A DNA stretch of 64,000 nucleotides from Oscillospiraceae bacterium (GTDB lineage Bacteria; Bacillota; Clostridia; Oscillospirales; Acutalibacteraceae). Below the pieces are notes generated by a model, which saw only the letters and a list, made by a program, of their open reading frames with translations, was not told the DNA's origin and made no database searches. The position numbers and the translations under genes are program-made. The stretch lies in NCBI GenBank assembly GCA_015066015.1, contig SVPE01000001.1:62001-126000 (forward strand), read 5' to 3'. Positions 1 through 64,000 of the stretch are shown piece after piece (position 1 is the first letter of the stretch; each line of letters opens with the position of its first letter).

Positions 1-199
1 GCGTCTTGTGACGGATAAGCCGCATTGTGAGATATTCGGCAAGACTTCCGCCTGAAAGTGCAAGAAGTATGAGTGTTTTTTCGGAAATGCGGAAAGCACC
101 CTTCTTCGCTCTGACCTTGTCAGCGGCGGTGACTGCTGCCGTGATAAGTGAAATAAGCACAAACCAGACAGCCAGAGGGTAAAGAAGCTCCTGTTTCAT
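1..199 (-). CDS. DUF1294 family small membrane protein (partial, runs off window start)
   Basis: The minus strand opens with ATG at 199 and reads 66 codons without a stop to base 1, so the 3' end lies outside the window. The start reads MKQELLYPLAVWFVLISLIT, a first membrane segment. It continues with an A-D-K-x-x-A-K-K-G-x-x-R-I-S-E-K-T-L core, a second hydrophobic run with a G-G-S-L motif, and R-H-K-T at the edge. That order (ADK, RISEKTL, GGS, RHKT) is the signature of the DUF1294 family, small inner-membrane proteins of unknown function. Its ATG overlaps the stop of the upstream zinc-ribbon gene in an ATGA junction, so the two are probably translationally coupled. Confidence 0.8.
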   Translation of the reverse strand, partial: MKQELLYPLAVWFVLISLITAAVTAADKVRAKKGAFRISEKTLILLALSGGSLAEYLTMRLIRHKT

Positions 200-480
200 T
201 TAATCTGTGTTATGATTTTCAGATCTTCCTTTGTGATGGTGACAAAGGTGCCTGCGTTTTTCTCGTTGATGTAGTTTTTGTTTACGGAGTAAACCGTACT
301 GCAGTTAGGACATACGGCAATTGAAAGGTCCTTGTCCTCTTTTGCCAGCTTTGCAAAAATTGTTGTGTCAAGGGTAGTGAAGAGTCTGAGGCAAACCTCT
401 TTTTCACATACGGGACAGGCGATGCTTTCGCTGAAGCCGTCGTCTCTTGAGCTTAGCTTGTTGATTGTCTTGATTGCCAT
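196..480 (-). CDS. zinc-ribbon protein of unknown function
   Basis: This 94-residue protein starts MAIKTINKL. The start at 480 is chosen because TACGGAGGTAGAATT sits immediately upstream; an in-frame extension to 582 lacks a ribosome site. It contains two cysteine pairs, ACPVCEKEVC near residue 22 and VCPNCSTVY near residue 60, which would hold one zinc ion as in CpXC-type zinc ribbons. No catalytic motif is seen. It is followed by the DUF1294 gene with a 4-base overlap. The promoter at 512-540 lies just upstream. Confidence 0.75.
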   Translation of the reverse strand: MAIKTINKLSSRDDGFSESIACPVCEKEVCLRLFTTLDTTIFAKLAKEDKDLSIAVCPNCSTVYSVNKNYINEKNAGTFVTITKEDLKIITQIK

Positions 481-511
481 AATTCTACCTCCGTAGCTTT
501 TTCTGTTATTT

Positions 512-540
512 ATTGTAAGTAATTTTTTCGTTGTTGTCAA
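512..540 (-). promoter_or_regulatory. sigma-A type promoter for the zinc-ribbon gene
   Basis: Read on the minus strand: TTGACA, 17 bases, TACAAT. It is about 30 bases upstream of the start at 480, and its -35 box is 11 bases from the GTG of the divergent lipoprotein gene. Confidence 0.65.
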
Positions 541-551
541 GGAGGATAAGT

Positions 552-1871
552 GTGAAAAAATATTTATTGTGCATAATTGCAATAGTGCTTATGCTTACCG
601 GCTGCTCGAAAACAAAGCCCTTCGGGGAAAATCCCGTTTACGGACCTTCCTCGCAGACGCAGAGCACCGTGCCGACAACCTATGAGGTTTTATCCTGTGA
701 CAACAATGAAGGCGATACGCCTTACACCTCAGCTCCTTTTCAGAATACGACTGTGCCCTTTTCATCTGAAACGGTGCAGCCTTCAGAACGGGGCGAATTC
801 CGCGGAGTGTGGCTCAGCTATTATGAAATCGACGTGACAAATGAGACCTCTACCGAGGAAAGCTACAGAGAATATATAGAGTCCCTCTGCAGTAAGTTTG
901 CGCCCTACGGTATCACCGATGTTTTCGCTCACGTGAGAGCCTACGGCGATGCAATCTACAAAAGCAGTGTCTATCCCGTTTCAAAATATGCCGCAGGTGA
1001 GCAGGGCGGTGAGCTGCCCTTTGATCTGCTTGAAATCATATGCGAGGTTATGTCAGCTCATAATATAAGAGTTCACGCCTGGGTCAACCCCTACAGAGTG
1101 CATAACGGAACCGATATAAACGAGCTGAGCGACGACAACAAGGCTAAGCAGTGGTATAATCCTTATTCAAACGAGGACGTTGTGATTGTGGGAGAAAAAA
1201 TCTACTTCAATCCCTCCTCTGAGAAGGCTCAGCAGCTGGTTGTGCAGGGTGCGGCAGAAATCCTTGCAAACTATAACGTTGCGGGAATTCATATCGATGA
1301 CTACTTCTATCCTCCCGGGTGCGGAGATTTTGACAGTGCCCAGTATAACGCCTTTATTTCTTCCGGCGGAAATCTCAGCCTCGATGACTGGAGAAGAAGC
1401 AACGTGAACTCACTTGTTTCTGCACTTTATTCCACGGTCAAAGCCTACGGCGCGGATAAAATTTTTTCCATAAGCCCGGCAGGTAATATAGATAACAACT
1501 ATAACAGTCTTTACGCCGACGTTGAGCTTTGGTGCAAAGGCGGCTATGCGGATATGATTATTCCGCAGATTTACTTCGGCTTCGAGCATTCCTCAAGAGC
1601 CTTTGACAGCTGCACCGACGACTGGCTGAAGCTTAAGGCAGACAGTGTGCTTATGCCCGTAGGTCTTGCCCTTTACAAGTCGGGCACAGAGGACTCCTAT
1701 GCAGGTGAGGGGATAGCCGAATGGACTCAGCAGACAAATATAATTGCCCGTCAGGTGCAGTATCTCAGAAGCAGAAACTGTGACGGCTTCGTAATTTTCT
1801 CTGCAGAGTATTTCTTACGGGAGGGTACATATCCTTCCGTTGAGCTTGCAAACTTAAGGCAGATTATTTAA
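552..1871 (+). CDS. glycosyl hydrolase-like family 10 (GHL10) lipoprotein
   Basis: The protein has 439 residues from a GTG at 552, preceded by AAGGAGGATAAGT; the in-frame upstream extension has no ribosome site. The N-terminus has a lipoprotein signal ending in LTGC (Cys about residue 18), then a Ser/Thr-rich linker. From about residue 84 the sequence RGEFRGVWLSYYEID begins a TIM-barrel of the GHL10/DUF187 type. The strand HIDDYFYPP is characteristic of the family, and IFSISPAGNIDNNY and FGFEHSS follow. The family is thought to act on glycans or peptidoglycan, but substrates are mostly unknown. It would be anchored on the outer face of the membrane. It is followed 23 bases later by a cell-wall amidase, so a joint role in envelope remodelling is inferred. 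Confidence 0.85.
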   Translation: MKKYLLCIIAIVLMLTGCSKTKPFGENPVYGPSSQTQSTVPTTYEVLSCDNNEGDTPYTSAPFQNTTVPFSSETVQPSERGEFRGVWLSYYEIDVTNETSTEESYREYIESLCSKFAPYGITDVFAHVRAYGDAIYKSSVYPVSKYAAGEQGGELPFDLLEIICEVMSAHNIRVHAWVNPYRVHNGTDINELSDDNKAKQWYNPYSNEDVVIVGEKIYFNPSSEKAQQLVVQGAAEILANYNVAGIHIDDYFYPPGCGDFDSAQYNAFISSGGNLSLDDWRRSNVNSLVSALYSTVKAYGADKIFSISPAGNIDNNYNSLYADVELWCKGGYADMIIPQIYFGFEHSSRAFDSCTDDWLKLKADSVLMPVGLALYKSGTEDSYAGEGIAEWTQQTNIIARQVQYLRSRNCDGFVIFSAEYFLREGTYPSVELANLRQII

Positions 1872-1894
1872 ATTCACATAAAAGGAAAGTCAAA

Positions 1895-4672
1895 ATGAAA
1901 AAAACAAGAAACGTCTATATTGCAGTAGGACTGCTTTTTGTTGCGGCAGTTGCTCTTATGGTGATTTTTTTCAGCCAGGCGAGGTATAAGGATAACTCTG
2001 TGCAGCCTGCGGTGAATGATACGGCAGCTGAGGAGTATCTGCTTATGAATACCCTTGAAAAAGCTCCGGCGGCACAGAATTTCATTTTTCTCAATGAGGG
2101 CAGTGACTGCAGCTTTGTTTACGGCAGTGAGGATCTGAAAAAGGCCGCAAAGGGGATAACCGACAGCTTTTTTGACGGTGTAATTCTGAAAAGCACCCTG
2201 CTTTCCTCTCAGCAGACAAAGGCACTTACAGAAAGCGAAAAGGAAAAGCTGACGAAGCTTTGCACATACTTTGCCTCAAAGGAGAAAAAGAGCTTTGTTT
2301 ATTGCAGTGCCTATCTCCCTTGGGAGGACATAAGAGGTCTTGCCGAAATGTCCGACGGTGTTGTGATTGACCTTAAGGGCGTAGGCGAGGACAAAAAGGA
2401 CAAGCTCGGCGAAAGGCTTACAAATATAAGAAAAGGTCTTACGGGTAAGGCGGTAATCCTTATGCTGTCCGACTCGGGCGAGCTTTACAAAGAAACGGAC
2501 AAGCGACTTTTTGACTGCCTTCTTGTCCCCTTCAACAATATGCAGGACGTCGAAAGATACAGGCAGCTTCAGCTCGAATTTTTTCAAAGCGGCACTACGG
2601 TTTCGCCTTTTACGGATTTCTCACTGTGCAATGAGGGTGAGGGTGCTATGGAGCTGCTGAAGGCCCACTACGACATAAGAAGCTGCACAGATATCGAAAT
2701 GAGGGCATTTACCTCATATTCCGACGCAAAGGAAAACAGGGATAACTGCTATTCTGCAGTAAAGGCATATATTGTAAGAGGTATTGCTCCCATACTCGCT
2801 TTCCGTGAGCTGAGCATAAAGGAAAGCTCCTCAGAAATAAAGGTAACAGAGCCTTTGTACAGACTTCCCGTTTCAGCCTCCTATCTTTTCCCCGTTTATA
2901 TAAACGGCAAGCAATCGGGTACCTTCCCGAAGGCAAAGGGTGAGCTTCTTCTGGGTCTTGAGAGAGGTAAAAACACCTTTGTTCTTGAGCAGGCAGGTAA
3001 GAAGGCGGAATATACCGTTGAATACGAATTCACAGACGAGCTGATTAAAAGTGTGGTGCCTGCAGACACAATCAATGTTTCCCCCGGTGAGGAAATTGTT
3101 GTTATGGTTGTTGCCTACAGTGAGGCAGAGGTTTTTGTAAAGCTCGGCGCAACAAAGTACCCTGCCGAAAAGCAGCCCGATGCTACGGGATACACGGCAT
3201 TTTATGCAAGGCTGAAAATGCCCTCTGACATAACCGGTCTGTCATCCCTTGATAAAATCAGTGCAGTTGCCACTCTGGCAGGAAAGACGCAGCAGCTTGA
3301 CGGAGCTGAAATCAGACCCGTAATGCTTCAGAATACACCGTCATTCACCTCCTCGGCGGTTTTCTCGACGGGCGTAAGCATAGGCAATTTCACTCCGACA
3401 TATATGGACGTCCAGCAGCATATTGCACCCTCAATCAGTGCCGCCATAAGCAAGGCGACTTCCAACAGCTATAATGTGCCCTATACGGGAAATCAGACTG
3501 CCGTTGTTACTGCGGAATATGCCGATGCACTTCCCTCGGGCGGCAACATTGACTTTATTCCCTATTATACCGCCCTTGCAAAGGGCACAAAGGATTTCGT
3601 TATCGGTGAAAGTCAGGTCTTTGACGCTGAAGAAAACGCCACGTACCATTATTACGACCTTGCCTGCGGTGTCAGGGTCAGCAGAGAAAGTGTAACTCTC
3701 GAGCCTTCACAGACAATGCCCGAAAACGTCCTTGAGGTCAGGTCCTGCTACGGAGATGACAGAGGCTTTACCGTAAGACTCGGCAGCATATGGAAGGTGC
3801 CCTATACTATGGAGCTTGAGGGTCAGAGCTACTACACAGGTAACTCCTACCCCTTCTATGTTTCATCCTTTACCGCATCGGCTATAAATCTTACCTTCCA
3901 CTACACAACGGTTGTGTCGGGTGCTGTTGACTGTAAGGAAAGTGAAATCCTCTCCTCAGCGGCCTGGACACTTTCTCCCGAAGCTCAGACCGCTACGCTA
4001 AGGCTCAGCCTTAAGCAGCCCGGAGTATACTACGGCTACAGTATCGTTTATGAGGGCGACGAGCTTGTCATTACGGTGAAAAACAAGCCGAAAGCTGTTG
4101 CAGGCAGTGTAGTCGTGCTTGACCCGGGTCACGGTGCAGATGACTGCGGTGCCGTCGGACTTTCAGGCGCAGTAAAGGAAAGCGATATTAACATCCTTGT
4201 TGCCTATCAGGTGAAAAATGCCCTTGAGCAGCAGGGCGTTACAGTATATATGACACGCTACGCCGATGACGACATCAACCTCGAGGGCAGAAAAATCTTT
4301 GCACGCAGCGTAAAGCCCGACCTTTATGTAAGCATCCACTCCGATGCCTCGTCAAAGGCCGAAACCATAGGCACATCTGCCTTTTACTATAAGCCGTTTT
4401 CAATGAATCTTGCAAGCAATATCCACAACGAGGTCGTCTCTGTTTACAGAAACAGTATCTATGCAGGGCGTCAGGATATCTATAGCAGCATCTCAAGAGG
4501 CGTAAAATACTATCCCTTCTCGGTAACAAGGCTTGACGAATGCCCGAGTGTGCTTATCGAGCTTGGCTTTATGACTAACGACAATGAGTGCTATATGCTG
4601 ACAATTCCTCAGAATCAGGAGCTTCTCGGTCAGGCTATCGCAAGAGGTATCTGCACCACGCTCACACAGTAA
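1895..4672 (+). CDS. large membrane-anchored N-acetylmuramoyl-L-alanine amidase (amidase_3)
   Basis: The protein has 925 residues with the start at 1895 behind AAAGGAAAG. Residues about 7-27 form one membrane anchor. The long middle section has a TIM-barrel-like stretch (FFDGVILKS, GVVIDLKGVGE) reminiscent of the GHL proteins, plus beta-rich regions with no recognised motif. From about residue 738 an amidase_3 domain is clear: VLDPGHG (zinc His), KESD (zinc Glu), SIHSDAS near 812 (zinc His) and LIELGF near 887 (catalytic Glu). Such enzymes cut the MurNAc-L-Ala bond of peptidoglycan. It lies in an operon with the GHL10 lipoprotein. Its end overlaps the end of the convergent BofA-like gene by 11 bases. 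The amidase is much larger than typical 200-400 residue relatives. Confidence 0.9.
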   Translation: MKKTRNVYIAVGLLFVAAVALMVIFFSQARYKDNSVQPAVNDTAAEEYLLMNTLEKAPAAQNFIFLNEGSDCSFVYGSEDLKKAAKGITDSFFDGVILKSTLLSSQQTKALTESEKEKLTKLCTYFASKEKKSFVYCSAYLPWEDIRGLAEMSDGVVIDLKGVGEDKKDKLGERLTNIRKGLTGKAVILMLSDSGELYKETDKRLFDCLLVPFNNMQDVERYRQLQLEFFQSGTTVSPFTDFSLCNEGEGAMELLKAHYDIRSCTDIEMRAFTSYSDAKENRDNCYSAVKAYIVRGIAPILAFRELSIKESSSEIKVTEPLYRLPVSASYLFPVYINGKQSGTFPKAKGELLLGLERGKNTFVLEQAGKKAEYTVEYEFTDELIKSVVPADTINVSPGEEIVVMVVAYSEAEVFVKLGATKYPAEKQPDATGYTAFYARLKMPSDITGLSSLDKISAVATLAGKTQQLDGAEIRPVMLQNTPSFTSSAVFSTGVSIGNFTPTYMDVQQHIAPSISAAISKATSNSYNVPYTGNQTAVVTAEYADALPSGGNIDFIPYYTALAKGTKDFVIGESQVFDAEENATYHYYDLACGVRVSRESVTLEPSQTMPENVLEVRSCYGDDRGFTVRLGSIWKVPYTMELEGQSYYTGNSYPFYVSSFTASAINLTFHYTTVVSGAVDCKESEILSSAAWTLSPEAQTATLRLSLKQPGVYYGYSIVYEGDELVITVKNKPKAVAGSVVVLDPGHGADDCGAVGLSGAVKESDINILVAYQVKNALEQQGVTVYMTRYADDDINLEGRKIFARSVKPDLYVSIHSDASSKAETIGTSAFYYKPFSMNLASNIHNEVVSVYRNSIYAGRQDIYSSISRGVKYYPFSVTRLDECPSVLIELGFMTNDNECYMLTIPQNQELLGQAIARGICTTLTQ

Positions 4673-4934
4673 AGGCAGTAAGCAGAAGTCCTATTACACC
4701 GGGTATCCCCGAAACAGTGCTGACTGCAAGGGTGAAGCAGTTTACGGGCAGGGAAAGCTCAAGTGTACTGCCGATAAGCTGAAGAGCAAAAAGGCTTCCC
4801 ACTCCCGAAAAAGCCGTAAGAAAAACCGATTTGAAAAAATGCTTGCTTTTAACGGAAACGGTGAGTATTATAATAAAAGAAAGCACAAAAACCGAAATGA
4901 AGATAATTTTTACAGGGGACAAAGTCTCAACCAC
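4662..4934 (-). CDS. bofA: BofA-like pro-sigma-K processing inhibitor family protein
   Basis: About 90 residues with three hydrophobic segments, ending in SGIPGVIGLLLTAFTV. The small size, the membrane segments and the C-terminal G-I-P-G-V-x-x-L-L-L motif are typical of BofA, which holds the SpoIVFB protease inactive in the forespore membrane of spore formers. The start is uncertain: GTG at 4934 is almost on top of AAAGGTGG, while a TTG four codons further in has better spacing. The gene converges on the amidase gene. If correct it indicates a sporulating ancestor. Confidence 0.65.
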   Translation of the reverse strand: MVETLSPVKIIFISVFVLSFIIILTVSVKSKHFFKSVFLTAFSGVGSLFALQLIGSTLELSLPVNCFTLAVSTVSGIPGVIGLLLTAFTV

Positions 4935-5002
4935 CTTTCACTTAATCATATGAAGGGCGAAGGAGTATTATTTCCCGTAACAGGCTAAAGGAGATACAGA
5001 CA

Positions 5003-5962
5003 ATGAAAATACTCAAGCTTACACCACCGACAAAGGATTATATATGGGGCGGAACCCGTCTTTCAAAGGAGTACGGCATACTCTCCTTTGATGACAGACA
5101 GGCTGAGGCCTGGATGCTTTCCTGCCACGAAGCAGGTCAGTGCATAATAGAAAACGGCGACTTCAGGGGCAGGACTCTTTCCGATGTCCTTTCTGCCGAG
5201 GGTAAAAGCTATCTCGGCACAAACTGCGAAAAATTTTCCGCCTTTCCCATACTTATAAAGCTTATCGATGCAAGGGATAATCTTTCCGTACAGGTACACC
5301 CCGACGATGAGTATGCTATGAGAGTCGAGGGCGAATTCGGTAAAACCGAGGCATGGTACATTGTTGACTGTGACGACGATGCCGAAATAATTTACGGCTT
5401 CAGTCAGGATACCGACAGGGAAACCTTCCGTAAGAGCATTGAGGAAAATACTCTGCTTGAATATGTAAACAGAGTAAAGGTCAAAAAGGGCGATATCTTC
5501 TTTATCGAGGCGGGTACTCTCCATGCAATCTGCAAGGGTATTTTACTCGCAGAGGTACAGCAGAATTCCAACACCACCTACCGTGTTTACGACTACGGCA
5601 GACTTCAGAACGGTAAACCCAGGGAGCTTCACATTGAAAAGGCTCTCGACGTTACAAGTACAAAGGCTATAGATGCAAGCGGTAAGCCTCAGGGCGAAAC
5701 CGAAAAGAAGGACGGCTACAGCGAAACTCTGCTTACCTCCTGTGACCTGTTTACCGTAAAACGTCTCGACGTAGAGGAAAAGGCAGTTCTTTCTGCAGGC
5801 AAGGAGTCCTTTGTTTCTCTTGTGGCACTTGAGGGTAACGGCGTTGTCATGCACGGTGACAGCTGTGTGACTCTTTACAAGGGTGACAGCCTCTTTGTTC
5901 CTGCCGGCTTCGGCGAGTTCGAAATTCTCGGTGAGGTTACCGTGCTTGAAACAAGAGTTTAA
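5003..5962 (+). CDS. manA: mannose-6-phosphate isomerase, class I
   Basis: 319 residues, the usual length of the short Bacillus-type class I phosphomannose isomerases. It starts at the ATG behind AAAGGAGATACAGACA. Visible motifs are the N-terminal IWGGTRL, QVHPDDEYA (zinc Gln and His), KTEAWYIVD (Glu) and EAGTLHAI (His), which together form the cupin zinc site. It interconverts mannose-6-phosphate and fructose-6-phosphate in the cytoplasm. It is apparently monocistronic; the FMN-riboswitch promoter begins about 40 bases after its stop. Confidence 0.92.
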   Translation: MKILKLTPPTKDYIWGGTRLSKEYGILSFDDRQAEAWMLSCHEAGQCIIENGDFRGRTLSDVLSAEGKSYLGTNCEKFSAFPILIKLIDARDNLSVQVHPDDEYAMRVEGEFGKTEAWYIVDCDDDAEIIYGFSQDTDRETFRKSIEENTLLEYVNRVKVKKGDIFFIEAGTLHAICKGILLAEVQQNSNTTYRVYDYGRLQNGKPRELHIEKALDVTSTKAIDASGKPQGETEKKDGYSETLLTSCDLFTVKRLDVEEKAVLSAGKESFVSLVALEGNGVVMHGDSCVTLYKGDSLFVPAGFGEFEILGEVTVLETRV

Positions 5963-6002
5963 CTTTGTAAAAATATAACAAATCACTTTGTGTAATCTTC
6001 CG

Positions 6003-6031
6003 TTGACAAAACGGTAATGCGGTGATATGAT
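6003..6031 (+). promoter_or_regulatory. sigma-A promoter of the FMN riboswitch-ribU unit
   Basis: TTGACA, 17 bases, TATGAT, about 15 bases upstream of the FMN aptamer. Confidence 0.75.
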
Positions 6032-6046
6032 ATCTACAGAAATAAT

Positions 6047-6163
6047 CTTCAGGGCGAGGTGAAATTCCTCACCGGCGGTAATGGGCGTAAGCCTTAGCCC
6101 GCGAGCAGCTGCAGATCCGGTGCGATCCCGGAGCCGACGGTACAGTCCGGATGAAAGAAGAAT
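6047..6163 (+). ncRNA. FMN riboswitch (RFN element)
   Basis: The conserved RFN blocks are all present in order: AGGGCGAGGTGAAATTCC, TCACCGGCGGTAATGGGC, AGCCCGCGAGC, GATCCGGTG, GATCCCGGAGCCGACGG and ACAGTCCGGATGAAAGAAGA. It binds FMN and controls the downstream riboflavin transporter. The strong hairpin with T-tract at 6181-6214 is the likely terminator expression platform, so FMN is expected to cause premature termination. Confidence 0.97.
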
Positions 6164-6180
6164 ACATAATTTGTATTTAC

Positions 6181-6214
6181 GCCTTGGTATATTTATTGTA
6201 CCAAGGCTTTTTCT
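6181..6214 (+). terminator. intrinsic terminator of the FMN riboswitch
   Basis: Perfect 9-bp stem GCCTTGGTA/TACCAAGGC with a 9-base loop followed by TTTTTC, placed between the aptamer and ribU. Confidence 0.9.
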
Positions 6215-6253
6215 TGAAGTTATTCCAATAATTGTGAAAGAAGGATACTTTCA

Positions 6254-6859
6254 ATGAATCAGAAATCAAGAAAAAATTTAATCAGTTACCTTATAAGGGT
6301 TGCCGCCTGTGCAATGCTTTCGGCAATGAGCTTTGTACTTTTTCTTCTGGAGTTTCCCGTAACTCCTCCTGCTATGGGACATCTTAAAATGGATTTCAGC
6401 GATATTCCCGCGCTTTTTGCAGGTGTTGTTTTCGGTCCGTTTTATGCTGTAGTGGTAGAGCTTGTTAAAAATGTGCTTGAGCTTATCACAAAGGGTATCG
6501 GCACACAGATGGGCTTCGGTAATCTTATGAATTTCATTGTAGGCTGTGCCTATGTTGTACCCTTTTCCTTTGTTTTAAGAAAGCATAAGGATGAAATGAA
6601 GGATACAAAAACCATACTTACGGCAGCCTTTACGGGGCTTATAACAATTGTTGTGCTGGGTATCGGTGCAAACTATTTTATCGCGCCCTTGTTCTTTAAG
6701 CATTTCCTGGGGATTGTTATTGACGATGCGGGACTCTGGACTGCGGTTGCATCGGCGACAGCCCTCAATGCCATCAAGGGTCTGATGCTTTCCGTTGTTG
6801 CATTCCCTCTGGTCAGAAGTATGGTTGACAGGGTCAGAAAAATTGCAAAAATGGGATAA
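6254..6859 (+). CDS. ribU: riboflavin ECF transporter S component RibU
   Basis: 201 residues and strongly hydrophobic, with about six membrane segments as expected for an ECF S component. The sequence EFPVTPPAMGHLKMDFSDIPALFAG is the RibU-type loop around the first and second helices. The start at 6254 follows GAAAGAAGGATACTTTCA. It binds extracellular riboflavin and would need a shared EcfA/A'/T module, which is not in this window. The FMN riboswitch directly upstream supports the assignment. A terminator follows at 6879. Confidence 0.93.
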   Translation: MNQKSRKNLISYLIRVAACAMLSAMSFVLFLLEFPVTPPAMGHLKMDFSDIPALFAGVVFGPFYAVVVELVKNVLELITKGIGTQMGFGNLMNFIVGCAYVVPFSFVLRKHKDEMKDTKTILTAAFTGLITIVVLGIGANYFIAPLFFKHFLGIVIDDAGLWTAVASATALNAIKGLMLSVVAFPLVRSMVDRVRKIAKMG

Positions 6860-6878
6860 CAGGGGACTTTTGTAAATT

Positions 6879-6912
6879 ACAGCTGCGGAATGCTTCTGCG
6901 GCTGTTTTTGTC
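6879..6912 (+). terminator. intrinsic terminator after ribU
   Basis: Stem ACAGCTGCGGAA/TTCTGCGGCTGT with loop TGC and T-rich tail, with minor mismatches, 20 bases after the ribU stop. Confidence 0.7.
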
Positions 6913-7037
6913 TTTTTTTAAGAGTAACATTTATTTTTTTCCCTACGCTTTGTGACAAAGTTTTCCTCAAGAGGATGATAAACTCACTGATGCAATTACC
7001 GATTGGCTCGGAAAATACTATCAAAGGAGTTTTAATT

Positions 7038-7820
7038 ATGCTTTGCCGGAACTGTAACTACATATTAAGCGGAAAGGAAAATTTCTGCCCGAATTGCGGA
7101 ACAATACCGATAAGTCCGTCGGAGGCATTCCCGAAAATAAAAAGAACCGCCGACAGAGTAACTGACGAGGCGGTACAGACGGAAAAAGAACTTTTGCAAA
7201 GGAAAACACCGGGAGAGATAAGGTCTGTTTTCGGCGCGGAGGTCAACGATTACGACCTGCAGAATGAAAGAGGAATATTCGGCAGCGGGGAAAATTCCGA
7301 AGAGGAAGCACCGCCTCAACCGACGCAGAAAAAGAAAAGGCAGCTGTCGAGGGTATTTTTACTGCTTTTTCTGTTATGCGGGCTTGCAGTTGCAACGGTG
7401 GGTGTTGCCGACCATTTCGGAGTAACCTCTGTTTTTTCGGGCTTCAGCCGCACCTTTGAGGAGAAAACCACTGCTGCGCCCGAGTCCTCCTTCAGTCACG
7501 GGGAAACCGTTGTGGTGCCTGATATAAACTACCCGATGACAACTGCCTATGTCTTTTCGGGAAGCGGACTTGCATTGCGCAAGGGTCCGGGAAACGGATA
7601 TTCTCCGCTTTATAATCTCACTGACCTTACACAGGTACAGATTTTCGGCGGAAGCCTTGCAAATACAAACTGGCTTTATGTTTACTGCGGTGAAAAGAAA
7701 AGCTACGGCTGGCTTGACGGCAGCTTCCTTTGCAGTGAGACAGTGGCTGAAAATGAGCTCACAAGCGAGTATGAAAGCGAAGAGGATGTGCCTACGGCAT
7801 ATTACAGTGATGAATACTGA
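7038..7820 (+). CDS. zinc-ribbon / single-TM / SH3-domain protein of unknown function
   Basis: 260 residues from the ATG at 7038, which follows AAAGGAGTTTTAATT; the in-frame extension to 6975 has no ribosome site. The N-terminus MLCRNCNYILSG...FCPNCG is a four-cysteine zinc ribbon. Residues about 115-135 form one membrane helix, followed by a low-complexity linker and a bacterial SH3-type domain (ALRKGPGNGYSPL to SYGWLDGSFLC). The topology suggests a cytoplasmic zinc ribbon and an extracellular SH3 domain that may bind wall peptides. It stands alone between ribU and a bidirectional terminator. Function is not recognised. Confidence 0.75.
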   Translation: MLCRNCNYILSGKENFCPNCGTIPISPSEAFPKIKRTADRVTDEAVQTEKELLQRKTPGEIRSVFGAEVNDYDLQNERGIFGSGENSEEEAPPQPTQKKKRQLSRVFLLLFLLCGLAVATVGVADHFGVTSVFSGFSRTFEEKTTAAPESSFSHGETVVVPDINYPMTTAYVFSGSGLALRKGPGNGYSPLYNLTDLTQVQIFGGSLANTNWLYVYCGEKKSYGWLDGSFLCSETVAENELTSEYESEEDVPTAYYSDEY

Positions 7821-7940
7821 ATCTGAAGGAAGGCAGATAAAGGGGAAATTATTTTTAAAATATGAGCAGGTAATTTCGGGTGAAGCTTCTGAAAATATCC
7901 CGAAAAAACGCTTACTGACCGCAGGAAGCGTAAGTGCATA

Positions 7941-7983
7941 AAAAAGAGGTAACACGGAGACTTTATCCGTATTACCTCTTTTC
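7941..7983. terminator. bidirectional intrinsic terminator
   Basis: Stem AAAAGAGGTAA(c)ACGGA / TCCGTATTACCTCTTTT flanked by A and T runs on both strands. It lies between the convergent SH3-protein and EEP-phosphatase genes. Confidence 0.85.
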
Positions 7984-7990
7984 TGTTATT

Positions 7991-8887
7991 TTACAAAATC
8001 AGGTCGGCGGTAATGGGGTAGTGGTCTGAGGGATACATGTTTTTTGCCGTGTTTCTGATGATTTTGTAGGTTTCGGCTCTGACGCCCTTTGTGGTGAAAA
8101 TAAAGTCAATGGGACTTGAGCCGTCCTTGATTCTGCCGTAGTCGTGGAAGGTGATACCGCTGTCAGTGTTTGTTGCCGTAAGCTTTACATCGTCGGCGGC
8201 CTTGCACATTTCGGCATAAACCTCGCCGTCTGTATAGGTGTTGAAGTCGCCTGTGCAGATAACCGTACCGTCTTTTTCAAGCTCTTTGAATTTTTCGATA
8301 AGCACCTTTGTCTGACCGACTCTGGTTTTTTCAAGTATGTGGTCAAGGTGAGTGTTGATGTGGGTATATTTTCTGCCCGTCTCCCTGTTTTCCAGCACTG
8401 CCCAGGTTGCAACTCTGTAGCAGGCACTGTCAAAGCTTTTTGTATACCTGACCTCGGGAGTTTCGGAAAGCCAGATTGTACCCTCACTAAGGAGATTGAA
8501 CTTGTCTCTGAGGTAAAAAACCGCGCTGTATTCACTGAAAATGCCGGTTTTGTCTCTCGGCTGCCCGACTCTTTCATATCTGTCGGAAAAGGCAGGGTCA
8601 AGGCGTGCAAGCCACATGGGATTTGCCTCCTGGACTCCGAAGGAATCGGGAGCATAGGCGTCAATGATAGCCTTTACTATTTTTGAGCGGTTTCTGATGC
8701 TTCCTTCAGGGTCGTTGGCACACCTTAAATTAAAGCTCATTATCCTTGTTGCACCGTCGGGCTTTTCGGGGACACCGTCAATGACTATCTCACCGAAATC
8801 AACTGCGGCGGCACCGGGAAATATGCCGAATCCTGCATTACCTGCAAGGGCAGAGATACCCCTTGAAATCATTTTGCGTATGGTCAT
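7991..8887 (-). CDS. endonuclease/exonuclease/phosphatase (EEP) family protein
   Basis: 298 residues. EEP-fold landmarks are visible: MSFNLRC near residue 48 (metal Asn), FGVQEANP (catalytic Glu), NTHLDH (catalytic His region), CTGDFNTYTDG (Asp/Asn) and the terminal PSDHYPITADLIL (Asp-His pair). The family includes DNases, sphingomyelinases and inositol phosphatases, and the substrate cannot be read from the sequence. There is a weak hydrophobic N-terminus but no clear signal peptide. It follows the metallophosphoesterase gene by 14 bases, so the two phosphoesterases are probably co-transcribed. Confidence 0.85.
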   Translation of the reverse strand: MTIRKMISRGISALAGNAGFGIFPGAAAVDFGEIVIDGVPEKPDGATRIMSFNLRCANDPEGSIRNRSKIVKAIIDAYAPDSFGVQEANPMWLARLDPAFSDRYERVGQPRDKTGIFSEYSAVFYLRDKFNLLSEGTIWLSETPEVRYTKSFDSACYRVATWAVLENRETGRKYTHINTHLDHILEKTRVGQTKVLIEKFKELEKDGTVICTGDFNTYTDGEVYAEMCKAADDVKLTATNTDSGITFHDYGRIKDGSSPIDFIFTTKGVRAETYKIIRNTAKNMYPSDHYPITADLIL

Positions 8888-8901
8888 AGTTTTACGTCCG
8901 C

Positions 8902-10212
8902 TCAGCTTTCTCTGTTGATTTCCTCAAAGGGGAGATTGGAGATTTCCTGCATTGTGACATCTTCTTTTTCGTAAATGCCCGTATACTTGTCCTGATAGTA
9001 GCTTTCCGCGCTGCAGCTGAAGCTTCCGTCGGGGGTGAACTCAATCATGGTGCAGCCGCGCTGTGAGCCTTTTTTGTATATGCCGGGATATGCAAGGTAG
9101 TCAACACTCATGCCGTAGGTAAGTCTGATTCCCTTATACTCGATTGAAAAATTGTTGTAGTGGTCGTGACCGCTGAAAACCGCCTTTGTAGAGCCTGTTT
9201 CAAGCATAGCCTCGAAGAGACCGTCATCACCGATGCCGCAGTAAACAACCTTGCCGCCTTCACCGGCTGCACCGTAATGAAGCTTTACGCCGTCGCTGTC
9301 CTTGAAGCCGTTTTCGGCATATTCATACCAGGCGTCCTTCTGCTCTGTCAGGGGAATGTGGAAGAAGGCTGCTGACTTGATATCGGAACTCTCAGCCTTG
9401 CCGAGCTTTCCGAGAGCTTCGTTGTTCTGTTCGTTGAGAGCCTTTACGGTATCTTTATACCACTGAACCTGATTTTCGTGGATGTTGTCGTACTTCCACA
9501 TAAGGCCGAGAACATCGCCGTCAACATATGAATGGCTGTCAAACACGAAAAGTGACTGGGTGATAATACCCTCACTGTTTTTTACATTGATAACCTGGTT
9601 GCCGTAGCCGTCAACCTCTTCGGGACCTGATTGGAAAATGCAGTATTCATAATCCTCGCCGCCGTAAAGTGCGGAAAGATCATCTCTTCCGTAGTAGCTG
9701 TATGCCTCTGTGTCGTGGTTGCCGTAGCCTACAGTCCAGTAAACGCCAAGGCTTTCCATCAGTGCGGCAAAAATTCTTGCTGAGGAAAGGTTGTTGAAGG
9801 TGCCTGCCTGGAAGGGCACGGGGTAGGAAACGTCACCTGTTACAATAACAAGGTCGGGTTTTTCAGCCGTAATCATTGCAGCAACGGCATTCATTGCAAG
9901 GGAGTCCTTTTTTGAGGACATAAAGCCGCCGCCGATATGTACGTCGGTAAGCTGCATCACTCTGAGATTATCGTCGGTGACAAAGGTGAAATAGCCGTTT
10001 GCGTCCTTTTCGGGAACAAGCTGATTTTCATAAACCACCTTTTCGTAGCCTTCAGCCTTTCTGATATTCGCATTGGTGCTGACAAGGTTCATCACTGCAG
10101 TAAGACCTGCAAGAAGAACAATTACAATCACTATAATGCCTATAACCTTGGCTGCGGTTTTACCTCTGCTTTTTTTAGCAGCAGTCTTTTTTTCTTCTGT
10201 TTTTGTGTTCAT
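8902..10212 (-). CDS. membrane-anchored metallophosphoesterase
   Basis: 436 residues with start behind GGAGGAATTCATA. A Lys-rich N-terminus precedes one membrane helix at about residues 20-42, so the catalytic domain is probably extracellular. Calcineurin-type motifs are LTDVHIGG, VTGDVSYP, GYGNHDTE, FHIPLTE and SGHDHYN, giving the two-metal site. Substrate unknown. It is the middle gene of a minus-strand operon: CDF-type transporter (13 bases upstream), this gene, EEP phosphatase. The two phosphoesterases together might process nucleic acid or phospho-glycan material outside the cell; this is inference. Confidence 0.88.
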   Translation of the reverse strand: MNTKTEEKKTAAKKSRGKTAAKVIGIIVIVIVLLAGLTAVMNLVSTNANIRKAEGYEKVVYENQLVPEKDANGYFTFVTDDNLRVMQLTDVHIGGGFMSSKKDSLAMNAVAAMITAEKPDLVIVTGDVSYPVPFQAGTFNNLSSARIFAALMESLGVYWTVGYGNHDTEAYSYYGRDDLSALYGGEDYEYCIFQSGPEEVDGYGNQVINVKNSEGIITQSLFVFDSHSYVDGDVLGLMWKYDNIHENQVQWYKDTVKALNEQNNEALGKLGKAESSDIKSAAFFHIPLTEQKDAWYEYAENGFKDSDGVKLHYGAAGEGGKVVYCGIGDDGLFEAMLETGSTKAVFSGHDHYNNFSIEYKGIRLTYGMSVDYLAYPGIYKKGSQRGCTMIEFTPDGSFSCSAESYYQDKYTGIYEKEDVTMQEISNLPFEEINRES

Positions 10213-10225
10213 TATGAATTCCTCC

Positions 10226-11047
10226 TTATTTCAGAAGATACAGGCTTATGCCCGTTTCTTCCTTCAGCCTTTTTTTGATTTCCGACAGACTTTCATCACT
10301 GATTGCTGCCGATGTTTTTAAATTGACGCTTTCTTCTGAAGAAAACGAAAACTCAAGCTCTGACGGGGCGGTTATTCCGTATTCCGACAAAATTTCCTCT
10401 GCCTTTTGTCTTATCCTTTTCGGCGGGATGCCGACAACTGCTTTTATGCTTTTTCTGAAGCTGCCCACTCCCGATATCAGTATCAGCACACTTATAACAA
10501 GTCCTGCATAAGCGTCAAAGGAAGCTCCGCCTCTTTGTGAGACGAGAAGGGTTACAAAGGTGACCGCGGTGATAAAAAAGTCCAGAAGACTGTCAAGGGA
10601 CATTACCCTGAGCATACTGCCGCCGTTTTTTCTGCTTTTGCTTCTGAGAAAGAAAAACAGCAGAAGCTTCACTGCAGCCGTTGCGGCGATTATGTAAAAA
10701 TAGCTTGCCGTAAACCATACGGGAGCAGGGTACATAAGCCTTTCCAGACTGTTGAAAAAGAATACGCCGCCCGTAAACACTATAACGGCGGAAAGCACAA
10801 AGGAAAAAAGCTGCTCTGTTTTTTCGCTGCGCGGGTTAAGGGACAAATCTCTGCAGCCCGAAAGCAGGAAAAAGCACACAAGACCCGTTACTGCCGAAAT
10901 TCCGTCAAAGAGATTGTTTATACCGTCAGAATAGATGCTTATACTGTTTGAGGAAAGTCCCACATACAGCTTGACGGCAAAAAGAATAAAATTCAGCAGA
11001 AAAACAACGCTTAAAACTGCGGAAGTTGATTTGTTTCTGATGTTCAT
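10226..11047 (-). CDS. cation diffusion facilitator (CDF)-like transporter
   Basis: About 273 residues. The first two helices and S-I-S-I-Y-S-D-G-I-N-N-L-F-D resemble the CDF motif S-x-x-x-x-S-D-A-x-x-x-x-x-D. Four or five further hydrophobic segments follow, and the C-terminal domain (about 75 residues) resembles the CDF cytoplasmic domain. The usual H-x-x-x-D of TM5 is replaced (SFDAYAGLV), so metal specificity is doubtful. The start is ambiguous: GTG at 11050 or ATG at 11047, both very close to AGAGGTG. It heads the operon with the metallophosphoesterase. Confidence 0.7.
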   Translation of the reverse strand: MNIRNKSTSAVLSVVFLLNFILFAVKLYVGLSSNSISIYSDGINNLFDGISAVTGLVCFFLLSGCRDLSLNPRSEKTEQLFSFVLSAVIVFTGGVFFFNSLERLMYPAPVWFTASYFYIIAATAAVKLLLFFFLRSKSRKNGGSMLRVMSLDSLLDFFITAVTFVTLLVSQRGGASFDAYAGLVISVLILISGVGSFRKSIKAVVGIPPKRIRQKAEEILSEYGITAPSELEFSFSSEESVNLKTSAAISDESLSEIKKRLKEETGISLYLLK

Positions 11048-11168
11048 CACCTCTTGCTGATTTTATACCTATATTATTCTATCATAAAAAATCACAAAAA
11101 TAAATAATAAAAATGCAAAAAACACAAATAACTTTTCAGCTCTTCCGATATAAAAACTCTGCTTACCG

Positions 11169-11197
11169 TTGAAAAAACTCAGACGTTGTGATAATAT
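11169..11197 (+). promoter_or_regulatory. sigma-A promoter for the beta-propeller glycosidase gene
   Basis: TTGAAA, 17 bases, TAATAT, ending 27 bases before the start at 11225. Confidence 0.65.
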
Positions 11198-11224
11198 ATG
11201 AAAAAACAAAAAGGTGGGTACAAA

Positions 11225-12187
11225 ATGAAAGACCTTTGCTTCAAAGATATAGAAAACGCATCCTTCAGCCTCTACGAGGGTAATCCCGTAATCCGTAATC
11301 CTATGCCGAGCCTCGTAATTGCTGACCCGAGCGTGCTTACTCCTGCAGAAAGCCACAACGGCAAGTGGAATCTTTTCTGCCATACATTCTTCGGCATCTA
11401 TCACTACGAAAGCAGTGACGGCATCTCCTTTAAAAAGGTGCAGAAAATCGCTTCACGCGCCATGCGCCCCAACGTAAATTACATTGACGGAAAATACTAC
11501 GTCTTTTTCGAAAGAACAAGACCGGTTATTCTCAACGCCCTTTCTCTTATCGGTGTAAAGTGGGAGAGCGAAATCTATGTTACGGAAAGTGAAGACCTTG
11601 TAAGCTGGACTGAGCCCCGTCTTGCTCTCGGCTACAGCCGTGAATACGAAAAGGCGGGAAGAGGCTATGCGCTTTCAAATCCCTTCCTTATAAAAAACGG
11701 CGATATGTGGCGCCTTTATTATTCCTGCGGTCTGACCTTCATCAGGGACTGCGGCTTCAGTGAGCCTACCTATGTAAGCTTTGCCGAAAGCAGAAGAATC
11801 CGTGACGGCTACACCGCAAGAAATGCTCCCGTCATAAAGCCCGACAAAAACGATGCAAGGCTCAACCTTTGCTCTGGCTGTCTCAAAATTTACAAGCTCA
11901 GCGACTGCTATATCGGTCTTCAGAACGGAATTTACGAGAAGGACGGAAAAAGCCACTCGGCAATTATGCTTCTCAGGTCCGATGACGGAGTTAATTTTGA
12001 GTTTGTAAAGGATTTCCTCGTGCCTCAGAAATGCGGTGACAACAACTGGATGGCACAGTATGTATACGCCTGCTGTCTTACCTGTTATGAGGGCAAGCTG
12101 AGACTTTACTTCAACGCCAGAAACGTTTCCGACAACATCAGAGGCAGAGAGTGCATCGGAATTTATGAGGCAGATGTGAAGAGGTGA
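11225..12187 (+). CDS. five-bladed beta-propeller glycosidase-like protein (GH43/GH32/GH130-like fold)
   Basis: 320 residues; the ATG at 11225 follows AAAAAGGTGGGTACAAA. Repeating motifs typical of five-bladed propeller glycosidases are present: MPSLVIADPSVL, NGKWNLFCHTFF, IYHYESSDGISF, YIDGKYYVFFER, LALSNPFLIKNGDMWRLYYS-type and a final YEGKLRLYFNARN. The acidic residues in DPS and in later blades could be catalytic, but the family cannot be fixed by eye. No signal peptide is present, so it is probably intracellular and acts on imported oligosaccharides. It is a single-gene unit; repeat module A follows. Confidence 0.7.
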   Translation: MKDLCFKDIENASFSLYEGNPVIRNPMPSLVIADPSVLTPAESHNGKWNLFCHTFFGIYHYESSDGISFKKVQKIASRAMRPNVNYIDGKYYVFFERTRPVILNALSLIGVKWESEIYVTESEDLVSWTEPRLALGYSREYEKAGRGYALSNPFLIKNGDMWRLYYSCGLTFIRDCGFSEPTYVSFAESRRIRDGYTARNAPVIKPDKNDARLNLCSGCLKIYKLSDCYIGLQNGIYEKDGKSHSAIMLLRSDDGVNFEFVKDFLVPQKCGDNNWMAQYVYACCLTCYEGKLRLYFNARNVSDNIRGRECIGIYEADVKR

Positions 12188-12230
12188 TTTTGTAATTCAC
12201 AATGCACAATTCACAATTGCGGGCAAGTTT

Positions 12231-12357
12231 TTTGAATGCAGAATTGCGGTTGCGGGTGGGTTAATGCTCTGCTGAAAGCGAAACTCCGCGAAGTTGGTTT
12301 TGTGGCGGAGGTTAAAATGTTGATTATAATTCTGCCGAGGCGGATAGCCGAGGCATA
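12231..12357 (+). repeat. dispersed repeat module A, copy 1 (with GCCGAGGCGGATAGCC tail)
   Basis: Begins TTTGAATGCAGAATTGCGGT, then T-G-C-G-G-G, GTTAATGCTCTGCTGAAAGC, ACTCCGCGAAGTTGGTTTTG and a tail ATTCTGCCGAGGCGGATAGC. The same order recurs at 14778, 33302, 34098, 37646, 37966 and 56234, always between genes. Confidence 0.8.
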
Positions 12358-12365
12358 ATATAACA

Positions 12366-12409
12366 TTAAAAGAGGGTTTCTTTGGACGTCGTATCCGAAG
12401 AAACCCTTT
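12366..12409 (-). terminator. intrinsic terminator for the 12444 gene
   Basis: On the minus strand: AAGGGTTTCTT, 14-base loop, AAGAAACCCT, then CTTTT. It lies 35 bases after the stop of the minus-strand gene. Confidence 0.75.
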
Positions 12410-12443
12410 GCTTATTCTGTATCAGGCGCTGCGAGTCAGAGCC

Positions 12444-12782
12444 TTATCGCTTAAACTCGTCTACGCTTCTGAGCTCGGATTTAACCGAGGTGTTTTCCTT
12501 TGCGCATTCGCGGCAGATGATGACACCGTCTACCGTTTCAATGGGGATGTTTTCTGTGTCGCCGAAAAATGAGCCGAAAACAGAGGACAGCACACCCTGA
12601 CTGCCGTTTTCCTTGTAATAGCCCTTGCCGAAAATAAGCTCAGAGCAGTCGTCACACTTGTGAAGACATGTGGCTGCAACGGTGCCGGCTATTATTACCA
12701 CGGCAACAAGTGCGGCAATAAGGGGAATGAGCTTTTTGGTTTTCTCTTTTTTGTTTATTTGCTTTCTTCTTTCCTTTGACAT
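12444..12782 (-). CDS. small single-TM protein with two CxxC pairs, unknown function
   Basis: 112 residues. The N-terminus is very basic (MSKERRKQINKKEKTKK), followed by one membrane helix at about residues 18-38. An outward domain carries HKCDDC and CREC, a possible zinc or disulfide site. A good promoter (12822-12850) and a terminator (12366-12409) make it a single-gene transcript. No family is recognised. Confidence 0.7.
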   Translation of the reverse strand: MSKERRKQINKKEKTKKLIPLIAALVAVVIIAGTVAATCLHKCDDCSELIFGKGYYKENGSQGVLSSVFGSFFGDTENIPIETVDGVIICRECAKENTSVKSELRSVDEFKR

Positions 12783-12821
12783 TGATTTTCACCTCTTTAA
12801 GAGCTTGATTGTGTTGGTGAT

Positions 12822-12850
12822 ATTATATACCTTTGTTTTACTTTCGTCAA
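12822..12850 (-). promoter_or_regulatory. sigma-A promoter for the 12444 gene
   Basis: Minus strand TTGACG, 17 bases, TATAAT; 40 bases from the start codon. Confidence 0.7.
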
Positions 12851-12930
12851 TAATTTGAAAAAATTCATCTTTTTTGTGTACATACTTAAATGAACAGTTA
12901 AATTTGTTACAAATAATCACAAATTGTAAA

Positions 12931-12959
12931 TTGACTTCGGTATTCTTTTGATATATAAT
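12931..12959 (+). promoter_or_regulatory. sigma-A promoter for the acyl-CoA synthetase gene
   Basis: TTGACT, 17 bases, TATAAT. The upstream flank contains TTACAA...TTGTAA, another dyad, at 12908-12930. Confidence 0.8.
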
Positions 12960-12975
12960 AATGACGGTTTAAAGG

Positions 12976-12998
12976 AATTGTGATTAGTTGTCACAATT
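12976..12998. promoter_or_regulatory. perfect palindromic operator candidate in the acyl-CoA synthetase leader
   Basis: AATTGTGA, 7 bases, TCACAATT. It lies about 17 bases downstream of the -10 box, where a bound repressor would block transcription. The protein that binds it is not in the window. Confidence 0.55.
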
Positions 12999-13032
12999 CT
13001 TACTGAGAATATTAACAGGTAGGTAAAGAACA

Positions 13033-14745
13033 ATGGCTATTAAAATGACAGTAGCAGATTACGGTCCGCATCCTGAGCAGTATCTTGAAGCTCCCGGAAG
13101 TCAGTCCTGCTACGAGTACCTTCACGAGTGCTACAACAGAATAAGAAAAGACCTTGGCGACGACTATATCGCTTTTATGATTCCCGTTGCAGATCAGGAG
13201 TCAGCAGTAAGAATGCCCCGTCTTCTTTCCGATGTTGAGAAATTTGCGGATTATCTCAGCTCAATCGGTCTTAAAAAGGGTGATGTTTACACCGTATTTC
13301 TTCCCACCTGCGGACACGCGGTTGTAGCTCTTTATGCCCTCAATAAGCTCGGAATAATTGCAAACTATGTGCACCCCATGACACCTCCCAATGCACTCGA
13401 GGGTATTATGGCTCATACAAAAAGTAAGGGTATACTCACTCTTGATCTTCTTGCAGGTCCCTTCGCGGGCGTGCTTGCAAAATATCCCACAGTTGTCGGC
13501 TCAGTATCGGACTTCTGTGACGGCGTTGCTCTCAAGTATGCAATGTATAACGAAATGCAGAATGCCAAGGTGCCCGAGCTTTCTACAATCACACGCTATA
13601 AGGACATCCTCGCTATGGAGCTTCCCAAGTCAGAAACCGTAAAAGAAATGGGTAAGCAGGACGCCTTCTATATGCACGGCGGCGGCACTACGGGCAAGAG
13701 CAAGACAATCCGCCTTTCAAGCTACGCCTTCAACAGCCTTGCATATAAATTCTACCTTCTGGATATTCCTCACGATTATGTAAACTGTCACGCAATCAGC
13801 GCAATTCCCTGCTTCCACGCATACGGTCTTGCAGGTGTTATCCACTACGGTATATGTAACGCTTATAAACCTTTCCTTTGCCCAAAATTCGATGCCCGTC
13901 AGATAAACGAAATTATCCGCAGATACAAGATAAACGAATTCATCGGTGTCCCCAGAATGTTCCAGAAAATGATGCAGGAGGACAACTTTGAAAACGAGGG
14001 TCTCAAAAATCTCGAAATGGTTTTTGCAGGCTCAGATATCGTAAGCAAGGCCTTTGTTGATGCCTTTGACTCAATAATGATAAAGCACGGCGCCAAGGCC
14101 AGAATGTGCCGAGGCTACGGACTTACAGAGGTTTGCGGTGTTGTTACCTCAAACGGTGCGTCAGGTCCTTACCGCAAGGACTCAACGGGCTTCCCTCTTT
14201 ACGGTCTGACTGTTGAAATCTGGGACGACGACGGCAACAGACTTCCCACAGGTGAGGTCGGCGAAATCTGTGTTACGGGTGACAGCATAATGAACGGCTA
14301 TCTTCCCGACGATGTTATCCAGGAAAGCGGTATTTATACCGATGAAAACGGCACAGACTGGATCCGCACAGGCGATATGGGTTATATGGATGATGACGGA
14401 TTTGTATATTTTTCAGGCAGAAAGAAGAGAATCATCATCATTTCGGGATACAACATCTATCCTGCAACCATTGAAGAAAAGGTTGATACCCTCGGTTACA
14501 TAAACGAGGTCTGTGCAGTTCAGGGCTACACAGACGACTGCAAGCCCCTCGTAAAGCTTGTTGTTTCCCTCAAGGACAAGGATGCCGACAAGGAAAAGGT
14601 TATTGCTGACCTTAAGGCATTCTGTGAGGCAAACCTCGAATCAATCGCAGTGCCCAGAAAGTATGAGATAATGGATCTGCTTCCGAGAACAAAGATGGAA
14701 AAGATAGACTTTGTCAAGCTTTCCGATCCGATCCCCGAGGGCTGA
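13033..14745 (+). CDS. acyl-CoA synthetase / AMP-dependent ligase (class I adenylate-forming)
   Basis: 570 residues. The ATG at 13033 is preceded by AGGTAGGTAAAGAACA. ANL-superfamily core motifs are intact: YMHGGGTTGKSKTI (P-loop, about residue 216), GYGLTEVCGVV (A5), WIRTGDMGYMDDDGF (A7), GRKKRIIIISGYNIYPATIE (A8) and PRTKMEKIDF with the catalytic Lys near the C-terminus. It would activate a carboxylic acid as acyl-AMP and then form the acyl-CoA. The chain length or aryl substrate cannot be told. It is transcribed alone from 12931, with a palindromic operator candidate in its leader, and ends at the terminator in repeat A2. Confidence 0.9.
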   Translation: MAIKMTVADYGPHPEQYLEAPGSQSCYEYLHECYNRIRKDLGDDYIAFMIPVADQESAVRMPRLLSDVEKFADYLSSIGLKKGDVYTVFLPTCGHAVVALYALNKLGIIANYVHPMTPPNALEGIMAHTKSKGILTLDLLAGPFAGVLAKYPTVVGSVSDFCDGVALKYAMYNEMQNAKVPELSTITRYKDILAMELPKSETVKEMGKQDAFYMHGGGTTGKSKTIRLSSYAFNSLAYKFYLLDIPHDYVNCHAISAIPCFHAYGLAGVIHYGICNAYKPFLCPKFDARQINEIIRRYKINEFIGVPRMFQKMMQEDNFENEGLKNLEMVFAGSDIVSKAFVDAFDSIMIKHGAKARMCRGYGLTEVCGVVTSNGASGPYRKDSTGFPLYGLTVEIWDDDGNRLPTGEVGEICVTGDSIMNGYLPDDVIQESGIYTDENGTDWIRTGDMGYMDDDGFVYFSGRKKRIIIISGYNIYPATIEEKVDTLGYINEVCAVQGYTDDCKPLVKLVVSLKDKDADKEKVIADLKAFCEANLESIAVPRKYEIMDLLPRTKMEKIDFVKLSDPIPEG

Positions 14746-14777
14746 TTTAAAGCAGTCAGCAGACAGTAACGGTGGCC

Positions 14778-14877
14778 TTTGAATGCAGAATTGCGGTCGG
14801 GGGGGAGTTAATGCTTTGCTGAAAGTGAGTCTTAGCGGAGTTGGTTTTGAGATATAGACAAATCGTTGATTATAAAT
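14778..14877 (+). repeat. dispersed repeat module A, copy 2
   Basis: TTTGAATGCAGAATTGCGGT followed by GTTAATGCTTTGCTGAAAG, the TAGCGGAGTTGGTTTTGAG segment and GTTGATTATAA. The order is the same as at 12231 and 37646. Confidence 0.8.
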
Positions 14878-14914
14878 GTCGGGGTACGGGTAACCGTTAC
14901 TCCGGCTTTTTTTG
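14878..14914 (+). terminator. intrinsic terminator embedded in the repeat block
   Basis: Hairpin formed by GTCGGGGTA-CGG and CCG-TTACTCCGGC with loop GTAA, followed by TTTTTTT. The same hairpin recurs at 37747 after mutS2, so it travels with the repeat. Confidence 0.75.
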
Positions 14915-14965
14915 TGTCTTTGGGGAATGTTCAAACAGATTTACGGGTAGTTTGGGGTGTTCGGT

Positions 14966-15085
14966 GCGGGGAGGCGCTTTGGCTTTCCTTTCGGGAAAGC
15001 CAAAGGCACACAGAAAAACCGCTTCCGTGGTCGGGGAAGCGGTTTTTCTGTGTGTGACGCGCCTGCGGCGCGTCCGCCTCCCCGC
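14966..15085. repeat. cloverleaf nested palindrome, copy 1
   Basis: Closing stem GCGGGGAGGCG / CGCCTCCCCGC encloses three arms. Arm 1 is CTTTGGCTTTCC/GGAAAGCCAAAG. Arm 2 is an 18-20 bp stem around AAAAACCGCTTCC/GGAAGCGGTTTTT. Arm 3 is GACGCGCC-TGC-GGCGCGTC. Copies with the same plan lie at 33455, 37840 and 56361; variants at 18959, 28873, 41162 and 59146. The remainder of the spacer to 15316 is AT-rich with no gene seen. Confidence 0.9.
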
Positions 15086-15316
15086 CGGTCGCCCGTTAAT
15101 TAACAATTGCCTGCCCATAAAACATAAAGTCCCCGGGTAACCTGACAATTACCCGGGAGCTTTACACATATTTGAAAGGAGAGGGGGTGCGGTGGGAAGG
15201 AGGGATGATACATGAAAAATCGGAAAAAAACATATATCAATTCCCATCGCACAATTAGATTCTAAAACCCTAACTTAAAAATAACCTAAAACATAAAAAG
15301 GAAATTTTTATGTGCC

Positions 15317-16345
15317 TTACCAGTGAGCGTCACCGCAGGCGCATATTTTTTTAGAGGGACTGAAAATGCGCCAGAAAAAGCACTTGATGCTCCACAGGAA
15401 CTTGTTGAAGCCCTTGCTGCTGTGACAGTCGCAACGGCAAACCTCCTCTTTTTCTGCCTGGCCGAGACGGAATGAGGAAAGCCAGGAAATCATTGTTGAG
15501 TCTTCGCCGATGCTGACGGACTGACCCTTGGCGTTCTGTGTGTACATGCCGCAGTCCGAAGGCTGGTCGAGAAGGTCATAGCCGACAGCGTGGTGGACAT
15601 AGTGGCTTGAAGAGTCATAATAGTTGTACTTTTCAAAGGTCGTGAAGCGGCAGCTAGAGGGTACATTGCTCGTATCTCTGAGAGTGTTCCAGAATGCCTT
15701 TGACATTGTGCCGTAGGTAGCCGTGATGTCATCCTTACAGGCGACGAGCCATATGGGTGTATCACTCAGTGCGCGGAGATGATTCTCGTTGACTGTGTAG
15801 TGAGGAGCAATTACAATCAGTGCGGCAAAAAATCCGGGATAGCTTACTGCCATTTTTACTGTGCCGGCACCGCCCTTACTCCAACCGCCGAGGTATATGC
15901 GTCCGGTATCGATTGAGTCGGCGTGTTCATTTATGAAGCTGTCTATAAGCTTTTTGAGGTCGGAGTGGTGACCTTCTGCGCTCCAGGAGCTTGAGTCACC
16001 GCCGGGACAACGGGGCATAAGTATGTAGGCACCGCCGCTTTCGCTGAATCTCGCCTGGAACTCAGCGCTTGACCAACGGTAAAAATCCGTTTCGCTGACC
16101 TGCTCGCCGTTTGATGAGCCGCTGTATTTTCCGTGAAGAAGCACAACAAGGGGGTATTTTCTGCCGTCATCTGCTCTGTCGGGGGAAAATGCCTTATAGG
16201 AGATGCCGTGGCTGCTTCCCGTTTCCCATTGGGCGAGGAGGGCATCCTTGCCTGAGGAGATGCTTACGGCTGCACTTGCCGTAAGGGGGCATAAAAGTAA
16301 AATGGAGATTATGGCTGCAAGTAAAACCGATACTGTCTTTTTCAT
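15317..16345 (-). CDS. secreted alpha/beta-hydrolase (PHB depolymerase/feruloyl-esterase-like) with Cys/Trp C-terminal tail
   Basis: 342 residues from the ATG at 16345 behind AAGGAGAAACAAATTT; the in-frame extension is untranslated. A signal peptide runs to about ASA-AV (residue 26). The hydrolase core shows YPLVVLLHGKYSGS (oxyanion strand), GGWSKGGAG (Ser nucleophile), a later DD and HHAVGYDLL (His). The last about 40 residues are distinctive: C-R-C-D-C-H, a Trp/Phe-rich basic hydrophobic stretch, then C-A-C-G-D-A-H-W at the very end. I believe similar tails recur on other secreted proteins of Oscillospirales and may be a surface-attachment signal; that is memory, not shown here. The promoter is at 16387-16415. 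Confidence 0.8.
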   Translation of the reverse strand: MKKTVSVLLAAIISILLLCPLTASAAVSISSGKDALLAQWETGSSHGISYKAFSPDRADDGRKYPLVVLLHGKYSGSSNGEQVSETDFYRWSSAEFQARFSESGGAYILMPRCPGGDSSSWSAEGHHSDLKKLIDSFINEHADSIDTGRIYLGGWSKGGAGTVKMAVSYPGFFAALIVIAPHYTVNENHLRALSDTPIWLVACKDDITATYGTMSKAFWNTLRDTSNVPSSCRFTTFEKYNYYDSSSHYVHHAVGYDLLDQPSDCGMYTQNAKGQSVSIGEDSTMISWLSSFRLGQAEKEEVCRCDCHSSKGFNKFLWSIKCFFWRIFSPSKKICACGDAHW

Positions 16346-16386
16346 AAATTTGTTTCTCCTTGTGAATAATAATGGACTGCATATGC

Positions 16387-16415
16387 ATAGTATCACGGCG
16401 GTTTTATATTGTCAA
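16387..16415 (-). promoter_or_regulatory. sigma-A promoter for the secreted esterase
   Basis: Minus strand TTGACA, 17 bases, TACTAT; 41 bases upstream of the start. Confidence 0.75.
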
Positions 16416-16522
16416 TTAATAATTAATTAAAAATCATATTTAATTATTCTTAATATATATTTTCCGAAGGGCGCTTTACGCAAAAAAATATGAATAATAA
16501 TTAAAAACCCGTCCGTTTTTAC

Positions 16523-16551
16523 TTGACATATTGTGTAATATGATTTAAAAT
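16523..16551 (+). promoter_or_regulatory. sigma-A promoter of rny with a leader of about 165 bases
   Basis: TTGACA, 17 bases, TAAAAT. Downstream, AGTGTAT-ACAC-ATACACT at 16560-16577 forms a 7-bp hairpin near the expected RNA 5' end. The remainder of the leader to 16724 shows no gene I can support. Confidence 0.75.
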
Positions 16552-16724
16552 ATTCAAGATAGTGTATACACATACACTTTCGTTCGAGTAAGTATTACTG
16601 TAATTCTTTTGATGAAAGGGCTTTACGGCGGAGTATCCGTGCGTAAACCACAGCTAACAACAAGGCGTACGCCGTTATATACAAGCGGCAGAGCCGAATT
16701 TCAAAAAAAGGAGGTGCTGCTACT

Positions 16725-18281
16725 TTGGAAGGAATCACAATTACAATTATCGTTGCTGCCGTATGTGCTGCAGTTTTCGGAGTCCTCGGCTTTATACTCG
16801 GTCAGGCTCACAGAAAAAGAACTGCCGAAGCACTCATAGGCTCAGCAAATGACGAGGCTGCAAGAATTGTCAACAATGCCGTAAGCGAGGCTGAAACAAA
16901 GAAAAAGGAAGCAATTCTTGAAGCAAAGGACGAAATTCACAAGTTCAGAAGTGAATCCGAGCGTGAAATCCGCGAGAGAAGAAACGAGGTTCAGCGTCAG
17001 GAAAAGAGACTTATCCAGAAGGAAGAAAGTCTTGACAAAAAGATTGACAACCTTGAAAAGAAGGAAGAAGCGCTTGAAGAAAAAGTCAAGCAGGCAGAAA
17101 GCCAGCTTTCCGAAGCAGAAAGCATCAAAAGAAGTCAGTTAGAAATGCTTGAAAAAATATCGGGCTATACAAAAGAGCAGGCAAAGATTGATCTTATTGC
17201 CACACTTGAGGAAACACTCAAAAGAGAAAAGGCAGTCAAGGTTATGGAATACGAGCAGATGATCCGCGAGGAATCCGATAATCTTGCAAGAGAAATTATT
17301 GCAACTGCAATTCAGCGCTGCGCCGCTGACCATGCATCGGAAGCAACGGTTTCCGTTGTTGCTCTTCCCAACGATGAAATGAAGGGTCGTATCATCGGCC
17401 GTGAGGGTCGTAACATCAGAACCCTCGAAACAATCACAGGTGTTGACCTCATTATTGATGACACACCGGAAGCAATCACTCTTTCAAGCTTTGATCCCGT
17501 ACGCCGTGAGGTTGCAAGACTTACACTTGAAAGACTTATTGCTGACGGACGTATCCATCCCGCACTTATTGAAAAGCTTCACGAAAAGTCGAAGCGCGAG
17601 GTTGATCAGACTATCAAGCAGACAGGTGAAAGAGCTGTTATTGACGCAGGCGTCAACGGCATTCATCCCGAGCTTGTCAAGCTTATCGGCCGCCTTAAAT
17701 ACCGTACCAGCTACGGACAGAACGTTCTCAATCATGCCCTTGAGGTTTCCTATATTGCAGGTCTTATGGCTGCAGAGCTCGGTGTTGACGTGAAGCTTGC
17801 AAAAAGAGCAGGTCTTCTTCACGATATCGGTAAGGCAGTTGACCATCAGCAGGAAGGCTCACATATTGAGCTTGGTGTTGAGTATGCCAAGAAATACAAG
17901 GAAAACGACATCGTTATCAATGCTATCCACGCTCACCACGGTGATGTTGAGCCCAAGAGCATTATCGCTTGTCTCGTTCAGGCAGCCGATGCTATTTCCG
18001 CTGCAAGACCCGGTGCAAGAAGAGAAAATCTTCAGAATTACATCAAGCGTCTTGAAACTCTTGAGCAGCTTTCCAAGTCCTTCAAGGGCGTTGACAATGC
18101 CTTTGCAATTCAGGCCGGCCGTGAGGTAAGAATCATCGTCAAGCCTGAGCTTGTAAGCGACGAAGAGATGGTGCTTCTCGCTCACAACATTGTTGAAAAG
18201 ATCGAGCAGGAGCTTGAATATCCCGGTCAGATCAAGGTAAACATGATCCGTGAGACAAGGGCAACCGACTACGCAAAATAA
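16725..18281 (+). CDS. rny: ribonuclease Y
   Basis: 518 residues, the family's usual size, starting at TTG behind AAAAAAAGGAGGTGCTGCTAC. Domains in order: one N-terminal membrane helix (residues about 3-25), a long charged coiled coil (about 40-160), a KH domain with [15 protein letters not shown] near 220, an HD domain with HDIGKAVDH near 365, and a C-terminal region. RNase Y is the membrane-tethered endoribonuclease that starts mRNA decay in Firmicutes. A terminator-like hairpin at 18292 separates it from the following pseudouridine synthase gene. Confidence 0.96.
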
Positions 18282-18291
18282 GCACATAATC

Positions 18292-18323
18292 AAAAGCAGT
18301 ATCCTAAGGGATGCTGCTTTTTT
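18292..18323 (+). terminator. intrinsic terminator after rny
   Basis: AAAAGCAGTATCC-TAAG-GGATGCTGCTTTTTT. It ends 10 bases before the next start codon, so it may act as an attenuator for the pseudouridine synthase. Confidence 0.8.
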
Positions 18324-18333
18324 GGAGAAAGCC

Positions 18334-18933
18334 ATGAAAATTATTTACGAAGACAAGGACATCGTTGTTGCAATAAAGCCCCCCGAGCTTCTTTCCCAGT
18401 CCGACTCAAAGGGCAGAGAAAATGCCGTAAGCATCCTTGCTGATATGACAAAAGGCGAAATCTTTCCCGTGCACCGACTTGACAAGGGCGTCGGCGGTGT
18501 GATGGTTTTTGCCCGTAATTCGGCTGCGGCAGCAGAGCTTTCCCGTCAGGTGAGCGACAGGACAATGGAAAAAGAGTACCTTGCCACCCTTTGCGGTGAA
18601 ATAGAAGAGGACAAAGGCATTCTTGAGGACCTTCTCTTTTTTGACCGTAACAAAAACAAGGCCTTCGTTGTAAAAAGGGAGAGAAGGGGAGTCAAAAAGG
18701 CTCTGCTTGAATATGAGTGCATCAGCAAGGGCGGCGGAAGAAGCCTTGTCCGGGTGCGTCTTATTACCGGCAGGACTCATCAGGTGAGGGTACAGTTTGC
18801 CTCAAGAGGCTACCCGCTTGAGGGTGACCGACGCTACGGCGGAAAGGGTGAGGGCGACATTGCACTGCGCTCGGTCAGGCTCAGTTTCCTTCATCCTGCC
18901 ACGAAAGAGCCGCTTACATTTTCAGTTGAGTGA
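18334..18933 (+). CDS. RluA-family RNA pseudouridine synthase
   Basis: 199 residues. The ATG at 18334 follows TTGGAGAAAGCC; the longer frame overlaps rny and is not used. The catalytic motif is HRLDKGVGGVMVFARN (Asp nucleophile in HRLD). RLITGRTHQVRVQFASRGYPLEGDRRYG is the RluA motif III. There is no S4 domain, as in the short RluA/RluC-type members. It converts uridine to pseudouridine in rRNA or tRNA; the target base is unknown. Confidence 0.88.
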   Translation: MKIIYEDKDIVVAIKPPELLSQSDSKGRENAVSILADMTKGEIFPVHRLDKGVGGVMVFARNSAAAAELSRQVSDRTMEKEYLATLCGEIEEDKGILEDLLFFDRNKNKAFVVKRERRGVKKALLEYECISKGGGRSLVRVRLITGRTHQVRVQFASRGYPLEGDRRYGGKGEGDIALRSVRLSFLHPATKEPLTFSVE

Positions 18934-18958
18934 CCCCGCTTTAAGGGGCGGCGGTCCT

Positions 18959-19081
18959 GCGGACAGGCCCGCCGGCTTCCTGCGGGAAGCCGGCGGCACA
19001 GACAAGAAAAAAACCGGTTTCGTGAAGGTGAAACCGGTTTTTTCTTGTCTGTGACAATGCATGCGCATTGTGCCTGTCCGC
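18959..19081. repeat. cloverleaf nested palindrome, divergent copy with rewritten stems
   Basis: Closing stem GCGGACAGGC / GCCTGTCCGC. Arm 1 is CCGCCGGCTTCC/GGGAAGCCGGCGG. Arm 2 is CACAGACAAGAAAAAAACCG with its full complement. Arm 3 is ACAATGCATGCGCATTGT. The architecture matches copy 1 but almost every stem has different, compensated bases. A small hairpin CCCC-gcttta-GGGG lies just before it at 18934. Confidence 0.85.
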
Positions 19082-19098
19082 ATAGTCGGGTATTTCTT

Positions 19099-21534
19099 TC
19101 AGGCGGCGACAATGACTATTTCATCCTTGTCGGTGTCGCAGATGTATTCTTTGCCCTTTTCCATGCTTCCGTCAAGAAGCTTTTCCGAAAGATAGTCTTC
19201 TACGCGCTTGCGTATTTCTCTTTTGATGGGACGGGCTCCGTAAACGGGGTCGAAGCCCTTTTCTGCAACAAGCTCTGCAACGCTGTCGGTAAAGCTGAGT
19301 GAGACACCCTGAGTGCCCAGCCTTTCGGAAAGTGAGTCGAGTAGCTTGCGGGCGATGAGCTTTATTTCTTCTTGCTTGAGCTGCTTGAATACGATGATTT
19401 CGTCAACTCTGTTTATAAATTCGGGACGGAATGCCTTTTTGACCTCGCCCATTACGGCCTGCTCGATTGCAAGGTCACTGCCGTCCTTCTGTGAGCCGAA
19501 GCCGATTGACTTGCCTTCGCCTGCGATGAGCTTTGCACCGAGGTTTGAGGTCATAATGATTACGGTGTTTTTGAAGTCAACTCTTCTGCCCTGGGAATCG
19601 GTGAGAATGCCGTCGTCGAGAATCTGCAGAAGCATGTTGAATACGTCGGGATGCGCCTTTTCGATTTCGTCAAAAAGAATTACACTGTAGGGCTTGCGCC
19701 TTACCTTTTCGGTCAGCTGACCGCCTTCCTCGTAGCCTACATAGCCGGGAGGCGAGCCGACAAGCCTTGAGGCGTTGTGCTTTTCCATGAATTCGCTCAT
19801 ATCAAAGCGTATTACTGCATCCTCCGAGCCGAAAACGGCCTGACCGAGAGCCTTGCAAAGCTCGGTCTTGCCTACACCCGTAGGTCCCAGGAAGATAAAT
19901 GAGCCCATAGGTCTTTTCGGGTCCTTGAGACCGCTTCTCGTGCGCCTGAGAGCACGTGCAACGGCACTTACGGCTTTGTCCTGTCCGACAATGCGGCGGT
20001 GCAGAAGCTCTTCCATTTTAAGAAGACGCTCGCTTTCCTCCTTGCTGATTTCCGTTACGGGGATTCCTGTCCAGCCGGAAATTATTTCACCGATTTCCGC
20101 GGCAGTAACACTGCCTTTTTCTCTGGTGTTTTCTTCCTTCCAGCGGGCGCGTGAGACGGTGATTTCGCTCATAAGCTCCTTTTCCTTGTCTCTGAGAGAG
20201 GCGGCACCCTCGAAATCCTGAGCGTCGACGGCGGCGCTTTTTTCTTTTGTAAGCTCGGAAAGTCTGTTTTCAAGCTCCTTGATTTCATCGGGGACGGTGT
20301 AGCTTCTGAGTCTCACCTTAGAGGCAGCCTCATCAATCAGGTCGATTGCCTTGTCGGGGAGGTAACGGTCGCTGATGTACCGTGAGGAGAGTCTGACTGC
20401 CGCATTGATTGCCTCATCGGTGATTTTCACCTTATGATGAGCCTCGTATTTGTCACGCAGTCCGCGGAGAATTTCGACAGCCTCCTGCTCGGTGGGCTCG
20501 CCGACCTTGATAGGCTGAAAGCGCCTTTCAAGGGCAGAGTCCTTTTCGATGTGCTTGCGGTATTCGTTGAGGGTGGTTGCACCGATCAGCTGAAGCTCGC
20601 CGCGTGCAAGGGTAGGCTTGAGAATGTTTGCCGCATCAACGGCACCCTCGGCTGAGCCTGTGCCGATGAGGTTGTGCACCTCGTCGATGAAGAGGATTAC
20701 ATCCTTTGCCCTGATAACCTCGTCAATGCAGCCCTTTATCCTTTCCTCAAAGTCGCCGCGGTACTTTGTGCCGGCAACCATACCCGTAAGGTCAAGGGTT
20801 ACAAGGCGCTTGTCTTTTAAAAGCTCGGGCACATCACCGGACACGATTTTCAGAGCCAGACCTTCAGCGATGGCAGTTTTGCCCACACCGGGCTCACCGA
20901 TAAGGCAGGGGTTGTTTTTTGTTCTTCGTGAGAGAATCTGTATGACCCTTTCGATTTCCTTTTCTCTGCCGATGACGGGGTCGATGGCGTTGCGCTGAGC
21001 CTTTGCGGTAAGGTCCTGACCGTATTTGTCAAGCGAGGGCGTGGAGGATTTGCCCGATGCTGACCTTTTGCCTGTCACGGAGGTGCGTGAGGATGATGAT
21101 TTGCCGCCTGAGCTTATTTCATCAAGCAGTAAGGGTACGGAAACTCCCATTGACCTGAGAAGCTCGCCGGCTGAGGAGTCATCCTGACTCAGAAGCGCCC
21201 TGAAAAGGTGCTCTGTACCGACGTAACCGGAATTCTCCGATGCGGCAAAGGAGATGGAAAGCTCAATGATGTTTTTTGCTCTGGGGGTAAAATCTGCGGG
21301 GGTAAGCACCGTAGGTATGCCGATGCCGATAGATTTTTTTACGGCGCTTTGTACGCTCTGAGCGGTAACGCCTCTTGAAACGAAGGAGTTGTGTATACTG
21401 CCCGACTCCTCGTAAAGCAGTGCCGACAGAAGATGCTCTGAGCCGATATAGGTGTGGCCTATGTCCTCGGCGATTTCGATTGCCCGGTTAAGGGCTCTGT
21501 TGGCTTTTTCGGTAAAGCCTGTGAATTTATACAT
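19099..21534 (-). CDS. clpC: ATP-dependent Clp protease ATP-binding subunit ClpC
   Basis: 811 residues, full ClpC length. It has two N-terminal Clp repeats (residues about 5-145) and AAA-1 with GEPGVGKTAIAEG. A UVR motif lies in the middle domain (K-S-A-A-V-D-A-Q-D-F-E-G-A-A-S-L-R-D). AAA-2 has GPTGVGKTELCK and a C-terminal D2-small domain. It is the unfoldase partner of ClpP; in Firmicutes it takes McsB-phosphoarginine-tagged proteins. The start follows GAGGTGATATT. It is the last gene of ctsR-mcsA-mcsB-clpC, separated from mcsB by a 61-base gap holding an intrinsic terminator. Confidence 0.96.
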   Translation of the reverse strand: MYKFTGFTEKANRALNRAIEIAEDIGHTYIGSEHLLSALLYEESGSIHNSFVSRGVTAQSVQSAVKKSIGIGIPTVLTPADFTPRAKNIIELSISFAASENSGYVGTEHLFRALLSQDDSSAGELLRSMGVSVPLLLDEISSGGKSSSSRTSVTGKRSASGKSSTPSLDKYGQDLTAKAQRNAIDPVIGREKEIERVIQILSRRTKNNPCLIGEPGVGKTAIAEGLALKIVSGDVPELLKDKRLVTLDLTGMVAGTKYRGDFEERIKGCIDEVIRAKDVILFIDEVHNLIGTGSAEGAVDAANILKPTLARGELQLIGATTLNEYRKHIEKDSALERRFQPIKVGEPTEQEAVEILRGLRDKYEAHHKVKITDEAINAAVRLSSRYISDRYLPDKAIDLIDEAASKVRLRSYTVPDEIKELENRLSELTKEKSAAVDAQDFEGAASLRDKEKELMSEITVSRARWKEENTREKGSVTAAEIGEIISGWTGIPVTEISKEESERLLKMEELLHRRIVGQDKAVSAVARALRRTRSGLKDPKRPMGSFIFLGPTGVGKTELCKALGQAVFGSEDAVIRFDMSEFMEKHNASRLVGSPPGYVGYEEGGQLTEKVRRKPYSVILFDEIEKAHPDVFNMLLQILDDGILTDSQGRRVDFKNTVIIMTSNLGAKLIAGEGKSIGFGSQKDGSDLAIEQAVMGEVKKAFRPEFINRVDEIIVFKQLKQEEIKLIARKLLDSLSERLGTQGVSLSFTDSVAELVAEKGFDPVYGARPIKREIRKRVEDYLSEKLLDGSMEKGKEYICDTDKDEIVIVAA

Positions 21535-21555
21535 AATATCACCTCATTCAACATT

Positions 21556-21586
21556 AAAAAAGGGGGAACCTGAGAGGCTCCCCTTT
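21556..21586 (-). terminator. intrinsic terminator between mcsB and clpC
   Basis: Minus strand: AAAGGGGAGCCT-CTC-AGGTTCCCCCTTTTTT. It lies inside the operon, 22 bases before the clpC start. Confidence 0.75.
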
Positions 21587-21595
21587 AGTCATAAA

Positions 21596-22600
21596 TCAAG
21601 AAATTATTTCCCTTATTTTCTTTGCCCTGAGGATATCCCTTTCATCGTGTGAAAGGTTTTCGCCCTCGGACTTTTTCATTGTGGCGGGAAGCAGGGTAAT
21701 CATCGAGCAAAGGAGCTTTTCCATTGGAGCCTCGATGATTTTTTCCTCTGCGCCGAGAAGAACAAGGGATGCAAAGTTGATAAGCTCACGTGAGGTAAGC
21801 TTGTATGCACTCTGAAGTACACCCTTTGCACGGTAAATTCTGTCTATGAATTCGCTGTCGGAAAGAAGAGAGGCTCTTGCCTGCTTTTCCTGGTCGATAA
21901 TCTGCAAAGCAATTGAGCTGAGATTCTGCAAAGCAGCCTCCTCACTTATTCCGAGGGTAACCTGATTGCTCAGCTGGAATATATCACCTGCCGCCTCAAC
22001 GCCCTCACTGTATGAGCCTCTTAAGGTCAGACCGAGCTTTGCAACGGTGGCGGCAAGTCTTCTGATGGCATTTTTGCGCACAAGGGCAGGGAGGTGGAGT
22101 ATAACCGATGCTCTCATACCTGTGCCGAGGTTTGTGGGACACTGTGTAAGGAAGCCGAGATTTTCACTGAAGGCATAGTTGAGCTTGCTTTCGATGACTC
22201 TGTCGATTTTATCTGCCTTTTCGTAGGCCTCCTTGTGGCTGAGTCCGGGAAGAATGACCTGGATTCTGATGTGGTCCTCTTCGCAAAGCATAATGCTGAT
22301 TTCCTCATCCTCGCTCATAAACAGGCCTCTGCCGGTGGTATCGTAGGCGAAATCGGGGCTGATGAGGTGCTTTTCTGCAAGGCTGACGGCATCGTTTGGG
22401 GAAAGCTCCTGCATATCGGTATAGCTGAGCTTTATTTCAGTATAATCCGAAAGTGCGTCTTTTACACATTCGCAGACCTGTTTTTTTCCTTCCCTGTCGA
22501 GTCTTACGGGGAAGGGGAAGTCCTCAAGGTTTCTTGCAAGGCGTACTCTTGTACTTAAAACAATGTCGCCGTGTTCACCGAGTCTGTTGTACCAGCTCAT
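21596..22600 (-). CDS. mcsB: protein arginine kinase McsB
   Basis: 334 residues. The phosphagen-kinase fold is recognisable from VLSTRVRLARNLEDFPFP near residue 15, the CPTNLGTGMRASVILHLP segment near 160, and RASLLSDSEFIDRIYRAKG. McsB phosphorylates arginines on CtsR and on misfolded proteins for ClpC/ClpP. Its start is 2 bases after the mcsA stop, so it is translationally coupled to its activator McsA. Confidence 0.95.
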   Translation of the reverse strand: MSWYNRLGEHGDIVLSTRVRLARNLEDFPFPVRLDREGKKQVCECVKDALSDYTEIKLSYTDMQELSPNDAVSLAEKHLISPDFAYDTTGRGLFMSEDEEISIMLCEEDHIRIQVILPGLSHKEAYEKADKIDRVIESKLNYAFSENLGFLTQCPTNLGTGMRASVILHLPALVRKNAIRRLAATVAKLGLTLRGSYSEGVEAAGDIFQLSNQVTLGISEEAALQNLSSIALQIIDQEKQARASLLSDSEFIDRIYRAKGVLQSAYKLTSRELINFASLVLLGAEEKIIEAPMEKLLCSMITLLPATMKKSEGENLSHDERDILRAKKIREIIS

Positions 22601-22601
22601 C

Positions 22602-23114
22602 TTATTTCTCCTCCTTCAGCTTTTTGATTTCGTCGCGGATGATTGCCGCTTTTTCAAAATTCTGCTCTTCAATTGCCTTCTGCATATCCTTTTGCAGGTC
22701 GGCAATTTTTTCTTCTGCCGTTTTGTTTTTGGCAGTTACCTTTACGCCGTGCATTTCGGGGATTTTACCCTGATGGGCAGCTTTTCCGTGGATTCTCTGG
22801 ATTGAGGGCTGAAGCTTTGAGTAGAATTTCTCGTAGCAGTCGGCACAGCCTACCTTACCGGTTTTGATAATGTCGTCGAAAAGGCAGCCGCACTTTTCGC
22901 ATCTGTCCAGCTTTCTTTCACCCAGGGAGAAAACGCTGTCTCCGAAGAAGGATGAGAAGAAGCCCGGAAGGTTGAGTGAGAAGTCATCGAAGAAGTCGCC
23001 GACTCCCGTGCTTTCTGCGCAGGCGCTGCAAAGGTGGCTTTCCGTTGCCTCGCCGTTTATTACCCGCTTGATGTGGGTTGTTGCTTCGTTTTTCTTACAG
23101 TTCTGACATAACAT
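22602..23114 (-). CDS. mcsA: McsA, zinc-finger activator of McsB
   Basis: 170 residues. Four CxxC pairs (CQNCKK, CSACAE, CEKCGC, CADCYE) form two zinc sites. A C-terminal UVR motif is present (IADLQKDMQKAIEEQNFEKA). McsA binds and activates McsB and modulates CtsR. It is the second gene of the operon, and AAAGGAGGTAACTACC precedes the start. Confidence 0.95.
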   Translation of the reverse strand: MLCQNCKKNEATTHIKRVINGEATESHLCSACAESTGVGDFFDDFSLNLPGFFSSFFGDSVFSLGERKLDRCEKCGCLFDDIIKTGKVGCADCYEKFYSKLQPSIQRIHGKAAHQGKIPEMHGVKVTAKNKTAEEKIADLQKDMQKAIEEQNFEKAAIIRDEIKKLKEEK

Positions 23115-23129
23115 GGTAGTTACCTCCTT

Positions 23130-23579
23130 TTATTTTATCAACGTGATAAGCATCTGTTTGAAAATTATTGCTCTTACCGTATCACGGTATTCGTATGGCA
23201 GAGACCTGAGTGTGCAGTCTCCCGTTGCGGCGATTATAAGTGCCGCCTCCTTTTCGGAGATTATCTTGTGGTAAAGCAGATTCACAACGTAGCCCTCTGC
23301 GGTGTCGCTGTCGATTCGCTCTCCTATGCGCGAATATACATCGGTTAAAAGAGAGTCTCTGTCATAGCTTACCCTTGTAATGCGGATACATCCGCCGCCG
23401 CCTCGTCTGCTTTCGACTATGAAGCCTCTTTCGGGGGTGAAGCGGGAGGAAAGCACGTAGTTTATCTGACTTGGTACGCAGCCTAAATCCTGCGCCAGAA
23501 GATTACGCTGAAACTCAATTTCGCTTTTTTCGTCAAGCATCTGAAATATCATATCGGCGATTGTATTTGAAAGATTCAT
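23130..23579 (-). CDS. ctsR: transcriptional repressor CtsR
   Basis: 149 residues starting MNLSNTIADMIFQMLDE. It has the winged-helix segment with NLLAQDLGCVPSQINYVLSSRFTPERGF and the glycine-rich wing ESRRGGGGCIRI that reads the heptad operator. CtsR represses class III heat-shock genes and is inactivated by heat and by McsB. The operator sequences directly upstream (23601, 23656) are strong independent support. Confidence 0.96.
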   Translation of the reverse strand: MNLSNTIADMIFQMLDEKSEIEFQRNLLAQDLGCVPSQINYVLSSRFTPERGFIVESRRGGGGCIRITRVSYDRDSLLTDVYSRIGERIDSDTAEGYVVNLLYHKIISEKEAALIIAATGDCTLRSLPYEYRDTVRAIIFKQMLITLIK

Positions 23580-23600
23580 TGTCTCACGTCCTTGTTTGAT

Positions 23601-23617
23601 TTTGACTATCTTTGACC
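23601..23617. promoter_or_regulatory. CtsR box 1
   Basis: Minus strand GGTCAAA-GAT-AGTCAAA, the heptad direct repeat with 3-base spacer. It covers the expected transcription start of ctsR. Confidence 0.88.
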
Positions 23618-23626
23618 TTTGATTAT

Positions 23627-23654
23627 ATTATAGCCTGTTTTTTGTGAATTTCAA
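23627..23654 (-). promoter_or_regulatory. ctsR operon promoter
   Basis: Minus strand TTGAAA, 16 bases, TATAAT, flanked by CtsR boxes 1 and 2. Confidence 0.8.
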
Positions 23655-23655
23655 A

Positions 23656-23672
23656 GGTCAAAAAAGGTCAAA
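23656..23672. promoter_or_regulatory. CtsR box 2 (perfect)
   Basis: Plus strand GGTCAAA-AAA-GGTCAAA, a perfect heptad repeat adjoining the -35 box of the ctsR promoter. Confidence 0.92.
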
Positions 23673-23742
23673 AATGACTTTTAATTTTATAAAAGCTTCT
23701 GTTTTCTTTGATTTTCTCTTGTTTTCTTTGATTTTTAATTTT

Positions 23743-23759
23743 TTTGACTTTCTTTGACC
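23743..23759. promoter_or_regulatory. CtsR box 3, toward the divergent gene
   Basis: Minus strand GGTCAAA-GAA-AGTCAAA. It lies 39 bases upstream of the -35 box of the divergent promoter (23798). A 15-base direct repeat GTTTTCTTTGATTTT at 23701 and 23721, with 20-base period, contains CtsR-like half-sites. Confidence 0.8.
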
Positions 23760-23797
23760 TTTTCAGGGACAATATTGGTACAATAAATCAGGGGGAC

Positions 23798-23826
23798 TTG
23801 ACAAAGGTAAAAATATCATCTAGAAT
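23798..23826 (+). promoter_or_regulatory. sigma-A promoter for the phage-replication-like gene
   Basis: TTGACA, 17 bases, TAGAAT. Confidence 0.7.
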
Positions 23827-23902
23827 TATATATGTAAAGAACATTTGTTCGATACAGGACTGCCGCAAAAAACTATTTTTACATATGAAAGGAGCATTTT
23901 TT

Positions 23903-24694
23903 TTGAAACGAAATGCAATAATACTACATCACGATCTGTATGACGATCTTGCAATGCTCAGCCCCACCGAAAGGGGTGACCTGATATGGGCGGTGTATCA
24001 GTACGATATTTTCGGCACGGTGCCCTCCTTCAGCGACAGAGCACTGACCTGCATATTCAATCAGATGAAGCGTTTCCTTGATGCCAATCACAGAAACTAT
24101 GAGCAGACCTGCAAGGCAAGGTCTGAAAATGCAAAAAAGCGATGGAGCAAGGCGAAAAAGGAGGATGAGATACAAAACGATGCATTTGCAGACAATACTA
24201 ATACTAATACGAACACTAATACTAATATGAATACTAAATCCAATACTAATACTATTACTATTACTAATTCTGATACCAATATTAATACTATGTCCGAAAC
24301 CGATAACAATGCCGATGTCTGTGCCGCCGATGAAAAGACGGGGGAAGGTGCAGCTGCGGCACAGACCTTTTGTGATGAAACACACACAAAGAAAAACGGA
24401 TACGGTGAATTTCATAATGTTTTTCTTTCCGCGGAGGAATTCGGCAAGCTTTCCCGCATGCTGCCCGATGTTATGCGCAGTATAAACTCCATGTCAGCAT
24501 ATATGAAGGCGACGGGTAAAACCTACGCTGACCATTATGCCCAGCTTATGAACTGGAGGCTTTTCCCTTATTCCGACGGCAAGGCTGCAGAAACTAAAAA
24601 AATGCCGGGAGAAAGAAGAGAGCCCACCTTTGACGTAAGCGAATTTACCAAAAAAGCGGTGGGCATAAAATATGTGCCGCCAAAGGAGGACTGA
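23903..24694 (+). CDS. phage-type replication organiser-like protein (DUF6291-like) with Asn/Thr linker
   Basis: 263 residues from a TTG at 23903, positioned 8 bases after AAAGGAG; the upstream extension has no ribosome site. The N-terminal domain (about 90 residues, A-I-I-L-H-H-D-L-Y-D-D-L-A...TERGDLIWAVYQYD) resembles the DUF6291 domain of phage replication proteins. The linker is an almost pure Asn-Thr run encoded by an (AATACT)-type repeat. The C-terminus (Y-G-E-F-H-N-V-F-L-S...Y-A-D-H-Y-A-Q-L-M-N-W) matches the tail of DnaD-like phage replisome organisers. No other phage gene is nearby, so it is either a domesticated gene or a prophage relic. Confidence 0.7.
   Translation: MKRNAIILHHDLYDDLAMLSPTERGDLIWAVYQYDIFGTVPSFSDRALTCIFNQMKRFLDANHRNYEQTCKARSENAKKRWSKAKKEDEIQNDAFADNTNTNTNTNTNMNTKSNTNTITITNSDTNINTMSETDNNADVCAADEKTGEGAAAAQTFCDETHTKKNGYGEFHNVFLSAEEFGKLSRMLPDVMRSINSMSAYMKATGKTYADHYAQLMNWRLFPYSDGKAAETKKMPGERREPTFDVSEFTKKAVGIKYVPPKED
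24191..24296 (+). repeat. degenerate hexanucleotide microsatellite (AATACT)n inside a gene
   Basis: Runs of AATACTAATACTAATACG and variants (AACACT, AATATG, ATTACT) encode the Asn-Thr/Ile-Thr linker. A repeat in multiples of three can change linker length without breaking the frame. Confidence 0.85.
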
Positions 24695-24759
24695 CAGACT
24701 TATTTTTTACGGGCACTACCGTTACAAAAAAAACTGCTATTTTTTGTAAGATAAGTAAA

Positions 24760-24787
24760 TTGACAATTATTAATATAGTTGTATAAT
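24760..24787 (+). promoter_or_regulatory. sigma-A promoter for the DUF2804 gene
   Basis: TTGACA, 16 bases, TATAAT, giving a leader of about 80 bases. Confidence 0.75.
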
Positions 24788-24871
24788 ATTAATAGCTTTA
24801 TATATGCGTCACAAGGACGCGGCGAAGAGAGGCTTCTCTTCGGGGAGAGGGACAGAAAAGGAGAAGAAAAA

Positions 24872-25933
24872 ATGCAGTTTAAAAATGTACTTTCCGACAA
24901 ACGTGTTCCCGTAGACACCCCCGTAAACGCCATCGACGAAAACGGAAAGGCGGTTTTCGGCACCTTTAAAAGTGAATTTGAGAAAATGGACTTTCTCAAA
25001 ATTAAGGGGCAGTCACCCTATGTGCCCGACTGGTACAACAAATTCCGCTACACCATGTGGGAGGCAGTCGAGGTCAATCTCAAGGATGCACTTTTCCTTA
25101 CTGCCGTATGCGATATGGGTTGGTTTATGACCGCACTTACCTGCTTTTACGACAAGAAAACCAAAAAGGTTACATATTGGAAGAAGACTCTGCGTCACAG
25201 GGGCGCAAGTGTAAGCTACAACCTGCTTAACGGTGACACAACCGAAAGTGTATATAAGAACCTGAAAATCAAAATCGTCAATCATTTTGAAAGAGGAAAC
25301 GCCTATGTTTTAGGCTGTGCCCACCACGATAAAAAGGGCGACATAAAATATGACATCACCCTTGAGAGAGTATCTCTTCCCAGCGTTGTAAGCATTCCCT
25401 TCGGCGAGAATAAGCCCCTTTACACCCAGAAGGACCTTTTCAAGGCAACGGGCTATATTGAGTTTCAGGGTAAGCGCTACGAATGCGACGAGGACTCTGC
25501 GGGCATCATCGACGACCACAGAGGCTATTATCCCTACAGTGCCCACTATGACTGGGTGACAACCATGGGCAGAAAAGAGATTGACGGTGAGAAGAAATTC
25601 TTCGGCTTCAACCTTACGAGAAATCAGTCAGTCTGTCAGACCGACTATAACGAAAACCTCATCTGGTTTGAGGGCGAAACCTCAAGACTCACTCCCGTAC
25701 GCTTTGAGCATATCGAGTACAACAAGTGGCGCATCCGCGACGTTTACGGTATGGTGGACATCACCTTTGACATAGGTGACCGCTATATTATGCGTATGCC
25801 CTACAAGGTAATCGATGTAAATTATCACATCACCTTCGGCGAGCTCAAGGGCTACGTCTGCGACGAGGACGGCAACAAATACATCCTTGACGGTATGGGT
25901 GCCATAGGTGAAGACAAGACTCTTCACTTTTAA
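24872..25933 (+). CDS. DUF2804 domain-containing protein
   Basis: 353 residues; the ATG at 24872 follows AAAAGGAGAAGAAAAA. The family core is visible: D-D-H-R-G-Y-Y-P-Y-S-A-H-Y-D-W-V (about residue 225), the FFGFNLTRNQS segment, and NLIWFEGETSRL. DUF2804 proteins are predicted beta-rich, with lipocalin/AttH-like folds, and unknown biochemical role. No signal peptide. It lies 52 bases before the GH5 gene and may share its transcript. Confidence 0.82.
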   Translation: MQFKNVLSDKRVPVDTPVNAIDENGKAVFGTFKSEFEKMDFLKIKGQSPYVPDWYNKFRYTMWEAVEVNLKDALFLTAVCDMGWFMTALTCFYDKKTKKVTYWKKTLRHRGASVSYNLLNGDTTESVYKNLKIKIVNHFERGNAYVLGCAHHDKKGDIKYDITLERVSLPSVVSIPFGENKPLYTQKDLFKATGYIEFQGKRYECDEDSAGIIDDHRGYYPYSAHYDWVTTMGRKEIDGEKKFFGFNLTRNQSVCQTDYNENLIWFEGETSRLTPVRFEHIEYNKWRIRDVYGMVDITFDIGDRYIMRMPYKVIDVNYHITFGELKGYVCDEDGNKYILDGMGAIGEDKTLHF

Positions 25934-25985
25934 AAAGGAATAAGCCCTTAAGGGTTAATTCATAAACAATAAGGAGGAAAAACTT

Positions 25986-27326
25986 ATGAAAACTTTAAGA
26001 AAGGCCTTAAGTGTACTGCTTTGTGTGCTTATGGTTTTCTCAACCTCGAGCGTTGCCTTTGCTCAGGACAGCACTGCTGCAGCTGAAGAATTTTCCGAGG
26101 TAAGCCTTGAAGAGGCTATGGCTGCTGAGGCTACCGTCGCAGCTGAAGAGGTTACAGGCTTTACAGACGAGGACTATCTCATTGTAAAGGGCAGAACACT
26201 CTACAACAAAAAGGGTGAGCATATTCAGCTCAAGGGCGTAAACCTCGGTGCATGGCTTGTACGTGAGGACTGGCTCTGCCCCGACCATATTCCCGAAGGA
26301 GTGCAGTATGACGGCGAATACATCTACGACACCCTTGAAGAGCGCTTCGGCAGAGAAGGCGCAAAGGCTCTTATGGACCAGTATTACGAAAACTGGATTA
26401 CCGAATGGGACCTTGACAACATCAAGGCAAAGGGCTTCAACTGTGTACGTGTTCCCTTCTGGTACAGAAACTTCTACTATGACGACAAGGGCACAAAAAT
26501 CCTTGACGAAAACGGCGAATGGGACTTCTCAATCCTTGACTGGGTTGTTGAAGAGTGCAGTGAGCGCGAGCTTTACGTTATCCTTGATATGCACGGTGCA
26601 GTAGGCTCACAGAGTGATGCTCCCCACAGCGGACGTGCCTTCCAGGGCGCACAGCTTTACGAGGACAGCGTAAGAGGCGAAGAGTACCGCAAGTATACCA
26701 AGGAGCTCTGGACTGCAATTGTTTCAAGATTCAACGGCAACCCCGCAGTTGCTATGTATGACCTTCTCAACGAGCCTATGTGTGACGTTCAGTGCACAGA
26801 GGTCGAAAGACGTGCAAAGAACGAATGGATTTACGGCATCCTTTACGATACCGTACGTGCAGTTGACGAGGAGCACATAATCTCCATGGAAGCTATCTGG
26901 ACAGGCTTTGCTCTTCCTCCCACATTCCTCAAGGGATGGCACAACATCGTTTATCAGGTACACTTCTATAACAACAATGACTTCATTTTCACATTCTTCC
27001 TTCTTCTTACCATTATTCTTCATCCCAACGTACCTCTTATGGTAGGTGAATTCTATCCCCATCAGGCAACAACCTGGAAGAATTGCTTCAAGACCATGAA
27101 CAACCTTGACTACAGCTGGATGCTCTGGACATACAAGGCAACAGGCCACGGTATGTGGAGCTCTGACTGGTGTATGTACGGTGCAAAGGACGGCTTCTGG
27201 AGAGCTGACATTGCAAACGGCTCCTATGAAAGCATTGCCGAAGCCTGGTCAGCCGAAAGACTCAACACAGAAACCGGCTTCCAGGATACAGGCCACTACG
27301 ACACCAACGTCAAGGCATACCTGTAA
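25986..27326 (+). CDS. secreted glycoside hydrolase family 5 enzyme (endoglucanase/beta-1,3-glucanase-like)
   Basis: 446 residues with a signal peptide cut after about residue 26 (SVAFA-QD). After an acidic Ala/Glu-rich spacer, VKGRTLYNKKGEHIQLKGVN opens the GH5 barrel. The acid/base Glu is in YDLLNEP (about residue 263) and the nucleophile Glu in VGEFYP (about residue 355). Arg and His of the barrel appear in CVRVPFW and LDMHGA. It would cut a beta-glucan outside the cell. One oddity is a very hydrophobic run, F-I-F-T-F-F-L-L-L-T-I-I-L, just before the nucleophile strand. A terminator follows at 27331. Confidence 0.88.
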   Translation: MKTLRKALSVLLCVLMVFSTSSVAFAQDSTAAAEEFSEVSLEEAMAAEATVAAEEVTGFTDEDYLIVKGRTLYNKKGEHIQLKGVNLGAWLVREDWLCPDHIPEGVQYDGEYIYDTLEERFGREGAKALMDQYYENWITEWDLDNIKAKGFNCVRVPFWYRNFYYDDKGTKILDENGEWDFSILDWVVEECSERELYVILDMHGAVGSQSDAPHSGRAFQGAQLYEDSVRGEEYRKYTKELWTAIVSRFNGNPAVAMYDLLNEPMCDVQCTEVERRAKNEWIYGILYDTVRAVDEEHIISMEAIWTGFALPPTFLKGWHNIVYQVHFYNNNDFIFTFFLLLTIILHPNVPLMVGEFYPHQATTWKNCFKTMNNLDYSWMLWTYKATGHGMWSSDWCMYGAKDGFWRADIANGSYESIAEAWSAERLNTETGFQDTGHYDTNVKAYL

Positions 27327-27330
27327 AAAC

Positions 27331-27366
27331 AAAATCAGTGTCACTTCATCTGTGGCACTGATTTTT
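27331..27366 (+). terminator. intrinsic terminator after the GH5 gene
   Basis: AAATCAGTGTCAC-ttcatct-GTGGCACTGATTTTT, directly after the stop codon. Confidence 0.85.
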
Positions 27367-27396
27367 AATGAATAAACAAAGGAAAGGACAAAAAAC

Positions 27397-28728
27397 ATGA
27401 AACTTTATTACGACATCAAGGACAAGCCTAAATTTCCGCAGCTGATAGTTTTTGCAATTCAGCAGCTTCTTGCCATTATGGCGGCAACTCTTGTTGTGCC
27501 CATCATCATCGGCAACGGAATGCAGCCCTCGGCAGCACTTTTCGGTGCAGGTGTAGGTACACTTGTCTATGTAGCCTTCACAAAGGCTAGCAGCCCCGTT
27601 TTCCTCGGCTCATCCTTCGCCTTCCTCGGCTCGATGAGTGCCGCATTTGCAGGTGCAGTCAGCGCATCAGCCGGCTACGCAGGTCTTATCATCGGTGCAA
27701 TTTTTGCAGGTCTTGTTTATGTTGTTATTGCTCTTGCAATCAAGTTTGCCGGTGTAAACTGGATCAACAAGCTTATGCCCAAGCAGGTAATCGGCCCCAC
27801 AGTTGCCATTATCGGTCTTTCACTTGCAGGTAATGCAGTCGGCGACCTTCAGTGTTTTGTAAACGGCGCACCCTCATCAATCAACGTTCATGCAGCCGTT
27901 GCCTGCGGTCTTGTAACACTCTTTGTCACAATGATCTGCTCAACCTACGGTAAAAAGTCAATCAAGCTCATTCCCTTTATCATCGGTATCCTTGCAGGCT
28001 ATGCTTTTGCTGCAGTTTTAACCCTCATCGGCACAAAGCTCGGCAACGATTCTCTCAAGCTTATCGACTTCAGCGTTTTCTCAGGCATCAGCGTCTTTGC
28101 TCTTCCCGAATTCACATTCCTCACTGCTGCAAAGGGCATCAAGGAAATCGACGGCGCATACATCGGTACAATTGCCGCTGCATATCTTCCCGTTGCTTTC
28201 GTTGTATTTGCTGAGCACATCGCTGACCACAAAAACATCTCCTCCATCATCGGCAAGGACCTTCTTGAGGAGCCCGGTCTTCACAGAACACTTCTCGGTG
28301 ACGGTGTAGGCTCAATAGTAGGCGCATTCTTCGGCGGCTGTCCCAACACAACCTACGGCGAATCCGTTGCCTGCGTTGCTCTTACAAGAAACGCATCAGT
28401 TTACACAATCATCGCTGCTGCAATCGGTGCAATCATTATCTCCTTCTTCGAGCCCTTCGTTGCTTTTGTTGATTCAATTCCCGCTTGTGTAATGGGCGGC
28501 GTATGTATGGCTCTTTACGGCTTCATCGCAGTTTCAGGTCTCAAGATGGTCAAGGAAGTAAATCTTGAGGACAACAGAAACCTCTACACCGTTTCCGTAA
28601 TCCTTATTGCAGGTATCGGCGGTCTTACTCTCGGCTTCGGCAAGATTACCATCACCTCAATCGCATGTGCACTTATTCTCGGCATTATCACAAACCTTGT
28701 ACTTTCCAAGGCTAAGACTGCTGAATAA
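27397..28728 (+). CDS. uraA: uracil/xanthine permease (NCS2 family), UraA-like
   Basis: 443 residues and about 12-14 membrane segments. The start IKDKPKFPQLIVFAIQQLLA is the UraA-type entry motif, and the transport signature is FFGGCPNTTYGESVACVALT, with the Glu that binds the base. F-L-G-S-S-F-A-F-L-G marks the second half of the substrate site. It imports uracil with protons. It begins 30 bases after the GH5 terminator and has its own AAAGGAAAGG ribosome site. Confidence 0.9.
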   Translation: MKLYYDIKDKPKFPQLIVFAIQQLLAIMAATLVVPIIIGNGMQPSAALFGAGVGTLVYVAFTKASSPVFLGSSFAFLGSMSAAFAGAVSASAGYAGLIIGAIFAGLVYVVIALAIKFAGVNWINKLMPKQVIGPTVAIIGLSLAGNAVGDLQCFVNGAPSSINVHAAVACGLVTLFVTMICSTYGKKSIKLIPFIIGILAGYAFAAVLTLIGTKLGNDSLKLIDFSVFSGISVFALPEFTFLTAAKGIKEIDGAYIGTIAAAYLPVAFVVFAEHIADHKNISSIIGKDLLEEPGLHRTLLGDGVGSIVGAFFGGCPNTTYGESVACVALTRNASVYTIIAAAIGAIIISFFEPFVAFVDSIPACVMGGVCMALYGFIAVSGLKMVKEVNLEDNRNLYTVSVILIAGIGGLTLGFGKITITSIACALILGIITNLVLSKAKTAE

Positions 28729-28770
28729 GTCACAATTCAGTTTTTTCACAACAACTGAATACTAAGACAA

Positions 28771-28848
28771 AGGGGCAGCTGCGCTACGCGCAGCTGCTTT
28801 CAGCTTGTCGGAAATGCTTTTTCCGGCAAGCTGCTTTTTCTTTCCCCT
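28771..28848. repeat. two-arm nested palindrome upstream of the cloverleaf variant
   Basis: AGGGG/CCCCT closing bases enclose GCAGCTGCGC-TAC-GCGCAGCTGC and CAGCTTGtCGGAAA/TTTCCGgCAAGCTG. This is a smaller relative of the cloverleaf elements. Confidence 0.7.
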
Positions 28849-28872
28849 CACTTACGGGTAAAGGCAGCTTTA

Positions 28873-28983
28873 CGGGGAGGCCCTTTGACTTTCTGCCGAA
28901 AGTCAAAGGCGCAGCGAAAATCCGCTTCCCGCTGATACGAAGCGGATTTTCGCTGCGGCAACGCGGAGCGTTGCGCCTCCCCG
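28873..28983. repeat. cloverleaf nested palindrome, variant
   Basis: Closing stem CGGGGAGGC/GCCTCCCCG. Arm 1 is CTTTGACTTTC/GAAAGTCAAAG. Arm 2 is GCAGCGAAAATCCGCTTC/GAAGCGGATTTTCGCTGC. Arm 3 is GCAACGC-GGA-GCGTTGC. Compared with copy 1, all three arms differ yet remain paired. Confidence 0.88.
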
Positions 28984-29003
28984 CATTTCCCTTAAGCAGG
29001 AGA

Positions 29004-29044
29004 CAAAAAGAAAACCCGTCACTTCCGAAGGGAAATGGCGGGTT
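29004..29044 (-). terminator. intrinsic terminator for micropeptide gene A
   Basis: Minus strand: AACCCGCCATTTCCC-TTC-GGAAGTGACGGGTT followed by TTCTTTTT. It starts 13 bases after the micropeptide stop. Confidence 0.85.
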
Positions 29045-29056
29045 GCCTTGTCAGCT

Positions 29057-29155
29057 TTAAGCAAGTTCGTCGATCATGCCTGAGTCGATAAGCTTTCTGA
29101 AAAAGCCCATAATGAAATTGATGATTGCAAGAATGCTGTCAAAATTGAGTGTCAT
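29057..29155 (-). CDS. 32-residue hydrophobic/amphipathic micropeptide A
   Basis: ATG at 29155 behind GGGAGGAAATATT, TAA at 29057. The peptide starts MTLNFDSILAIINFIMGF, continues F-R-K-L-I-D-S-G and ends MIDELA. A hydrophobic N-terminal helix is followed by a charged amphipathic tail; it has no cysteine. An optimal ribosome site, a plausible promoter (29210-29237) and a strong terminator make a complete small gene. It has no recognised family. It resembles micropeptide B at 43734 in size and in its I-x-x-F-I-x-x-F-F-(R/K) pattern. Toxin, signal or membrane-modulator roles are all possible and none is shown. Confidence 0.7.
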   Translation of the reverse strand: MTLNFDSILAIINFIMGFFRKLIDSGMIDELA

Positions 29156-29209
29156 AATATTTCCTCCCTGAATGAATTGATACATAGGATTCAATTCTGT
29201 CCTTATTAT

Positions 29210-29237
29210 ATAATAAGGGAAGGGAGTCACTTGTTAA
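29210..29237 (-). promoter_or_regulatory. probable promoter and direct repeats upstream of micropeptide A
   Basis: Minus strand TTAACA, 16 bases, TATTAT. On the plus strand TTGTTAA occurs twice (29231 and 29242) with an 11-base period, one helical turn, overlapping the -35 region. This could bind an activator or repressor. Confidence 0.5.
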
Positions 29238-29320
29238 CGTTTTGTTAAGCGGTTGCAAATTAAGGTAAACAAATTATTCTGATTTATTAAAAAGTTATAC
29301 AAGTGTCGCTTAAGTGGCTC

Positions 29321-30262
29321 TTACCACTCGTGAATTACCTCGGGATTTGCAAAAACCTCCTCGAATTTCTTTACAAGGGGGATAACGTCACCGAAACCGC
29401 CGAGTCTGTGGTCGAAAGCGAGAGTTATGGGGAGCATCTTCTTTGTGCCGATGTCGACCTCACCCTTTTCGTTTCTGAAGGGGTAGTCAACCTCCTTGAT
29501 GTTGCTTATGCCGAGCATGAACACCTGAGGATAGAGAAGAGGTCCGTAGGAAATGTGACCGTAAAGCTCACGGCAGAGTGTGCCTGTGTTTGTAAAGCAG
29601 ACTGTACCCTCGTTGAAATCGTACATTGAGAGTGATTCGGGGTCCTTTACTCTTTTTTTGAAGATGTCAGCGGCGCTTGTAACGCTGTATTTGCCCACGA
29701 AGCCTGAGGCTATCTGTGCGAAGGTTGAAACAACCTTGCCCTTGAGCATAAAGCCGATCATTCTCTGCTGGATAAGGTCAAAGAGCAGACCGTCAACGTC
29801 GGTTTTGTCCATACGTCTCATGATGTCTGCAATCTGGTCTGCTATTTCCTTGAGGCTCTTGTCCTCAATAGCGCGAACCTTTACGGGGAAGGTGATGCCG
29901 CCGTCCATGAATATGGGCATTGCAACGTCAATGTGCTTTTTGACGATGAGTCTTCCGCAGGAGGCGGTGTGGTTGTACTCAAGATGTGCGTTGAGTCTGG
30001 GAGCGACCTTGAGGCCCTCAACGAGAAGGCGCATCATAAGTGTGTTGAAGGAAAGGGGATAGCCGCATTCCTCCTTGAGCTTTTGGTACTCGTTGTAGAA
30101 TTTTGTGATGTCTGCCTCGTAGACATAGACGGGTGTGGGGATTGTTCTTTGTGCGTTTACAAGAACGTTTCCCGATACTCTTGCCTTGAGATTGAAATAT
30201 TCAATCTTGTCACCCTCTTCGGGAGCGGCGAGAGCTCTTTGCATGTAGTACTTGAAATCCAT
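29321..30262 (-). CDS. stand-alone 2-oxoacid dehydrogenase E2-type acyltransferase domain
   Basis: 313 residues. The whole protein corresponds to the catalytic domain of dihydrolipoamide acyltransferases (CAT-like fold), with no lipoyl or E1/E3-binding domain. The final motif reads A-F-D-H-R-L-G-G-F-G-D, where canonical enzymes have D-H-R-x-x-D-G. The catalytic His is kept but the partner Asp is replaced. No E1 or E3 gene is adjacent. It may use another acyl carrier such as CoA, or may have lost catalysis. Start at 30262 behind AAAGGAAGTAAAAACT. Confidence 0.75.
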   Translation of the reverse strand: MDFKYYMQRALAAPEEGDKIEYFNLKARVSGNVLVNAQRTIPTPVYVYEADITKFYNEYQKLKEECGYPLSFNTLMMRLLVEGLKVAPRLNAHLEYNHTASCGRLIVKKHIDVAMPIFMDGGITFPVKVRAIEDKSLKEIADQIADIMRRMDKTDVDGLLFDLIQQRMIGFMLKGKVVSTFAQIASGFVGKYSVTSAADIFKKRVKDPESLSMYDFNEGTVCFTNTGTLCRELYGHISYGPLLYPQVFMLGISNIKEVDYPFRNEKGEVDIGTKKMLPITLAFDHRLGGFGDVIPLVKKFEEVFANPEVIHEW

Positions 30263-30408
30263 AGTTTTTACTTCCTTTTCTCTAATATATATGCTGTCCT
30301 GTAACAGCTAAAGCCAAGACCATTTTATACTATTAAAAAGAAAAAGTAAATATATATATTGATTTTTTAACATAAATTTCTTTTGTGTACCAATAGCGCA
30401 ATTATGTA

Positions 30409-30437
30409 TTGATTTTTATTGCCGTGATTGGTATAAT
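30409..30437 (+). promoter_or_regulatory. sigma-A promoter for rpe
   Basis: TTGATT, 17 bases, TATAAT, 49 bases before the rpe start. Confidence 0.75.
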
Positions 30438-30486
30438 AATATGAAAAAGTTTTTCTGAAAATATTACATAAGCGAGGTAGAAAATT

Positions 30487-31152
30487 ATGATTAAAATATC
30501 ACCGTCTATTCTTTCATGCGACTATTCAAAAATGGGAGAGGAATTTGAAAATATGAAGCGTTGCGGCGCGGACTGGCTTCACATTGACGTTATGGATGGC
30601 CATTTTGTGCCCAATATCACCCTCGGTGCGCCCCTTGTGAAGTGCCTGAGAAAATGCTCTGACCTTGTTTTTGACTGTCACCTTATGATAAGCGACCCCG
30701 AAAAGTATATCCCCGACTTTATAAAGGCGGGCGCTGACCTTATATGCTTCCATGTTGAAAGTGATTCACCTGTTGAAAAAACTATCGACCTTATCCGCGA
30801 AAGCGGTAAAATCGCCGCCCTTGCCGTTAAGCCGGGTACACCCGTTGAAACAGTTTTTCCCTACCTTGACAAGCTTGGTATGGTGCTTATTATGACTGTT
30901 GAGCCGGGCTTCGGCGGACAGTCCTTTATGGCAGATATGATGGATAAGATTGTTGCCCTTCGTAAGGAGTGCGATGCAAGAAATATCGAAATGGACATAC
31001 AGGTTGACGGAGGAATCTCCCTTGCAACCGTTGAAACTGCCGCAAAGGCAGGCGCAAACGTCCTTGTTGCAGGCTCAGCTATTTTCGGCAGCGATGACCC
31101 CGAAAGGACAATTGCCGAGCTCAGAAGCAGGGCAGCAAAGTATTTTGACTGA
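30487..31152 (+). CDS. rpe: ribulose-phosphate 3-epimerase
   Basis: 221 residues, standard length, with start behind AGCGAGGTAGAAAATT. TIM-barrel motifs are ISPSILSCDYSKM, WLHIDVMDGHFVPNIT (metal His/Asp), FDCHLMI, VEPGFGGQSF and QVDGGISLAT. It interconverts ribulose-5-phosphate and xylulose-5-phosphate in the pentose phosphate pathway. It leads into the GHL-like gene 20 bases later. Confidence 0.96.
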   Translation: MIKISPSILSCDYSKMGEEFENMKRCGADWLHIDVMDGHFVPNITLGAPLVKCLRKCSDLVFDCHLMISDPEKYIPDFIKAGADLICFHVESDSPVEKTIDLIRESGKIAALAVKPGTPVETVFPYLDKLGMVLIMTVEPGFGGQSFMADMMDKIVALRKECDARNIEMDIQVDGGISLATVETAAKAGANVLVAGSAIFGSDDPERTIAELRSRAAKYFD

Positions 31153-31172
31153 TAAAAGAAGGTAATATACCT

Positions 31173-32390
31173 ATGAATTTCAAAAAATTTAGCACAAAGG
31201 GCAGAAGTCCTTACAGCAGCAATAAAACCCGTGTGAGGAAAAGCTACTACACCTTTTCAAGGGAATACCCTGCAGGAAACATCCCTCTTGAGAGAATGAA
31301 CCATTACACCATCAGATCTAAAAAAACAAAAAAATCCCTGTCGGTGCTGCTGGTATTGCTTCTTCTGGGCGCAGCCTTTTTTGCTGTGAGGCTTCCCCTT
31401 GACATTGCCTATAAGGATGCACCGCAGCTTACTCCGGGAAATATTGAGGCATCTCAGAACACGGCGGCAGAAACCTCCGTTCTTTATGAAGGCGGCTTCA
31501 GGGCGCTCTATATGCCCTACGATAAGCTCAGCGACACCTCATATATCAGGTCCTTTATCAAAAAAATCCGCCGCTACGACTGTAACGGAGTCGTCATCGA
31601 TTTCAAACCCGAAAGCGGAAAGCTAGCCTACAGCTCTCTTAATTCCTATGCCATCAACGGCAAGTGTGCGATTTTTGACAATAACACCGTAAGACAGGCT
31701 CTCAACCTTTTCAGAAAGGAAAATATCACCGTTGCGGCAAGAATCTTCTGCTTTCTTGACAATACGGTGCCTGTAACAAGTCCCGAGCTTGCGGTAAAAT
31801 ATATGGACACTGACGTAAACTGGGTCGACTCCACCGAGGAAAACGGAGACAAAACCTGGCTCAATCCCTGCTCAACGGAAACTCTGGGCTATCTTCTCGA
31901 CATCGTAAAGGAGCTCAGAAGCTTCGACATCAAGGGCTTCATCCTTGAAAAGTGTCATTTCCCCGACAGCGGTAATACAGCCGGTGCCACCTTTCCGGGA
32001 GACAAAAACTTCAAGGACAAGAATGCCGTGCTTAAGCTTTACATCAAAAGCATAAAGGAGCTGCTTGAAAAGGACAACTTCCTTATCATTACGCAGACCT
32101 CAAACGACAGTCTCAACGGCAACAAGAAGATTTACTACGGCTCAATCAATTCGGGTGCCTTTGATGCAGTTGCCTCTTATACAAACAAGCGCCCCGATGA
32201 CTGCTATCCCGATAAGAAAACGGGCTTTTCGTCAATGCTCAGACTCTTCTCAGACTCGGCAGCGAATTTCCCCGACAGAATCTTTATGCCCGTAATCGAC
32301 TACAGCGAATATACAGGTAAATATATGCGGACAATCCGCAAAAACAACTACACAAGCTACATTATCTTTGATGAAGCGGGAGAATATTAA
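31173..32390 (+). CDS. DUF4015/GHL-type putative glycoside hydrolase, membrane-anchored
   Basis: 405 residues. A basic cytoplasmic N-terminus (about 45 residues) precedes one membrane helix (about residues 52-72). The outer domain begins G-F-R-A-L-Y-M-P-Y-D-K-L. It carries F-I-K-K-I-R-R-Y-D-C-N-G-V-V-I-D-F-K, NITVAARIFCFLDNTV and NPCSTETLGYLLDIVKEL, typical of the DUF4015 glycoside-hydrolase-like TIM barrel. It is related in plan to the GHL10 lipoprotein at 552. The likely role is in wall or spore-coat glycan metabolism; the substrate is unknown. It lies 15 bases before era. Confidence 0.75.
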   Translation: MNFKKFSTKGRSPYSSNKTRVRKSYYTFSREYPAGNIPLERMNHYTIRSKKTKKSLSVLLVLLLLGAAFFAVRLPLDIAYKDAPQLTPGNIEASQNTAAETSVLYEGGFRALYMPYDKLSDTSYIRSFIKKIRRYDCNGVVIDFKPESGKLAYSSLNSYAINGKCAIFDNNTVRQALNLFRKENITVAARIFCFLDNTVPVTSPELAVKYMDTDVNWVDSTEENGDKTWLNPCSTETLGYLLDIVKELRSFDIKGFILEKCHFPDSGNTAGATFPGDKNFKDKNAVLKLYIKSIKELLEKDNFLIITQTSNDSLNGNKKIYYGSINSGAFDAVASYTNKRPDDCYPDKKTGFSSMLRLFSDSAANFPDRIFMPVIDYSEYTGKYMRTIRKNNYTSYIIFDEAGEY

Positions 32391-32405
32391 GCTCCCAAGG
32401 AGACC

Positions 32406-33296
32406 ATGATGACAAAAACTGCATTTATTGCCATTATCGGCAAACCCAACGTAGGAAAATCCTCTATATTAAATAAAGTGCTCGGACAGAAGATAGCCAT
32501 TGTTTCCGACAAGCCCCAGACCACCCGTACAAGAATTATGGGTGTACTTACAAGGGGTGAGACTCAGCTTGTTTTCACCGATACACCGGGCTTCCATAAG
32601 CCGAAAACAAAGCTCGGAGAAAAAATGATAAAGGCAGTCGGTGACAGTATTTCCGGTGTTGATGCCTGCCTTCTTGTGGTTGAGCCCGTCGGTGAGCTTA
32701 CCGAAAGTGAGCTGGAGCTTATCGAAAAAATCAGAAAAAGTAAAATTCCGGCAATACTTGCGATAAATAAAATTGACACTCTTTCCGATAAGAGCCTTCT
32801 TATTGAGAGAATAGCAGAGCTTTCTGCACTTTACAGCTTCACAGCCGTAGTGCCTGTTTCTGCAGTTAAAAACGACGGAATTGACCTGCTCACGGAGGAA
32901 ATGGAGGCTCTTGCCTTCCCGTCAGAGCATTTCTTCCCCGACGACACTCTCACCGACCAGCCCGAGAGGGTGCTTGTTGCCGAAATCGTAAGAGAAAAGA
33001 TGCTCCGTCTTCTTGACAAGGAGATTCCTCACGGTGTCGCAGTTTCCGTTGAAAAAATGCGTGAAAGAAGCGACCGTGAGCTTATCGACATCGAGGCAAT
33101 AATCTACTGTGAAAAGGAAAGCCACAAGGGCATTATCATCGGAAAGAAGGGTGCCACCCTCAAAAGAATTTCCACCTATGCACGACAGGATATGGAAAAA
33201 TTCTTCTCCTGTCAGATTAACCTTCAGTGTTGGGTCAAGGTCAAGGAGGACTGGCGCAACAGAGAGGGTCTGATTCACAATTTCGGACTGGACTGA
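32406..33296 (+). CDS. era: GTPase Era
   Basis: 296 residues. The G motifs are GKPNVGKSS (G1), DKPQTTR (G2 region), DTPGFHKP (G3), NKIDTL (G4) and VSAVKNDG (G5). A C-terminal KH domain has GKKGATLKRI. Era binds 16S rRNA and assists 30S maturation. The start is ATG at 32406 or 32409 behind AAGGAGACC. Downstream, a 1 kb repeat block separates it from yqzL and recO, which normally follow closely. Confidence 0.96.
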   Translation: MMTKTAFIAIIGKPNVGKSSILNKVLGQKIAIVSDKPQTTRTRIMGVLTRGETQLVFTDTPGFHKPKTKLGEKMIKAVGDSISGVDACLLVVEPVGELTESELELIEKIRKSKIPAILAINKIDTLSDKSLLIERIAELSALYSFTAVVPVSAVKNDGIDLLTEEMEALAFPSEHFFPDDTLTDQPERVLVAEIVREKMLRLLDKEIPHGVAVSVEKMRERSDRELIDIEAIIYCEKESHKGIIIGKKGATLKRISTYARQDMEKFFSCQINLQCWVKVKEDWRNREGLIHNFGLD

Positions 33297-33301
33297 TTTT
33301 T

Positions 33302-33425
33302 GAAATGCAGAGTGCAGAATGCAGAGTGCAGAATGCAGAGTTGCGGTCGCGGGCGAGTTAATGCTCTGCCGAAAGTGAGTGACCGCGGAGTGAGTTTATA
33401 GTTGACGGTTAATAGGTTGATTGTA
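33302..33425 (+). repeat. dispersed repeat module A, copy 3, with extended GCAGAATGCAGAGT tandem
   Basis: Opens with tandem GCAGAGTGCAGAAT units, then TTGCGGTCGCGGGCGAGTTA, ATGCTCTGCCGAAAGTGAGT and GTTGATTGTAAAATGCTGAG. Confidence 0.8.
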
Positions 33426-33454
33426 AAATGCTGAGTTTGGGGTGAAGGGAAGAT

Positions 33455-33574
33455 GCGGGGAGGCGCTTTGGCTTTCTTTTTGGGAAAGCCAAAGGCACAA
33501 AGAAAAACCGCTTCCGTTATCGGGGAAGCAGTTTTTCTCTGTGAGACGCGCCTGCGGCGCGTCCGCCTCCCCGC
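33455..33574. repeat. cloverleaf nested palindrome, copy 4
   Basis: Same closing stem and arms as at 14966. Arm 2 has two mismatches (CACAAAG against CTCTGTG and CCGC against GCAG), so this copy is slightly decayed. Confidence 0.9.
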
Positions 33575-33584
33575 CAGTCGGCGA

Positions 33585-33648
33585 AATTAACAATTCACAA
33601 TTGCCGAGGCGGATAGCCGAGGCATATAATCGCCTATGGCGATAAAAA
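33585..33648 (+). repeat. tail module (AACAATTCACAATTGC plus GCCGAGGCGGATAGCC)
   Basis: The same GCCGAGGCGGATAGCCGAGG string ends module A at 12335. A small hairpin CGCC-tat-GGCG follows. Confidence 0.6.
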
Positions 33649-33649
33649 C

Positions 33650-33837
33650 CTCACTTACCCGACCTGAGACGTTTACATCATCCGGTAGCGGATCGCGACT
33701 GTCGGGACGTAAGCTATTGAAGGCAGTCGTGAAGGGAGACCATCAACGACCGTGTGGGACACAGCATAAGAAGCGAACGGACGAGTAAAACGTATCTGAA
33801 ATCACTTTGTACGTGAGCATCAGCCTGAAGCCCCTCA
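33650..33837 (+). mobile_element. probable 3' remnant of a TnpB (IS200/IS605) gene with omega-RNA-like end
   Basis: One plus-strand frame, broken by stops, reads RIATVGT, then T-V-W-D-T-A, E-A-N-G-R-V-K-R and E-H-Q-P-E-A-P-Q. This resembles the variable C-terminal tail of clostridial TnpB proteins (TVGT..., ...ACG-D-R-V, ...EAP). The DNA ends in GAAGCCCCTCAAG, like the start of the conserved 3' hairpin of such elements, but the returning strand of that hairpin is missing. No tnpA or upstream tnpB is present, so this is at most a fragment. Confidence 0.4.
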
Positions 33838-33846
33838 AGTAGTAAT

Positions 33847-33940
33847 ATTAATTTTCCGTAAAGTAGGAATTACAGCTTGTACATTACTGTAATAATACCG
33901 ATAACCGACCGCCATATCAAAACAGTGACGGAAAATTAAT
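33847..33940. repeat. nested inverted repeat, 13-bp outer arms
   Basis: ATTAATTTTCCGT (33847-33859) and ACGGAAAATTAAT (33928-33940) are perfect inverted arms. Inside, ATTACAG/CTGTAAT (33869-33893) forms a second stem. Confidence 0.8.
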
Positions 33941-33979
33941 CGCCACTGCGGCCCTCCACCCGTAAAAAGCGTATTTTTG

Positions 33980-34009
33980 CTTACTTTTGCTACAATCGGC
34001 AAAAGTAAG
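33980..34009. repeat. perfect 11-bp hairpin
   Basis: CTTACTTTTGC / GCAAAAGTAAG with an 8-base loop. No T-tract, so not a clear terminator. Confidence 0.7.
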
Positions 34010-34030
34010 AGGCCCACGCGGCCTTGAAGC

Positions 34031-34086
34031 GTTCCGGGGAAGGATGAGGCGGTGAGTCACTTTGTAAAGGCCGCCCGAAAGTCAGC
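34031..34086 (+). repeat. repeat C, copy 1
   Basis: GTTCCGGGGAAGGATGAGGC ... CTTTGTAAAGGCCGCCCG. A second copy lies at 38091. Both sit beside module A. Confidence 0.75.
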
Positions 34087-34097
34087 AATGCCTGCGA

Positions 34098-34171
34098 TTT
34101 TGAATGCAGAATTGCGGTCGCGGACAGGTTAACGCTCTTCTGAAAGCGTTACTCCGCAGAGTCGGTTTCAC
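34098..34171 (+). repeat. dispersed repeat module A, copy 4 (short)
   Basis: TTTTGAATGCAGAATTGCGG, TCGCGGACAGGTTAACGCTC and ACTCCGCAGAGTCGGTTTC. Confidence 0.8.
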
Positions 34172-34292
34172 CATCAAAAAAACAAACCACACATCAAAAT
34201 TAAGAATAAAAATTTCATATTTCGTACCTTTTTCTGCAAACTATATCTGTAAGAGGATGTATTCTTTTATAAAAAGCAGATGAGGTGACACT

Positions 34293-34478
34293 ATGAATAA
34301 GAAAGATTTATGGGACAGATTTATCCGTACGGGGAAAATTTCCGATTACCTTGAGTACCGCAGAGCGGAGAGCTTTCCCGAAGACGATATAGAGGCAGCA
34401 GACGAGTTTTTCGTTGACTGTCCCAACGGAGAGGACTATAAATATGACAATGAGGACGGACGGTATAGTAATCCGTGA
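34293..34478 (+). CDS. yqzL: YqzL-like small protein
   Basis: 61 residues. The N-terminus W-D-R-F-I-R-T-G-K-I-S-D-Y-L-E-Y-R matches the short YqzL family pattern (W-x-x-F-x-x-T-G-x-I-x-x-Y-L-x-Y/F), and its place between era and recO is the conserved YqzL position. Function is unknown. The C-terminal acidic tail is longer than usual and its last 35 bases overlap the recO start. Ribosome site GATGAGGTGACACT. Confidence 0.75.
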   Translation: MNKKDLWDRFIRTGKISDYLEYRRAESFPEDDIEAADEFFVDCPNGEDYKYDNEDGRYSNP

Positions 34479-35190
34479 ACAGAATACCGGTGATCAGGAC
34501 AGACTTATTACTGTCCTGACTAAGGAAAAGGGCATAATAAAAGCCTTTGTAAACGGTGGAAGAAACCCGAAGAACAAGAACGTTTCTTCTACGGGCTTGC
34601 TTTGCTATTCCGATTTTTCGGTGGAAAAAACAAAAAAAGACGTCTGTTTCATAAAGGAAGCAACATCAAAAAAGGTGTTTTTTTCTCTCAGACAGGATAT
34701 TACCGTCCTTTCCCTTGCACAGTACCTTGCCGAGCTTGTTTACGAGCTTGCTCCGCGGGAGGAAGAGGCAGGGGAGTTTTTGCCTTTGATGCTCAACAGT
34801 CTCCACCTGCTTTCAAAGGGCGAAAAGGACAGGGGGCTTATAAAGACCGTTGCCGAGCTTCGTATGCTTTCGCTGTCGGGCTATATGCCACAGCTTGTTT
34901 CGTGTAAGAAGTGCGGCGTATTTGAAAGCGAAAAAATGTACCTTGATATACTGACGGGTGAGCTTTTCTGTGAGAATTGCCGTACTGCAGGCAGACTTTA
35001 TGAAATGAACGCAGGTATGGTGCGGGCAATGAGACACATATGCCTGAGTGAACCGTCAAAGATTTTCAGCTTTTCCCTGCCACAGCCGAGTCTTGTTGCC
35101 CTTGGCGAAATATCGGAAAAATACCTTCTCGGCATAACAAACAGACGCTTTAAAACACTTTCATTTTACAAAACCATGACAGAATTTTAA
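34444..35190 (+). CDS. recO: DNA repair protein RecO
   Basis: 248 residues from the ATG at 34444, 8 bases after GGAGAGG; a second ATG at 34450 is also possible. The N-terminal OB fold shows DGIVIREQNTGDQDRLITVL. The central zinc finger is CKKCG...CENC. The C-terminal helical region follows. RecO loads RecA on SSB-coated DNA with RecR. It overlaps yqzL, which points to translational coupling. Confidence 0.94.
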   Translation: MTMRTDGIVIREQNTGDQDRLITVLTKEKGIIKAFVNGGRNPKNKNVSSTGLLCYSDFSVEKTKKDVCFIKEATSKKVFFSLRQDITVLSLAQYLAELVYELAPREEEAGEFLPLMLNSLHLLSKGEKDRGLIKTVAELRMLSLSGYMPQLVSCKKCGVFESEKMYLDILTGELFCENCRTAGRLYEMNAGMVRAMRHICLSEPSKIFSFSLPQPSLVALGEISEKYLLGITNRRFKTLSFYKTMTEF

Positions 35191-35211
35191 TCCGAAGGGA
35201 TGTGACTGACC

Positions 35212-37608
35212 TTGAATAAACACCATAAAGCCCTTGAGCTTGATAAAATTCTCAGCCGACTTGCCTCTTTTACAAGCTGCGAGGATGCAAGATACGAGGC
35301 GGAAAATCTTACTCCCGAAGTAAATCTCAGCCTTGCGAGGGTGCTTCTTCAGCAGACCGATGACGCATATATGCTGATGGCAAAATTCGGCGCTCCCTCC
35401 TTTGGCGGACTGAAGAATATAAATAACGCCTTAAGCCGTGCAAATGCAGGCAGTGTGCTTAATATGAGAGAGCTTCTCGACGTTGCAGAGGTGCTTCGTG
35501 TCATACGCTCTCTGAGTGAGTGGAAAAACCGTAACAGCGGTGTCACAACCTCTATTGATACATATTTCTACTCGCTTATGCCCAACAAGTACCTCGAGGA
35601 CAAAATCACAACGGCTATTATCAGCGAGGACGAAATGAGCGACAACGCCTCGCCCGCACTTTACGATATAAGAAGAAAAATACGTGTTGCCTCCTCAAAG
35701 GTGCGCGACAGTCTTGATAAGCTGACCCGTTCAGTGCATTTTCAGAAATTCCTGAGAGACTCTATCGTAACCATGCGTAACGGCAGATACGTTGTGCCCG
35801 TCAAGGCAGAGCACAGAGGTGAGGTTAACGGACTTGTCCACGACACCTCCTCAAGCGGTGCAACGGTATTTATCGAGCCTGCCGCCGTTGTCGAGGCCAA
35901 CAACGAAATCAAGGTGCTTCAGAGCAGGGAAAGAGAGGAAATCGAAAGAATTCTCTACGAGCTTTCCGTTGAAGCAGGCTCATTTTACCAGGGAATAAAA
36001 AGCTCCTATGAATGTGCCGTCGAGCTTAACCTGATTTTTGCAAAGGCAAAGCTTGCCTACGATATGAAGGCAACTATGCCCATACTCAACGACAGCGGAA
36101 TAATCAATCTTAAGGGTGCAAGGCATCCTCTTATCGACCCGAAAAAGGTCGTTGCGACGGATATCCGCCTCGGCAAGGATTTCGATACACTTATCATCAC
36201 GGGCCCGAATACAGGCGGTAAAACTGTTTCTATCAAGACCGTAGGTCTGCTTTCGCTTATGGCTATGTGCGGCCTTATGCTGCCTGTAAAGGATCAGAGC
36301 GAGATTTCCGTTTTCGATAACATTCTTGCCGACATCGGTGACGAGCAGAGCATCGAGCAGAGTCTTTCAACCTTCTCGTCCCATATGGTGAATATTATTG
36401 ATATCATGGACAAGGCTGACGAAAAAAGTCTCGTGCTTATCGACGAATTAGGCGCAGGCACAGACCCCATTGAGGGTGCTGCTCTTGCAATCTCAATACT
36501 TGAAAGGCTTCACGAAAAGGGAGCCAAAATTGCGGCTACGACTCACTATGCTGAGCTTAAGGCCTACGCCCTTGAAACATACGGCATCGAAAACGGCAGC
36601 TGCGAATTCGACGTTGAATCCTTAAGACCCACTTACCGTCTTCTCATAGGTACACCCGGTCGCTCAAATGCCTTCGCGATTTCCTTAAGGCTGGGTATGG
36701 GTCAGGAGGTTATCGAAAGGGCGAAGCAGCTCGTTTCCAAGGACAGCGCACAGTTTGAAAACGTACTGGAAAACCTTGAGCAGAGCCGCCAGGATTTTGA
36801 AAAACAAAGAGAGGCCGCTGAGGCTCTCAAGGCAGAGGCCGAAAAAGAAAAGGCAGAGGCAAGAAGGCTCAAGGAGAGCATCGATGAGCTTCGCAGAAAG
36901 GAGCTTGAAAAGGCACAGAATCAGGCTGTCAAAATCGTTGAGCAGGCAAAGCGAAGTGCTATGGCACTTACCGCCGAGCTTGAGCAGCTCAAAAAGGAAA
37001 GCGCAAAAAATGCCGACAAGGCCGAAATGCTCCGCCGTGCAAAGCAGATGATGAAAAAGGGCTTTGCCGATTTTGACGACATCACAAATCCCGTTGTTGC
37101 CGCCGTTATCGAGGATGAAAACTATGTGCTTCCCAGAGAGCTTAAAGTCGGTGACGAGGTCCTTGTTGCCGATATGGGCAAGACTGCGACGGTTACTGCC
37201 CTCAGGGACAGAAAGGGCAACGTTGAGGTTATGGCAGGCATAATGAAGATGCGAACTCCCGAAAGCAACCTTCGACTTATTGAAAAGTCAAAGCAGAATA
37301 CGGGTAAATCAAAGCCCCGTAATGTACCCAACAGGACAGAGCATGTTTTCTCACCGGGCACAGAGGCACAGACACGCTGTGACCTCAGGGGTATGAATGT
37401 CGAAGAGGGTGTTATCGAGGTTGACCGTTACATCGACCGGGCGCTCCGTCTGGGACTCGGTGAAATCACTGTAATTCACGGCAAGGGTACGGGCGTACTC
37501 AGAAAGGGCATACACGAATACCTGAGAAAAAACCGTTATGTAAAATCCTTCCGACTGGGCGTTTACGGTGAGGGTGAGACAGGAGTTACGGTTGTGACGC
37601 TGAAGTAA
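35212..37608 (+). CDS. mutS2: endonuclease MutS2
   Basis: 798 residues, the normal MutS2 length. A TTG start at 35212 follows GAAGGGATGTGACTGACC. Core motifs: ITGPNTGGKTVSIKTVG (Walker A), LVLIDELGAGTDP (Walker B) and TTHYAELKAYA. A long charged helical arm (about residues 515-600) precedes a C-terminal Smr nuclease domain with DLRGMNVEEG and VIHGKGTGVLRKGIHEYLR. MutS2 suppresses recombination and, in Bacillus, splits collided ribosomes. The terminator at 37747 lies within the downstream repeat. Confidence 0.96.
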   Translation: MNKHHKALELDKILSRLASFTSCEDARYEAENLTPEVNLSLARVLLQQTDDAYMLMAKFGAPSFGGLKNINNALSRANAGSVLNMRELLDVAEVLRVIRSLSEWKNRNSGVTTSIDTYFYSLMPNKYLEDKITTAIISEDEMSDNASPALYDIRRKIRVASSKVRDSLDKLTRSVHFQKFLRDSIVTMRNGRYVVPVKAEHRGEVNGLVHDTSSSGATVFIEPAAVVEANNEIKVLQSREREEIERILYELSVEAGSFYQGIKSSYECAVELNLIFAKAKLAYDMKATMPILNDSGIINLKGARHPLIDPKKVVATDIRLGKDFDTLIITGPNTGGKTVSIKTVGLLSLMAMCGLMLPVKDQSEISVFDNILADIGDEQSIEQSLSTFSSHMVNIIDIMDKADEKSLVLIDELGAGTDPIEGAALAISILERLHEKGAKIAATTHYAELKAYALETYGIENGSCEFDVESLRPTYRLLIGTPGRSNAFAISLRLGMGQEVIERAKQLVSKDSAQFENVLENLEQSRQDFEKQREAAEALKAEAEKEKAEARRLKESIDELRRKELEKAQNQAVKIVEQAKRSAMALTAELEQLKKESAKNADKAEMLRRAKQMMKKGFADFDDITNPVVAAVIEDENYVLPRELKVGDEVLVADMGKTATVTALRDRKGNVEVMAGIMKMRTPESNLRLIEKSKQNTGKSKPRNVPNRTEHVFSPGTEAQTRCDLRGMNVEEGVIEVDRYIDRALRLGLGEITVIHGKGTGVLRKGIHEYLRKNRYVKSFRLGVYGEGETGVTVVTLK

Positions 37609-37645
37609 CGACATATAAGTGCATAGTGCGGAAACTACAATAGCC

Positions 37646-37746
37646 TTTTGAATGCAGAATTGCGGTCGCGGTCAGGTTAACGCTCCGGTGAAAGCGGTCT
37701 TTGCGGCACTGTTTTTGAGATAGAGGCAAACCGGTTGATTATAAAA
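37646..37746 (+). repeat. dispersed repeat module A, copy 5
   Basis: TTTTGAATGCAGAATTGCGG, TCGCGGTCAGGTTAACGCTC and GTTGATTATAAAAGTCGGGG, nearly parallel to copy 2. Confidence 0.8.
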
Positions 37747-37783
37747 GTCGGGGTACGGGTAACCGTTTCTCCGGCTTTTTTTG
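37747..37783 (+). terminator. intrinsic terminator embedded in the repeat block after mutS2
   Basis: Same hairpin as 14878 (GTCGGGGTACGG-GTAA-CCGTTTCTCCGGC), followed by TTTTTTT. Confidence 0.75.
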
Positions 37784-37839
37784 TGTCCTACGGAAATGAT
37801 CGGGCAGTTTTTTTGGGTAGTTTGGGGCGAAGGGGAGAT

Positions 37840-37958
37840 GCGGGGAGGCGCTTTGGCTTTCCCTCAGGCAAGCCAAAGGCACACAGAAAAACAGCTTCCG
37901 TTATCGGGGAAGCGGTTTTTCTGTGTGTGACGCGCCTGCGGCGCGTCCGCCTCCCCGC
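37840..37958. repeat. cloverleaf nested palindrome, copy 5
   Basis: Closing stem GCGGGGAGGCG/CGCCTCCCCGC and the same three arms as copy 1, with one mismatch each in arms 1 and 2. Confidence 0.9.
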
Positions 37959-37965
37959 TACGGCG

Positions 37966-38090
37966 TAATTCACAATTGCGGTCGCGGGTGAGTTAACGCT
38001 TTGCTGAAGGCGAGACTGAGCAGAGTTGGTTTTGAGTTAGAGGTTAAAATGTTGATTACAATTCTGCCGAGGCGGATAGCTGACACTAGC
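37966..38090 (+). repeat. dispersed repeat module A, copy 6 (AATTCACAATTGCGGTCGCGGG entry)
   Basis: Starts AATTCACAATTGCGG, then GTTAACGCTTTGCTGAAGGC, AGCAGAGTTGGTTTTGAG and ATTCTGCCGAGGCGGATAGC. Confidence 0.75.
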
Positions 38091-38157
38091 GCGCCTCGGA
38101 GTGTTCCGGGGAAGGATGAGGCGTTGAATTGCTTTGTAAAGGCTGCCCGGAAGTCAC
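38091..38157 (+). repeat. repeat C, copy 2
   Basis: GTTCCGGGGAAGGATGAGGC ... CTTTGTAAAGGCTGCCCGGA. One frame of both copies reads V-P-G-K-D-E-A, then F-V-K-A-A-R-K-S. Confidence 0.75.
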
Positions 38158-38186
38158 CGGTCAGCAGCCGGACAAAAACGGTTCTA

Positions 38187-38214
38187 TTGCATTACGGTAA
38201 AAAAGTGTTATAAT
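38187..38214 (+). promoter_or_regulatory. sigma-A promoter for the RCC1-like gene
   Basis: TTGCAT, 16 bases, TATAAT, 34 bases before the GTG start. Confidence 0.6.
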
Positions 38215-38248
38215 TAAAAGGTAATATAAAGCAAAAGGTGGCGATACT

Positions 38249-39422
38249 GTGTCAAAAAAGAAAATAAAAGCGGTAAGTGCAGGCGGGTACCATGCACTGA
38301 TACTTACTGAGGACGGAGTCGTATACGGTGCAGGGGATATTCCCGTATCGGGAAAACACTACGAAGCACCCGTCAAAATGCTTGAGGGGGTAAAAGCTGC
38401 AGCTGCAGGTCTCAATTACAGTATTTTCCTTATGAAAAATGGCGATATACTTGTAAAGGGAGAGCTTCAGGGAGTGAATATGGACGAGCCCTTTGACGGC
38501 AGAATTTTTCATATTGCGGATGCGGTTGAGGTTTATGCCTCACCTCTTGCCGATGCCTTCTGGGTCAGGGACAAAAATGACAGACTGTTTGCTTTTGGCT
38601 GTAATTATGAAAATGTAACAGGAGAATTCCGCGGGATTTTCAAACCCAGGATAAAAGAATCAGTTTATGACAATGACTTTATGCAGGTGAAATTTGAGCA
38701 TAAGGATGTTGATAATTTTTACGGTCAGCACGGCACAAAGACAATTGACCTTGATTCCATGGGCTACAGACTGTCACGCAAGCCACAGGGCAGAAAGGCT
38801 TACGATCAGCTGATAAACTATATGAAAAAAGATAACGAAGAATATCACAGATCTGAGAAAATTTACGGAAGGGGTAATGTATTCAAATCCACCAGTCCGG
38901 AAAAAGCCAAGGGTATCAGAGTGATAACAGGCAAAAACTCATATATATTCTTTTACATTTGATTTTCACATTGTGCATATTAACAATTTTTATTATGAGC
39001 CCGTTGAGTGTGACTTTCCGCATTATCCTTTTGACTGCTATTCGGGAAGTGCACCGCTGATTATAGTTGAAGGCTTCGGAGCAGGTGCGCCTACAGACGA
39101 AAATTACAAAAAGGCTGTTCAGCTCTGGCCTGATGCTCTGACTCAATGGTCTACTGCAAATATACTTGATTTTGGCTCTGTCCCCACGGGTGTGGGCATG
39201 AAAGAGTCAATGCTGTGGTATTTTCTGAGTGATAACGGAGAGCTTAAGTTCCTCAACAGAGTCAAAGAAAACACTTTAAAGCTTGTTGCAAAGGGAGTTG
39301 CTGACTTTTCGGCAAGTTCAAATGTGTCCGTAATGCTCACTGATGATAACAGGGTTTTCTGCGATTTCTCAAGGACTGTTCAGATTGGCATAGCGCCCAA
39401 AAAAGAGTTTGTTGTTGTTTAA
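38249..39422 (+). pseudogene. RCC1-repeat beta-propeller-like protein, frameshifted
   Basis: A GTG start at 38249 behind AAAAGGTGGCGATACT opens a frame that stops at 38962 (237 codons). It begins IKAVSAGGYHALILTEDGVV and continues with VKAAAAGLNYSIFLMKNGDI, both RCC1-type blades. The reading continues in another frame to 39422, ending with V-K-E-N-T-L-K-L-V-A-K-G-V-A-D-F-S-A-S-S-N, then VSVMLTDDNRVFCD, again an RCC1-type blade. Removing one T from the TTT at 38958-38960 would join them as one protein of about 390 residues. Either the gene is broken or the read has an error. It lacks a signal peptide. Confidence 0.7.
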
Positions 39423-39477
39423 ATGTCAGCAAGGGCAATAATCTGTAACTTAATTTGTTTGCCCTGTTGTTAATCTC

Positions 39478-39506
39478 TTGATTTTTCTCACACACTGTGC
39501 TATAAT
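39478..39506 (+). promoter_or_regulatory. sigma-A promoter for the CNNM/CorC-like gene
   Basis: TTGATT, 17 bases, TATAAT. Confidence 0.75.
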
Positions 39507-39569
39507 TATAAATCGTTATATCCCACGGATATACAGTATTTTTCAATTTTGAAAGGAGATCAATCCAAA

Positions 39570-40925
39570 ATGGATGACCCCGGCAGTCTAATTTTTAACA
39601 TTGTTTTACTGTTCGTACTTATTTTAGTCAACGCCTTTTTCGCAATGAGCGAAATTGCAATCATTTCCCTTAACGACAATATGATTGACAAGCAGGCAGA
39701 AGACGGCAACAAAAAAGCGCAGAAGGTCAAGAAGCTGACAGAAAATCCCAGCAACTTCCTTTCTACCATTCAGATAGGTGTTACCCTCGCAGGCTTTCTT
39801 ACCTCAGCGAGCGCGTCAACCACCTTTGCCGCTATGCTGACCGACGCGATTTTATCAATCAGTCCTTCTATGGAGGGCTTCAAGGATGTTATCGAAGGCG
39901 CATCTGTTGTCATCATCACCCTTATTATGTCTTACTTCTCACTTGTTCTCGGTGAGCTTGCACCCAAGAGAATCGGTATGCAGAAGCCCGAAAAAATCGC
40001 CTTCAGGGTTGTGGGCGTTCTTCTTGTTGTAAAGAAGGTCTGTTCACCCTTTGTAAAGATTCTTTCACTTTCGACAAACGCTGTTGTAAGGGTTCTCGGC
40101 TTTGACCCTAACGCTGACGAAGAGGTTGTAACCGAGGAAGAAATCCGTATGATGGTTGACGTCGGCGAGGAAAAGGGTGTTATCGAAAACCTTCAGAAGG
40201 AAATGATAAACAATATCTTTGAATTTGACGATATCGATGTTTCCGATGTTATGACTCACAGAACGGATATGGTTGCTGTTGAGGACACAGACTCTCTTGA
40301 GGAGGTTGTTAACCTCTCAATGGAGCACGGCTACTCAAGAATCCCTGTTTATCACGAGGATCAGGATAATATTATCGGTGTCATTTACATTAAGGATCTT
40401 CTTCAGTATGTATCAAAGGCTCTGCCCGAGGATAAAACTCCCACAGATGTTATGCGACCTGCGTACTATGTGCCCTTCAGCAAAAACTGCGGTAAGCTCT
40501 TCAGTGAAATGAGCGAAGAAAGAGTACAGATGGCGGTTGTTGTAGACGAATACGGCGGCACGGCGGGTATTGTCACTATGGAAGACCTTGTAGAAGAAAT
40601 TATGGGCAACATCCGCGACGAATACGATGACGAGGAAGAAGAAATCGTAGAAGAAAGTGAAAACGTTTTCACCGTTGACGGCACCGCCTATATCGAAGAG
40701 GTAAATGAGCTTGTCGGTGAAATCATTCCCGAAGGCGAGTACGATACACTCGGTGGCTTTATTATAAGTCAGCTCGGCTTCCTTCCCAAGGACGGAGAAA
40801 TGAACGAGGTTGTTTTTGAAAATCTCAGGTTTACCATTCTCAACGTTGAGGAGCGAAGAATAGGCAAGGTAAGGGTAGAGATTTCTCCCCCTCAGCCCGA
40901 CCCGGACGAGGCAGGCTCTCGGTAA
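39570..40925 (+). CDS. CNNM/HlyC-CorC family membrane protein with CBS domains
   Basis: 451 residues from the ATG at 39570. An N-terminal DUF21 membrane domain (residues about 8-185, four hydrophobic segments, NAFFAMSEIAIISLN) is followed by a CBS pair (VMTHRTDMVAV, GYSRIPVYHEDQDNIIGV, DEYGGTAGIVTMEDLVEEIMG). An acidic linker leads to a CorC_HlyC domain (F-T-V-D-G-T-A-Y, YDTLGGFI). These proteins are linked to magnesium or sodium transport and are often mislabelled hemolysins. Its own promoter and a strong terminator (41002) make it a single-gene unit. Confidence 0.92.
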   Translation: MDDPGSLIFNIVLLFVLILVNAFFAMSEIAIISLNDNMIDKQAEDGNKKAQKVKKLTENPSNFLSTIQIGVTLAGFLTSASASTTFAAMLTDAILSISPSMEGFKDVIEGASVVIITLIMSYFSLVLGELAPKRIGMQKPEKIAFRVVGVLLVVKKVCSPFVKILSLSTNAVVRVLGFDPNADEEVVTEEEIRMMVDVGEEKGVIENLQKEMINNIFEFDDIDVSDVMTHRTDMVAVEDTDSLEEVVNLSMEHGYSRIPVYHEDQDNIIGVIYIKDLLQYVSKALPEDKTPTDVMRPAYYVPFSKNCGKLFSEMSEERVQMAVVVDEYGGTAGIVTMEDLVEEIMGNIRDEYDDEEEEIVEESENVFTVDGTAYIEEVNELVGEIIPEGEYDTLGGFIISQLGFLPKDGEMNEVVFENLRFTILNVEERRIGKVRVEISPPQPDPDEAGSR

Positions 40926-41001
40926 GTGCACAGGAACGTATATGCCGGTATAAACAGTATGAAGATATTGTTTGCTTAAAGGTTAATTAAGTATAATACA
41001 G

Positions 41002-41037
41002 AAAAATCGGTAAAACATCGAGTTTTGCCGATTTTTT
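41002..41037 (+). terminator. intrinsic terminator after the CNNM/CorC gene
   Basis: AAAAATCGGTAAAAC-atcga-GTTTTGCCGATTTTTT, nearly perfect. Confidence 0.9.
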
Positions 41038-41130
41038 CATATATCGCAGCTTCGTACCAAATCCGCAAAAAAGCATTTTCACAGCCTTCAGTGCCCGTCG
41101 GCTTTTTACTTCTTTTATAGTGTGGGGTGG

Positions 41131-41285
41131 CTGAGCCCCGCGGCTACGCCGCGGGGCAATTGCGCGGGGCGGTCAATGCCGCCGCAGGCGGCATTGCATA
41201 TCGGGAGCACAGCTCCCGATATGGCGCAGCGGAGCGTAGCTCCGCTGCGCGCCTCCCCGCGCCCTGCAATGCGCCCGGTGCATTG
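41131..41285. repeat. five-hairpin palindrome cluster containing a cloverleaf-like core (41162-41262)
   Basis: Hairpin GCCCCGCGGC-TAC-GCCGCGGGGC is followed by the core: closing stem GCGCGGGG/CCCCGCGC around AATGCCGCC-GCA-GGCGGCATT, ATATCGGGAGC-ACA-GCTCCCGATAT and GCGCAGCGGAGC-GTA-GCTCCGCTGCGC. GCAATGC/GCATTGC follows. The plan matches the cloverleaf family but the arms share no primary sequence with copy 1. Confidence 0.85.
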
Positions 41286-41386
41286 CCTTGGCAGAGCCTT
41301 AAGTTATAAGATAATACCTGTCAGATTGCCGTCAAAGCTTCTGTATTCCGTTTTCTATGTGTATTACTCCAGGAGACGAAGCAATG

Positions 41387-41422
41387 AAAAAACGGTCAGG
41401 ATTCGATGTCCTGACCGTTTTT
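41387..41422. terminator. strong hairpin with T-tracts on both sides
   Basis: AAAACGGTCAGGA-ttcgatg-TCCTGACCGTTTT with A and T runs, so it can end transcription in both directions. Confidence 0.75.
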
Positions 41423-41456
41423 ATCTTTTGATTGTTGCTTTGTCTTTAGGGAAAAT

Positions 41457-41482
41457 CAAAGCCGCAGATTAAATCTGCGGCC
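41457..41482 (-). terminator. hairpin after the polysaccharide deacetylase gene
   Basis: GCCGCAGATT-TA-AATCTGCGGC, with TTTGATTTT following on the minus strand. Confidence 0.6.
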
Positions 41483-41493
41483 TATGTTTGAAT

Positions 41494-43536
41494 TTAGTCG
41501 TGATATGTTGTTGAACCGAAGCCGTCATAGTAGGTTACACCGGGCTGAGCCTTTATATTGTTGTGAGCAAGAAGCTCTGAAAGGGTAACAAGCTGATAGC
41601 CTTCGCTGATAAGCCAGGGGATAATCTCTGCTGAAGCGGTGTAGGTGGTGTCGTAAACGTCGTGCATGAGGATGATGTCGCCGTCTTCAACGTTGCTCTT
41701 TACGATGTCGATGACTGAATCGGGGTCCTTGCTCTCCCAGTCACGTGTGTCGATTGACCAGTAGAAGAAAGGCTTGTTAACAATCGCGCCGCTTACGTCG
41801 TCGATTTCACCGCCGGGAGCTCTTGCAATGTAGGTCGGGTGGCCTGTGTACTTTTTAACAAGCTCGTCGGTGAGGGTGATTTCTTCTCTGATTTCAGCCT
41901 CGTCGGTTGTGGGAAGGTCGATGTGACTGTAGGTGTGGGTTCCGATTTCACATCCCATTGCAGCGGCTCTTGTGAGAGCGTCGTTGTTCAGCTCAATGTT
42001 TTCACCGACTACAAAGAAGGTAGCCTTACCGCCGTAGCCCTCAAGAAGGTCGAGGATACTGTTTGTTACGGAGCTGCTGGGGCCGTCATCGTAGGTGAGC
42101 GCGACAAGCTTTGCATTGGGATCGAAGGTGACGGCCTTACCTGTGCTTACTATATCGGCATAGCCGCTGATGTAGGTTGAGCTTGAGTAGGCCTGAACTG
42201 TGTAGTAGCAGGTGATCTTTGCATCTGTTACTTTGTCGGCATAGCGGTTTTCCACGGTTTTGCCGATGGGCTTCCATTTGCCGGAAGCAGCCTTTCTGTA
42301 AACGATATAGAAGGAAGCAGCAGGGTTGTTTTCCCAGGTAAGAACGTGACCGCTTGCAGTGTCGGGGTCGCAAAGCAGAGTCTGAGGAGCTGCAAGGAAG
42401 CGTACTGACACTCCCTTTTCGTCGTAGGCGCTGAGCTTTTTGTCCCATACGGCTCTTACGGTGTAGGTGTAAGCGCGGGTATTGAGCACCTTGCCGTCAG
42501 TGAATTCTGTTGTGTCCTCACCGCGTACAACACCTGCAAGAGCCCATTCGCTCTTACCGAAATCCTTTCTGTAAACGGAGTAGCCGTGGCAGCCTGCAAT
42601 TCTGTCCCAGGCGATGCGTATACCCTTGGTTGTGCTGTGAGCCTCCCTGATAACGGGCTTGCCGATGAGCTTCATGGAAACTGCCTCGTTGTAGGGGCTC
42701 AGCTGAGCTGATGAGTCAGCGGCTCTTACGATGTATGAGTATGTAACGCCTTCCTTTATATCCTTGTCGTCATATGAGGTGTACTGTGATGAGAGGATTA
42801 CATAGGGCTTCCACTTGTTTTCGGCTTCGGATCTGTAAAGGATGTAGTATGAAGCTGAGGAAACTGATGTCCAGGTGAGTGAAATGCATTTGTCACCGCT
42901 TGTAACAGAGATGAAATTCGGGCAGGCAAAGAAGCTGAGTGACACCTGATTTGACGGTGCGCTGAGATACTGACCTGCAAAGGCTCTGACTGCATAGAGA
43001 TATCTTTCGTCAGGGTTTGTCTTTGTGTCGGTGTAGGCGGTGGTTTCAGCAGTGCAGGTTGCAACTGTGGACCATTTCTCCTCCTTGAGACCGCGCCGTA
43101 CAACATAGTAGCCCTTTGCCTCCTTGATTGCGGACCATTCGATGTGAAGACCTGTGTCCGTTGAGTAGGAGTTTGTGATTTCGGGGGTTGTCATACGGTA
43201 AATGATTGAAAGCTTGCTTTCCGCGGTACTGCTTTCGTCGGTGGTAACGGCAACAACTCTGTAGCCGTAGATGATGCCCGGCTCGGCAGTGGTATCATTG
43301 AACTGTGTTTCCTGGGCCTTTGAAAGAAGCACCTCCTCGCTGCCGTCGTTGCTCTGACGGTAAAGCTCGTAGTAGTAGATGTCCTCGATTTCGGTCCAGA
43401 CGACGTTGATGCCCTCGGTTGTATTTTCAACCTTGAGAGCAATTTCCTCTCCTTCGGCAAAAACGCTTACGGAAAAAACAAGCAGCATTGCAAGAAGCGT
43501 TATTATGAATGCGGAAATAGCCGAAAATTTTTTCAT
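41494..43536 (-). CDS. secreted FnIII-repeat polysaccharide deacetylase (NodB domain)
   Basis: 680 residues with a signal peptide (cut near VFA-EG, residue 28). About five fibronectin-III-like repeats follow (residues about 30-465), each with a GY/YRV-type core. The C-terminal NodB domain has all five motifs: LTYDDGPSS (Asp-Asp), HTYSHIDL (His pair), RAPGG (Arg), DTRDW and LMHD (catalytic His). It would remove N-acetyl groups from peptidoglycan, chitin or another glycan at the surface. The promoter is at 43583-43611. Single gene. Confidence 0.92.
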   Translation of the reverse strand: MKKFSAISAFIITLLAMLLVFSVSVFAEGEEIALKVENTTEGINVVWTEIEDIYYYELYRQSNDGSEEVLLSKAQETQFNDTTAEPGIIYGYRVVAVTTDESSTAESKLSIIYRMTTPEITNSYSTDTGLHIEWSAIKEAKGYYVVRRGLKEEKWSTVATCTAETTAYTDTKTNPDERYLYAVRAFAGQYLSAPSNQVSLSFFACPNFISVTSGDKCISLTWTSVSSASYYILYRSEAENKWKPYVILSSQYTSYDDKDIKEGVTYSYIVRAADSSAQLSPYNEAVSMKLIGKPVIREAHSTTKGIRIAWDRIAGCHGYSVYRKDFGKSEWALAGVVRGEDTTEFTDGKVLNTRAYTYTVRAVWDKKLSAYDEKGVSVRFLAAPQTLLCDPDTASGHVLTWENNPAASFYIVYRKAASGKWKPIGKTVENRYADKVTDAKITCYYTVQAYSSSTYISGYADIVSTGKAVTFDPNAKLVALTYDDGPSSSVTNSILDLLEGYGGKATFFVVGENIELNNDALTRAAAMGCEIGTHTYSHIDLPTTDEAEIREEITLTDELVKKYTGHPTYIARAPGGEIDDVSGAIVNKPFFYWSIDTRDWESKDPDSVIDIVKSNVEDGDIILMHDVYDTTYTASAEIIPWLISEGYQLVTLSELLAHNNIKAQPGVTYYDGFGSTTYHD

Positions 43537-43582
43537 TTTGCGTCCCTCTCTTTTGATACAATTTTTATTAAAATTACACTAT

Positions 43583-43611
43583 ATATTATCATTTACCCTG
43601 TTTTTTGTCAA
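43583..43611 (-). promoter_or_regulatory. sigma-A promoter for the polysaccharide deacetylase
   Basis: Minus strand TTGACA, 17 bases, TAATAT. Confidence 0.75.
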
Positions 43612-43641
43612 TGAAAACAGAGGTACAATTTTGTAACCTTT

Positions 43642-43676
43642 AAAAAAACTGCCACACCTGATAAGTGAGGCAGTTT
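43642..43676 (-). terminator. intrinsic terminator for micropeptide gene B
   Basis: Minus strand AAACTGCCtCAC-ttatcag-GTGtGGCAGTTTTTTT, about 60 bases after the micropeptide stop. Confidence 0.85.
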
Positions 43677-43733
43677 CTGTGAATATTTTCAGTCGGATTT
43701 TCCGACGTAATCTCTTACTTACGGAATATAAAA

Positions 43734-43817
43734 TTATTCGTCGCCACCGAAGGCATCCTTGAAGAATTTTTCTATAAAGTAAAAGATGTCTGATAAGAAA
43801 GCGATGATGTAAAGCAT
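43734..43817 (-). CDS. 27-residue hydrophobic/amphipathic micropeptide B
   Basis: ATG at 43817 behind AAAGGAGAAAATCA, TAA at 43734. The peptide begins MLYIIAFLSDIFYFIEKF, continues F-K-D-A-F and ends GGDE. A hydrophobic, aromatic-rich helix carries Lys residues on one face and a short acidic tail; no cysteine. It has a perfect-spacing sigma-A promoter (43871-43899) and a terminator (43642). It is similar in size, order and gene plan to micropeptide A at 29057. No known family is recognised. Confidence 0.72.
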   Translation of the reverse strand: MLYIIAFLSDIFYFIEKFFKDAFGGDE

Positions 43818-43870
43818 TGATTTTCTCCTTTCGTTTTACTTGTAAGAATTATGCTCCTTACTGTAGTTAA

Positions 43871-43899
43871 ATGATAGCATAAAAAGGAAAAATTTTCAA
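43871..43899 (-). promoter_or_regulatory. sigma-A promoter for micropeptide B
   Basis: Minus strand TTGAAA, 17 bases, TATCAT, 54 bases upstream of the start. Confidence 0.7.
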
Positions 43900-43942
43900 T
43901 AATTTTAAGATAAATACATCATTATTTGAAGCCTTGTTGCAA

Positions 43943-45469
43943 TCAGGCTTTTACTCGGTGGGAAAAGCGAAGCAGACGCTGCTTTTTAAAGGAAAGCTTA
44001 CCGTAAGCTTTTTTGATTCCCCGGGGTCTTGAGTTTTTCAGACTGTCGGGGAAAACTCCCTCGGAAAGAAGCAGGGCACGGTAATAGCCGAGCTTATCGC
44101 AGAAACGGGAAAAGTCCCGTTTTGCGGGGTCTGACCAGGCAGTCTCACATATTGCTCCGAGGCGCGGATAGGTGGCTTTGTCAGCCTTGAGCATATCATC
44201 GGTAAGCTCTGTCCAAAGGCAGGCCTCGATGCCGATAAGATTTTTTTCTCCCTTTTGCGTAACGCCTTCAGTAAGAGGCTCAAAGCCGTAGCATTTTTCA
44301 AGGTCTGCAACCGCGCAGGGGAGATTCAGAAAACAGCTGCTTTCGGGGGAGAGAATAAGCCTGCTTCCGCTTTCAAGCTCCTTTGCGATGTAAGAGGCGC
44401 TGCCCGATGTCACCTGACGGCAGATATCCATGTTTTTAAGCTTCGTGTCGCGGACTCTCACCTCGATGCCTTTCTTCATAAGGTGCAGGGCAATGCGCTC
44501 AAGATAGTAGGTGCAAAGCTCATTTTCATCGGTAAGACCTTCCTCTTTCATACGTCTCTGACAGTCGGGACAGTCCCTAAAACGTTTTGTCGGCACCTCA
44601 TCGCCGCCAAGGTGTATTACATTGTCGGTGAAAATTTCCGCAAGCTCACCGAAAACCTCCTCAATAAAGGTAAAGGTGCTTTCCTTACCTATGCAAAGCA
44701 CGTCTTCCTTTACACCGAAAAAGGAAGAGACGGTGTACTCCTTTTCTTTGCAGGCAAGGTGAGGGTAGGCAGCAAGCATACTCATTACGTGACCCGGTGA
44801 ATTTATTTCGGGGATAACCCTTATATGCTTTTTGTGGGCATAAGATACAATTTCCGAAAGGTCGGCTTTTGTATAATATCCCTGATGGGGAATACTGTTC
44901 CAACAGGTGTGTGAACGGTAGGAGCCGATTTCCGTAAGAAGGAGCTTACTTTCAAGGCGGCATCGGAAGCCCTGGTCATCGCTTAAGTGCCAGTGAAACT
45001 CATTGAGCTTGTGAAGTGCCATCATATCAAGAAACTGCTTTACCGCATCAACGGTGAAAAAGTGCCTTGCACAGTCGAGCATAAAGCCTCTTGAGGCAAA
45101 ACGGGGGTAGTCGGTGATTTCTGCTTCGGGGAGACTCCCTTCTGACTGAAAAATCAGCTGCTTGAGAGTCTGTACTGCGTAAAACAGTCCGCTTTCACCG
45201 TTGCCTTTGAGAAGAATACGGTCTTTTTCAATTTTTAAGCTATAGCCCTCACGGGGCTCGCAGTCTGATATTTCCAGACGGATTTTCTCTTTTCCCGTGC
45301 CTGTGGATATAAAGCCAAAGACCCTGTCAAGAAAAGCGACAAGGTCTGAGAGTGCATTTTCGGTTGTTTCGTCTCCCTCGAAAAGGACACCGTCGGTGAG
45401 AATAAAGGCAGGACAGTCGCCTTTTATCTTAAAGGAAACGGGCTCGGGTATGATTGAAAGCTTAATCAT
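43943..45469 (-). CDS. glycoside hydrolase family 20 beta-N-acetylhexosaminidase
   Basis: 508 residues from the ATG at 45469, which overlaps the upstream stop as ATGA. An N-terminal GH20b-like domain (residues about 1-115) precedes the barrel with SRGFMLDCARHFF, LNEFHWHLSDDQGFR and the catalytic pair in VIHLGGDEVP. The Asp-Glu pair fits the substrate-assisted mechanism on terminal GlcNAc/GalNAc. No signal peptide is present, so it is probably cytoplasmic and acts on imported glycan fragments. It is the second gene of a two-gene operon. Confidence 0.93.
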   Translation of the reverse strand: MIKLSIIPEPVSFKIKGDCPAFILTDGVLFEGDETTENALSDLVAFLDRVFGFISTGTGKEKIRLEISDCEPREGYSLKIEKDRILLKGNGESGLFYAVQTLKQLIFQSEGSLPEAEITDYPRFASRGFMLDCARHFFTVDAVKQFLDMMALHKLNEFHWHLSDDQGFRCRLESKLLLTEIGSYRSHTCWNSIPHQGYYTKADLSEIVSYAHKKHIRVIPEINSPGHVMSMLAAYPHLACKEKEYTVSSFFGVKEDVLCIGKESTFTFIEEVFGELAEIFTDNVIHLGGDEVPTKRFRDCPDCQRRMKEEGLTDENELCTYYLERIALHLMKKGIEVRVRDTKLKNMDICRQVTSGSASYIAKELESGSRLILSPESSCFLNLPCAVADLEKCYGFEPLTEGVTQKGEKNLIGIEACLWTELTDDMLKADKATYPRLGAICETAWSDPAKRDFSRFCDKLGYYRALLLSEGVFPDSLKNSRPRGIKKAYGKLSFKKQRLLRFSHRVKA

Positions 45470-45876
45470 TTTGCAAGGAAATAGCATACCCACAGTGCAA
45501 CAACAAAGGCGCTTTCTGCAGGGATGGCGAGCTTTGTGTAGGGACATTTCCAGCCCTTGTCAACAAAAAGGAAGATTGTTCTTGTAACAAGCACTGTTGT
45601 TGCAAAGAACATACCGCCGACAAGTGAGTGGAAGGCTGTGCCTGTTGCAACTGCAAGGTAGATGAGGAATGCGCCCAGAGCAAAGGAAATACCGCCGTAA
45701 TAAACGCGGATTTCAGTTTTACCTGCGTTATCAACGGGCTTTACGGAAAAGCTTTCGGCATTTTTGATGGGCTTAGATATGAACACGATTGCCATGCCGA
45801 AAAAGTATGCGGCAAGGCAGGCTGTTGCAAAAGCGGCAGGGAAGTTTTCGCTGAAGAGAGCTTTGATTGTTTCCAT
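45466..45876 (-). CDS. four-TM small membrane protein (DUF4345-like)
   Basis: 136 residues with four hydrophobic segments and the central R-V-Y-Y-G-G-I-S-F-A-L-G-A-F-L-I-Y-L, which resembles the RxxYGGxxxxxG pattern of DUF4345-type proteins. No function is known. The start follows AAAGGAGATTAAAACC. It is translationally coupled to the GH20 gene, which may be no more than shared expression. Confidence 0.65.
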   Translation of the reverse strand: METIKALFSENFPAAFATACLAAYFFGMAIVFISKPIKNAESFSVKPVDNAGKTEIRVYYGGISFALGAFLIYLAVATGTAFHSLVGGMFFATTVLVTRTIFLFVDKGWKCPYTKLAIPAESAFVVALWVCYFLAK

Positions 45877-45930
45877 GGTTTTAATCTCCTTTTTAATTTA
45901 ATTGACAAATGAAGAACAGAGGCTGCTTTT

Positions 45931-45955
45931 CTGAATGCAGAATTGCGGTCGCATG
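45931..45955 (+). repeat. dispersed repeat module A, minimal copy
   Basis: TGAATGCAGAATTGCGGTCG only; the rest of the module is absent. Confidence 0.65.
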
Positions 45956-45993
45956 CAGTCAGCAGCAGTCACCTGTGTGCCGTCTCCTGCGGC

Positions 45994-47013
45994 TTACAGC
46001 TTAATCCCCATTACCTCTTCAAACTTCGCCTTGATACCCTCGTCGCCGTCGCGGTGACGGTAATTCTGTACCATGTCGTAGGAGGGGAAGTTGTTGCCTT
46101 CAACAAGGATGGGACCGTTTTCGGTGATTGCAATATCCCAGCCGATGTATCTCATGCCGGGGACAACAAGGGCAGCCTTTTTGACAAGCTCAACAGCTTC
46201 CTTGAAATAGGGAATTTCAAAGCCGACAAGCTTTGTGCCCGAGGTGGGATGTATGTCGTGACAGAAGCCCTCCTTGTCGCAGAAGGCGGCGTGAGTGATA
46301 ATGCCGTCAGCATTTACGGGGGCGTACATACCGCCGCTTGAAATGTTGTCAACCTTTGCGCCCTTCTGACCCATACGGATAAGTGCGTACATAAAGTGAG
46401 GCTCATTTTGGTTGTTTACGAGAGTTACCATTCTGAGAGTGTTTACACTGCCTGAGTAAAGCTCGTTCATTTTGCTGTGCTGGACAATTGCATCCTCGAT
46501 AAGATACTGTCTGTTTTCGGTAAGTCTTCTGAAAAGCTCAGTGTAGTCGGTGTCGGGGGAAACAGGCTCTCTTGTGATGCCCTGACCGCCGAAGGTTTCG
46601 GTCTGCTTGGCAAAAACAACATTTTTACCCTCGCAGAATTTTCTCAGGTCGTCGGCAGTCTTTCCCTCAAGGTTGAGGAAGCCTCTGCCGGTAAATTCGC
46701 CGAAGTGCTCGAAGAAAAGCACCTTGTTGTCAAAGATTTTGAAATCGTCGGGGTTGTTTACCTGACGGACAAGAGAGAGATTCTCGTTCATTGTCATAAA
46801 GGTTTTTCGCTTTGCACCCTTAACCTTTGCAAAGCCGAAAACGTGATAGTCAAGATAGCCTATGTTGGCTGTTACGGCACAGATTATCATATCAATGAGG
46901 GTTACGATTTTTGCCTGACCGAGCTCATCGTGAATCTGATCAATGATGCTGAACATTGTTCTGAAGCTCATTGTTCTTACTCTGCCGAAAAAGATTTTGA
47001 TTTTACGAAGCAT
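45994..47013 (-). CDS. sugar-transfer-associated ATP-grasp protein
   Basis: 339 residues. ATP-grasp features are V-F-A-K-Q-T-E-T-F-G-G-Q-G-I (ATP Lys and glycine loop, about residue 132), YLIEDAIVQH, NTLRMVTLVN and the C-terminal metal motif GPILVEGNNFPSYD. The arrangement matches the ATP-grasp family found with capsule or sugar-transfer genes (PF14397-like). It would ligate a carboxylate to an amine or thiol on a cell-surface sugar; the substrate is unknown. Start behind AAAGGAGATACGGA. It follows the Fe-alcohol dehydrogenase by about 95 bases on the same strand. Confidence 0.82.
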   Translation of the reverse strand: MLRKIKIFFGRVRTMSFRTMFSIIDQIHDELGQAKIVTLIDMIICAVTANIGYLDYHVFGFAKVKGAKRKTFMTMNENLSLVRQVNNPDDFKIFDNKVLFFEHFGEFTGRGFLNLEGKTADDLRKFCEGKNVVFAKQTETFGGQGITREPVSPDTDYTELFRRLTENRQYLIEDAIVQHSKMNELYSGSVNTLRMVTLVNNQNEPHFMYALIRMGQKGAKVDNISSGGMYAPVNADGIITHAAFCDKEGFCHDIHPTSGTKLVGFEIPYFKEAVELVKKAALVVPGMRYIGWDIAITENGPILVEGNNFPSYDMVQNYRHRDGDEGIKAKFEEVMGIKL

Positions 47014-47108
47014 TCCGTATCTCCTTTTTCCTGTTTTTTTTAATTTGTCTGAAATCTGACAGTAGTATACTCCACTTTCTTATAAAAATAAAGATGTTTT
47101 ACGTAATT

Positions 47109-48230
47109 TTACATAAACTTCTCTCTGAACACCTTTATTGCGTCCTCTTTTGTAAAAGAGCCCGGTGAAAAGGTGAAGTTTGCCGGGGGAGTATCGAAGC
47201 GGCTGCAGTAGGACTGGATTTCGTCCTCTGTCATTGAAATGCCCTTTAAATCCGTAAGCTCTGCGATTACCTTTTTAAAGGTGTCTTTGTCCGTATTCAT
47301 GATTGAAAGAGCCCTGCTGAGCTTTTCGGGAGTGAATTCTGCCGCACGGTCGATAAAAACGTCCATAAAAGCAGTACAGGCCTTGCCGTGAGGTGTGCCG
47401 TAATTTTCCGTAAGCACGTAACCGAGAGGATGCGGGAAGGCAGTGCCGCAGTAAGCAAGGGTGATGCCTGCATAAAGTGAGCCGTAATAAAGTGCATCGC
47501 GCAGACCGTCGTCGGGAAGAAGCCTTTCGTCTTTGTTTTCGTGAAGGAATAAAAGCCCCTTCCAGATAAGCTCAATTGCCTTTTCGCCGAAAAGGGTGGG
47601 GATATCTGTGCATTTTACGCCCATATAGCCCTCAAGGACGTGAGCCATTGCATCAAGCGCCGTAGAAACGGTGATGTCATAGGGCATTGAGCAGGTGTAT
47701 TTAGGGTCTGCAAAGGTGAGCGAGGGGAAGCAGTCCTGAGGAGAGATACTCTTTTTTCTGCCTGTTACGGGGTGGGTGAGGACACTTACCCTGCCGACCT
47801 CACTGCCGGTGCCGGAGGTTGTGCCGACAAGAACAATGGGAAGAGCTTTGTTTCTTTCCTTTGCCGTATATATCTCATCCATGGTGAGATTTTCGTTTGC
47901 GGCATAGACTGCAACTGCCTTTGCGGCATCAAGGGGAGAGCCTCCGCCGATACCGACGATAAAGTCAGCCTTAATCTCTCTTGCAAGCTGTGCCGCCTCA
48001 AAGCAGAGGTCGAGTCGGGGGTTAGGCCCTATCTTATCGTAAACGGTGTATCCGATGCCCTGAAGGGAAAGAGCCTTTTCCATATCGGCAAGTGCGCCCG
48101 AAAGCTTTGCGCTTTTTCCGCCGGTGACAATCAGACATTCAGAGCCGAAGAGCTTCAGCCTTTCGCTGTTTTTTTCAAGGGCGCCTCTGCCGCTTATAAC
48201 GTTGATGGGAATGTATAAATTGAAATCCAT
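47109..48230 (-). CDS. iron-containing alcohol dehydrogenase
   Basis: 373 residues. NAD-binding is indicated by V-G-I-G-G-G-S-P-L-D-A-A-K-A (about residue 95). Metal ligands lie in DAMAHVLEGYMG and in FPHPLGYVLTENYGTPHGKA (three His in all). TSGTGSEVGR is the usual glycine-rich loop. It reduces aldehydes or ketones with NAD(P)H. The promoter is at 48262-48290. Confidence 0.92.
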   Translation of the reverse strand: MDFNLYIPINVISGRGALEKNSERLKLFGSECLIVTGGKSAKLSGALADMEKALSLQGIGYTVYDKIGPNPRLDLCFEAAQLAREIKADFIVGIGGGSPLDAAKAVAVYAANENLTMDEIYTAKERNKALPIVLVGTTSGTGSEVGRVSVLTHPVTGRKKSISPQDCFPSLTFADPKYTCSMPYDITVSTALDAMAHVLEGYMGVKCTDIPTLFGEKAIELIWKGLLFLHENKDERLLPDDGLRDALYYGSLYAGITLAYCGTAFPHPLGYVLTENYGTPHGKACTAFMDVFIDRAAEFTPEKLSRALSIMNTDKDTFKKVIAELTDLKGISMTEDEIQSYCSRFDTPPANFTFSPGSFTKEDAIKVFREKFM

Positions 48231-48261
48231 AATTACCCTCCTTTATGTACATATCATTTCT

Positions 48262-48290
48262 ATTATAGCAAATATGTAAAGAGTGTGCAA
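48262..48290 (-). promoter_or_regulatory. sigma-A promoter for the Fe-alcohol dehydrogenase
   Basis: Minus strand TTGCAC, 17 bases, TATAAT. Confidence 0.75.
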
Positions 48291-48316
48291 GAATAATTTT
48301 TTCCTGACGAAAAGCC

Positions 48317-48345
48317 TTGAAAAAAATATATTTTTGGTATAAAAT
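48317..48345 (+). promoter_or_regulatory. sigma-A promoter of the apbE-rnf cluster
   Basis: TTGAAA, 17 bases, TAAAAT, 62 bases before the apbE start. No further promoter is evident before rnfC. Confidence 0.65.
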
Positions 48346-48407
48346 ATAGAGGTTATGGTATAACTTGAGAAAGTGTTTCCTTATTTTGCAAAAAAGGTGA
48401 TTTTTAT

Positions 48408-49406
48408 ATGAGAAAAAAACGTGTTGCGGCGATAATGACTCTTATTGCTTTTGTTCTTGCCGGATGCGGTTTCGGCATATATAAATATGACCGCACAAAG
48501 AGATTTGAATTTGCCGAAAAGAATTCCTTTGCCATGGGCACAATCGTCTCACAGAAGGTTTATGCACCCTACGGCGCAAAGCATGCGGAAAAGGTGAATC
48601 TGCTTATTGCGGCAATAGAGGATGTCATTTCCCGTAATGTTGAGTCCTCGGCGGTAAGCAGGCTCAATCTTACGGGCAGCGTTTCCGATAAGGATACGGC
48701 AAGCATTGTAAGGACCTGCACCGAGGTTTCGGAAAAGACAGGGGGAGCTTTTGATATCACAGTCGGCGGGGTTGTCGATTTGTGGAAAATCGGCAGTGAT
48801 GACGCCCGTGTCCCCGATGAAAAGGAGCTTCAGCAGGCACTCGGTGAGGTCGGCTATAAAAACCTTACCGCAGAGGGCACTGAGATAACTCTTGAAAGTG
48901 AAGCCAAGGTCGACCTTGGCGCTGTGGGCAAGGGAATTGCCTGCGACAGTGCCGTTGCCTATTACAGGGCGATTGACGGCTGCAGCGGAGCAATTGTTTC
49001 TGTCGGCGGAAGCATAGGCTGCTTCGGCTCCTACAACAAGGCAGGGGACAAGTGGAAAATTGCCATACGCCACCCAAGGCAGGAAAACGCCTTTTTAGGT
49101 GTAATAGAGCTCGGTGAGGGCTTTGTTTCCACCTCGGGCGATTATGAAAAATATTTTATCGAGGACTCGGTCAGATATCACCACATCCTTGACGCAAGGA
49201 CGGGCAGACCCGCTTCTTCGGGGCTTATCAGCGTTACCGTTGTGTGTGACAGCGGCTTTTTGTCCGATGCACTCTCCACAGCCTGCTTTATTTTAGGCAA
49301 GGAAAAGAGTGAGCCGCTTCTTGAAGCTTACGGAGCTTCGGCAATTTTTGTTGACGAAGACCTTGAAATCACCACTGTGGGAGAGATTGACTTTGAAAGG
49401 TATTAA
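48408..49406 (+). CDS. apbE: FAD:protein FMN transferase ApbE (lipoprotein)
   Basis: 332 residues. A lipoprotein signal ends in VLAGC (Cys about 20). ApbE motifs: SFAMGTIVSQKVY, A-K-V-D-L-G-A-V-G-K-G-I-A-C-D (FAD site), V-S-V-G-G-S-I-G, and H-H-I-L-D-A-R-T-G-R-P (metal site). It transfers FMN from FAD to Thr in D/S-x-x-T/S-x-A-T motifs outside the membrane. Targets are present downstream: RnfD Thr near 161 and two sites in RnfG. It is the first gene of the cluster; the next gene overlaps it by 14 bases. Confidence 0.95.
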   Translation: MRKKRVAAIMTLIAFVLAGCGFGIYKYDRTKRFEFAEKNSFAMGTIVSQKVYAPYGAKHAEKVNLLIAAIEDVISRNVESSAVSRLNLTGSVSDKDTASIVRTCTEVSEKTGGAFDITVGGVVDLWKIGSDDARVPDEKELQQALGEVGYKNLTAEGTEITLESEAKVDLGAVGKGIACDSAVAYYRAIDGCSGAIVSVGGSIGCFGSYNKAGDKWKIAIRHPRQENAFLGVIELGEGFVSTSGDYEKYFIEDSVRYHHILDARTGRPASSGLISVTVVCDSGFLSDALSTACFILGKEKSEPLLEAYGASAIFVDEDLEITTVGEIDFERY

Positions 49407-49779
49407 GGAAATATTCCCGTCGCTTCGCTACGGTGACTTTATTATTGTCGCTGCGGTGCTTGTGATAAGCATAATGCTTTTCGTCTTTTCCTTTTCCGAC
49501 GGTGAGAGCCTTGTTGCCCAGGTGAGTCTTGACGGCGAAGCTGTAAGGCAGGTAAGACTTTATGAGCTTACGGAAAAAGAGAGCATAAGAGTCGGCGGCT
49601 GTGAAATTCTTCTTGAAAGGGACGGGGTGACCTTCCTTTCATCGGAGTGTCCCGACAAGCTCTGTGTAAACAGAGGCAAGCTGAAAAAAGCAGGTGACAC
49701 CATGGCCTGTGTACCCGAAAGGGTCACAGTGACACTGCAGAGTGAAAAAGGCGGAAAAATTGACGCCGTTGTTTTCTGA
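49393..49779 (+). CDS. NusG domain II-containing membrane protein
   Basis: 128 residues from a TTG at 49393, after GGGAGAG within the end of apbE; no other start fits. One N-terminal membrane helix (V-L-V-I-S-I-M-L-F-V-F-S-F) is followed by a beta-rich domain with V-R-L-Y-E-L-T-E-K-E and C-P-D-K-L-C-V-N-R-G, the NusG_II (PF07009) pattern. Such proteins commonly accompany apbE and rnf or Gx-transporter genes. The paired Cys could bind a cofactor or form a disulfide. Confidence 0.85.
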   Translation: MKGIKEIFPSLRYGDFIIVAAVLVISIMLFVFSFSDGESLVAQVSLDGEAVRQVRLYELTEKESIRVGGCEILLERDGVTFLSSECPDKLCVNRGKLKKAGDTMACVPERVTVTLQSEKGGKIDAVVF

Positions 49780-49791
49780 CAGAGGTAATAT

Positions 49792-50304
49792 ATGAAAAGT
49801 AAAAAGGTTGCATTTTACGGGATTCTCGGAGCGTTGAGTCTTGTGCTGAGCTTTTTCGAAAGCGTACTGATTCCCGCGGTTCCCTTTCTTCCGCCGGGTG
49901 CAAAGTTAGGACTTTCCAACCTTGTGACTATGTATGCCGCATCCGTTGGCGGCTTTTTCGGCGGTATGTATATAGTGCTTATAAAATCTGCCTTTGCCCT
50001 TGTCACAAGAGGGGTAACTGCAGGCTTTATGAGCCTTGCAGGCGGACTTTTAAGCTGTGTGGCGGTTTGTCTGCTTATAAAAAAGGAGGGAAAGGTATTT
50101 TCCTTCTTCGGTATCGGTGTGGCGTCTGCCGTGATGCACAATCTCGGTCAGCTTGTTGCCTCGTGCATAATTACGGGCACACCGGCACTTCTCGGTTACG
50201 GTAAATATCTGATGGTTTTCGCCCTTATCACAGGGTCGGTCACGGGTACGGCGCTATTGCTTATTATGCCCAGACTGAAAGCCTTTTCTCCCGACAGGGT
50301 ATAG
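49792..50304 (+). CDS. Gx transporter family protein (Hpre_diP_synt_I family)
   Basis: 170 residues with about five membrane helices. P-P-G-A-K-L-G-L-S-N-L-V-T-M-Y is the family signature. The family was first named as heptaprenyl diphosphate synthase component I, but the fold resembles ECF S components. Its fixed place beside ApbE, NusG-II and Rnf suggests a cofactor (possibly flavin) transport role; that is inference. It starts 12 bases after the NusG-II gene. Confidence 0.85.
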   Translation: MKSKKVAFYGILGALSLVLSFFESVLIPAVPFLPPGAKLGLSNLVTMYAASVGGFFGGMYIVLIKSAFALVTRGVTAGFMSLAGGLLSCVAVCLLIKKEGKVFSFFGIGVASAVMHNLGQLVASCIITGTPALLGYGKYLMVFALITGSVTGTALLLIMPRLKAFSPDRV

Positions 50305-50367
50305 GAAAATCAGCAGTTTTTTCAAAAGGATACAAAACAACAGAAAATAAAAAGGAGTTGGAAGAAA

Positions 50368-51714
50368 ATGAGCAAAAAGGTTGCAGGAGTGCTTAAAGCC
50401 GTCAGACACGGTCGCGGCGGAGTAAGCGTTTCCCACAACAAGAATACGGCAGAAATGCCCGTTGAAAGAATGCCCATACCTTCAAAGGTGGTACTTTCCA
50501 TGCAGCAGCACATAGGTGCGCCCTGCAGTCCCACTGTAAAGGTCGGTGACATTGTTTCTGTAGGTCAGGTTGTCGGTGACAGTGAGAGCTTTGTCTCGGC
50601 ACCCATTCACGCTACAGTTTCGGGTAAGGTTACTGCCGTAGGCGATATCCGTCTTGCAAACGGTATCATCACAAAGGGTGTTACCATTGAAAGTGACGGC
50701 GAAATGAGACTTTATGAGGGCATTAAGCCTCCCGTTGTAACAAATAAAAAGGAGCTTGCCAAGGCAGTCAGAGAGTCGGGCCTTGTAGGTCTCGGCGGTG
50801 CAGGCTTCCCCACACACGTAAAGCTCAACTTCCCCGATGACAAGGAAATCGACACCCTTGTTATCAATGCGGCTGAATGTGAGCCCTACATCACCGTTGA
50901 CTACCGTGAGTGTATTGAAAATGCGGAAAACGTGCTCAAGGGTGCAGAGCTTATCAGAAAAATCCTCGGTATAAAGCAGGTTATCATCGCAATTGAGGAT
51001 AACAAGCCCAAGGTATTTGAAATTATGAAGGAAATCGCCGACAGAGACAATGACAAGGGCGACGCAATCAAGCTTATGACCCTTGCTTCAAGATATCCTC
51101 AGGGCGCTGAAAAGATGATGGTGCTTTCTGCTACGGGCAGAAAGGTGCCTCCCGGAAAGCTGCCTGCCGATGTGGGTTGCATTGTTATAAACGTTGCTTC
51201 TGTTGCATTTATCGCAAGATATATTGAAACAGGTAAGCCTCTCGTTTCACGCTCAATTACCGTTGACGGCGGTGCAATCAGTCAGCCTAAGAATCTCCGT
51301 GTGCCCATCGGTACAAACATCGGTGACATCATCGAATACTGCGGCGGCTTTAAAGAAGAGCCCAGAAAGCTCATTTCGGGCGGTCCGATGATGGGTATTG
51401 CCATCTGCTCGACAGATGCCCCCATCTGTAAGCAGAATAATGCAATCCTTGCCTTTGACAACAGAAAGGACCTTATCAAAAAGGAAAGAGACTGCATCCG
51501 CTGCGGCAAGTGTGTGGATGTTTGTCCCATGAGTCTTATGCCCACTCTTATTGAGCGCTATGCAAAAATCAAGGATGCAGAGAGCCTCAAGGCTTACAGT
51601 GTAAACGTCTGCATGGAGTGCGGCTCCTGTGCTTATTGCTGTCCCTCGGGCAGACCCCTTGTTCAGTATATGAGACTTGCTAAGCAGGTTCTCAGAGAGG
51701 AGAGTGCAAAATAA
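50368..51714 (+). CDS. rnfC: Rnf electron transport complex subunit C
   Basis: 448 residues behind AAAAAGGAGTTGGAAGAAA. An N-terminal barrel-sandwich region is followed by the NADH/FMN-binding Complex1_51K-like domain with GLVGLGGAGFPTHVKL and NAAECEPYITVDYR. Two [4Fe-4S] motifs follow: CIRCGKCVDVCP and CMECGSCAYCCP. RnfC is the peripheral NAD-reducing subunit. Its stop and the rnfD start share the sequence TAATG. Confidence 0.97.
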   Translation: MSKKVAGVLKAVRHGRGGVSVSHNKNTAEMPVERMPIPSKVVLSMQQHIGAPCSPTVKVGDIVSVGQVVGDSESFVSAPIHATVSGKVTAVGDIRLANGIITKGVTIESDGEMRLYEGIKPPVVTNKKELAKAVRESGLVGLGGAGFPTHVKLNFPDDKEIDTLVINAAECEPYITVDYRECIENAENVLKGAELIRKILGIKQVIIAIEDNKPKVFEIMKEIADRDNDKGDAIKLMTLASRYPQGAEKMMVLSATGRKVPPGKLPADVGCIVINVASVAFIARYIETGKPLVSRSITVDGGAISQPKNLRVPIGTNIGDIIEYCGGFKEEPRKLISGGPMMGIAICSTDAPICKQNNAILAFDNRKDLIKKERDCIRCGKCVDVCPMSLMPTLIERYAKIKDAESLKAYSVNVCMECGSCAYCCPSGRPLVQYMRLAKQVLREESAK

Positions 51715-52727
51715 TGGCTAAAAAATTAACCGTAAGTGCATCACCTCACGTGCGCTCAAATGTAACTACAACGGGTATTATGGGTGATGTAATCATCGCA
51801 CTTATGCCTGCACTTGTAATGAGTGTTGTTTATTTCGGCTTAAGAGCTCTTGTGCTGACGGCAACCTGCGTTGCTTCCTGTGTACTGTCAGAGTTTGTAT
51901 GCCGTAAGGTTATGAAAAGACCTCAGACAATCGGCGACCTTTCGGCAATTGTTACGGGCATTATCCTTGCCTTCAACCTGCCTGCAAACCTTCCCTTGTG
52001 GATGGCAGCTATAGGCGGCATTGTTGCCATAGTTGTTGTAAAGCAGATGTTCGGCGGCATCGGTCAGAACTTTGTAAACCCGGCAATGACCGCAAGAATC
52101 ATTCTTATGGTTTCCTTCCCCTCAGCAATGGCAAGCTGGATTGTGCCCTATTCAAACGCATGGCTCAAGGGTGCGGATGCTGTTACCGCGGCAACTCCCA
52201 TGGCATCCCTCGCAGCTGCAAAGGGCGGCGACCTTTCACTTGCCGCTGACCTTCCCTCACTTGCCGATATGTTCCTCGGAAGACACGGCGGCTCAATGGG
52301 TGAGGTGTGCTCAATCGCTCTTATCTGCGGCGGCTTCTACCTTCTTTTAAGAAAGGTTATTTCCCCGATTATTCCTCTTTCATTCATCGGTACGGTTGCT
52401 GTATGTATGCTCTTTGCAGGCGGCTTCAACCTTGAGTTTGTTGCATATCATCTGCTCGGCGGCGGTCTTATGCTCGGTGCCTTCTTCATGGCAACAGACT
52501 ATGCAACCTCACCTATCAATAAAAAGGGTAAGCTTATCTTCGGTATCGGCTGCGGTCTAATCACAACGGTGATAAGAATCTTCGGCGCTCTTCCCGAAGG
52601 CGTATCCTTCTCAATCATTCTTATGAACATTCTTGTTCCCCACATTGAGAGACTTACAACTCCCAAGCCCTTCGGCTTCGTAAAGGAAAAGAAGGAGAAA
52701 AAGGCAAAGGAGGAGGCTAAGGCATGA
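51714..52727 (+). CDS. rnfD: Rnf electron transport complex subunit D
   Basis: 337 residues and about nine or ten membrane helices. The start SASPHVRSNVTTTGIM is typical of RnfD. The covalent FMN site is D-A-V-T-A-A-T-P-M, with acceptor Thr near residue 161. GGIGQNFVNPAMTARI is another family motif. It forms the ion channel core with RnfE, RnfA and RnfG. It ends in an ATGA overlap with rnfG. Confidence 0.97.
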   Translation: MAKKLTVSASPHVRSNVTTTGIMGDVIIALMPALVMSVVYFGLRALVLTATCVASCVLSEFVCRKVMKRPQTIGDLSAIVTGIILAFNLPANLPLWMAAIGGIVAIVVVKQMFGGIGQNFVNPAMTARIILMVSFPSAMASWIVPYSNAWLKGADAVTAATPMASLAAAKGGDLSLAADLPSLADMFLGRHGGSMGEVCSIALICGGFYLLLRKVISPIIPLSFIGTVAVCMLFAGGFNLEFVAYHLLGGGLMLGAFFMATDYATSPINKKGKLIFGIGCGLITTVIRIFGALPEGVSFSIILMNILVPHIERLTTPKPFGFVKEKKEKKAKEEAKA

Positions 52728-53845
52728 AAAAGGTAAGCGTCAAAGACATTCTTGTCCCCACCGTTGCACTGTTTGTTTTCTGCCTTGTAGCAACAGCTCT
52801 TCTTGCAGGAACAAACCTTATTACTGTGGATAAAATCGCACAGAATGCCGTGGAAAAGGAAAACTCCAGCCGTATGATTGTTCTTCCCGAGGGTAAGGAA
52901 TACGGCGAGGTCACTGTCCTTGAAAACGGACTTACCTACTGTGAGGGTAAGGACGCAGACGGCAACACCGCAGGCTACGTTTTCACCACAAGTGCAAAGG
53001 GCTACGGCGGTGCAATCGGTGTTATGGTAGGTATTGACACCGAGGGCGTTATCACAGGCATTGAGATTCTTTCTCACGGTGAAACTCCGGGTCTCGGTGC
53101 AAATGCAACAACCGACGGCTTCAAAAGCAGATTTATCGGAAAAAGCGGTACACTTACCGTTGACAAAAACTCAAACGACGGTCAGAATATCCAGGCAATC
53201 ACTGCTGCCACAATCACATCCACAGCAGTTACAAGTGCCGTAAACAAGGTCATTGCCGAATTTGAAAGCATGAGCTCAGGCTCATCTGAAGAGGATGTCA
53301 CAGATACTCCTTCAGCCGACACACCGACAGAGGAAGGCGCACAGGCTACCACTCAGGAAAGCACAGAGGCTACCACGGAAAAAGCTGTTGAGATGCCGGG
53401 CTTTGCTGAAAATGCAGAAAACACCGCAGTTCTTTCCGAGGGCAAGTTCTTCAGCGAATTCAAGGAGCTTGAAAGCGGCGTTTCCTTCAGTGAGGGCAAA
53501 AACGAAAAGGGCGAGGCTGCAGGCTATGTGTTTAATTCATCGGCAGAGGGCTACCGCGGTGAAATTGCTGTTCTTGTAGGCATTGATACAAAGGGCGTTA
53601 TCACCGGCGTTGAAATTCTTTCACAGTCTGAAACCGACGGTCTCGGTTCACTTATAACAGAAGATTCCTTCAGGAGCCTTTTTGTCGGAAAAAGCGGTGA
53701 GCTTACAATCGACAAGAGCTCAAGCGAGGGTCAGAAAATCCAGGCTGTCACATCAGCTACAGTTTCATCATCTGCAGTTGTAAAGGCAGTAAATGCAGCA
53801 ATCAAGGAATTCGGAAACATCACAGGAGGTGAGAACAATGGCTGA
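52724..53845 (+). CDS. rnfG: Rnf electron transport complex subunit G with duplicated FMN-binding domain
   Basis: 373 residues, against about 200 in most RnfG proteins. After one membrane helix (residues 9-30) there are two FMN-binding domains, about 85-180 and 265-365. They are joined by a Ser/Thr/Glu-rich linker (about 184-225). The flavinylation motifs are I-T-A-A-T (Thr near 163) and V-T-S-A-T (Thr near 346). Both domains share the patterns G-I-D-T-x-G-V-I-T-G-x-E-I-L-S and F-x-G-K-S-G-x-L-T-x-D-K, so the second arose by duplication. ApbE at 48408 is the likely flavin transferase. Confidence 0.95.
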   Translation: MKKVSVKDILVPTVALFVFCLVATALLAGTNLITVDKIAQNAVEKENSSRMIVLPEGKEYGEVTVLENGLTYCEGKDADGNTAGYVFTTSAKGYGGAIGVMVGIDTEGVITGIEILSHGETPGLGANATTDGFKSRFIGKSGTLTVDKNSNDGQNIQAITAATITSTAVTSAVNKVIAEFESMSSGSSEEDVTDTPSADTPTEEGAQATTQESTEATTEKAVEMPGFAENAENTAVLSEGKFFSEFKELESGVSFSEGKNEKGEAAGYVFNSSAEGYRGEIAVLVGIDTKGVITGVEILSQSETDGLGSLITEDSFRSLFVGKSGELTIDKSSSEGQKIQAVTSATVSSSAVVKAVNAAIKEFGNITGGENNG

Positions 53846-54590
53846 AAAGAAAAGTCTTACTAAAGAGCTGACAAAGGGCTTTATTGCGGAAAACCCTGTT
53901 TTGCGTCTTGTTCTCGGCACCTGTCCCACACTTGCCGTTACAACCTCAGTTTCAAGTGCTATCGGTATGGGTGTTGCGGCCACAATCGTTCTTGTGTGCT
54001 CAAACATCGTTATTTCGGCACTGCGTAAGGTTATTCCCGACAAGGTGCGTATCCCCGCATATATCGTTATTATCGCATCCTTCGTTACAATTGTACAGAT
54101 GATAGTAAAGGCCTTTGTTCCTGCCCTTGATGCGGCACTCGGTGTTTACCTTCCTCTTATAGTTGTTAACTGCATCATCCTCGGCAGAGCTGAGGCTTTT
54201 GCAAGCAAGAATCCCGTTCTGGCTTCGGCTGTTGACGGTGTCGGTATGGGTATCGGCTTTACGGCTGCACTTTTCCTTATGGCGACAATCCGTGAGGTTT
54301 TCGGTGCAGGTACCTTCCTTGCAGGCATAAAGGACCTCCTTTCCGTTTTCGGCGATTTCGATTTCAACGGATTCAGCGTGCCTTTCCTTGCTGACAACCC
54401 GATGCTTATCTTTATCCTTCCTCCCGGCGGCTTCTTTGTATTCGGCATCCTTATGGCTGCTGCAAACAAGCTCGCTGAAAGCAAGGGTAAGCCCAGAGCA
54501 GAATTAAGAGGCTGTGAGGCATGTCCTATGGCTCAGACCTGTGCGCTTAACAAAAAGAACGAAGTAAAAGAGGAGGTAAGTGAATCATGA
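53838..54590 (+). CDS. rnfE: Rnf electron transport complex subunit E
   Basis: 250 residues from the ATG at 53838 behind AGGAGGTGAGAACA, overlapping rnfG by 8 bases. Six membrane helices; N-P-V-L-R-L-V-L-G-T-C-P-T-L-A-V-T holds the conserved Cys shared with RnfA that binds the intramembrane iron-sulfur site, and VVNCIILGRAEAFASKNP follows. The C-terminus adds a Cys-rich tail, G-C-E-A-C-P-M-A-Q-T-C-A, which could bind metal. Confidence 0.95.
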   Translation: MAEKKSLTKELTKGFIAENPVLRLVLGTCPTLAVTTSVSSAIGMGVAATIVLVCSNIVISALRKVIPDKVRIPAYIVIIASFVTIVQMIVKAFVPALDAALGVYLPLIVVNCIILGRAEAFASKNPVLASAVDGVGMGIGFTAALFLMATIREVFGAGTFLAGIKDLLSVFGDFDFNGFSVPFLADNPMLIFILPPGGFFVFGILMAAANKLAESKGKPRAELRGCEACPMAQTCALNKKNEVKEEVSES

Positions 54591-55180
54591 CAAAGGAATT
54601 ATTCTCAATTCTTCTTACAGCGATTCTCACCCAGAACTTTGTTCTTGCAAAGTTCCTCGGTATCTGCCCCTTCCTCGGCGTTTCAAAAAAGCTCAATACC
54701 GCAGTAGGTATGAGTGCGGCAGTTATCTTTGTTATGGGTCTTGCAACGGCTGTGTGCTATCCCATCAACAAGTTCCTTCTTGTAAAAAACGACCTCGAAT
54801 ACCTTCAGACAATCGTATTCATCCTCGTTATTGCGGCACTCGTTCAGCTTGTTGAAATCATTCTCAAGAAGTATATTCCTGCACTTTACAATGCGCTTGG
54901 AATTTATCTTCCTCTCATTACAACAAACTGCGCGGTTCTCGGTGTTGTTATTCTCAACGTTGACAACGGCTACGGCTTTGCACAGTCAATGTTCAACTCC
55001 ATCGGTGCCGGTGTCGGCTTTATGCTTGCAATGGTAATGTTCGCCGGCGTAAGAAGCAGACTCGAATCCTGTGATATCCCTAAGTTTATGCAGGGTCTTC
55101 CCATCACACTTGTTGCCGCTTCACTCGTATCCGTATCCTTCCTCGGATTTACGGGTATCGTTGAAAACATTTTTGCATAA
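54587..55180 (+). CDS. rnfA: Rnf electron transport complex subunit A
   Basis: 197 residues and six membrane helices. Q-N-F-V-L-A-K-F-L-G-I-C-P-F-L-G-V is the RnfA motif with the membrane Cys, and the second is I-Y-L-P-L-I-T-T-N-C-A-V-L-G-V. It pairs with RnfE and overlaps it by ATGA. Confidence 0.96.
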   Translation: MTKELFSILLTAILTQNFVLAKFLGICPFLGVSKKLNTAVGMSAAVIFVMGLATAVCYPINKFLLVKNDLEYLQTIVFILVIAALVQLVEIILKKYIPALYNALGIYLPLITTNCAVLGVVILNVDNGYGFAQSMFNSIGAGVGFMLAMVMFAGVRSRLESCDIPKFMQGLPITLVAASLVSVSFLGFTGIVENIFA

Positions 55181-55192
55181 GGAGGTAAGGTA

Positions 55193-56005
55193 ATGAGTCA
55201 GATTTTAGTTCCCGTAATTATCGTTGCGGCTATCGGTCTTATTGCAGGTCTCGGACTTGCCTTTGCCTCTGCCGTTTTTGCAGTTCCCGTTGACGAAAAG
55301 GAAGAAAAGGTAAGAGAATGCCTCCCCGGTGCAAACTGCGGTGCCTGCGGCTATACAGGCTGTGACGGTTATGCAGGTGCTCTTGCAAAGGGCGAAACGG
55401 AGGATTGCAGTCTCTGCATTCCCGGCGGTAACGACACTGCCAAGGCTATTGCTTCCATAATGGGTCTTGAGGCAGGGGAGATTGTCCCTTCCGTTGCTGC
55501 CGTTATGTGTCAGGGCAACTGCCACAATGTTGAAGAAAAGCTCGAATACAGCGGTGTACGTTCGTGTAAAATTGCAACACAGCTTTTCGGCGGTCCCAAA
55601 AACTGCGTTCACGGTTGTATCGGCTTCGGCGACTGCGTTGAGGTCTGCCCCTATGATGCAATTTTCATCTGTGACGGCGTTGCAAGAATCAATCCCGACA
55701 GATGCCGTGCCTGTAAGATGTGCATCAAGACCTGTCCCAGAGGTCTTATAGAGCTCTTCCCTCTCGATACCACAAAGGCTGCCGTTCTTTGTAAAAACCA
55801 CGACAAGGGCGCACAGACAAGAAAACAGTGTAAGGCCGGCTGCATCGGCTGTATGAAGTGTATGAAGGCTTGTCCTGCTGAAGCAGTAAAGGTTGAAAAC
55901 TTCTGCGCAAGTGTTGATTATGACAAGTGCATCGGCTGCGGTAAGTGTCACGAGGTATGTCCCGTAGGCTGTATTGACCTTTACACCGTAAAGAAGCATT
56001 TTTGA
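55193..56005 (+). CDS. rnfB: Rnf electron transport complex subunit B (ferredoxin-type)
   Basis: 270 residues behind AAGGAGGTAAGGTA. An N-terminal membrane helix is followed by a four-Cys cluster domain (C-L-P-G-A-N-C-G-A-C-G-Y-T-G-C). Ferredoxin-like [4Fe-4S] motifs follow: CVEVCP/CRACKMCIKTCP and CIGCMKCMKACP/CIGCGKCHEVCP. RnfB takes electrons from reduced ferredoxin and passes them into the complex. It is the last gene of rnfCDGEAB; a terminator follows at 56045. Confidence 0.97.
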   Translation: MSQILVPVIIVAAIGLIAGLGLAFASAVFAVPVDEKEEKVRECLPGANCGACGYTGCDGYAGALAKGETEDCSLCIPGGNDTAKAIASIMGLEAGEIVPSVAAVMCQGNCHNVEEKLEYSGVRSCKIATQLFGGPKNCVHGCIGFGDCVEVCPYDAIFICDGVARINPDRCRACKMCIKTCPRGLIELFPLDTTKAAVLCKNHDKGAQTRKQCKAGCIGCMKCMKACPAEAVKVENFCASVDYDKCIGCGKCHEVCPVGCIDLYTVKKHF

Positions 56006-56044
56006 TCTTAACCGGTCACTGAATTAATAACAAAGTAAAAAGTT

Positions 56045-56081
56045 AAAAGCTGTCGGCACAGAGCGTGTCGGCAGCTTTTTT
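56045..56081 (+). terminator. intrinsic terminator of the rnf operon
   Basis: AAAAGCTGTCGGCAC-agagc-GTGTCGGCAGCTTTTTT, 40 bases after rnfB. Confidence 0.85.
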
Positions 56082-56233
56082 GTAATGTGCAGGGTGCGGA
56101 AGGTAAAAAACTCAAAATGGGCGATTTAAGGCACTTATTGTGTTTTACGGTGTTGCTACATTGAAAAACGGTTAAATGCGGTAAAAATGCCCGAAACGGA
56201 AGAAAGAGGATGATGTGCAGTTGACAATGCCTT

Positions 56234-56335
56234 GTTGAATGCAGAATTGCGGTCGCGGATGGATTAACGCTCCGGTGAAAGTGTGTCTCCGCGGAGCCGG
56301 ATTTGTGGTGGCGGTTAATGGGTTGATTATAAAAT
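56234..56335 (+). repeat. dispersed repeat module A, copy 7
   Basis: TTGAATGCAGAATTGCGGTC, GGATTAACGCTCCGGTGAAA, TCCGCGGAGCCGGATTTG and GTTGATTATAAAATGCTGAG, parallel to the copy at 33302. Confidence 0.8.
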
Positions 56336-56360
56336 GCTGAGTGTGGGGTGAAGGGAAGAT

Positions 56361-56481
56361 GCGGGGAGGCGCTTTGGCTTTCCTTTTGAGGAAAGCCAAA
56401 GGCACAGAGAAAAACCGCTTCCGTTAGCGAGGAAGCGGTTTTTCTCTGTGTGACGCGCCTGCGGCGCGTCCGCCTCCCCGC
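56361..56481. repeat. cloverleaf nested palindrome, copy 6 (best-preserved)
   Basis: Closing stem GCGGGGAGGCG/CGCCTCCCCGC. Arm 1 is CTTTGGCTTTCC/GGAAAGCCAAAG. Arm 2 is CACAGAGAAAAACCGCTTCC with its perfect 20-bp complement. Arm 3 is GACGCGCC-TGC-GGCGCGTC. A partial module (AATTCACAATTGCGGTCGCG) follows at 56500, then a GCCGCC-gctt-cGGCGGC hairpin near 56611. No gene is seen in 56482-56668. Confidence 0.92.
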
Positions 56482-56668
56482 TAACCGCCCGTAAATTCAC
56501 AATTCACAATTGCGGTCGCGGGTTAGCCGTGTGACTGCTTTTACGTTTGTGCCGCGGAGTTTTGTGTGTTATGACGGGTAACTCCGATAATTGTAGCGCC
56601 GCCGCTTCGGCGGCTGAAGCATAAACCGCGTAGGGTACACCCTGTGTGCTGACCCTTATATCCTCACA

Positions 56669-56716
56669 CAAAAAAAGCAGATATTTTCAAGTAAGTAGCT
56701 ACTGAAAATATCTGCG
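56669..56716 (-). terminator. intrinsic terminator of the lysozyme gene
   Basis: Minus strand GCAGATATTTTCA-gtagctacttact-TGAAAATATCTGC followed by TTTTTTTG, 13-bp perfect stem. Confidence 0.9.
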
Positions 56717-56721
56717 GATTT

Positions 56722-58275
56722 TTATTTGCCTATGATGTACATAATATCTGACTTGACGCTGGTTGCGTAGCCGAAATCAGTTTCAATATAGGACTTGATT
56801 GTAAAGTAGTAGAACTGACCCTTTTTAAGATTTTTTGCGGTGAAGGATGTTACATCTGCACCTTCAATCTTTTTAAGGAGCTTGTACTTTGTACTGTCCT
56901 GGCCTTCAGCAACATAGAGGGCGTAACCGTCTATGTTCTCGACTGCAGTCCAGTCAATCTTTGCTGAGCCTGTTGTTTGGGTTATACCTGTGAGAACGGG
57001 TGTTGCAGGCTTTGTTGCAGCGAGGAGTGAACCGCAAGCCTTCGAGTAGAAGTATTTGCCGGGATCACCGCACTTGAAAGCACGAAGATTGAATGTATAC
57101 TTTGTACCGGGCTCGAGACCTGAAACGATGTATTCATCGCAGGTGGGATCCCAGATTGTTTTTATTTTTTTCCATGCATCGTTTTCTCTGATATAAACCT
57201 GATAGCCGTCAGCACTTTCAAGAGCATCCCATTCAAGACGGATCTTTGTAGGATTGTAGCCGGTTACTCTGAAGTTTGTCAGCCTGACTGTCTTGAAGCT
57301 GTCTGATGTAAGCACGGGGATAGTCTTTGTGGCTGTAGCATCGCACTGCTTACAGGAAACGAGCATCTTACCCTCCTTTTCGAAGGTGGGATTTTCAATA
57401 ACGGTATTTACACACTGATGTGAAAGACACTTAACGGTAAATTCGGCAAAGTTACTGTTGATAATTTTGCCTGTATTTGCGTTGTAGGCTCTTACGCAGG
57501 CTGCATAGCTGCCCTTGGTAAGAGTTTCGGGCTTGACGGTCTTTGCAGTGGTGGAGGCACTGTACTTGCCTATCTTTGCCTTTGACCAGTCATATTTACC
57601 TTTTGAATTTTTTTCGGTAACGTAGAGATAATAGTTTGTAACATCGTCACCGCCGTCGCTCCATTTAAAGGAGATGGAGTGGTCGATGTCGTAGGGATTC
57701 TTTTTGTTTGTAAGTGAAAGCTCGGGAGCCCTGAGATCCTCAACACCGAATTCGGGCCAGTAGTAGCTTTCTGCGTTTGAACCGCGCTGAGCAGCCTTTG
57801 TAGCTCTGTTACTGGGAATTTCGTAGTAGTAGCACCAATACCAGGCAGCGTCGTAAGCACCGTCGGCATTATTAGGCACCTTTTTAAGGTAGTCGTAGAT
57901 GTGTCCGTAGGAGTTGGAGTTCATCTCCCACGAAAGGTAAGCAATCTGTCCTTCAATGGAGAGATAATCATAGCCGTAGTTTCTGCAATAGGTCTGCAGG
58001 TTGGAGAATCTGCCGCCGTTCCATTGGCAGAGACCGCCGCTGAGAAGACCGTTGCTGTCATAGATAACTACTGTAGGGTCAAAGTCTGATTCTCTTTCGA
58101 TGTTAGCCATTATACCACAGGCTGCTGCCGGATTAAAACCTAACTTTGTTGTGAGCTGTTCAAAAACTTCGTCTTTGTTGTCGCTGGTACTTGCGGATGC
58201 GGAGAGTGGTATAATTGCGGCAAAGATAACAAGAGTAACAGCAAGCAGCAGAACTTTTGTTAAAGCCTTTTTCAT
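56722..58275 (-). CDS. secreted phage-tail-type lysozyme with FnIII-like domains
   Basis: 517 residues with a signal peptide (cut near ASA-ST, residue 29). Residues about 35-175 match the phage tail lysozyme domain: LGFNPAAACGIMANIERESDFDP contains the catalytic Glu, then GLCQWNGGRF and QIAYLSWEM. Next come a FnIII-like repeat, a C-x-x-C segment (CKQC, about residue 310) and two more FnIII-like repeats (about 340-515). It would cleave peptidoglycan outside the cell. It is transcribed from 58566-58594 with a leader of about 280 bases. Confidence 0.88.
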   Translation of the reverse strand: MKKALTKVLLLAVTLVIFAAIIPLSASASTSDNKDEVFEQLTTKLGFNPAAACGIMANIERESDFDPTVVIYDSNGLLSGGLCQWNGGRFSNLQTYCRNYGYDYLSIEGQIAYLSWEMNSNSYGHIYDYLKKVPNNADGAYDAAWYWCYYYEIPSNRATKAAQRGSNAESYYWPEFGVEDLRAPELSLTNKKNPYDIDHSISFKWSDGGDDVTNYYLYVTEKNSKGKYDWSKAKIGKYSASTTAKTVKPETLTKGSYAACVRAYNANTGKIINSNFAEFTVKCLSHQCVNTVIENPTFEKEGKMLVSCKQCDATATKTIPVLTSDSFKTVRLTNFRVTGYNPTKIRLEWDALESADGYQVYIRENDAWKKIKTIWDPTCDEYIVSGLEPGTKYTFNLRAFKCGDPGKYFYSKACGSLLAATKPATPVLTGITQTTGSAKIDWTAVENIDGYALYVAEGQDSTKYKLLKKIEGADVTSFTAKNLKKGQFYYFTIKSYIETDFGYATSVKSDIMYIIGK

Positions 58276-58560
58276 TTTATCACCTCAGATTATTTTTCGG
58301 ATGTGGAACCTTCCGTAAAGTTCTGTCATCCTGAGCAAAGACCGATTAACGGTGGAGCCGCATTTTGTATTTGCATAGACCCGTAATAAAACACATTTCA
58401 TCTTTCTTACTTACTTGTTTGATTGTTGTCATCGATATAATAGGGGAAGTGCGATGTTTTATCCGTAGTCACTGACCGTGCAGATGCGTATCCGATCAAT
58501 ATCTTTGCCCGATTGGGATATGTTTTAAACATATCTTTTTCATTTCCATATCGGCAACGT
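58276..58560 (-). ncRNA. long, possibly structured 5' leader of the lysozyme mRNA
   Basis: The promoter at 58566 implies about 280 untranslated bases. On the minus strand TTGCCGAT and ATCGGGCAA can pair around a GATATGTTT/AAACATATC hairpin. Further down, ACCG-ttaat-CGGT and GGAA/TTCC pairs occur. It matches no riboswitch class I can recall, so an unknown RNA switch or simply a long leader are both open. Confidence 0.35.
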
Positions 58561-58565
58561 CGGCT

Positions 58566-58594
58566 ATTATATAGATTTCTGATCGAAATGTCAA
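58566..58594 (-). promoter_or_regulatory. consensus sigma-A promoter of the lysozyme gene
   Basis: Minus strand TTGACA, 17 bases, TATAAT: exact consensus. Confidence 0.88.
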
Positions 58595-59145
58595 GTTTCG
58601 CCCTGTTTTTGGGGCTTTTTTCGAGGTTTTTAAATTTTTATATTAAAGAAAATCCGTGTTTTTTTTATGAAAGGTTCACAAAATTTTTAAAATGCCACAT
58701 CTGAAACCTTGGGCATTGTTACAAAGTTGCTCAAAAATGCAAAAAAGTGAAAATTTGTGAAAAAATACGACGGTATTTTTTAGTGCATACTGCCCAAATT
58801 GACAGGGGTTCAAATATACAAATTGAACAAATACATTCTAAAACAGAATTAAACTGCTATTATATAATGCGAAAACGGAAAAATATAATCAATAAAACAT
58901 CGTGGTAAATTTGCACAAAAGCTCTGACAGATTTTTCGGCTTAGGATAAAAAAACGGGTGAAAATCAACAACATGTAGTGCAAAAGGAGTAATTTTTACA
59001 CTACATGAGCAGTTTATCGACATTTGTTGATAAAATCATTTTTGTAAGGGTAAGAAAAAATGTCAGAATTACATTAAAATATCTTTAAGGAAAATTTTCC
59101 GTAAGTCTGTGTTTTTCAGTAGTATATGAGTTGGGGAAAAGGTGC
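58595..59145. other. AT-rich intergenic stretch, no gene seen
   Basis: The short open frames here lack ribosome sites and protein-like composition. The only structure I see is the inverted repeat at 58972-59007. Confidence 0.6.
58972..59007. repeat. 9-bp inverted repeat, operator candidate
   Basis: CATGTAGTG (58972-58980) and CACTACATG (58999-59007) with an 18-base spacer in AT-rich DNA. No promoter or gene is assigned to it. Confidence 0.5.
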
Positions 59146-59262
59146 GGGGAGGCTCTTTTGCTTCCCTTCTGAGGAAAGCAAAATCCACAGAGAAAATCCG
59201 CTTCCGGGAAAGGGGAAGCGGATTTTCTCTGTGGGAACGGGCGAAGCCCGTTCGGCCTCCCC
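59146..59262. repeat. cloverleaf nested palindrome, variant near proS
   Basis: Closing stem GGGGAGGC/GCCTCCCC. Arm 1 is TTTTGCTT/AAGCAAAA. Arm 2 is CACAGAGAAAATCCGCTTCC with its complement. Arm 3 is GAACGGGC-GAA-GCCCGTTC. Arms 1 and 3 differ from copy 1 with compensating changes. Inverted module A pieces (GCTCTGCATTCTGCAT) follow to 59328. Confidence 0.9.
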
Positions 59263-59332
59263 GGCTAATGTGGATTCACCATTCTGTATTCAAAAGGCGA
59301 CCACAACTCTGCGCTCTGCATTCTGCATAAAA

Positions 59333-59557
59333 AAGGGGCTGTTGGATTAAGATGCAGAAGGCGTTTTCTTCGCCCCGAAGGCGTACAGTGGTACTCCGAG
59401 AGGGCGAAAAAACGTCTGAAAAAGCAAAATTATGTTTTATGCAACACTTAAAAGTTACTTTCAATAGAATTAAAGCAGATATTTTCAGTAGATTTACTAC
59501 TTCAAATACCTGCTTTTTGCATTGCTTTTTGGTCTGCGCTTAATGCAACAACCCCTT
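59333..59557. mobile_element. 225-bp MITE-like element with terminal inverted repeats
   Basis: The left end AAGGGGCTGTTGGATTAAG and the right end (reversed) AAGGGGTTGTTGCATTAAG match at 17 of 19 positions; similarity continues into GCAGA. Inside, GCGTTTTCTTCGCCC and GGGCGAAAAAACG form a second inverted pair around GTAC-agtg-GTAC. There is no transposase gene. The ends resemble those of IS families that start GGGGCTGTTGCA. The right end lies 6 bases from the proS stop. Confidence 0.75.
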
Positions 59558-59562
59558 CATTA

Positions 59563-61005
59563 TTAATATGCCTTGCCCCAGTAAACAAGGTGCTTAGCTT
59601 CTTTTCCGCAGCATACACACTTGTCGCTGATGCTTTCCTGCTCAAGGGGCATACAGCGTGAGCCGACGCCGGTGAGCTCTTTGACTTTGTCCTCGCATTC
59701 TTCTTCGCCGCACCACATTGCTTTTACAAAGCCGTCACCCTTTTCTTCGAGTGCCTTTGTGATTTCGTCGAGAGTAAGGCAGGAGTAGGTCTTGTTTTCT
59801 CTGTTTTCAAGAGCCTTGTTGTAAATGCCCTCGTTAACCTCTGTAAGCTTCTGCTTAACACTTTCTGCAAGGCTGTCAAGGGAAACAACTGTCTTTTCTC
59901 TGTTGTGACGGGTTACGAGTACACACTCGCCCTTTTCGATGTCACGGGGGCCTACTTCGATTCTTACGGGTACGCCCTTCATTTCATATTCGGCATATTT
60001 CCAGCCGGCTGAGTTGTTGCTGTCGTCGAGCTTTACGCGGATGCCTGCGTTTTTAAGCTCAGCCATAAGCTCGTTTGCCTTTTCGAGTACACCTTCCTTG
60101 TGCTGTGCAACGGGAATGATAACTGCCTGAATGGGAGCAACTGCGGGAGGAAGCACGAGACCGTTGTTGTCACCGTGAGTCATAATGATAGCACCGATGA
60201 GTCTTGTTGTCATACCCCAGGAGGTCTGGTGCGGATATTCGAGCTTGTTTTCCTTGCTCTGATACTGAATTCCGAAGGCCTTTGCAAAGCCGTCACCGAA
60301 GTAGTGTGATGTGCCTGCCTGAAGAGCCTTGCCGTCGTGCATAAGAGCCTCGATAGCGTAGGTTGAAACTGCCCCTGCGAACTTGTCGCTTTCGGTCTTT
60401 TTGCCCTTGACTACGGGAATAGCGAGATACTTTTCACAGAAGTCGGCGTAAACGTTGAGCATCTTTTCTGTTTCAATGATTGCCTCTTCAGCGGTAGCGT
60501 GGATTGTGTGACCCTCCTGCCAGAGGAATTCTCTTGAGCGAAGGAAGGGGCGAGTTGTCTTTTCCCAGCGTACAACGCTTACCCACTGATTGTAAAGCTT
60601 GGGGAGGTCTCTGTGAGAGTGGATGATGTTAGCGTAATGCTCACAGAAGAGGGTTTCCGATGTGGGACGTACGCAGAGTCTTTCCTCGAGCTTTTCACTG
60701 CCGCCGTGAGTTACCCATGCAACCTCGGGGGCGAAGCCTTCAACGTGATCCTTTTCCTTCTGAAGAAGTGATTCGGGGATAAACATGGGCATACATACGT
60801 TTTCGTGACCTGTCTCTTTGAACATACCGTCAAGGATTCTCTGGATATTTTCCCAGATAGCATAAGCATAGGGGCGGATAACCATACAGCCCTTGATGCT
60901 GGTGTATTCAACAAGCTCTGCCTTTTTGCAGATGTCGGTATACCACTTGGCGAAATCTTCCTCCATAGAGGTGATTTCCTCAACCATTTTCTTATCGTTT
61001 GCCAT
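59563..61005 (-). CDS. proS: prolyl-tRNA synthetase (archaeal/eukaryotic-type, ProS type 3)
   Basis: 480 residues. The short form without the bacterial insertion domain is shown by length and by motifs [55 protein letters not shown] and SYFGDGF-like [13 protein letters not shown]. Class II motif 3 is in [21 protein letters not shown]. The C-terminal zinc-binding-like region has Cys at CGEEEC and CVCCG. It charges tRNA-Pro. The start follows GAAAGGAAAATTCCA. No T-box leader is present upstream. Confidence 0.95.
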
Positions 61006-61070
61006 TGGAATTTTCCTTTCTTTATTTCGATAAAAATCGCGAAAAAACTATATATATAATAGTATACGAA

Positions 61071-61301
61071 AAATGCAAAATGCAAAATGCAAAATGCAAA
61101 ATTGTGGTCGCGGGATAACAAGTTTAATAATAAACCTTTATCCCGCGAATGAGCGTTTTTAATCAAAAGTAAATATATATTTATAATTGCCAAACAATGC
61201 AGCCTGGCGGAATAAAGCTTATATCCGATACAAAAGCTGAACGGATATAATCGGAGCGAAGCGACCCTTCATTCTGCACTTTGCATTTTGCACTCTGCAT
61301 T
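61071..61301. repeat. inverted module-A pair enclosing hairpins, between ileS and proS
   Basis: AATGCAAAATGCAAAATGCA plus TTGTGGTCGCGGG at the left, and the reversed TGCACTTTGCATTTTGCAC at the right. Between them GCGGGATAA/TTATCCCGC and TTATATCCG/CGGATATAA form hairpins. AGGGC-AAC-GCCCT follows near the ileS stop. Confidence 0.7.
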
Positions 61302-61320
61302 CGAAGGGCAACGCCCTGAG

Positions 61321-64000
61321 TTATGCTTTTTTAACGCTGATAGTAATTTCCTTGTCGCCGATAGCAGCAGTCTTTGTAAGGTCGGCTTCGATTTCGCCGT
61401 TTACGATGATTTCGTCGGCAAGAAGCTCTGCTGTCATATGGTCAAGACTTTCTTTGATGCAGCCGGCGATGAATCCGTCGTCGCTTGAAATAGCCATAAC
61501 AACTCTCTGCTCAACCTCGTAGCCTGCTTCCTTACGGATAAGCTGACACTGACGGATGATGTCGCGGACAGTACCTTCCTTGATGAGCTCTTCTGTGAGT
61601 ACGACGTCAAGAGCGATTACTGTGCCGTTGCCGCACTCAGCAGAAACGATGCCTGACTTTGTCTTTGACATAATGTTGAAGATTGCAGGCTCATAAGCGT
61701 TTTCGAAGCCCTTTACAAGTACTGCTTCGCCATTCTTTGCTTTTTCGGTGTATGCTGCCATTTCGTCTGCAGTTGCAGCTTCAAGAGCCTGCTTCATCTT
61801 GTTGACGTCGCCCTTGAGCACGGCACCTGCAACCTTGAAGTTAACGGTGAGGTAGCTGTCGTTGAGCACGTTTACGTCGTCGATGTATTCGAGAGCCTTG
61901 ATGTTGAGCTCGTCAAGGATGTTCTTTTCAAATACCTTGATGTCCTCAGCCTTGTCTGTGCATACGAAGAGCTTTGAAAGAGGCTGACGAACCTTGAGCT
62001 GATGCTCGTTACGAAGTCTCATAGCTGTTGCGATGATATCTCTTGCAAAGGCGGTCTTTTCGATGATGCCGTCATCCTCGAAGCCCTCGATAGCTGTGGG
62101 CCAGTCGGAAAGGTGTACGGAAAGCTCTGAGGTGGGAAGCACACGGCGTACGAGATTCTGCCAGATGCTTTCTGTCATGAAGGGGATGATGGGAGCCATA
62201 ACCTTTACACAGGCTGAAAGTGCTGTGAAGAGTGTCCAGTAGGCGATCATCTTATCCTTTTCGTCCTCTGTCTTCCAGAAGCGGCGGCGGTTTGTTCTGA
62301 TGTACCAGTTGGAAATGTCATCGGTGAAGATTTCGAATTCCTTTACAAGGTTATATGCCTTGTAGTCGTCCATCTGAGCAGTTGCCTTTGCGATGAAGTC
62401 GTTTGTTCTTGCGATGAGCCACTTGTCGGTGACTGTCATTGCGTTTTTATCGGGAGTGTAGCCTTCGAAGTTGGGCTTGTCGATTCTTGCGTAGGTCTCA
62501 AAGAAGGTGTAGATGTTCCAGAAGGAAAGGAGCTTTCTTCTTGCTTCGTCACCGAGATTGAAGCCGAAGCGGACATCGTTTGCAACGGGGCCGCCTGCAT
62601 AAAGGTAACGTACTGTGTCGGCACCGATCTTTTCGGCTGCCTCGTCAAAGCGGATCATAAAGCCTGTCTTGGAGAACTTTTCGCCGCTTTCCTGAACAAC
62701 GCTTGAGTGGCAGAGAACTCTCTCGTAGGGAGCTCTGTCCTCGAGTACGGTGCTCATAAACAGAAGTGAGTAGAACCAGAGACGTACCTGCTCGCGCATT
62801 TCAACAACCCATTCTGCAGGGAAGTTCTTTTTCCACTCCTCTTTGTCGGTGAAATAGCCTGTTGTTGAGAAGGGAACGATACCTGCATCGAGCCACACGT
62901 CGCCGACGTCGGTGATACGCTTTACATTTTTGCCGCACTTGGGGCACTTGATTTCGACCTCGTCAATCCAGGGTCTGTGAAGCTCGGGAAGAGCGTCAAC
63001 CTTTGCAGGATCAACAGCCATCTTTTTAAGCTCGTCGATTGAGCCGATAACATGAACGTTGCCGCAATCCTCACATACATAGAAGGGAAGGGGCATACCG
63101 TAGTAACGCTTACGGGAAATATTCCAGTTGCCCATGTTGTTGAGCCAGTCAAGCATTCTCTTGCCGTTTGATTCGGGCTCCCACTTAACGCTCATAGCGT
63201 TTCTGATAAGTCTGGGCTTTAATTCTTCTGTTGTGATGAACCAGGAGGGAACAAGACGGTAGATAAGCTCCTCCTTACATCTCCAGCATACGGGGTAGCT
63301 GTGCTCGTGAGGCTTTACAAGGTAAAGCTTGTCTCTCTGCTTAAGCTCCTCGAATACCTCGTCGGCAATGGTCTTTGTGTCCTTGCCTGAGAAGAAGCCG
63401 AAGCCCTTGAGGAAAATACCCATATCGTCAACGGGCATAATTTCGGGAAGACCGAGTCTCTTGCCGAGCTCATTATCCTCTGCACCGCAGCCGGGAGCGA
63501 TGTGAACAACGCCGGTACCTTCCTCAGCGTCAACGTCCTCCCATGCAACAACGGTATGCTCGAAGCCCTGCTGAGCGGGAAGCTCGGGGAAGCAGGTTTC
63601 GTACTTTTTGCCTACAAGCTCTTCACCCTTGAACATACGAAGCACTTCAAGCTTGTCGTCGCCGAGATACTTGATTGCATTCTTTGCGAGGATGAGAGTC
63701 TTTTCGTCGCTTTTTACCTTTACTTCAACATAGTCGATTTCGGGGTTTACTGCAAGGGCAACGTTTGAGGAAAGAGTCCAGGGTGTGGTTGTCCATACAA
63801 CGATTTTGCTGTCGGTGCCTTCAAGGGGAAGCTTGAAGAATACAGAGTTGTGAGTGATGGTCTTGTAGGAGCCTGTCATCTCGTGCTCTGAAAGTGATGT
63901 ACCGCAGCGGGGGCACCAGGGCATGGGCTTGTATTCGCGCTGAATCCAGCCGTTGTTGTCACAGGTCTTGAGGAAGTGCCAGATTGAGGTGATGTTGAGG
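61321..64000 (-). CDS. ileS: isoleucyl-tRNA synthetase (C-terminal part; N-terminus beyond the window)
   Basis: The frame is open to base 64000, giving about 893 residues; the HIGH motif lies outside. The visible segment begins W-H-F-L-K-T-C-D-N-N-G-W and includes K-P-M-P-W-C-P-R-C-G-T-S-L-S-E-H-E. The editing domain shows TTTPWTLSSNVALAVNPEID. Synthetic-site features are G-N-W-N-I-S-R-K-R-Y-Y-G and a C-P-K-C zinc pair. The KMSKS loop is altered to G-E-K-F-S-K-T-G. The anticodon-binding helices follow, and a C-terminal extension ends ITISVKKA. It charges tRNA-Ile and lies upstream of proS on the same strand, with a 315-base repeat-rich gap. Confidence 0.93.
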   Translation of the reverse strand, partial: LNITSIWHFLKTCDNNGWIQREYKPMPWCPRCGTSLSEHEMTGSYKTITHNSVFFKLPLEGTDSKIVVWTTTPWTLSSNVALAVNPEIDYVEVKVKSDEKTLILAKNAIKYLGDDKLEVLRMFKGEELVGKKYETCFPELPAQQGFEHTVVAWEDVDAEEGTGVVHIAPGCGAEDNELGKRLGLPEIMPVDDMGIFLKGFGFFSGKDTKTIADEVFEELKQRDKLYLVKPHEHSYPVCWRCKEELIYRLVPSWFITTEELKPRLIRNAMSVKWEPESNGKRMLDWLNNMGNWNISRKRYYGMPLPFYVCEDCGNVHVIGSIDELKKMAVDPAKVDALPELHRPWIDEVEIKCPKCGKNVKRITDVGDVWLDAGIVPFSTTGYFTDKEEWKKNFPAEWVVEMREQVRLWFYSLLFMSTVLEDRAPYERVLCHSSVVQESGEKFSKTGFMIRFDEAAEKIGADTVRYLYAGGPVANDVRFGFNLGDEARRKLLSFWNIYTFFETYARIDKPNFEGYTPDKNAMTVTDKWLIARTNDFIAKATAQMDDYKAYNLVKEFEIFTDDISNWYIRTNRRRFWKTEDEKDKMIAYWTLFTALSACVKVMAPIIPFMTESIWQNLVRRVLPTSELSVHLSDWPTAIEGFEDDGIIEKTAFARDIIATAMRLRNEHQLKVRQPLSKLFVCTDKAEDIKVFEKNILDELNIKALEYIDDVNVLNDSYLTVNFKVAGAVLKGDVNKMKQALEAATADEMAAYTEKAKNGEAVLVKGFENAYEPAIFNIMSKTKSGIVSAECGNGTVIALDVVLTEELIKEGTVRDIIRQCQLIRKEAGYEVEQRVVMAISSDDGFIAGCIKESLDHMTAELLADEIIVNGEIEADLTKTAAIGDKEITISVKKA

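Follow-up and report, generated by a model that had tools for sequence, protein, structure and literature searches.

A dispersed family of cloverleaf palindromes between the genes of an Oscillospiraceae bacterium

The sequence at positions 56361-56481 raises the question of what kind of element recurs between genes, folds as a four-way junction and is so densely repeated along one contig. The initial annotation had described it as a dispersed cloverleaf palindrome which differs from ordinary REP sequences and could be matched to no named family. "The window" denotes the whole stretch of 64,000 nucleotides that was analysed (G000:C33:62001-126000), where G000 is the host genome (2,383,639 bp, i.e. 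2.38 Mb, in 42 contigs); throughout the work each species was represented by one draft genome.

Elements of the window and of the host genome

All nine places named in the initial annotation were read and folded. The seven proposed as copies of a recurrent four-way element (14966, 18958, 28873, 33455, 37840, 56361 and 59145, after correction of two coordinates by 1 base) indeed form near-perfect four-way junctions. Each is 111-125 bp long and consists of a closing stem and three abutting hairpins of approximately 12, 21 and 8 bp; the junction leaves 0-2 bases unpaired. The place at 41162, regarded as a probable copy, holds an eighth four-way structure, whose arms are unrelated and whose closing stem contains one mismatch. 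The supposed smaller relative at 28771 may be retained as a weak three-way relative; with a closing helix of 4 bp, it does not form the four-way fold. The structures are as follows:

14966..15085, + strand: cloverleaf between convergent genes
18958..19082, + strand: cloverleaf with a diverged closing stem, two convergent stop codons lying 24 and 16 bp away
28769..28850, no strand assigned: smaller hairpin structure, three-way and thus no cloverleaf, closed by a helix of 4 bp
28873..28983, + strand: cloverleaf between convergent genes
33455..33574, + strand: cloverleaf between tandem genes
37840..37958, + strand: cloverleaf between tandem genes
41162..41260, no strand assigned: variant, also four-way, whose arms are unrelated and whose closing stem has a single mismatch (z -9.5)
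56361..56481, + strand: reference cloverleaf, closing stem GCGGGGAGGC.../...GCCTCCCCGC
56402..56451, no strand assigned: middle arm of the reference copy, a hairpin with an A tract before and a T tract after its G+C stem, terminator-like on both strands
59145..59263, + strand: cloverleaf between tandem genes of the - strand

The arms of the reference copy are 13, 21 and 8 bp long and its junction contains no unpaired bases; the fold has z scores of -14.8 (RNA) and -15.1 (DNA), and none of 200 shuffled sequences was equally stable. According to a simple gene caller made for this analysis, the window copies fall between genes, as had been proposed; the variant at 41162 overlaps a mechanically defined 116-aa ORF which is absent from the called genes. 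A strict hairpin scan recovered only five of the eight window places, and fold scanning was used instead.

The exact closing-stem pattern, GGGAGGC-N82..112-GCCTCCC, has 43 matches in the host genome. All 31 of those located on the six contigs examined closely (732,554 of 2,383,639 bp) fold as four-way junctions, and since the pattern asks for no arms, the arms are not a by-product of the selection. Looser patterns raised the number of well-formed elements in the examined part of the genome to 48. A fold scan that used no sequence information found 40 four-way junctions with at least 80% pairing in the same 732,554 bp, while contig C33 (256.8 kb), Markov-shuffled once, produced six, all 72-75% paired and none reaching 80%, and in 390,311 bp from two congeners the scan yielded two.

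Sequence conservation ends sharply at the closing stem in the 39 older copies; the nine young copies, which were set aside, have common flanking DNA beyond it. The closing stem, of approximately 7-12 bp, resembles the terminal inverted repeats of a MITE. Inspection of the 48 copies, by eye only, revealed no target site duplication.

Other repeats and features were noted in the window. A second dispersed repeat of approximately 117 nt, running from AATGCAGAATTGCGGTCGCGG to TTGATTATAA, often adjoins a young cloverleaf and also occurs without one:

12225-12351, 14772-14898, 33322-33448, 34093-34168, 37641-37716, 37957-38083 and 56228-56354: second dispersed repeat

A 25-nt repeat, TGCCGAGGCGGATAGCCGAGGCATA, is present at 12333-12357, 33602-33626 and 38065-38089 (identical at two of these positions), and intergenic short tandem stretches of the AATGCAGAGTGCAG/AATGCAAAATGC type lie at 33304-33344, 61072-61102 and 61261-61301. 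Two AAAGCAGATATTTTCA hairpins with 76% identity (56674-56715 and 59472-59513) are each placed a few hundred bases past a cloverleaf, and a tandem AATACTAATACT-type repeat occurs within an ORF stretch at 24193-24297. Elsewhere in the host genome, two smaller and nearly identical cloverleaves with another closing stem lie 341 bp apart (G000:C33:189720-189806 and 190061-190147), and rows of short hairpins with TTCATT- or GAAATA-like spacers flank G000:C5:151496-151616 and G000:C25:8859-8951.

The elements are intergenic and mostly situated at gene 3' ends. At 44 places on the six contigs (35 tabulated elements and nine manual additions, which include variants), the gap is tandem in 22 cases, convergent in 18 and divergent in 4, compared with 117, 42 and 54, respectively, among background gaps of at least 150 bp, and at least six copies sit 10-32 bp from a stop codon. 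The 32 copies of congeners for which both neighbours were called show 17 tandem, 12 convergent and 3 divergent gaps. When orientation is defined by the order of the arms, 21 of 27 tandem copies (16/19 plus 5/8, summed by hand) are oriented with transcription, and 37 of 51 copies (29/38 plus 8/13, also summed by hand) are oriented in line with the sign of the local GC skew; the bias may reflect transcription or replication.

In the host species the middle arm looks like a bidirectional terminator, as predicted from its tracts. The A/T pairs 64/96 and 65/95 are unchanged in 47 and 46 of 47 copies, respectively, within a helix that otherwise changes, and both the A and the T tract are present in 40 of 44 host copies. 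In the seven window cloverleaves a G+C stem is followed by a T tract, the usual mark of a predicted intrinsic terminator; each of the seven was called terminator-like, four of them on both strands and the others on one. Such tracts were not seen in the arms of the elements of two congeners, G043 and G008, and therefore termination does not define the class.

The sequence family and the wider cloverleaf class

Judged by primary sequence, the family appears nearly confined to the host genome. The search of the genome and its relatives proposed in the initial annotation yielded the 43 host copies and no family member in 33 other genomes of the genus, where the only match to the exact closing stem (one, in G018) shows no arms in its letters. 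A blastn search with the element against 38 relatives gave nothing. Among the 76 loci obtained by pattern scanning of GTDB, in which records close to the host genome are possibly absent, the clear member was L101 (E 1.4e-16), a single copy by pattern located near a contig edge in the MAG Oscillospiraceae bacterium SIG445; four of its eight ORFs match the six host contigs, at 28-51% identity. Another GTDB locus, L156, folds as a four-way junction that leaves 8 bases unpaired, and in about a dozen further four-way loci the arms are uneven, imperfect or extensively unpaired (there is 1 unpaired base in L120 and in L107). The 11 loci found by the pattern scan of viral_contigs include no clean cloverleaf.

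Two sets of candidates were rejected. The search of 295 genomes of the order with model R1, which was insensitive because of strict filters and the scoring of 12 candidates per genome, gave matches in three genomes besides the host, and these fold as simple terminators. Matches to the family pattern in 22 of 199 other genomes resemble, by their letters alone, chance matches in coding sequence.

The cloverleaf architecture is, on predicted folds, wider than the family: it occurs with other closing stems and arms in the congeners G043, G008, G004 and others, and in G077, a member of another genus of the same family. G008 contains 17 copies by pattern, with the closing stem GGCGGCCG, all of which fold four-way, and G020 has two copies by pattern, both four-way, one with 10 unpaired bases. 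In G043, all 21 copies by pattern, with the closing stem GGCGGCTC, are four-way, one of them poorly; in G008 and G043, as in the host, the patterns specified no arms. Four-way folds were also obtained for four elements of G004 and one of G007. G077 carries three exact matches to a third closing stem, of which the two folded are both four-way and are adjoined by another, different cloverleaf. Orthologues of the gene at window positions 55193-56002 are followed by other cloverleaves in G004, G018, G003, G039 and G013; in G043 a cloverleaf lies downstream of a different gene. A fold scan of 190,311 bp of G016 found none at the 80% level, and in G002 the gap that matches that of the host copy at 18958 contains only a plain hairpin. 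Related species thus seem to preserve the shape to a greater degree than the letters.

Arm turnover, covariation and loop inversion

A middle arm may be different in almost every copy and still be paired. In G043 the two outer arms are alike and most copies have another hairpin as their middle arm, and in G004 every arm differs while the base of the stem is common. G039 and G013 share a locus (L313 and L316), flanked left and right by orthologous genes, at which the two cloverleaves agree in their outer arms but not in the middle one. Pairing is nevertheless nearly complete: the outer seven pairs of the three arms are paired to 99.7, 98.4 and 99.7% in the host and to 98.6, 100 and 99.3% in G043.

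An excess of covariation, which the initial annotation had also proposed to test, was present. In alignment A3 (made with MAFFT, not fitted to structure, and with arm 3 left out) 96.0% of cells are paired vs 82.7% after shuffling and at most 60.4% in slid versions, and 180 cells are changed on both sides vs 42.0 after shuffling. In the R1 structure, RNAalifold left arm 3 unpaired owing to misregistration by MAFFT, and the structure of the other helices was used for pair counts. By hand sum, 92 of the 180 both-side cells, which represent sequences and not events, are double transversions, for which there is no G-U path. In 44 host copies, changes in the arms were two-sided in 214 cases vs one-sided in 54; these arm statistics leave out C33 60075, C33 132575, C5 83195 and C38 70287, whose arms are odd or whose orientation is unclear. 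Pairs other than Watson-Crick make up 2.7, 3.5 and 4.3% in successive thirds of divergence (0.01-0.08, 0.08-0.19 and 0.19-0.36; 16, 15 and 15 of 44 copies, with edge copies in common), which is a slight though significant increase (Spearman 0.30, p 0.046).

Some loops of the arms, moreover, are found in other copies as their reverse complements. The numbers of identical, reverse-complement, reversed and complement pairs are 85, 68, 0 and 0 for arm 3 of the host, 11, 10, 0 and 0 for arm 2 of G008, and 13, 14, 0 and 2 for arm 3 of G043. For arm 2 of the host, with 8-nt loops of only two sequences, they are 6, 4, 0 and 0. Inversion is weak in arm 1 of the host (5 reverse-complement vs 25 identical pairs), and inverted loops were found neither in arms 1 and 3 of G008 nor in arm 1 of G043. 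For three-base loops, a preference for stable loops, whichever strand carries them, could be another source of the inversion. GNA triloops with a closing C-G pair have an unusual stability as DNA. Loops of the GNA or TNC type account for 29 of 34 three-base loops in host elements, 32 of 91 in other intergenic hairpins and 4 of 54 in coding hairpins; the corresponding numbers are 29 of 37 in G008 and only 19 of 43 in G043. The 8-base inversions of the middle arm (e.g. C5 148479 vs C5 151496) are not easily explained by such a choice. Recombination between the halves of an arm may be another route to loop inversion at the DNA level.

Multiple compensations and fully inverted loops are given as marks of template switching in PMC8794818. 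Taken together, the two-sided changes, double transversions and reverse-complement loops favour upkeep at the DNA level, which template switching during replication would predict, over ordinary RNA covariation. Because the double transversions and inverted loops point to DNA, covariation alone is no proof of RNA here.

Possible origins and relation to known systems

Searches of Rfam (release 15) found no match for the elements: at gathering level the window contains only the FMN riboswitch (6041-6166, 118.1 bits), and at E<=1 the seven element-bearing loci gave four matches, all far below gathering scores. No bacterial cloverleaf repeat of this kind was recognised from titles and abstracts in open-licence PubMed Central, which is weak evidence of absence. 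The elements are best filed as REP-like dispersed palindromes with a new architecture. With REP and BIME sequences (PMC2817692) they have in common a dispersed intergenic location, species-specific sequence, many copies and folding as a single strand; the unit of REP is there a single interrupted palindrome, headed by GT(A/G)G and found beside a system of the RAYT (REP-associated tyrosine transposase) type. The elements described here, in contrast, are 75-125 bp long, consist of a closing stem and three arms, and have no GT(A/G)G head at their sharp boundary. REP palindromes are about 20-40 nt in length. No cognate RAYT framed by the repeats was found here, the number of Y1_Tnp matches being zero in G008 and a single 98-aa frame in the host.

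The elements also resemble integron attC sites, in which the fold of the single-stranded DNA, rather than the sequence, is conserved. An attC site, however, forms a single long hairpin and has invariable core sites, the core being of the GTTRRRY kind, which the closing-stem consensus lacks. The bacterial MITEs Correia, ERIC, RUP, CIR, YPAL and RU-3 are likewise small (100-200 bp), intergenic and stably folding; in the review PMC2229807 they appear as long stem loops or, in the case of CIR, as two arms, and the term cloverleaf is not used. Palindromic candidate structured RNAs of the human microbiome have structures on both strands, and 230 of 250 are predicted terminators (PMC8040213); cloverleaf elements could be among them. 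Dispersed hairpins in intergenic DNA are also reported from organelles (sponge RHE, green algal palindromes).

Several explanations of the elements were weighed. A selected RNA element that terminates transcription in both directions or stabilises mRNA at 3' ends, and whose transcript is under selection to keep the four-way fold by ordinary compensatory substitutions, would account for the placement at gene 3' ends, the orientation of tandem copies with transcription, the near-invariant A/T tracts and the strong covariation. We consider it unlikely: a working terminator would stop the RNA inside the middle arm, and such an RNA would consequently not form the closing stem, which is conserved best of all. 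The scarcity of G-U pairs, the share of double transversions (half of the both-side cells) and the complete change of closing stem and arms between congeners argue in the same direction. If the elements were instead miniatures mobilised by the transposase of a full-length insertion sequence, with the closing stem as its terminal inverted repeat, the many dispersed copies, the sharp inverted ends and the confinement to one species would be expected. This classical-transposon origin appears very improbable, because only eight stem halves lie outside the listed elements on the six contigs (of which two make up a single overlapping end in a known variant and two belong to a small hairpin), and no pair of halves that could frame a transposase gene was seen in these 732,554 of 2,383,639 bp. 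Moreover, no evident transposase was recognised among genes beside clustered copies (first residues judged by eye), no target duplication was visible, and the arms are rewritten as palindromes, which the interior of a transposon does not need.

The elements might also be the substrate of an enzyme that reads structure in single-stranded DNA (an integron-like integrase acting on attC, or an HUH nuclease), with the closing stem and junction recognised in folded form and the arms free to vary. The conservation of the closing stem within a species together with variable arms, clearest in G004 and G043, and the bias of orientation with skew agree with this suggestion, which we regard as quite improbable: Y1_Tnp (HUH) matches are absent from G008 despite its 17 copies, and from G020 and G007, and the single 98-aa frame of the host lies in a 3.2-kb locus, L246, that has no cloverleaf at the cut of the scan. 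Such matches are present in the cloverleaf-bearing genomes G004, G043, G003, G018, G039 and G013, and thus a link between Y1_Tnp and cloverleaves may exist but is not consistent across genomes.

The explanation that we prefer, while rating its chances as evenly balanced, is that these are non-autonomous short repeats of REP type, with a cloverleaf as the unit, maintained by template switching, and with a middle arm that serves in the host species as a bidirectional intrinsic terminator. The single strand would fold as DNA, probably at replication forks, where template switching between the halves of an arm would rewrite it into a perfect palindrome and occasionally invert its loop. Copies would spread by some enzyme or by recombination; a single-stranded stage in this process would fit the orientation bias. 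The middle arm of the host elements would additionally be kept as a terminator. Against this explanation stands the fact that no spreading enzyme was found, nor a target duplication when searched for by eye. The weak increase of non-Watson-Crick pairs with divergence, the lack of loop inversion in several arms and the agreement of orientation with transcription also count against it. A bolder and distinctly doubtful extension would see in the cloverleaves mobile DNA of a new kind, moving as a folded four-way junction, of which an enzyme reads only the species-specific closing stem and junction, so that the arms are free for rewriting by template switching; the copies would then keep a natural record of how hairpins direct the rewriting of DNA.

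It is common to regard covariation as proving a function of the RNA. The dozens of sister copies present in a single genome would make it possible to measure how far replication alone makes and keeps perfect stems. Moreover, since each species seemingly has its own closing stem, the search for the enzyme that reads it becomes practical.
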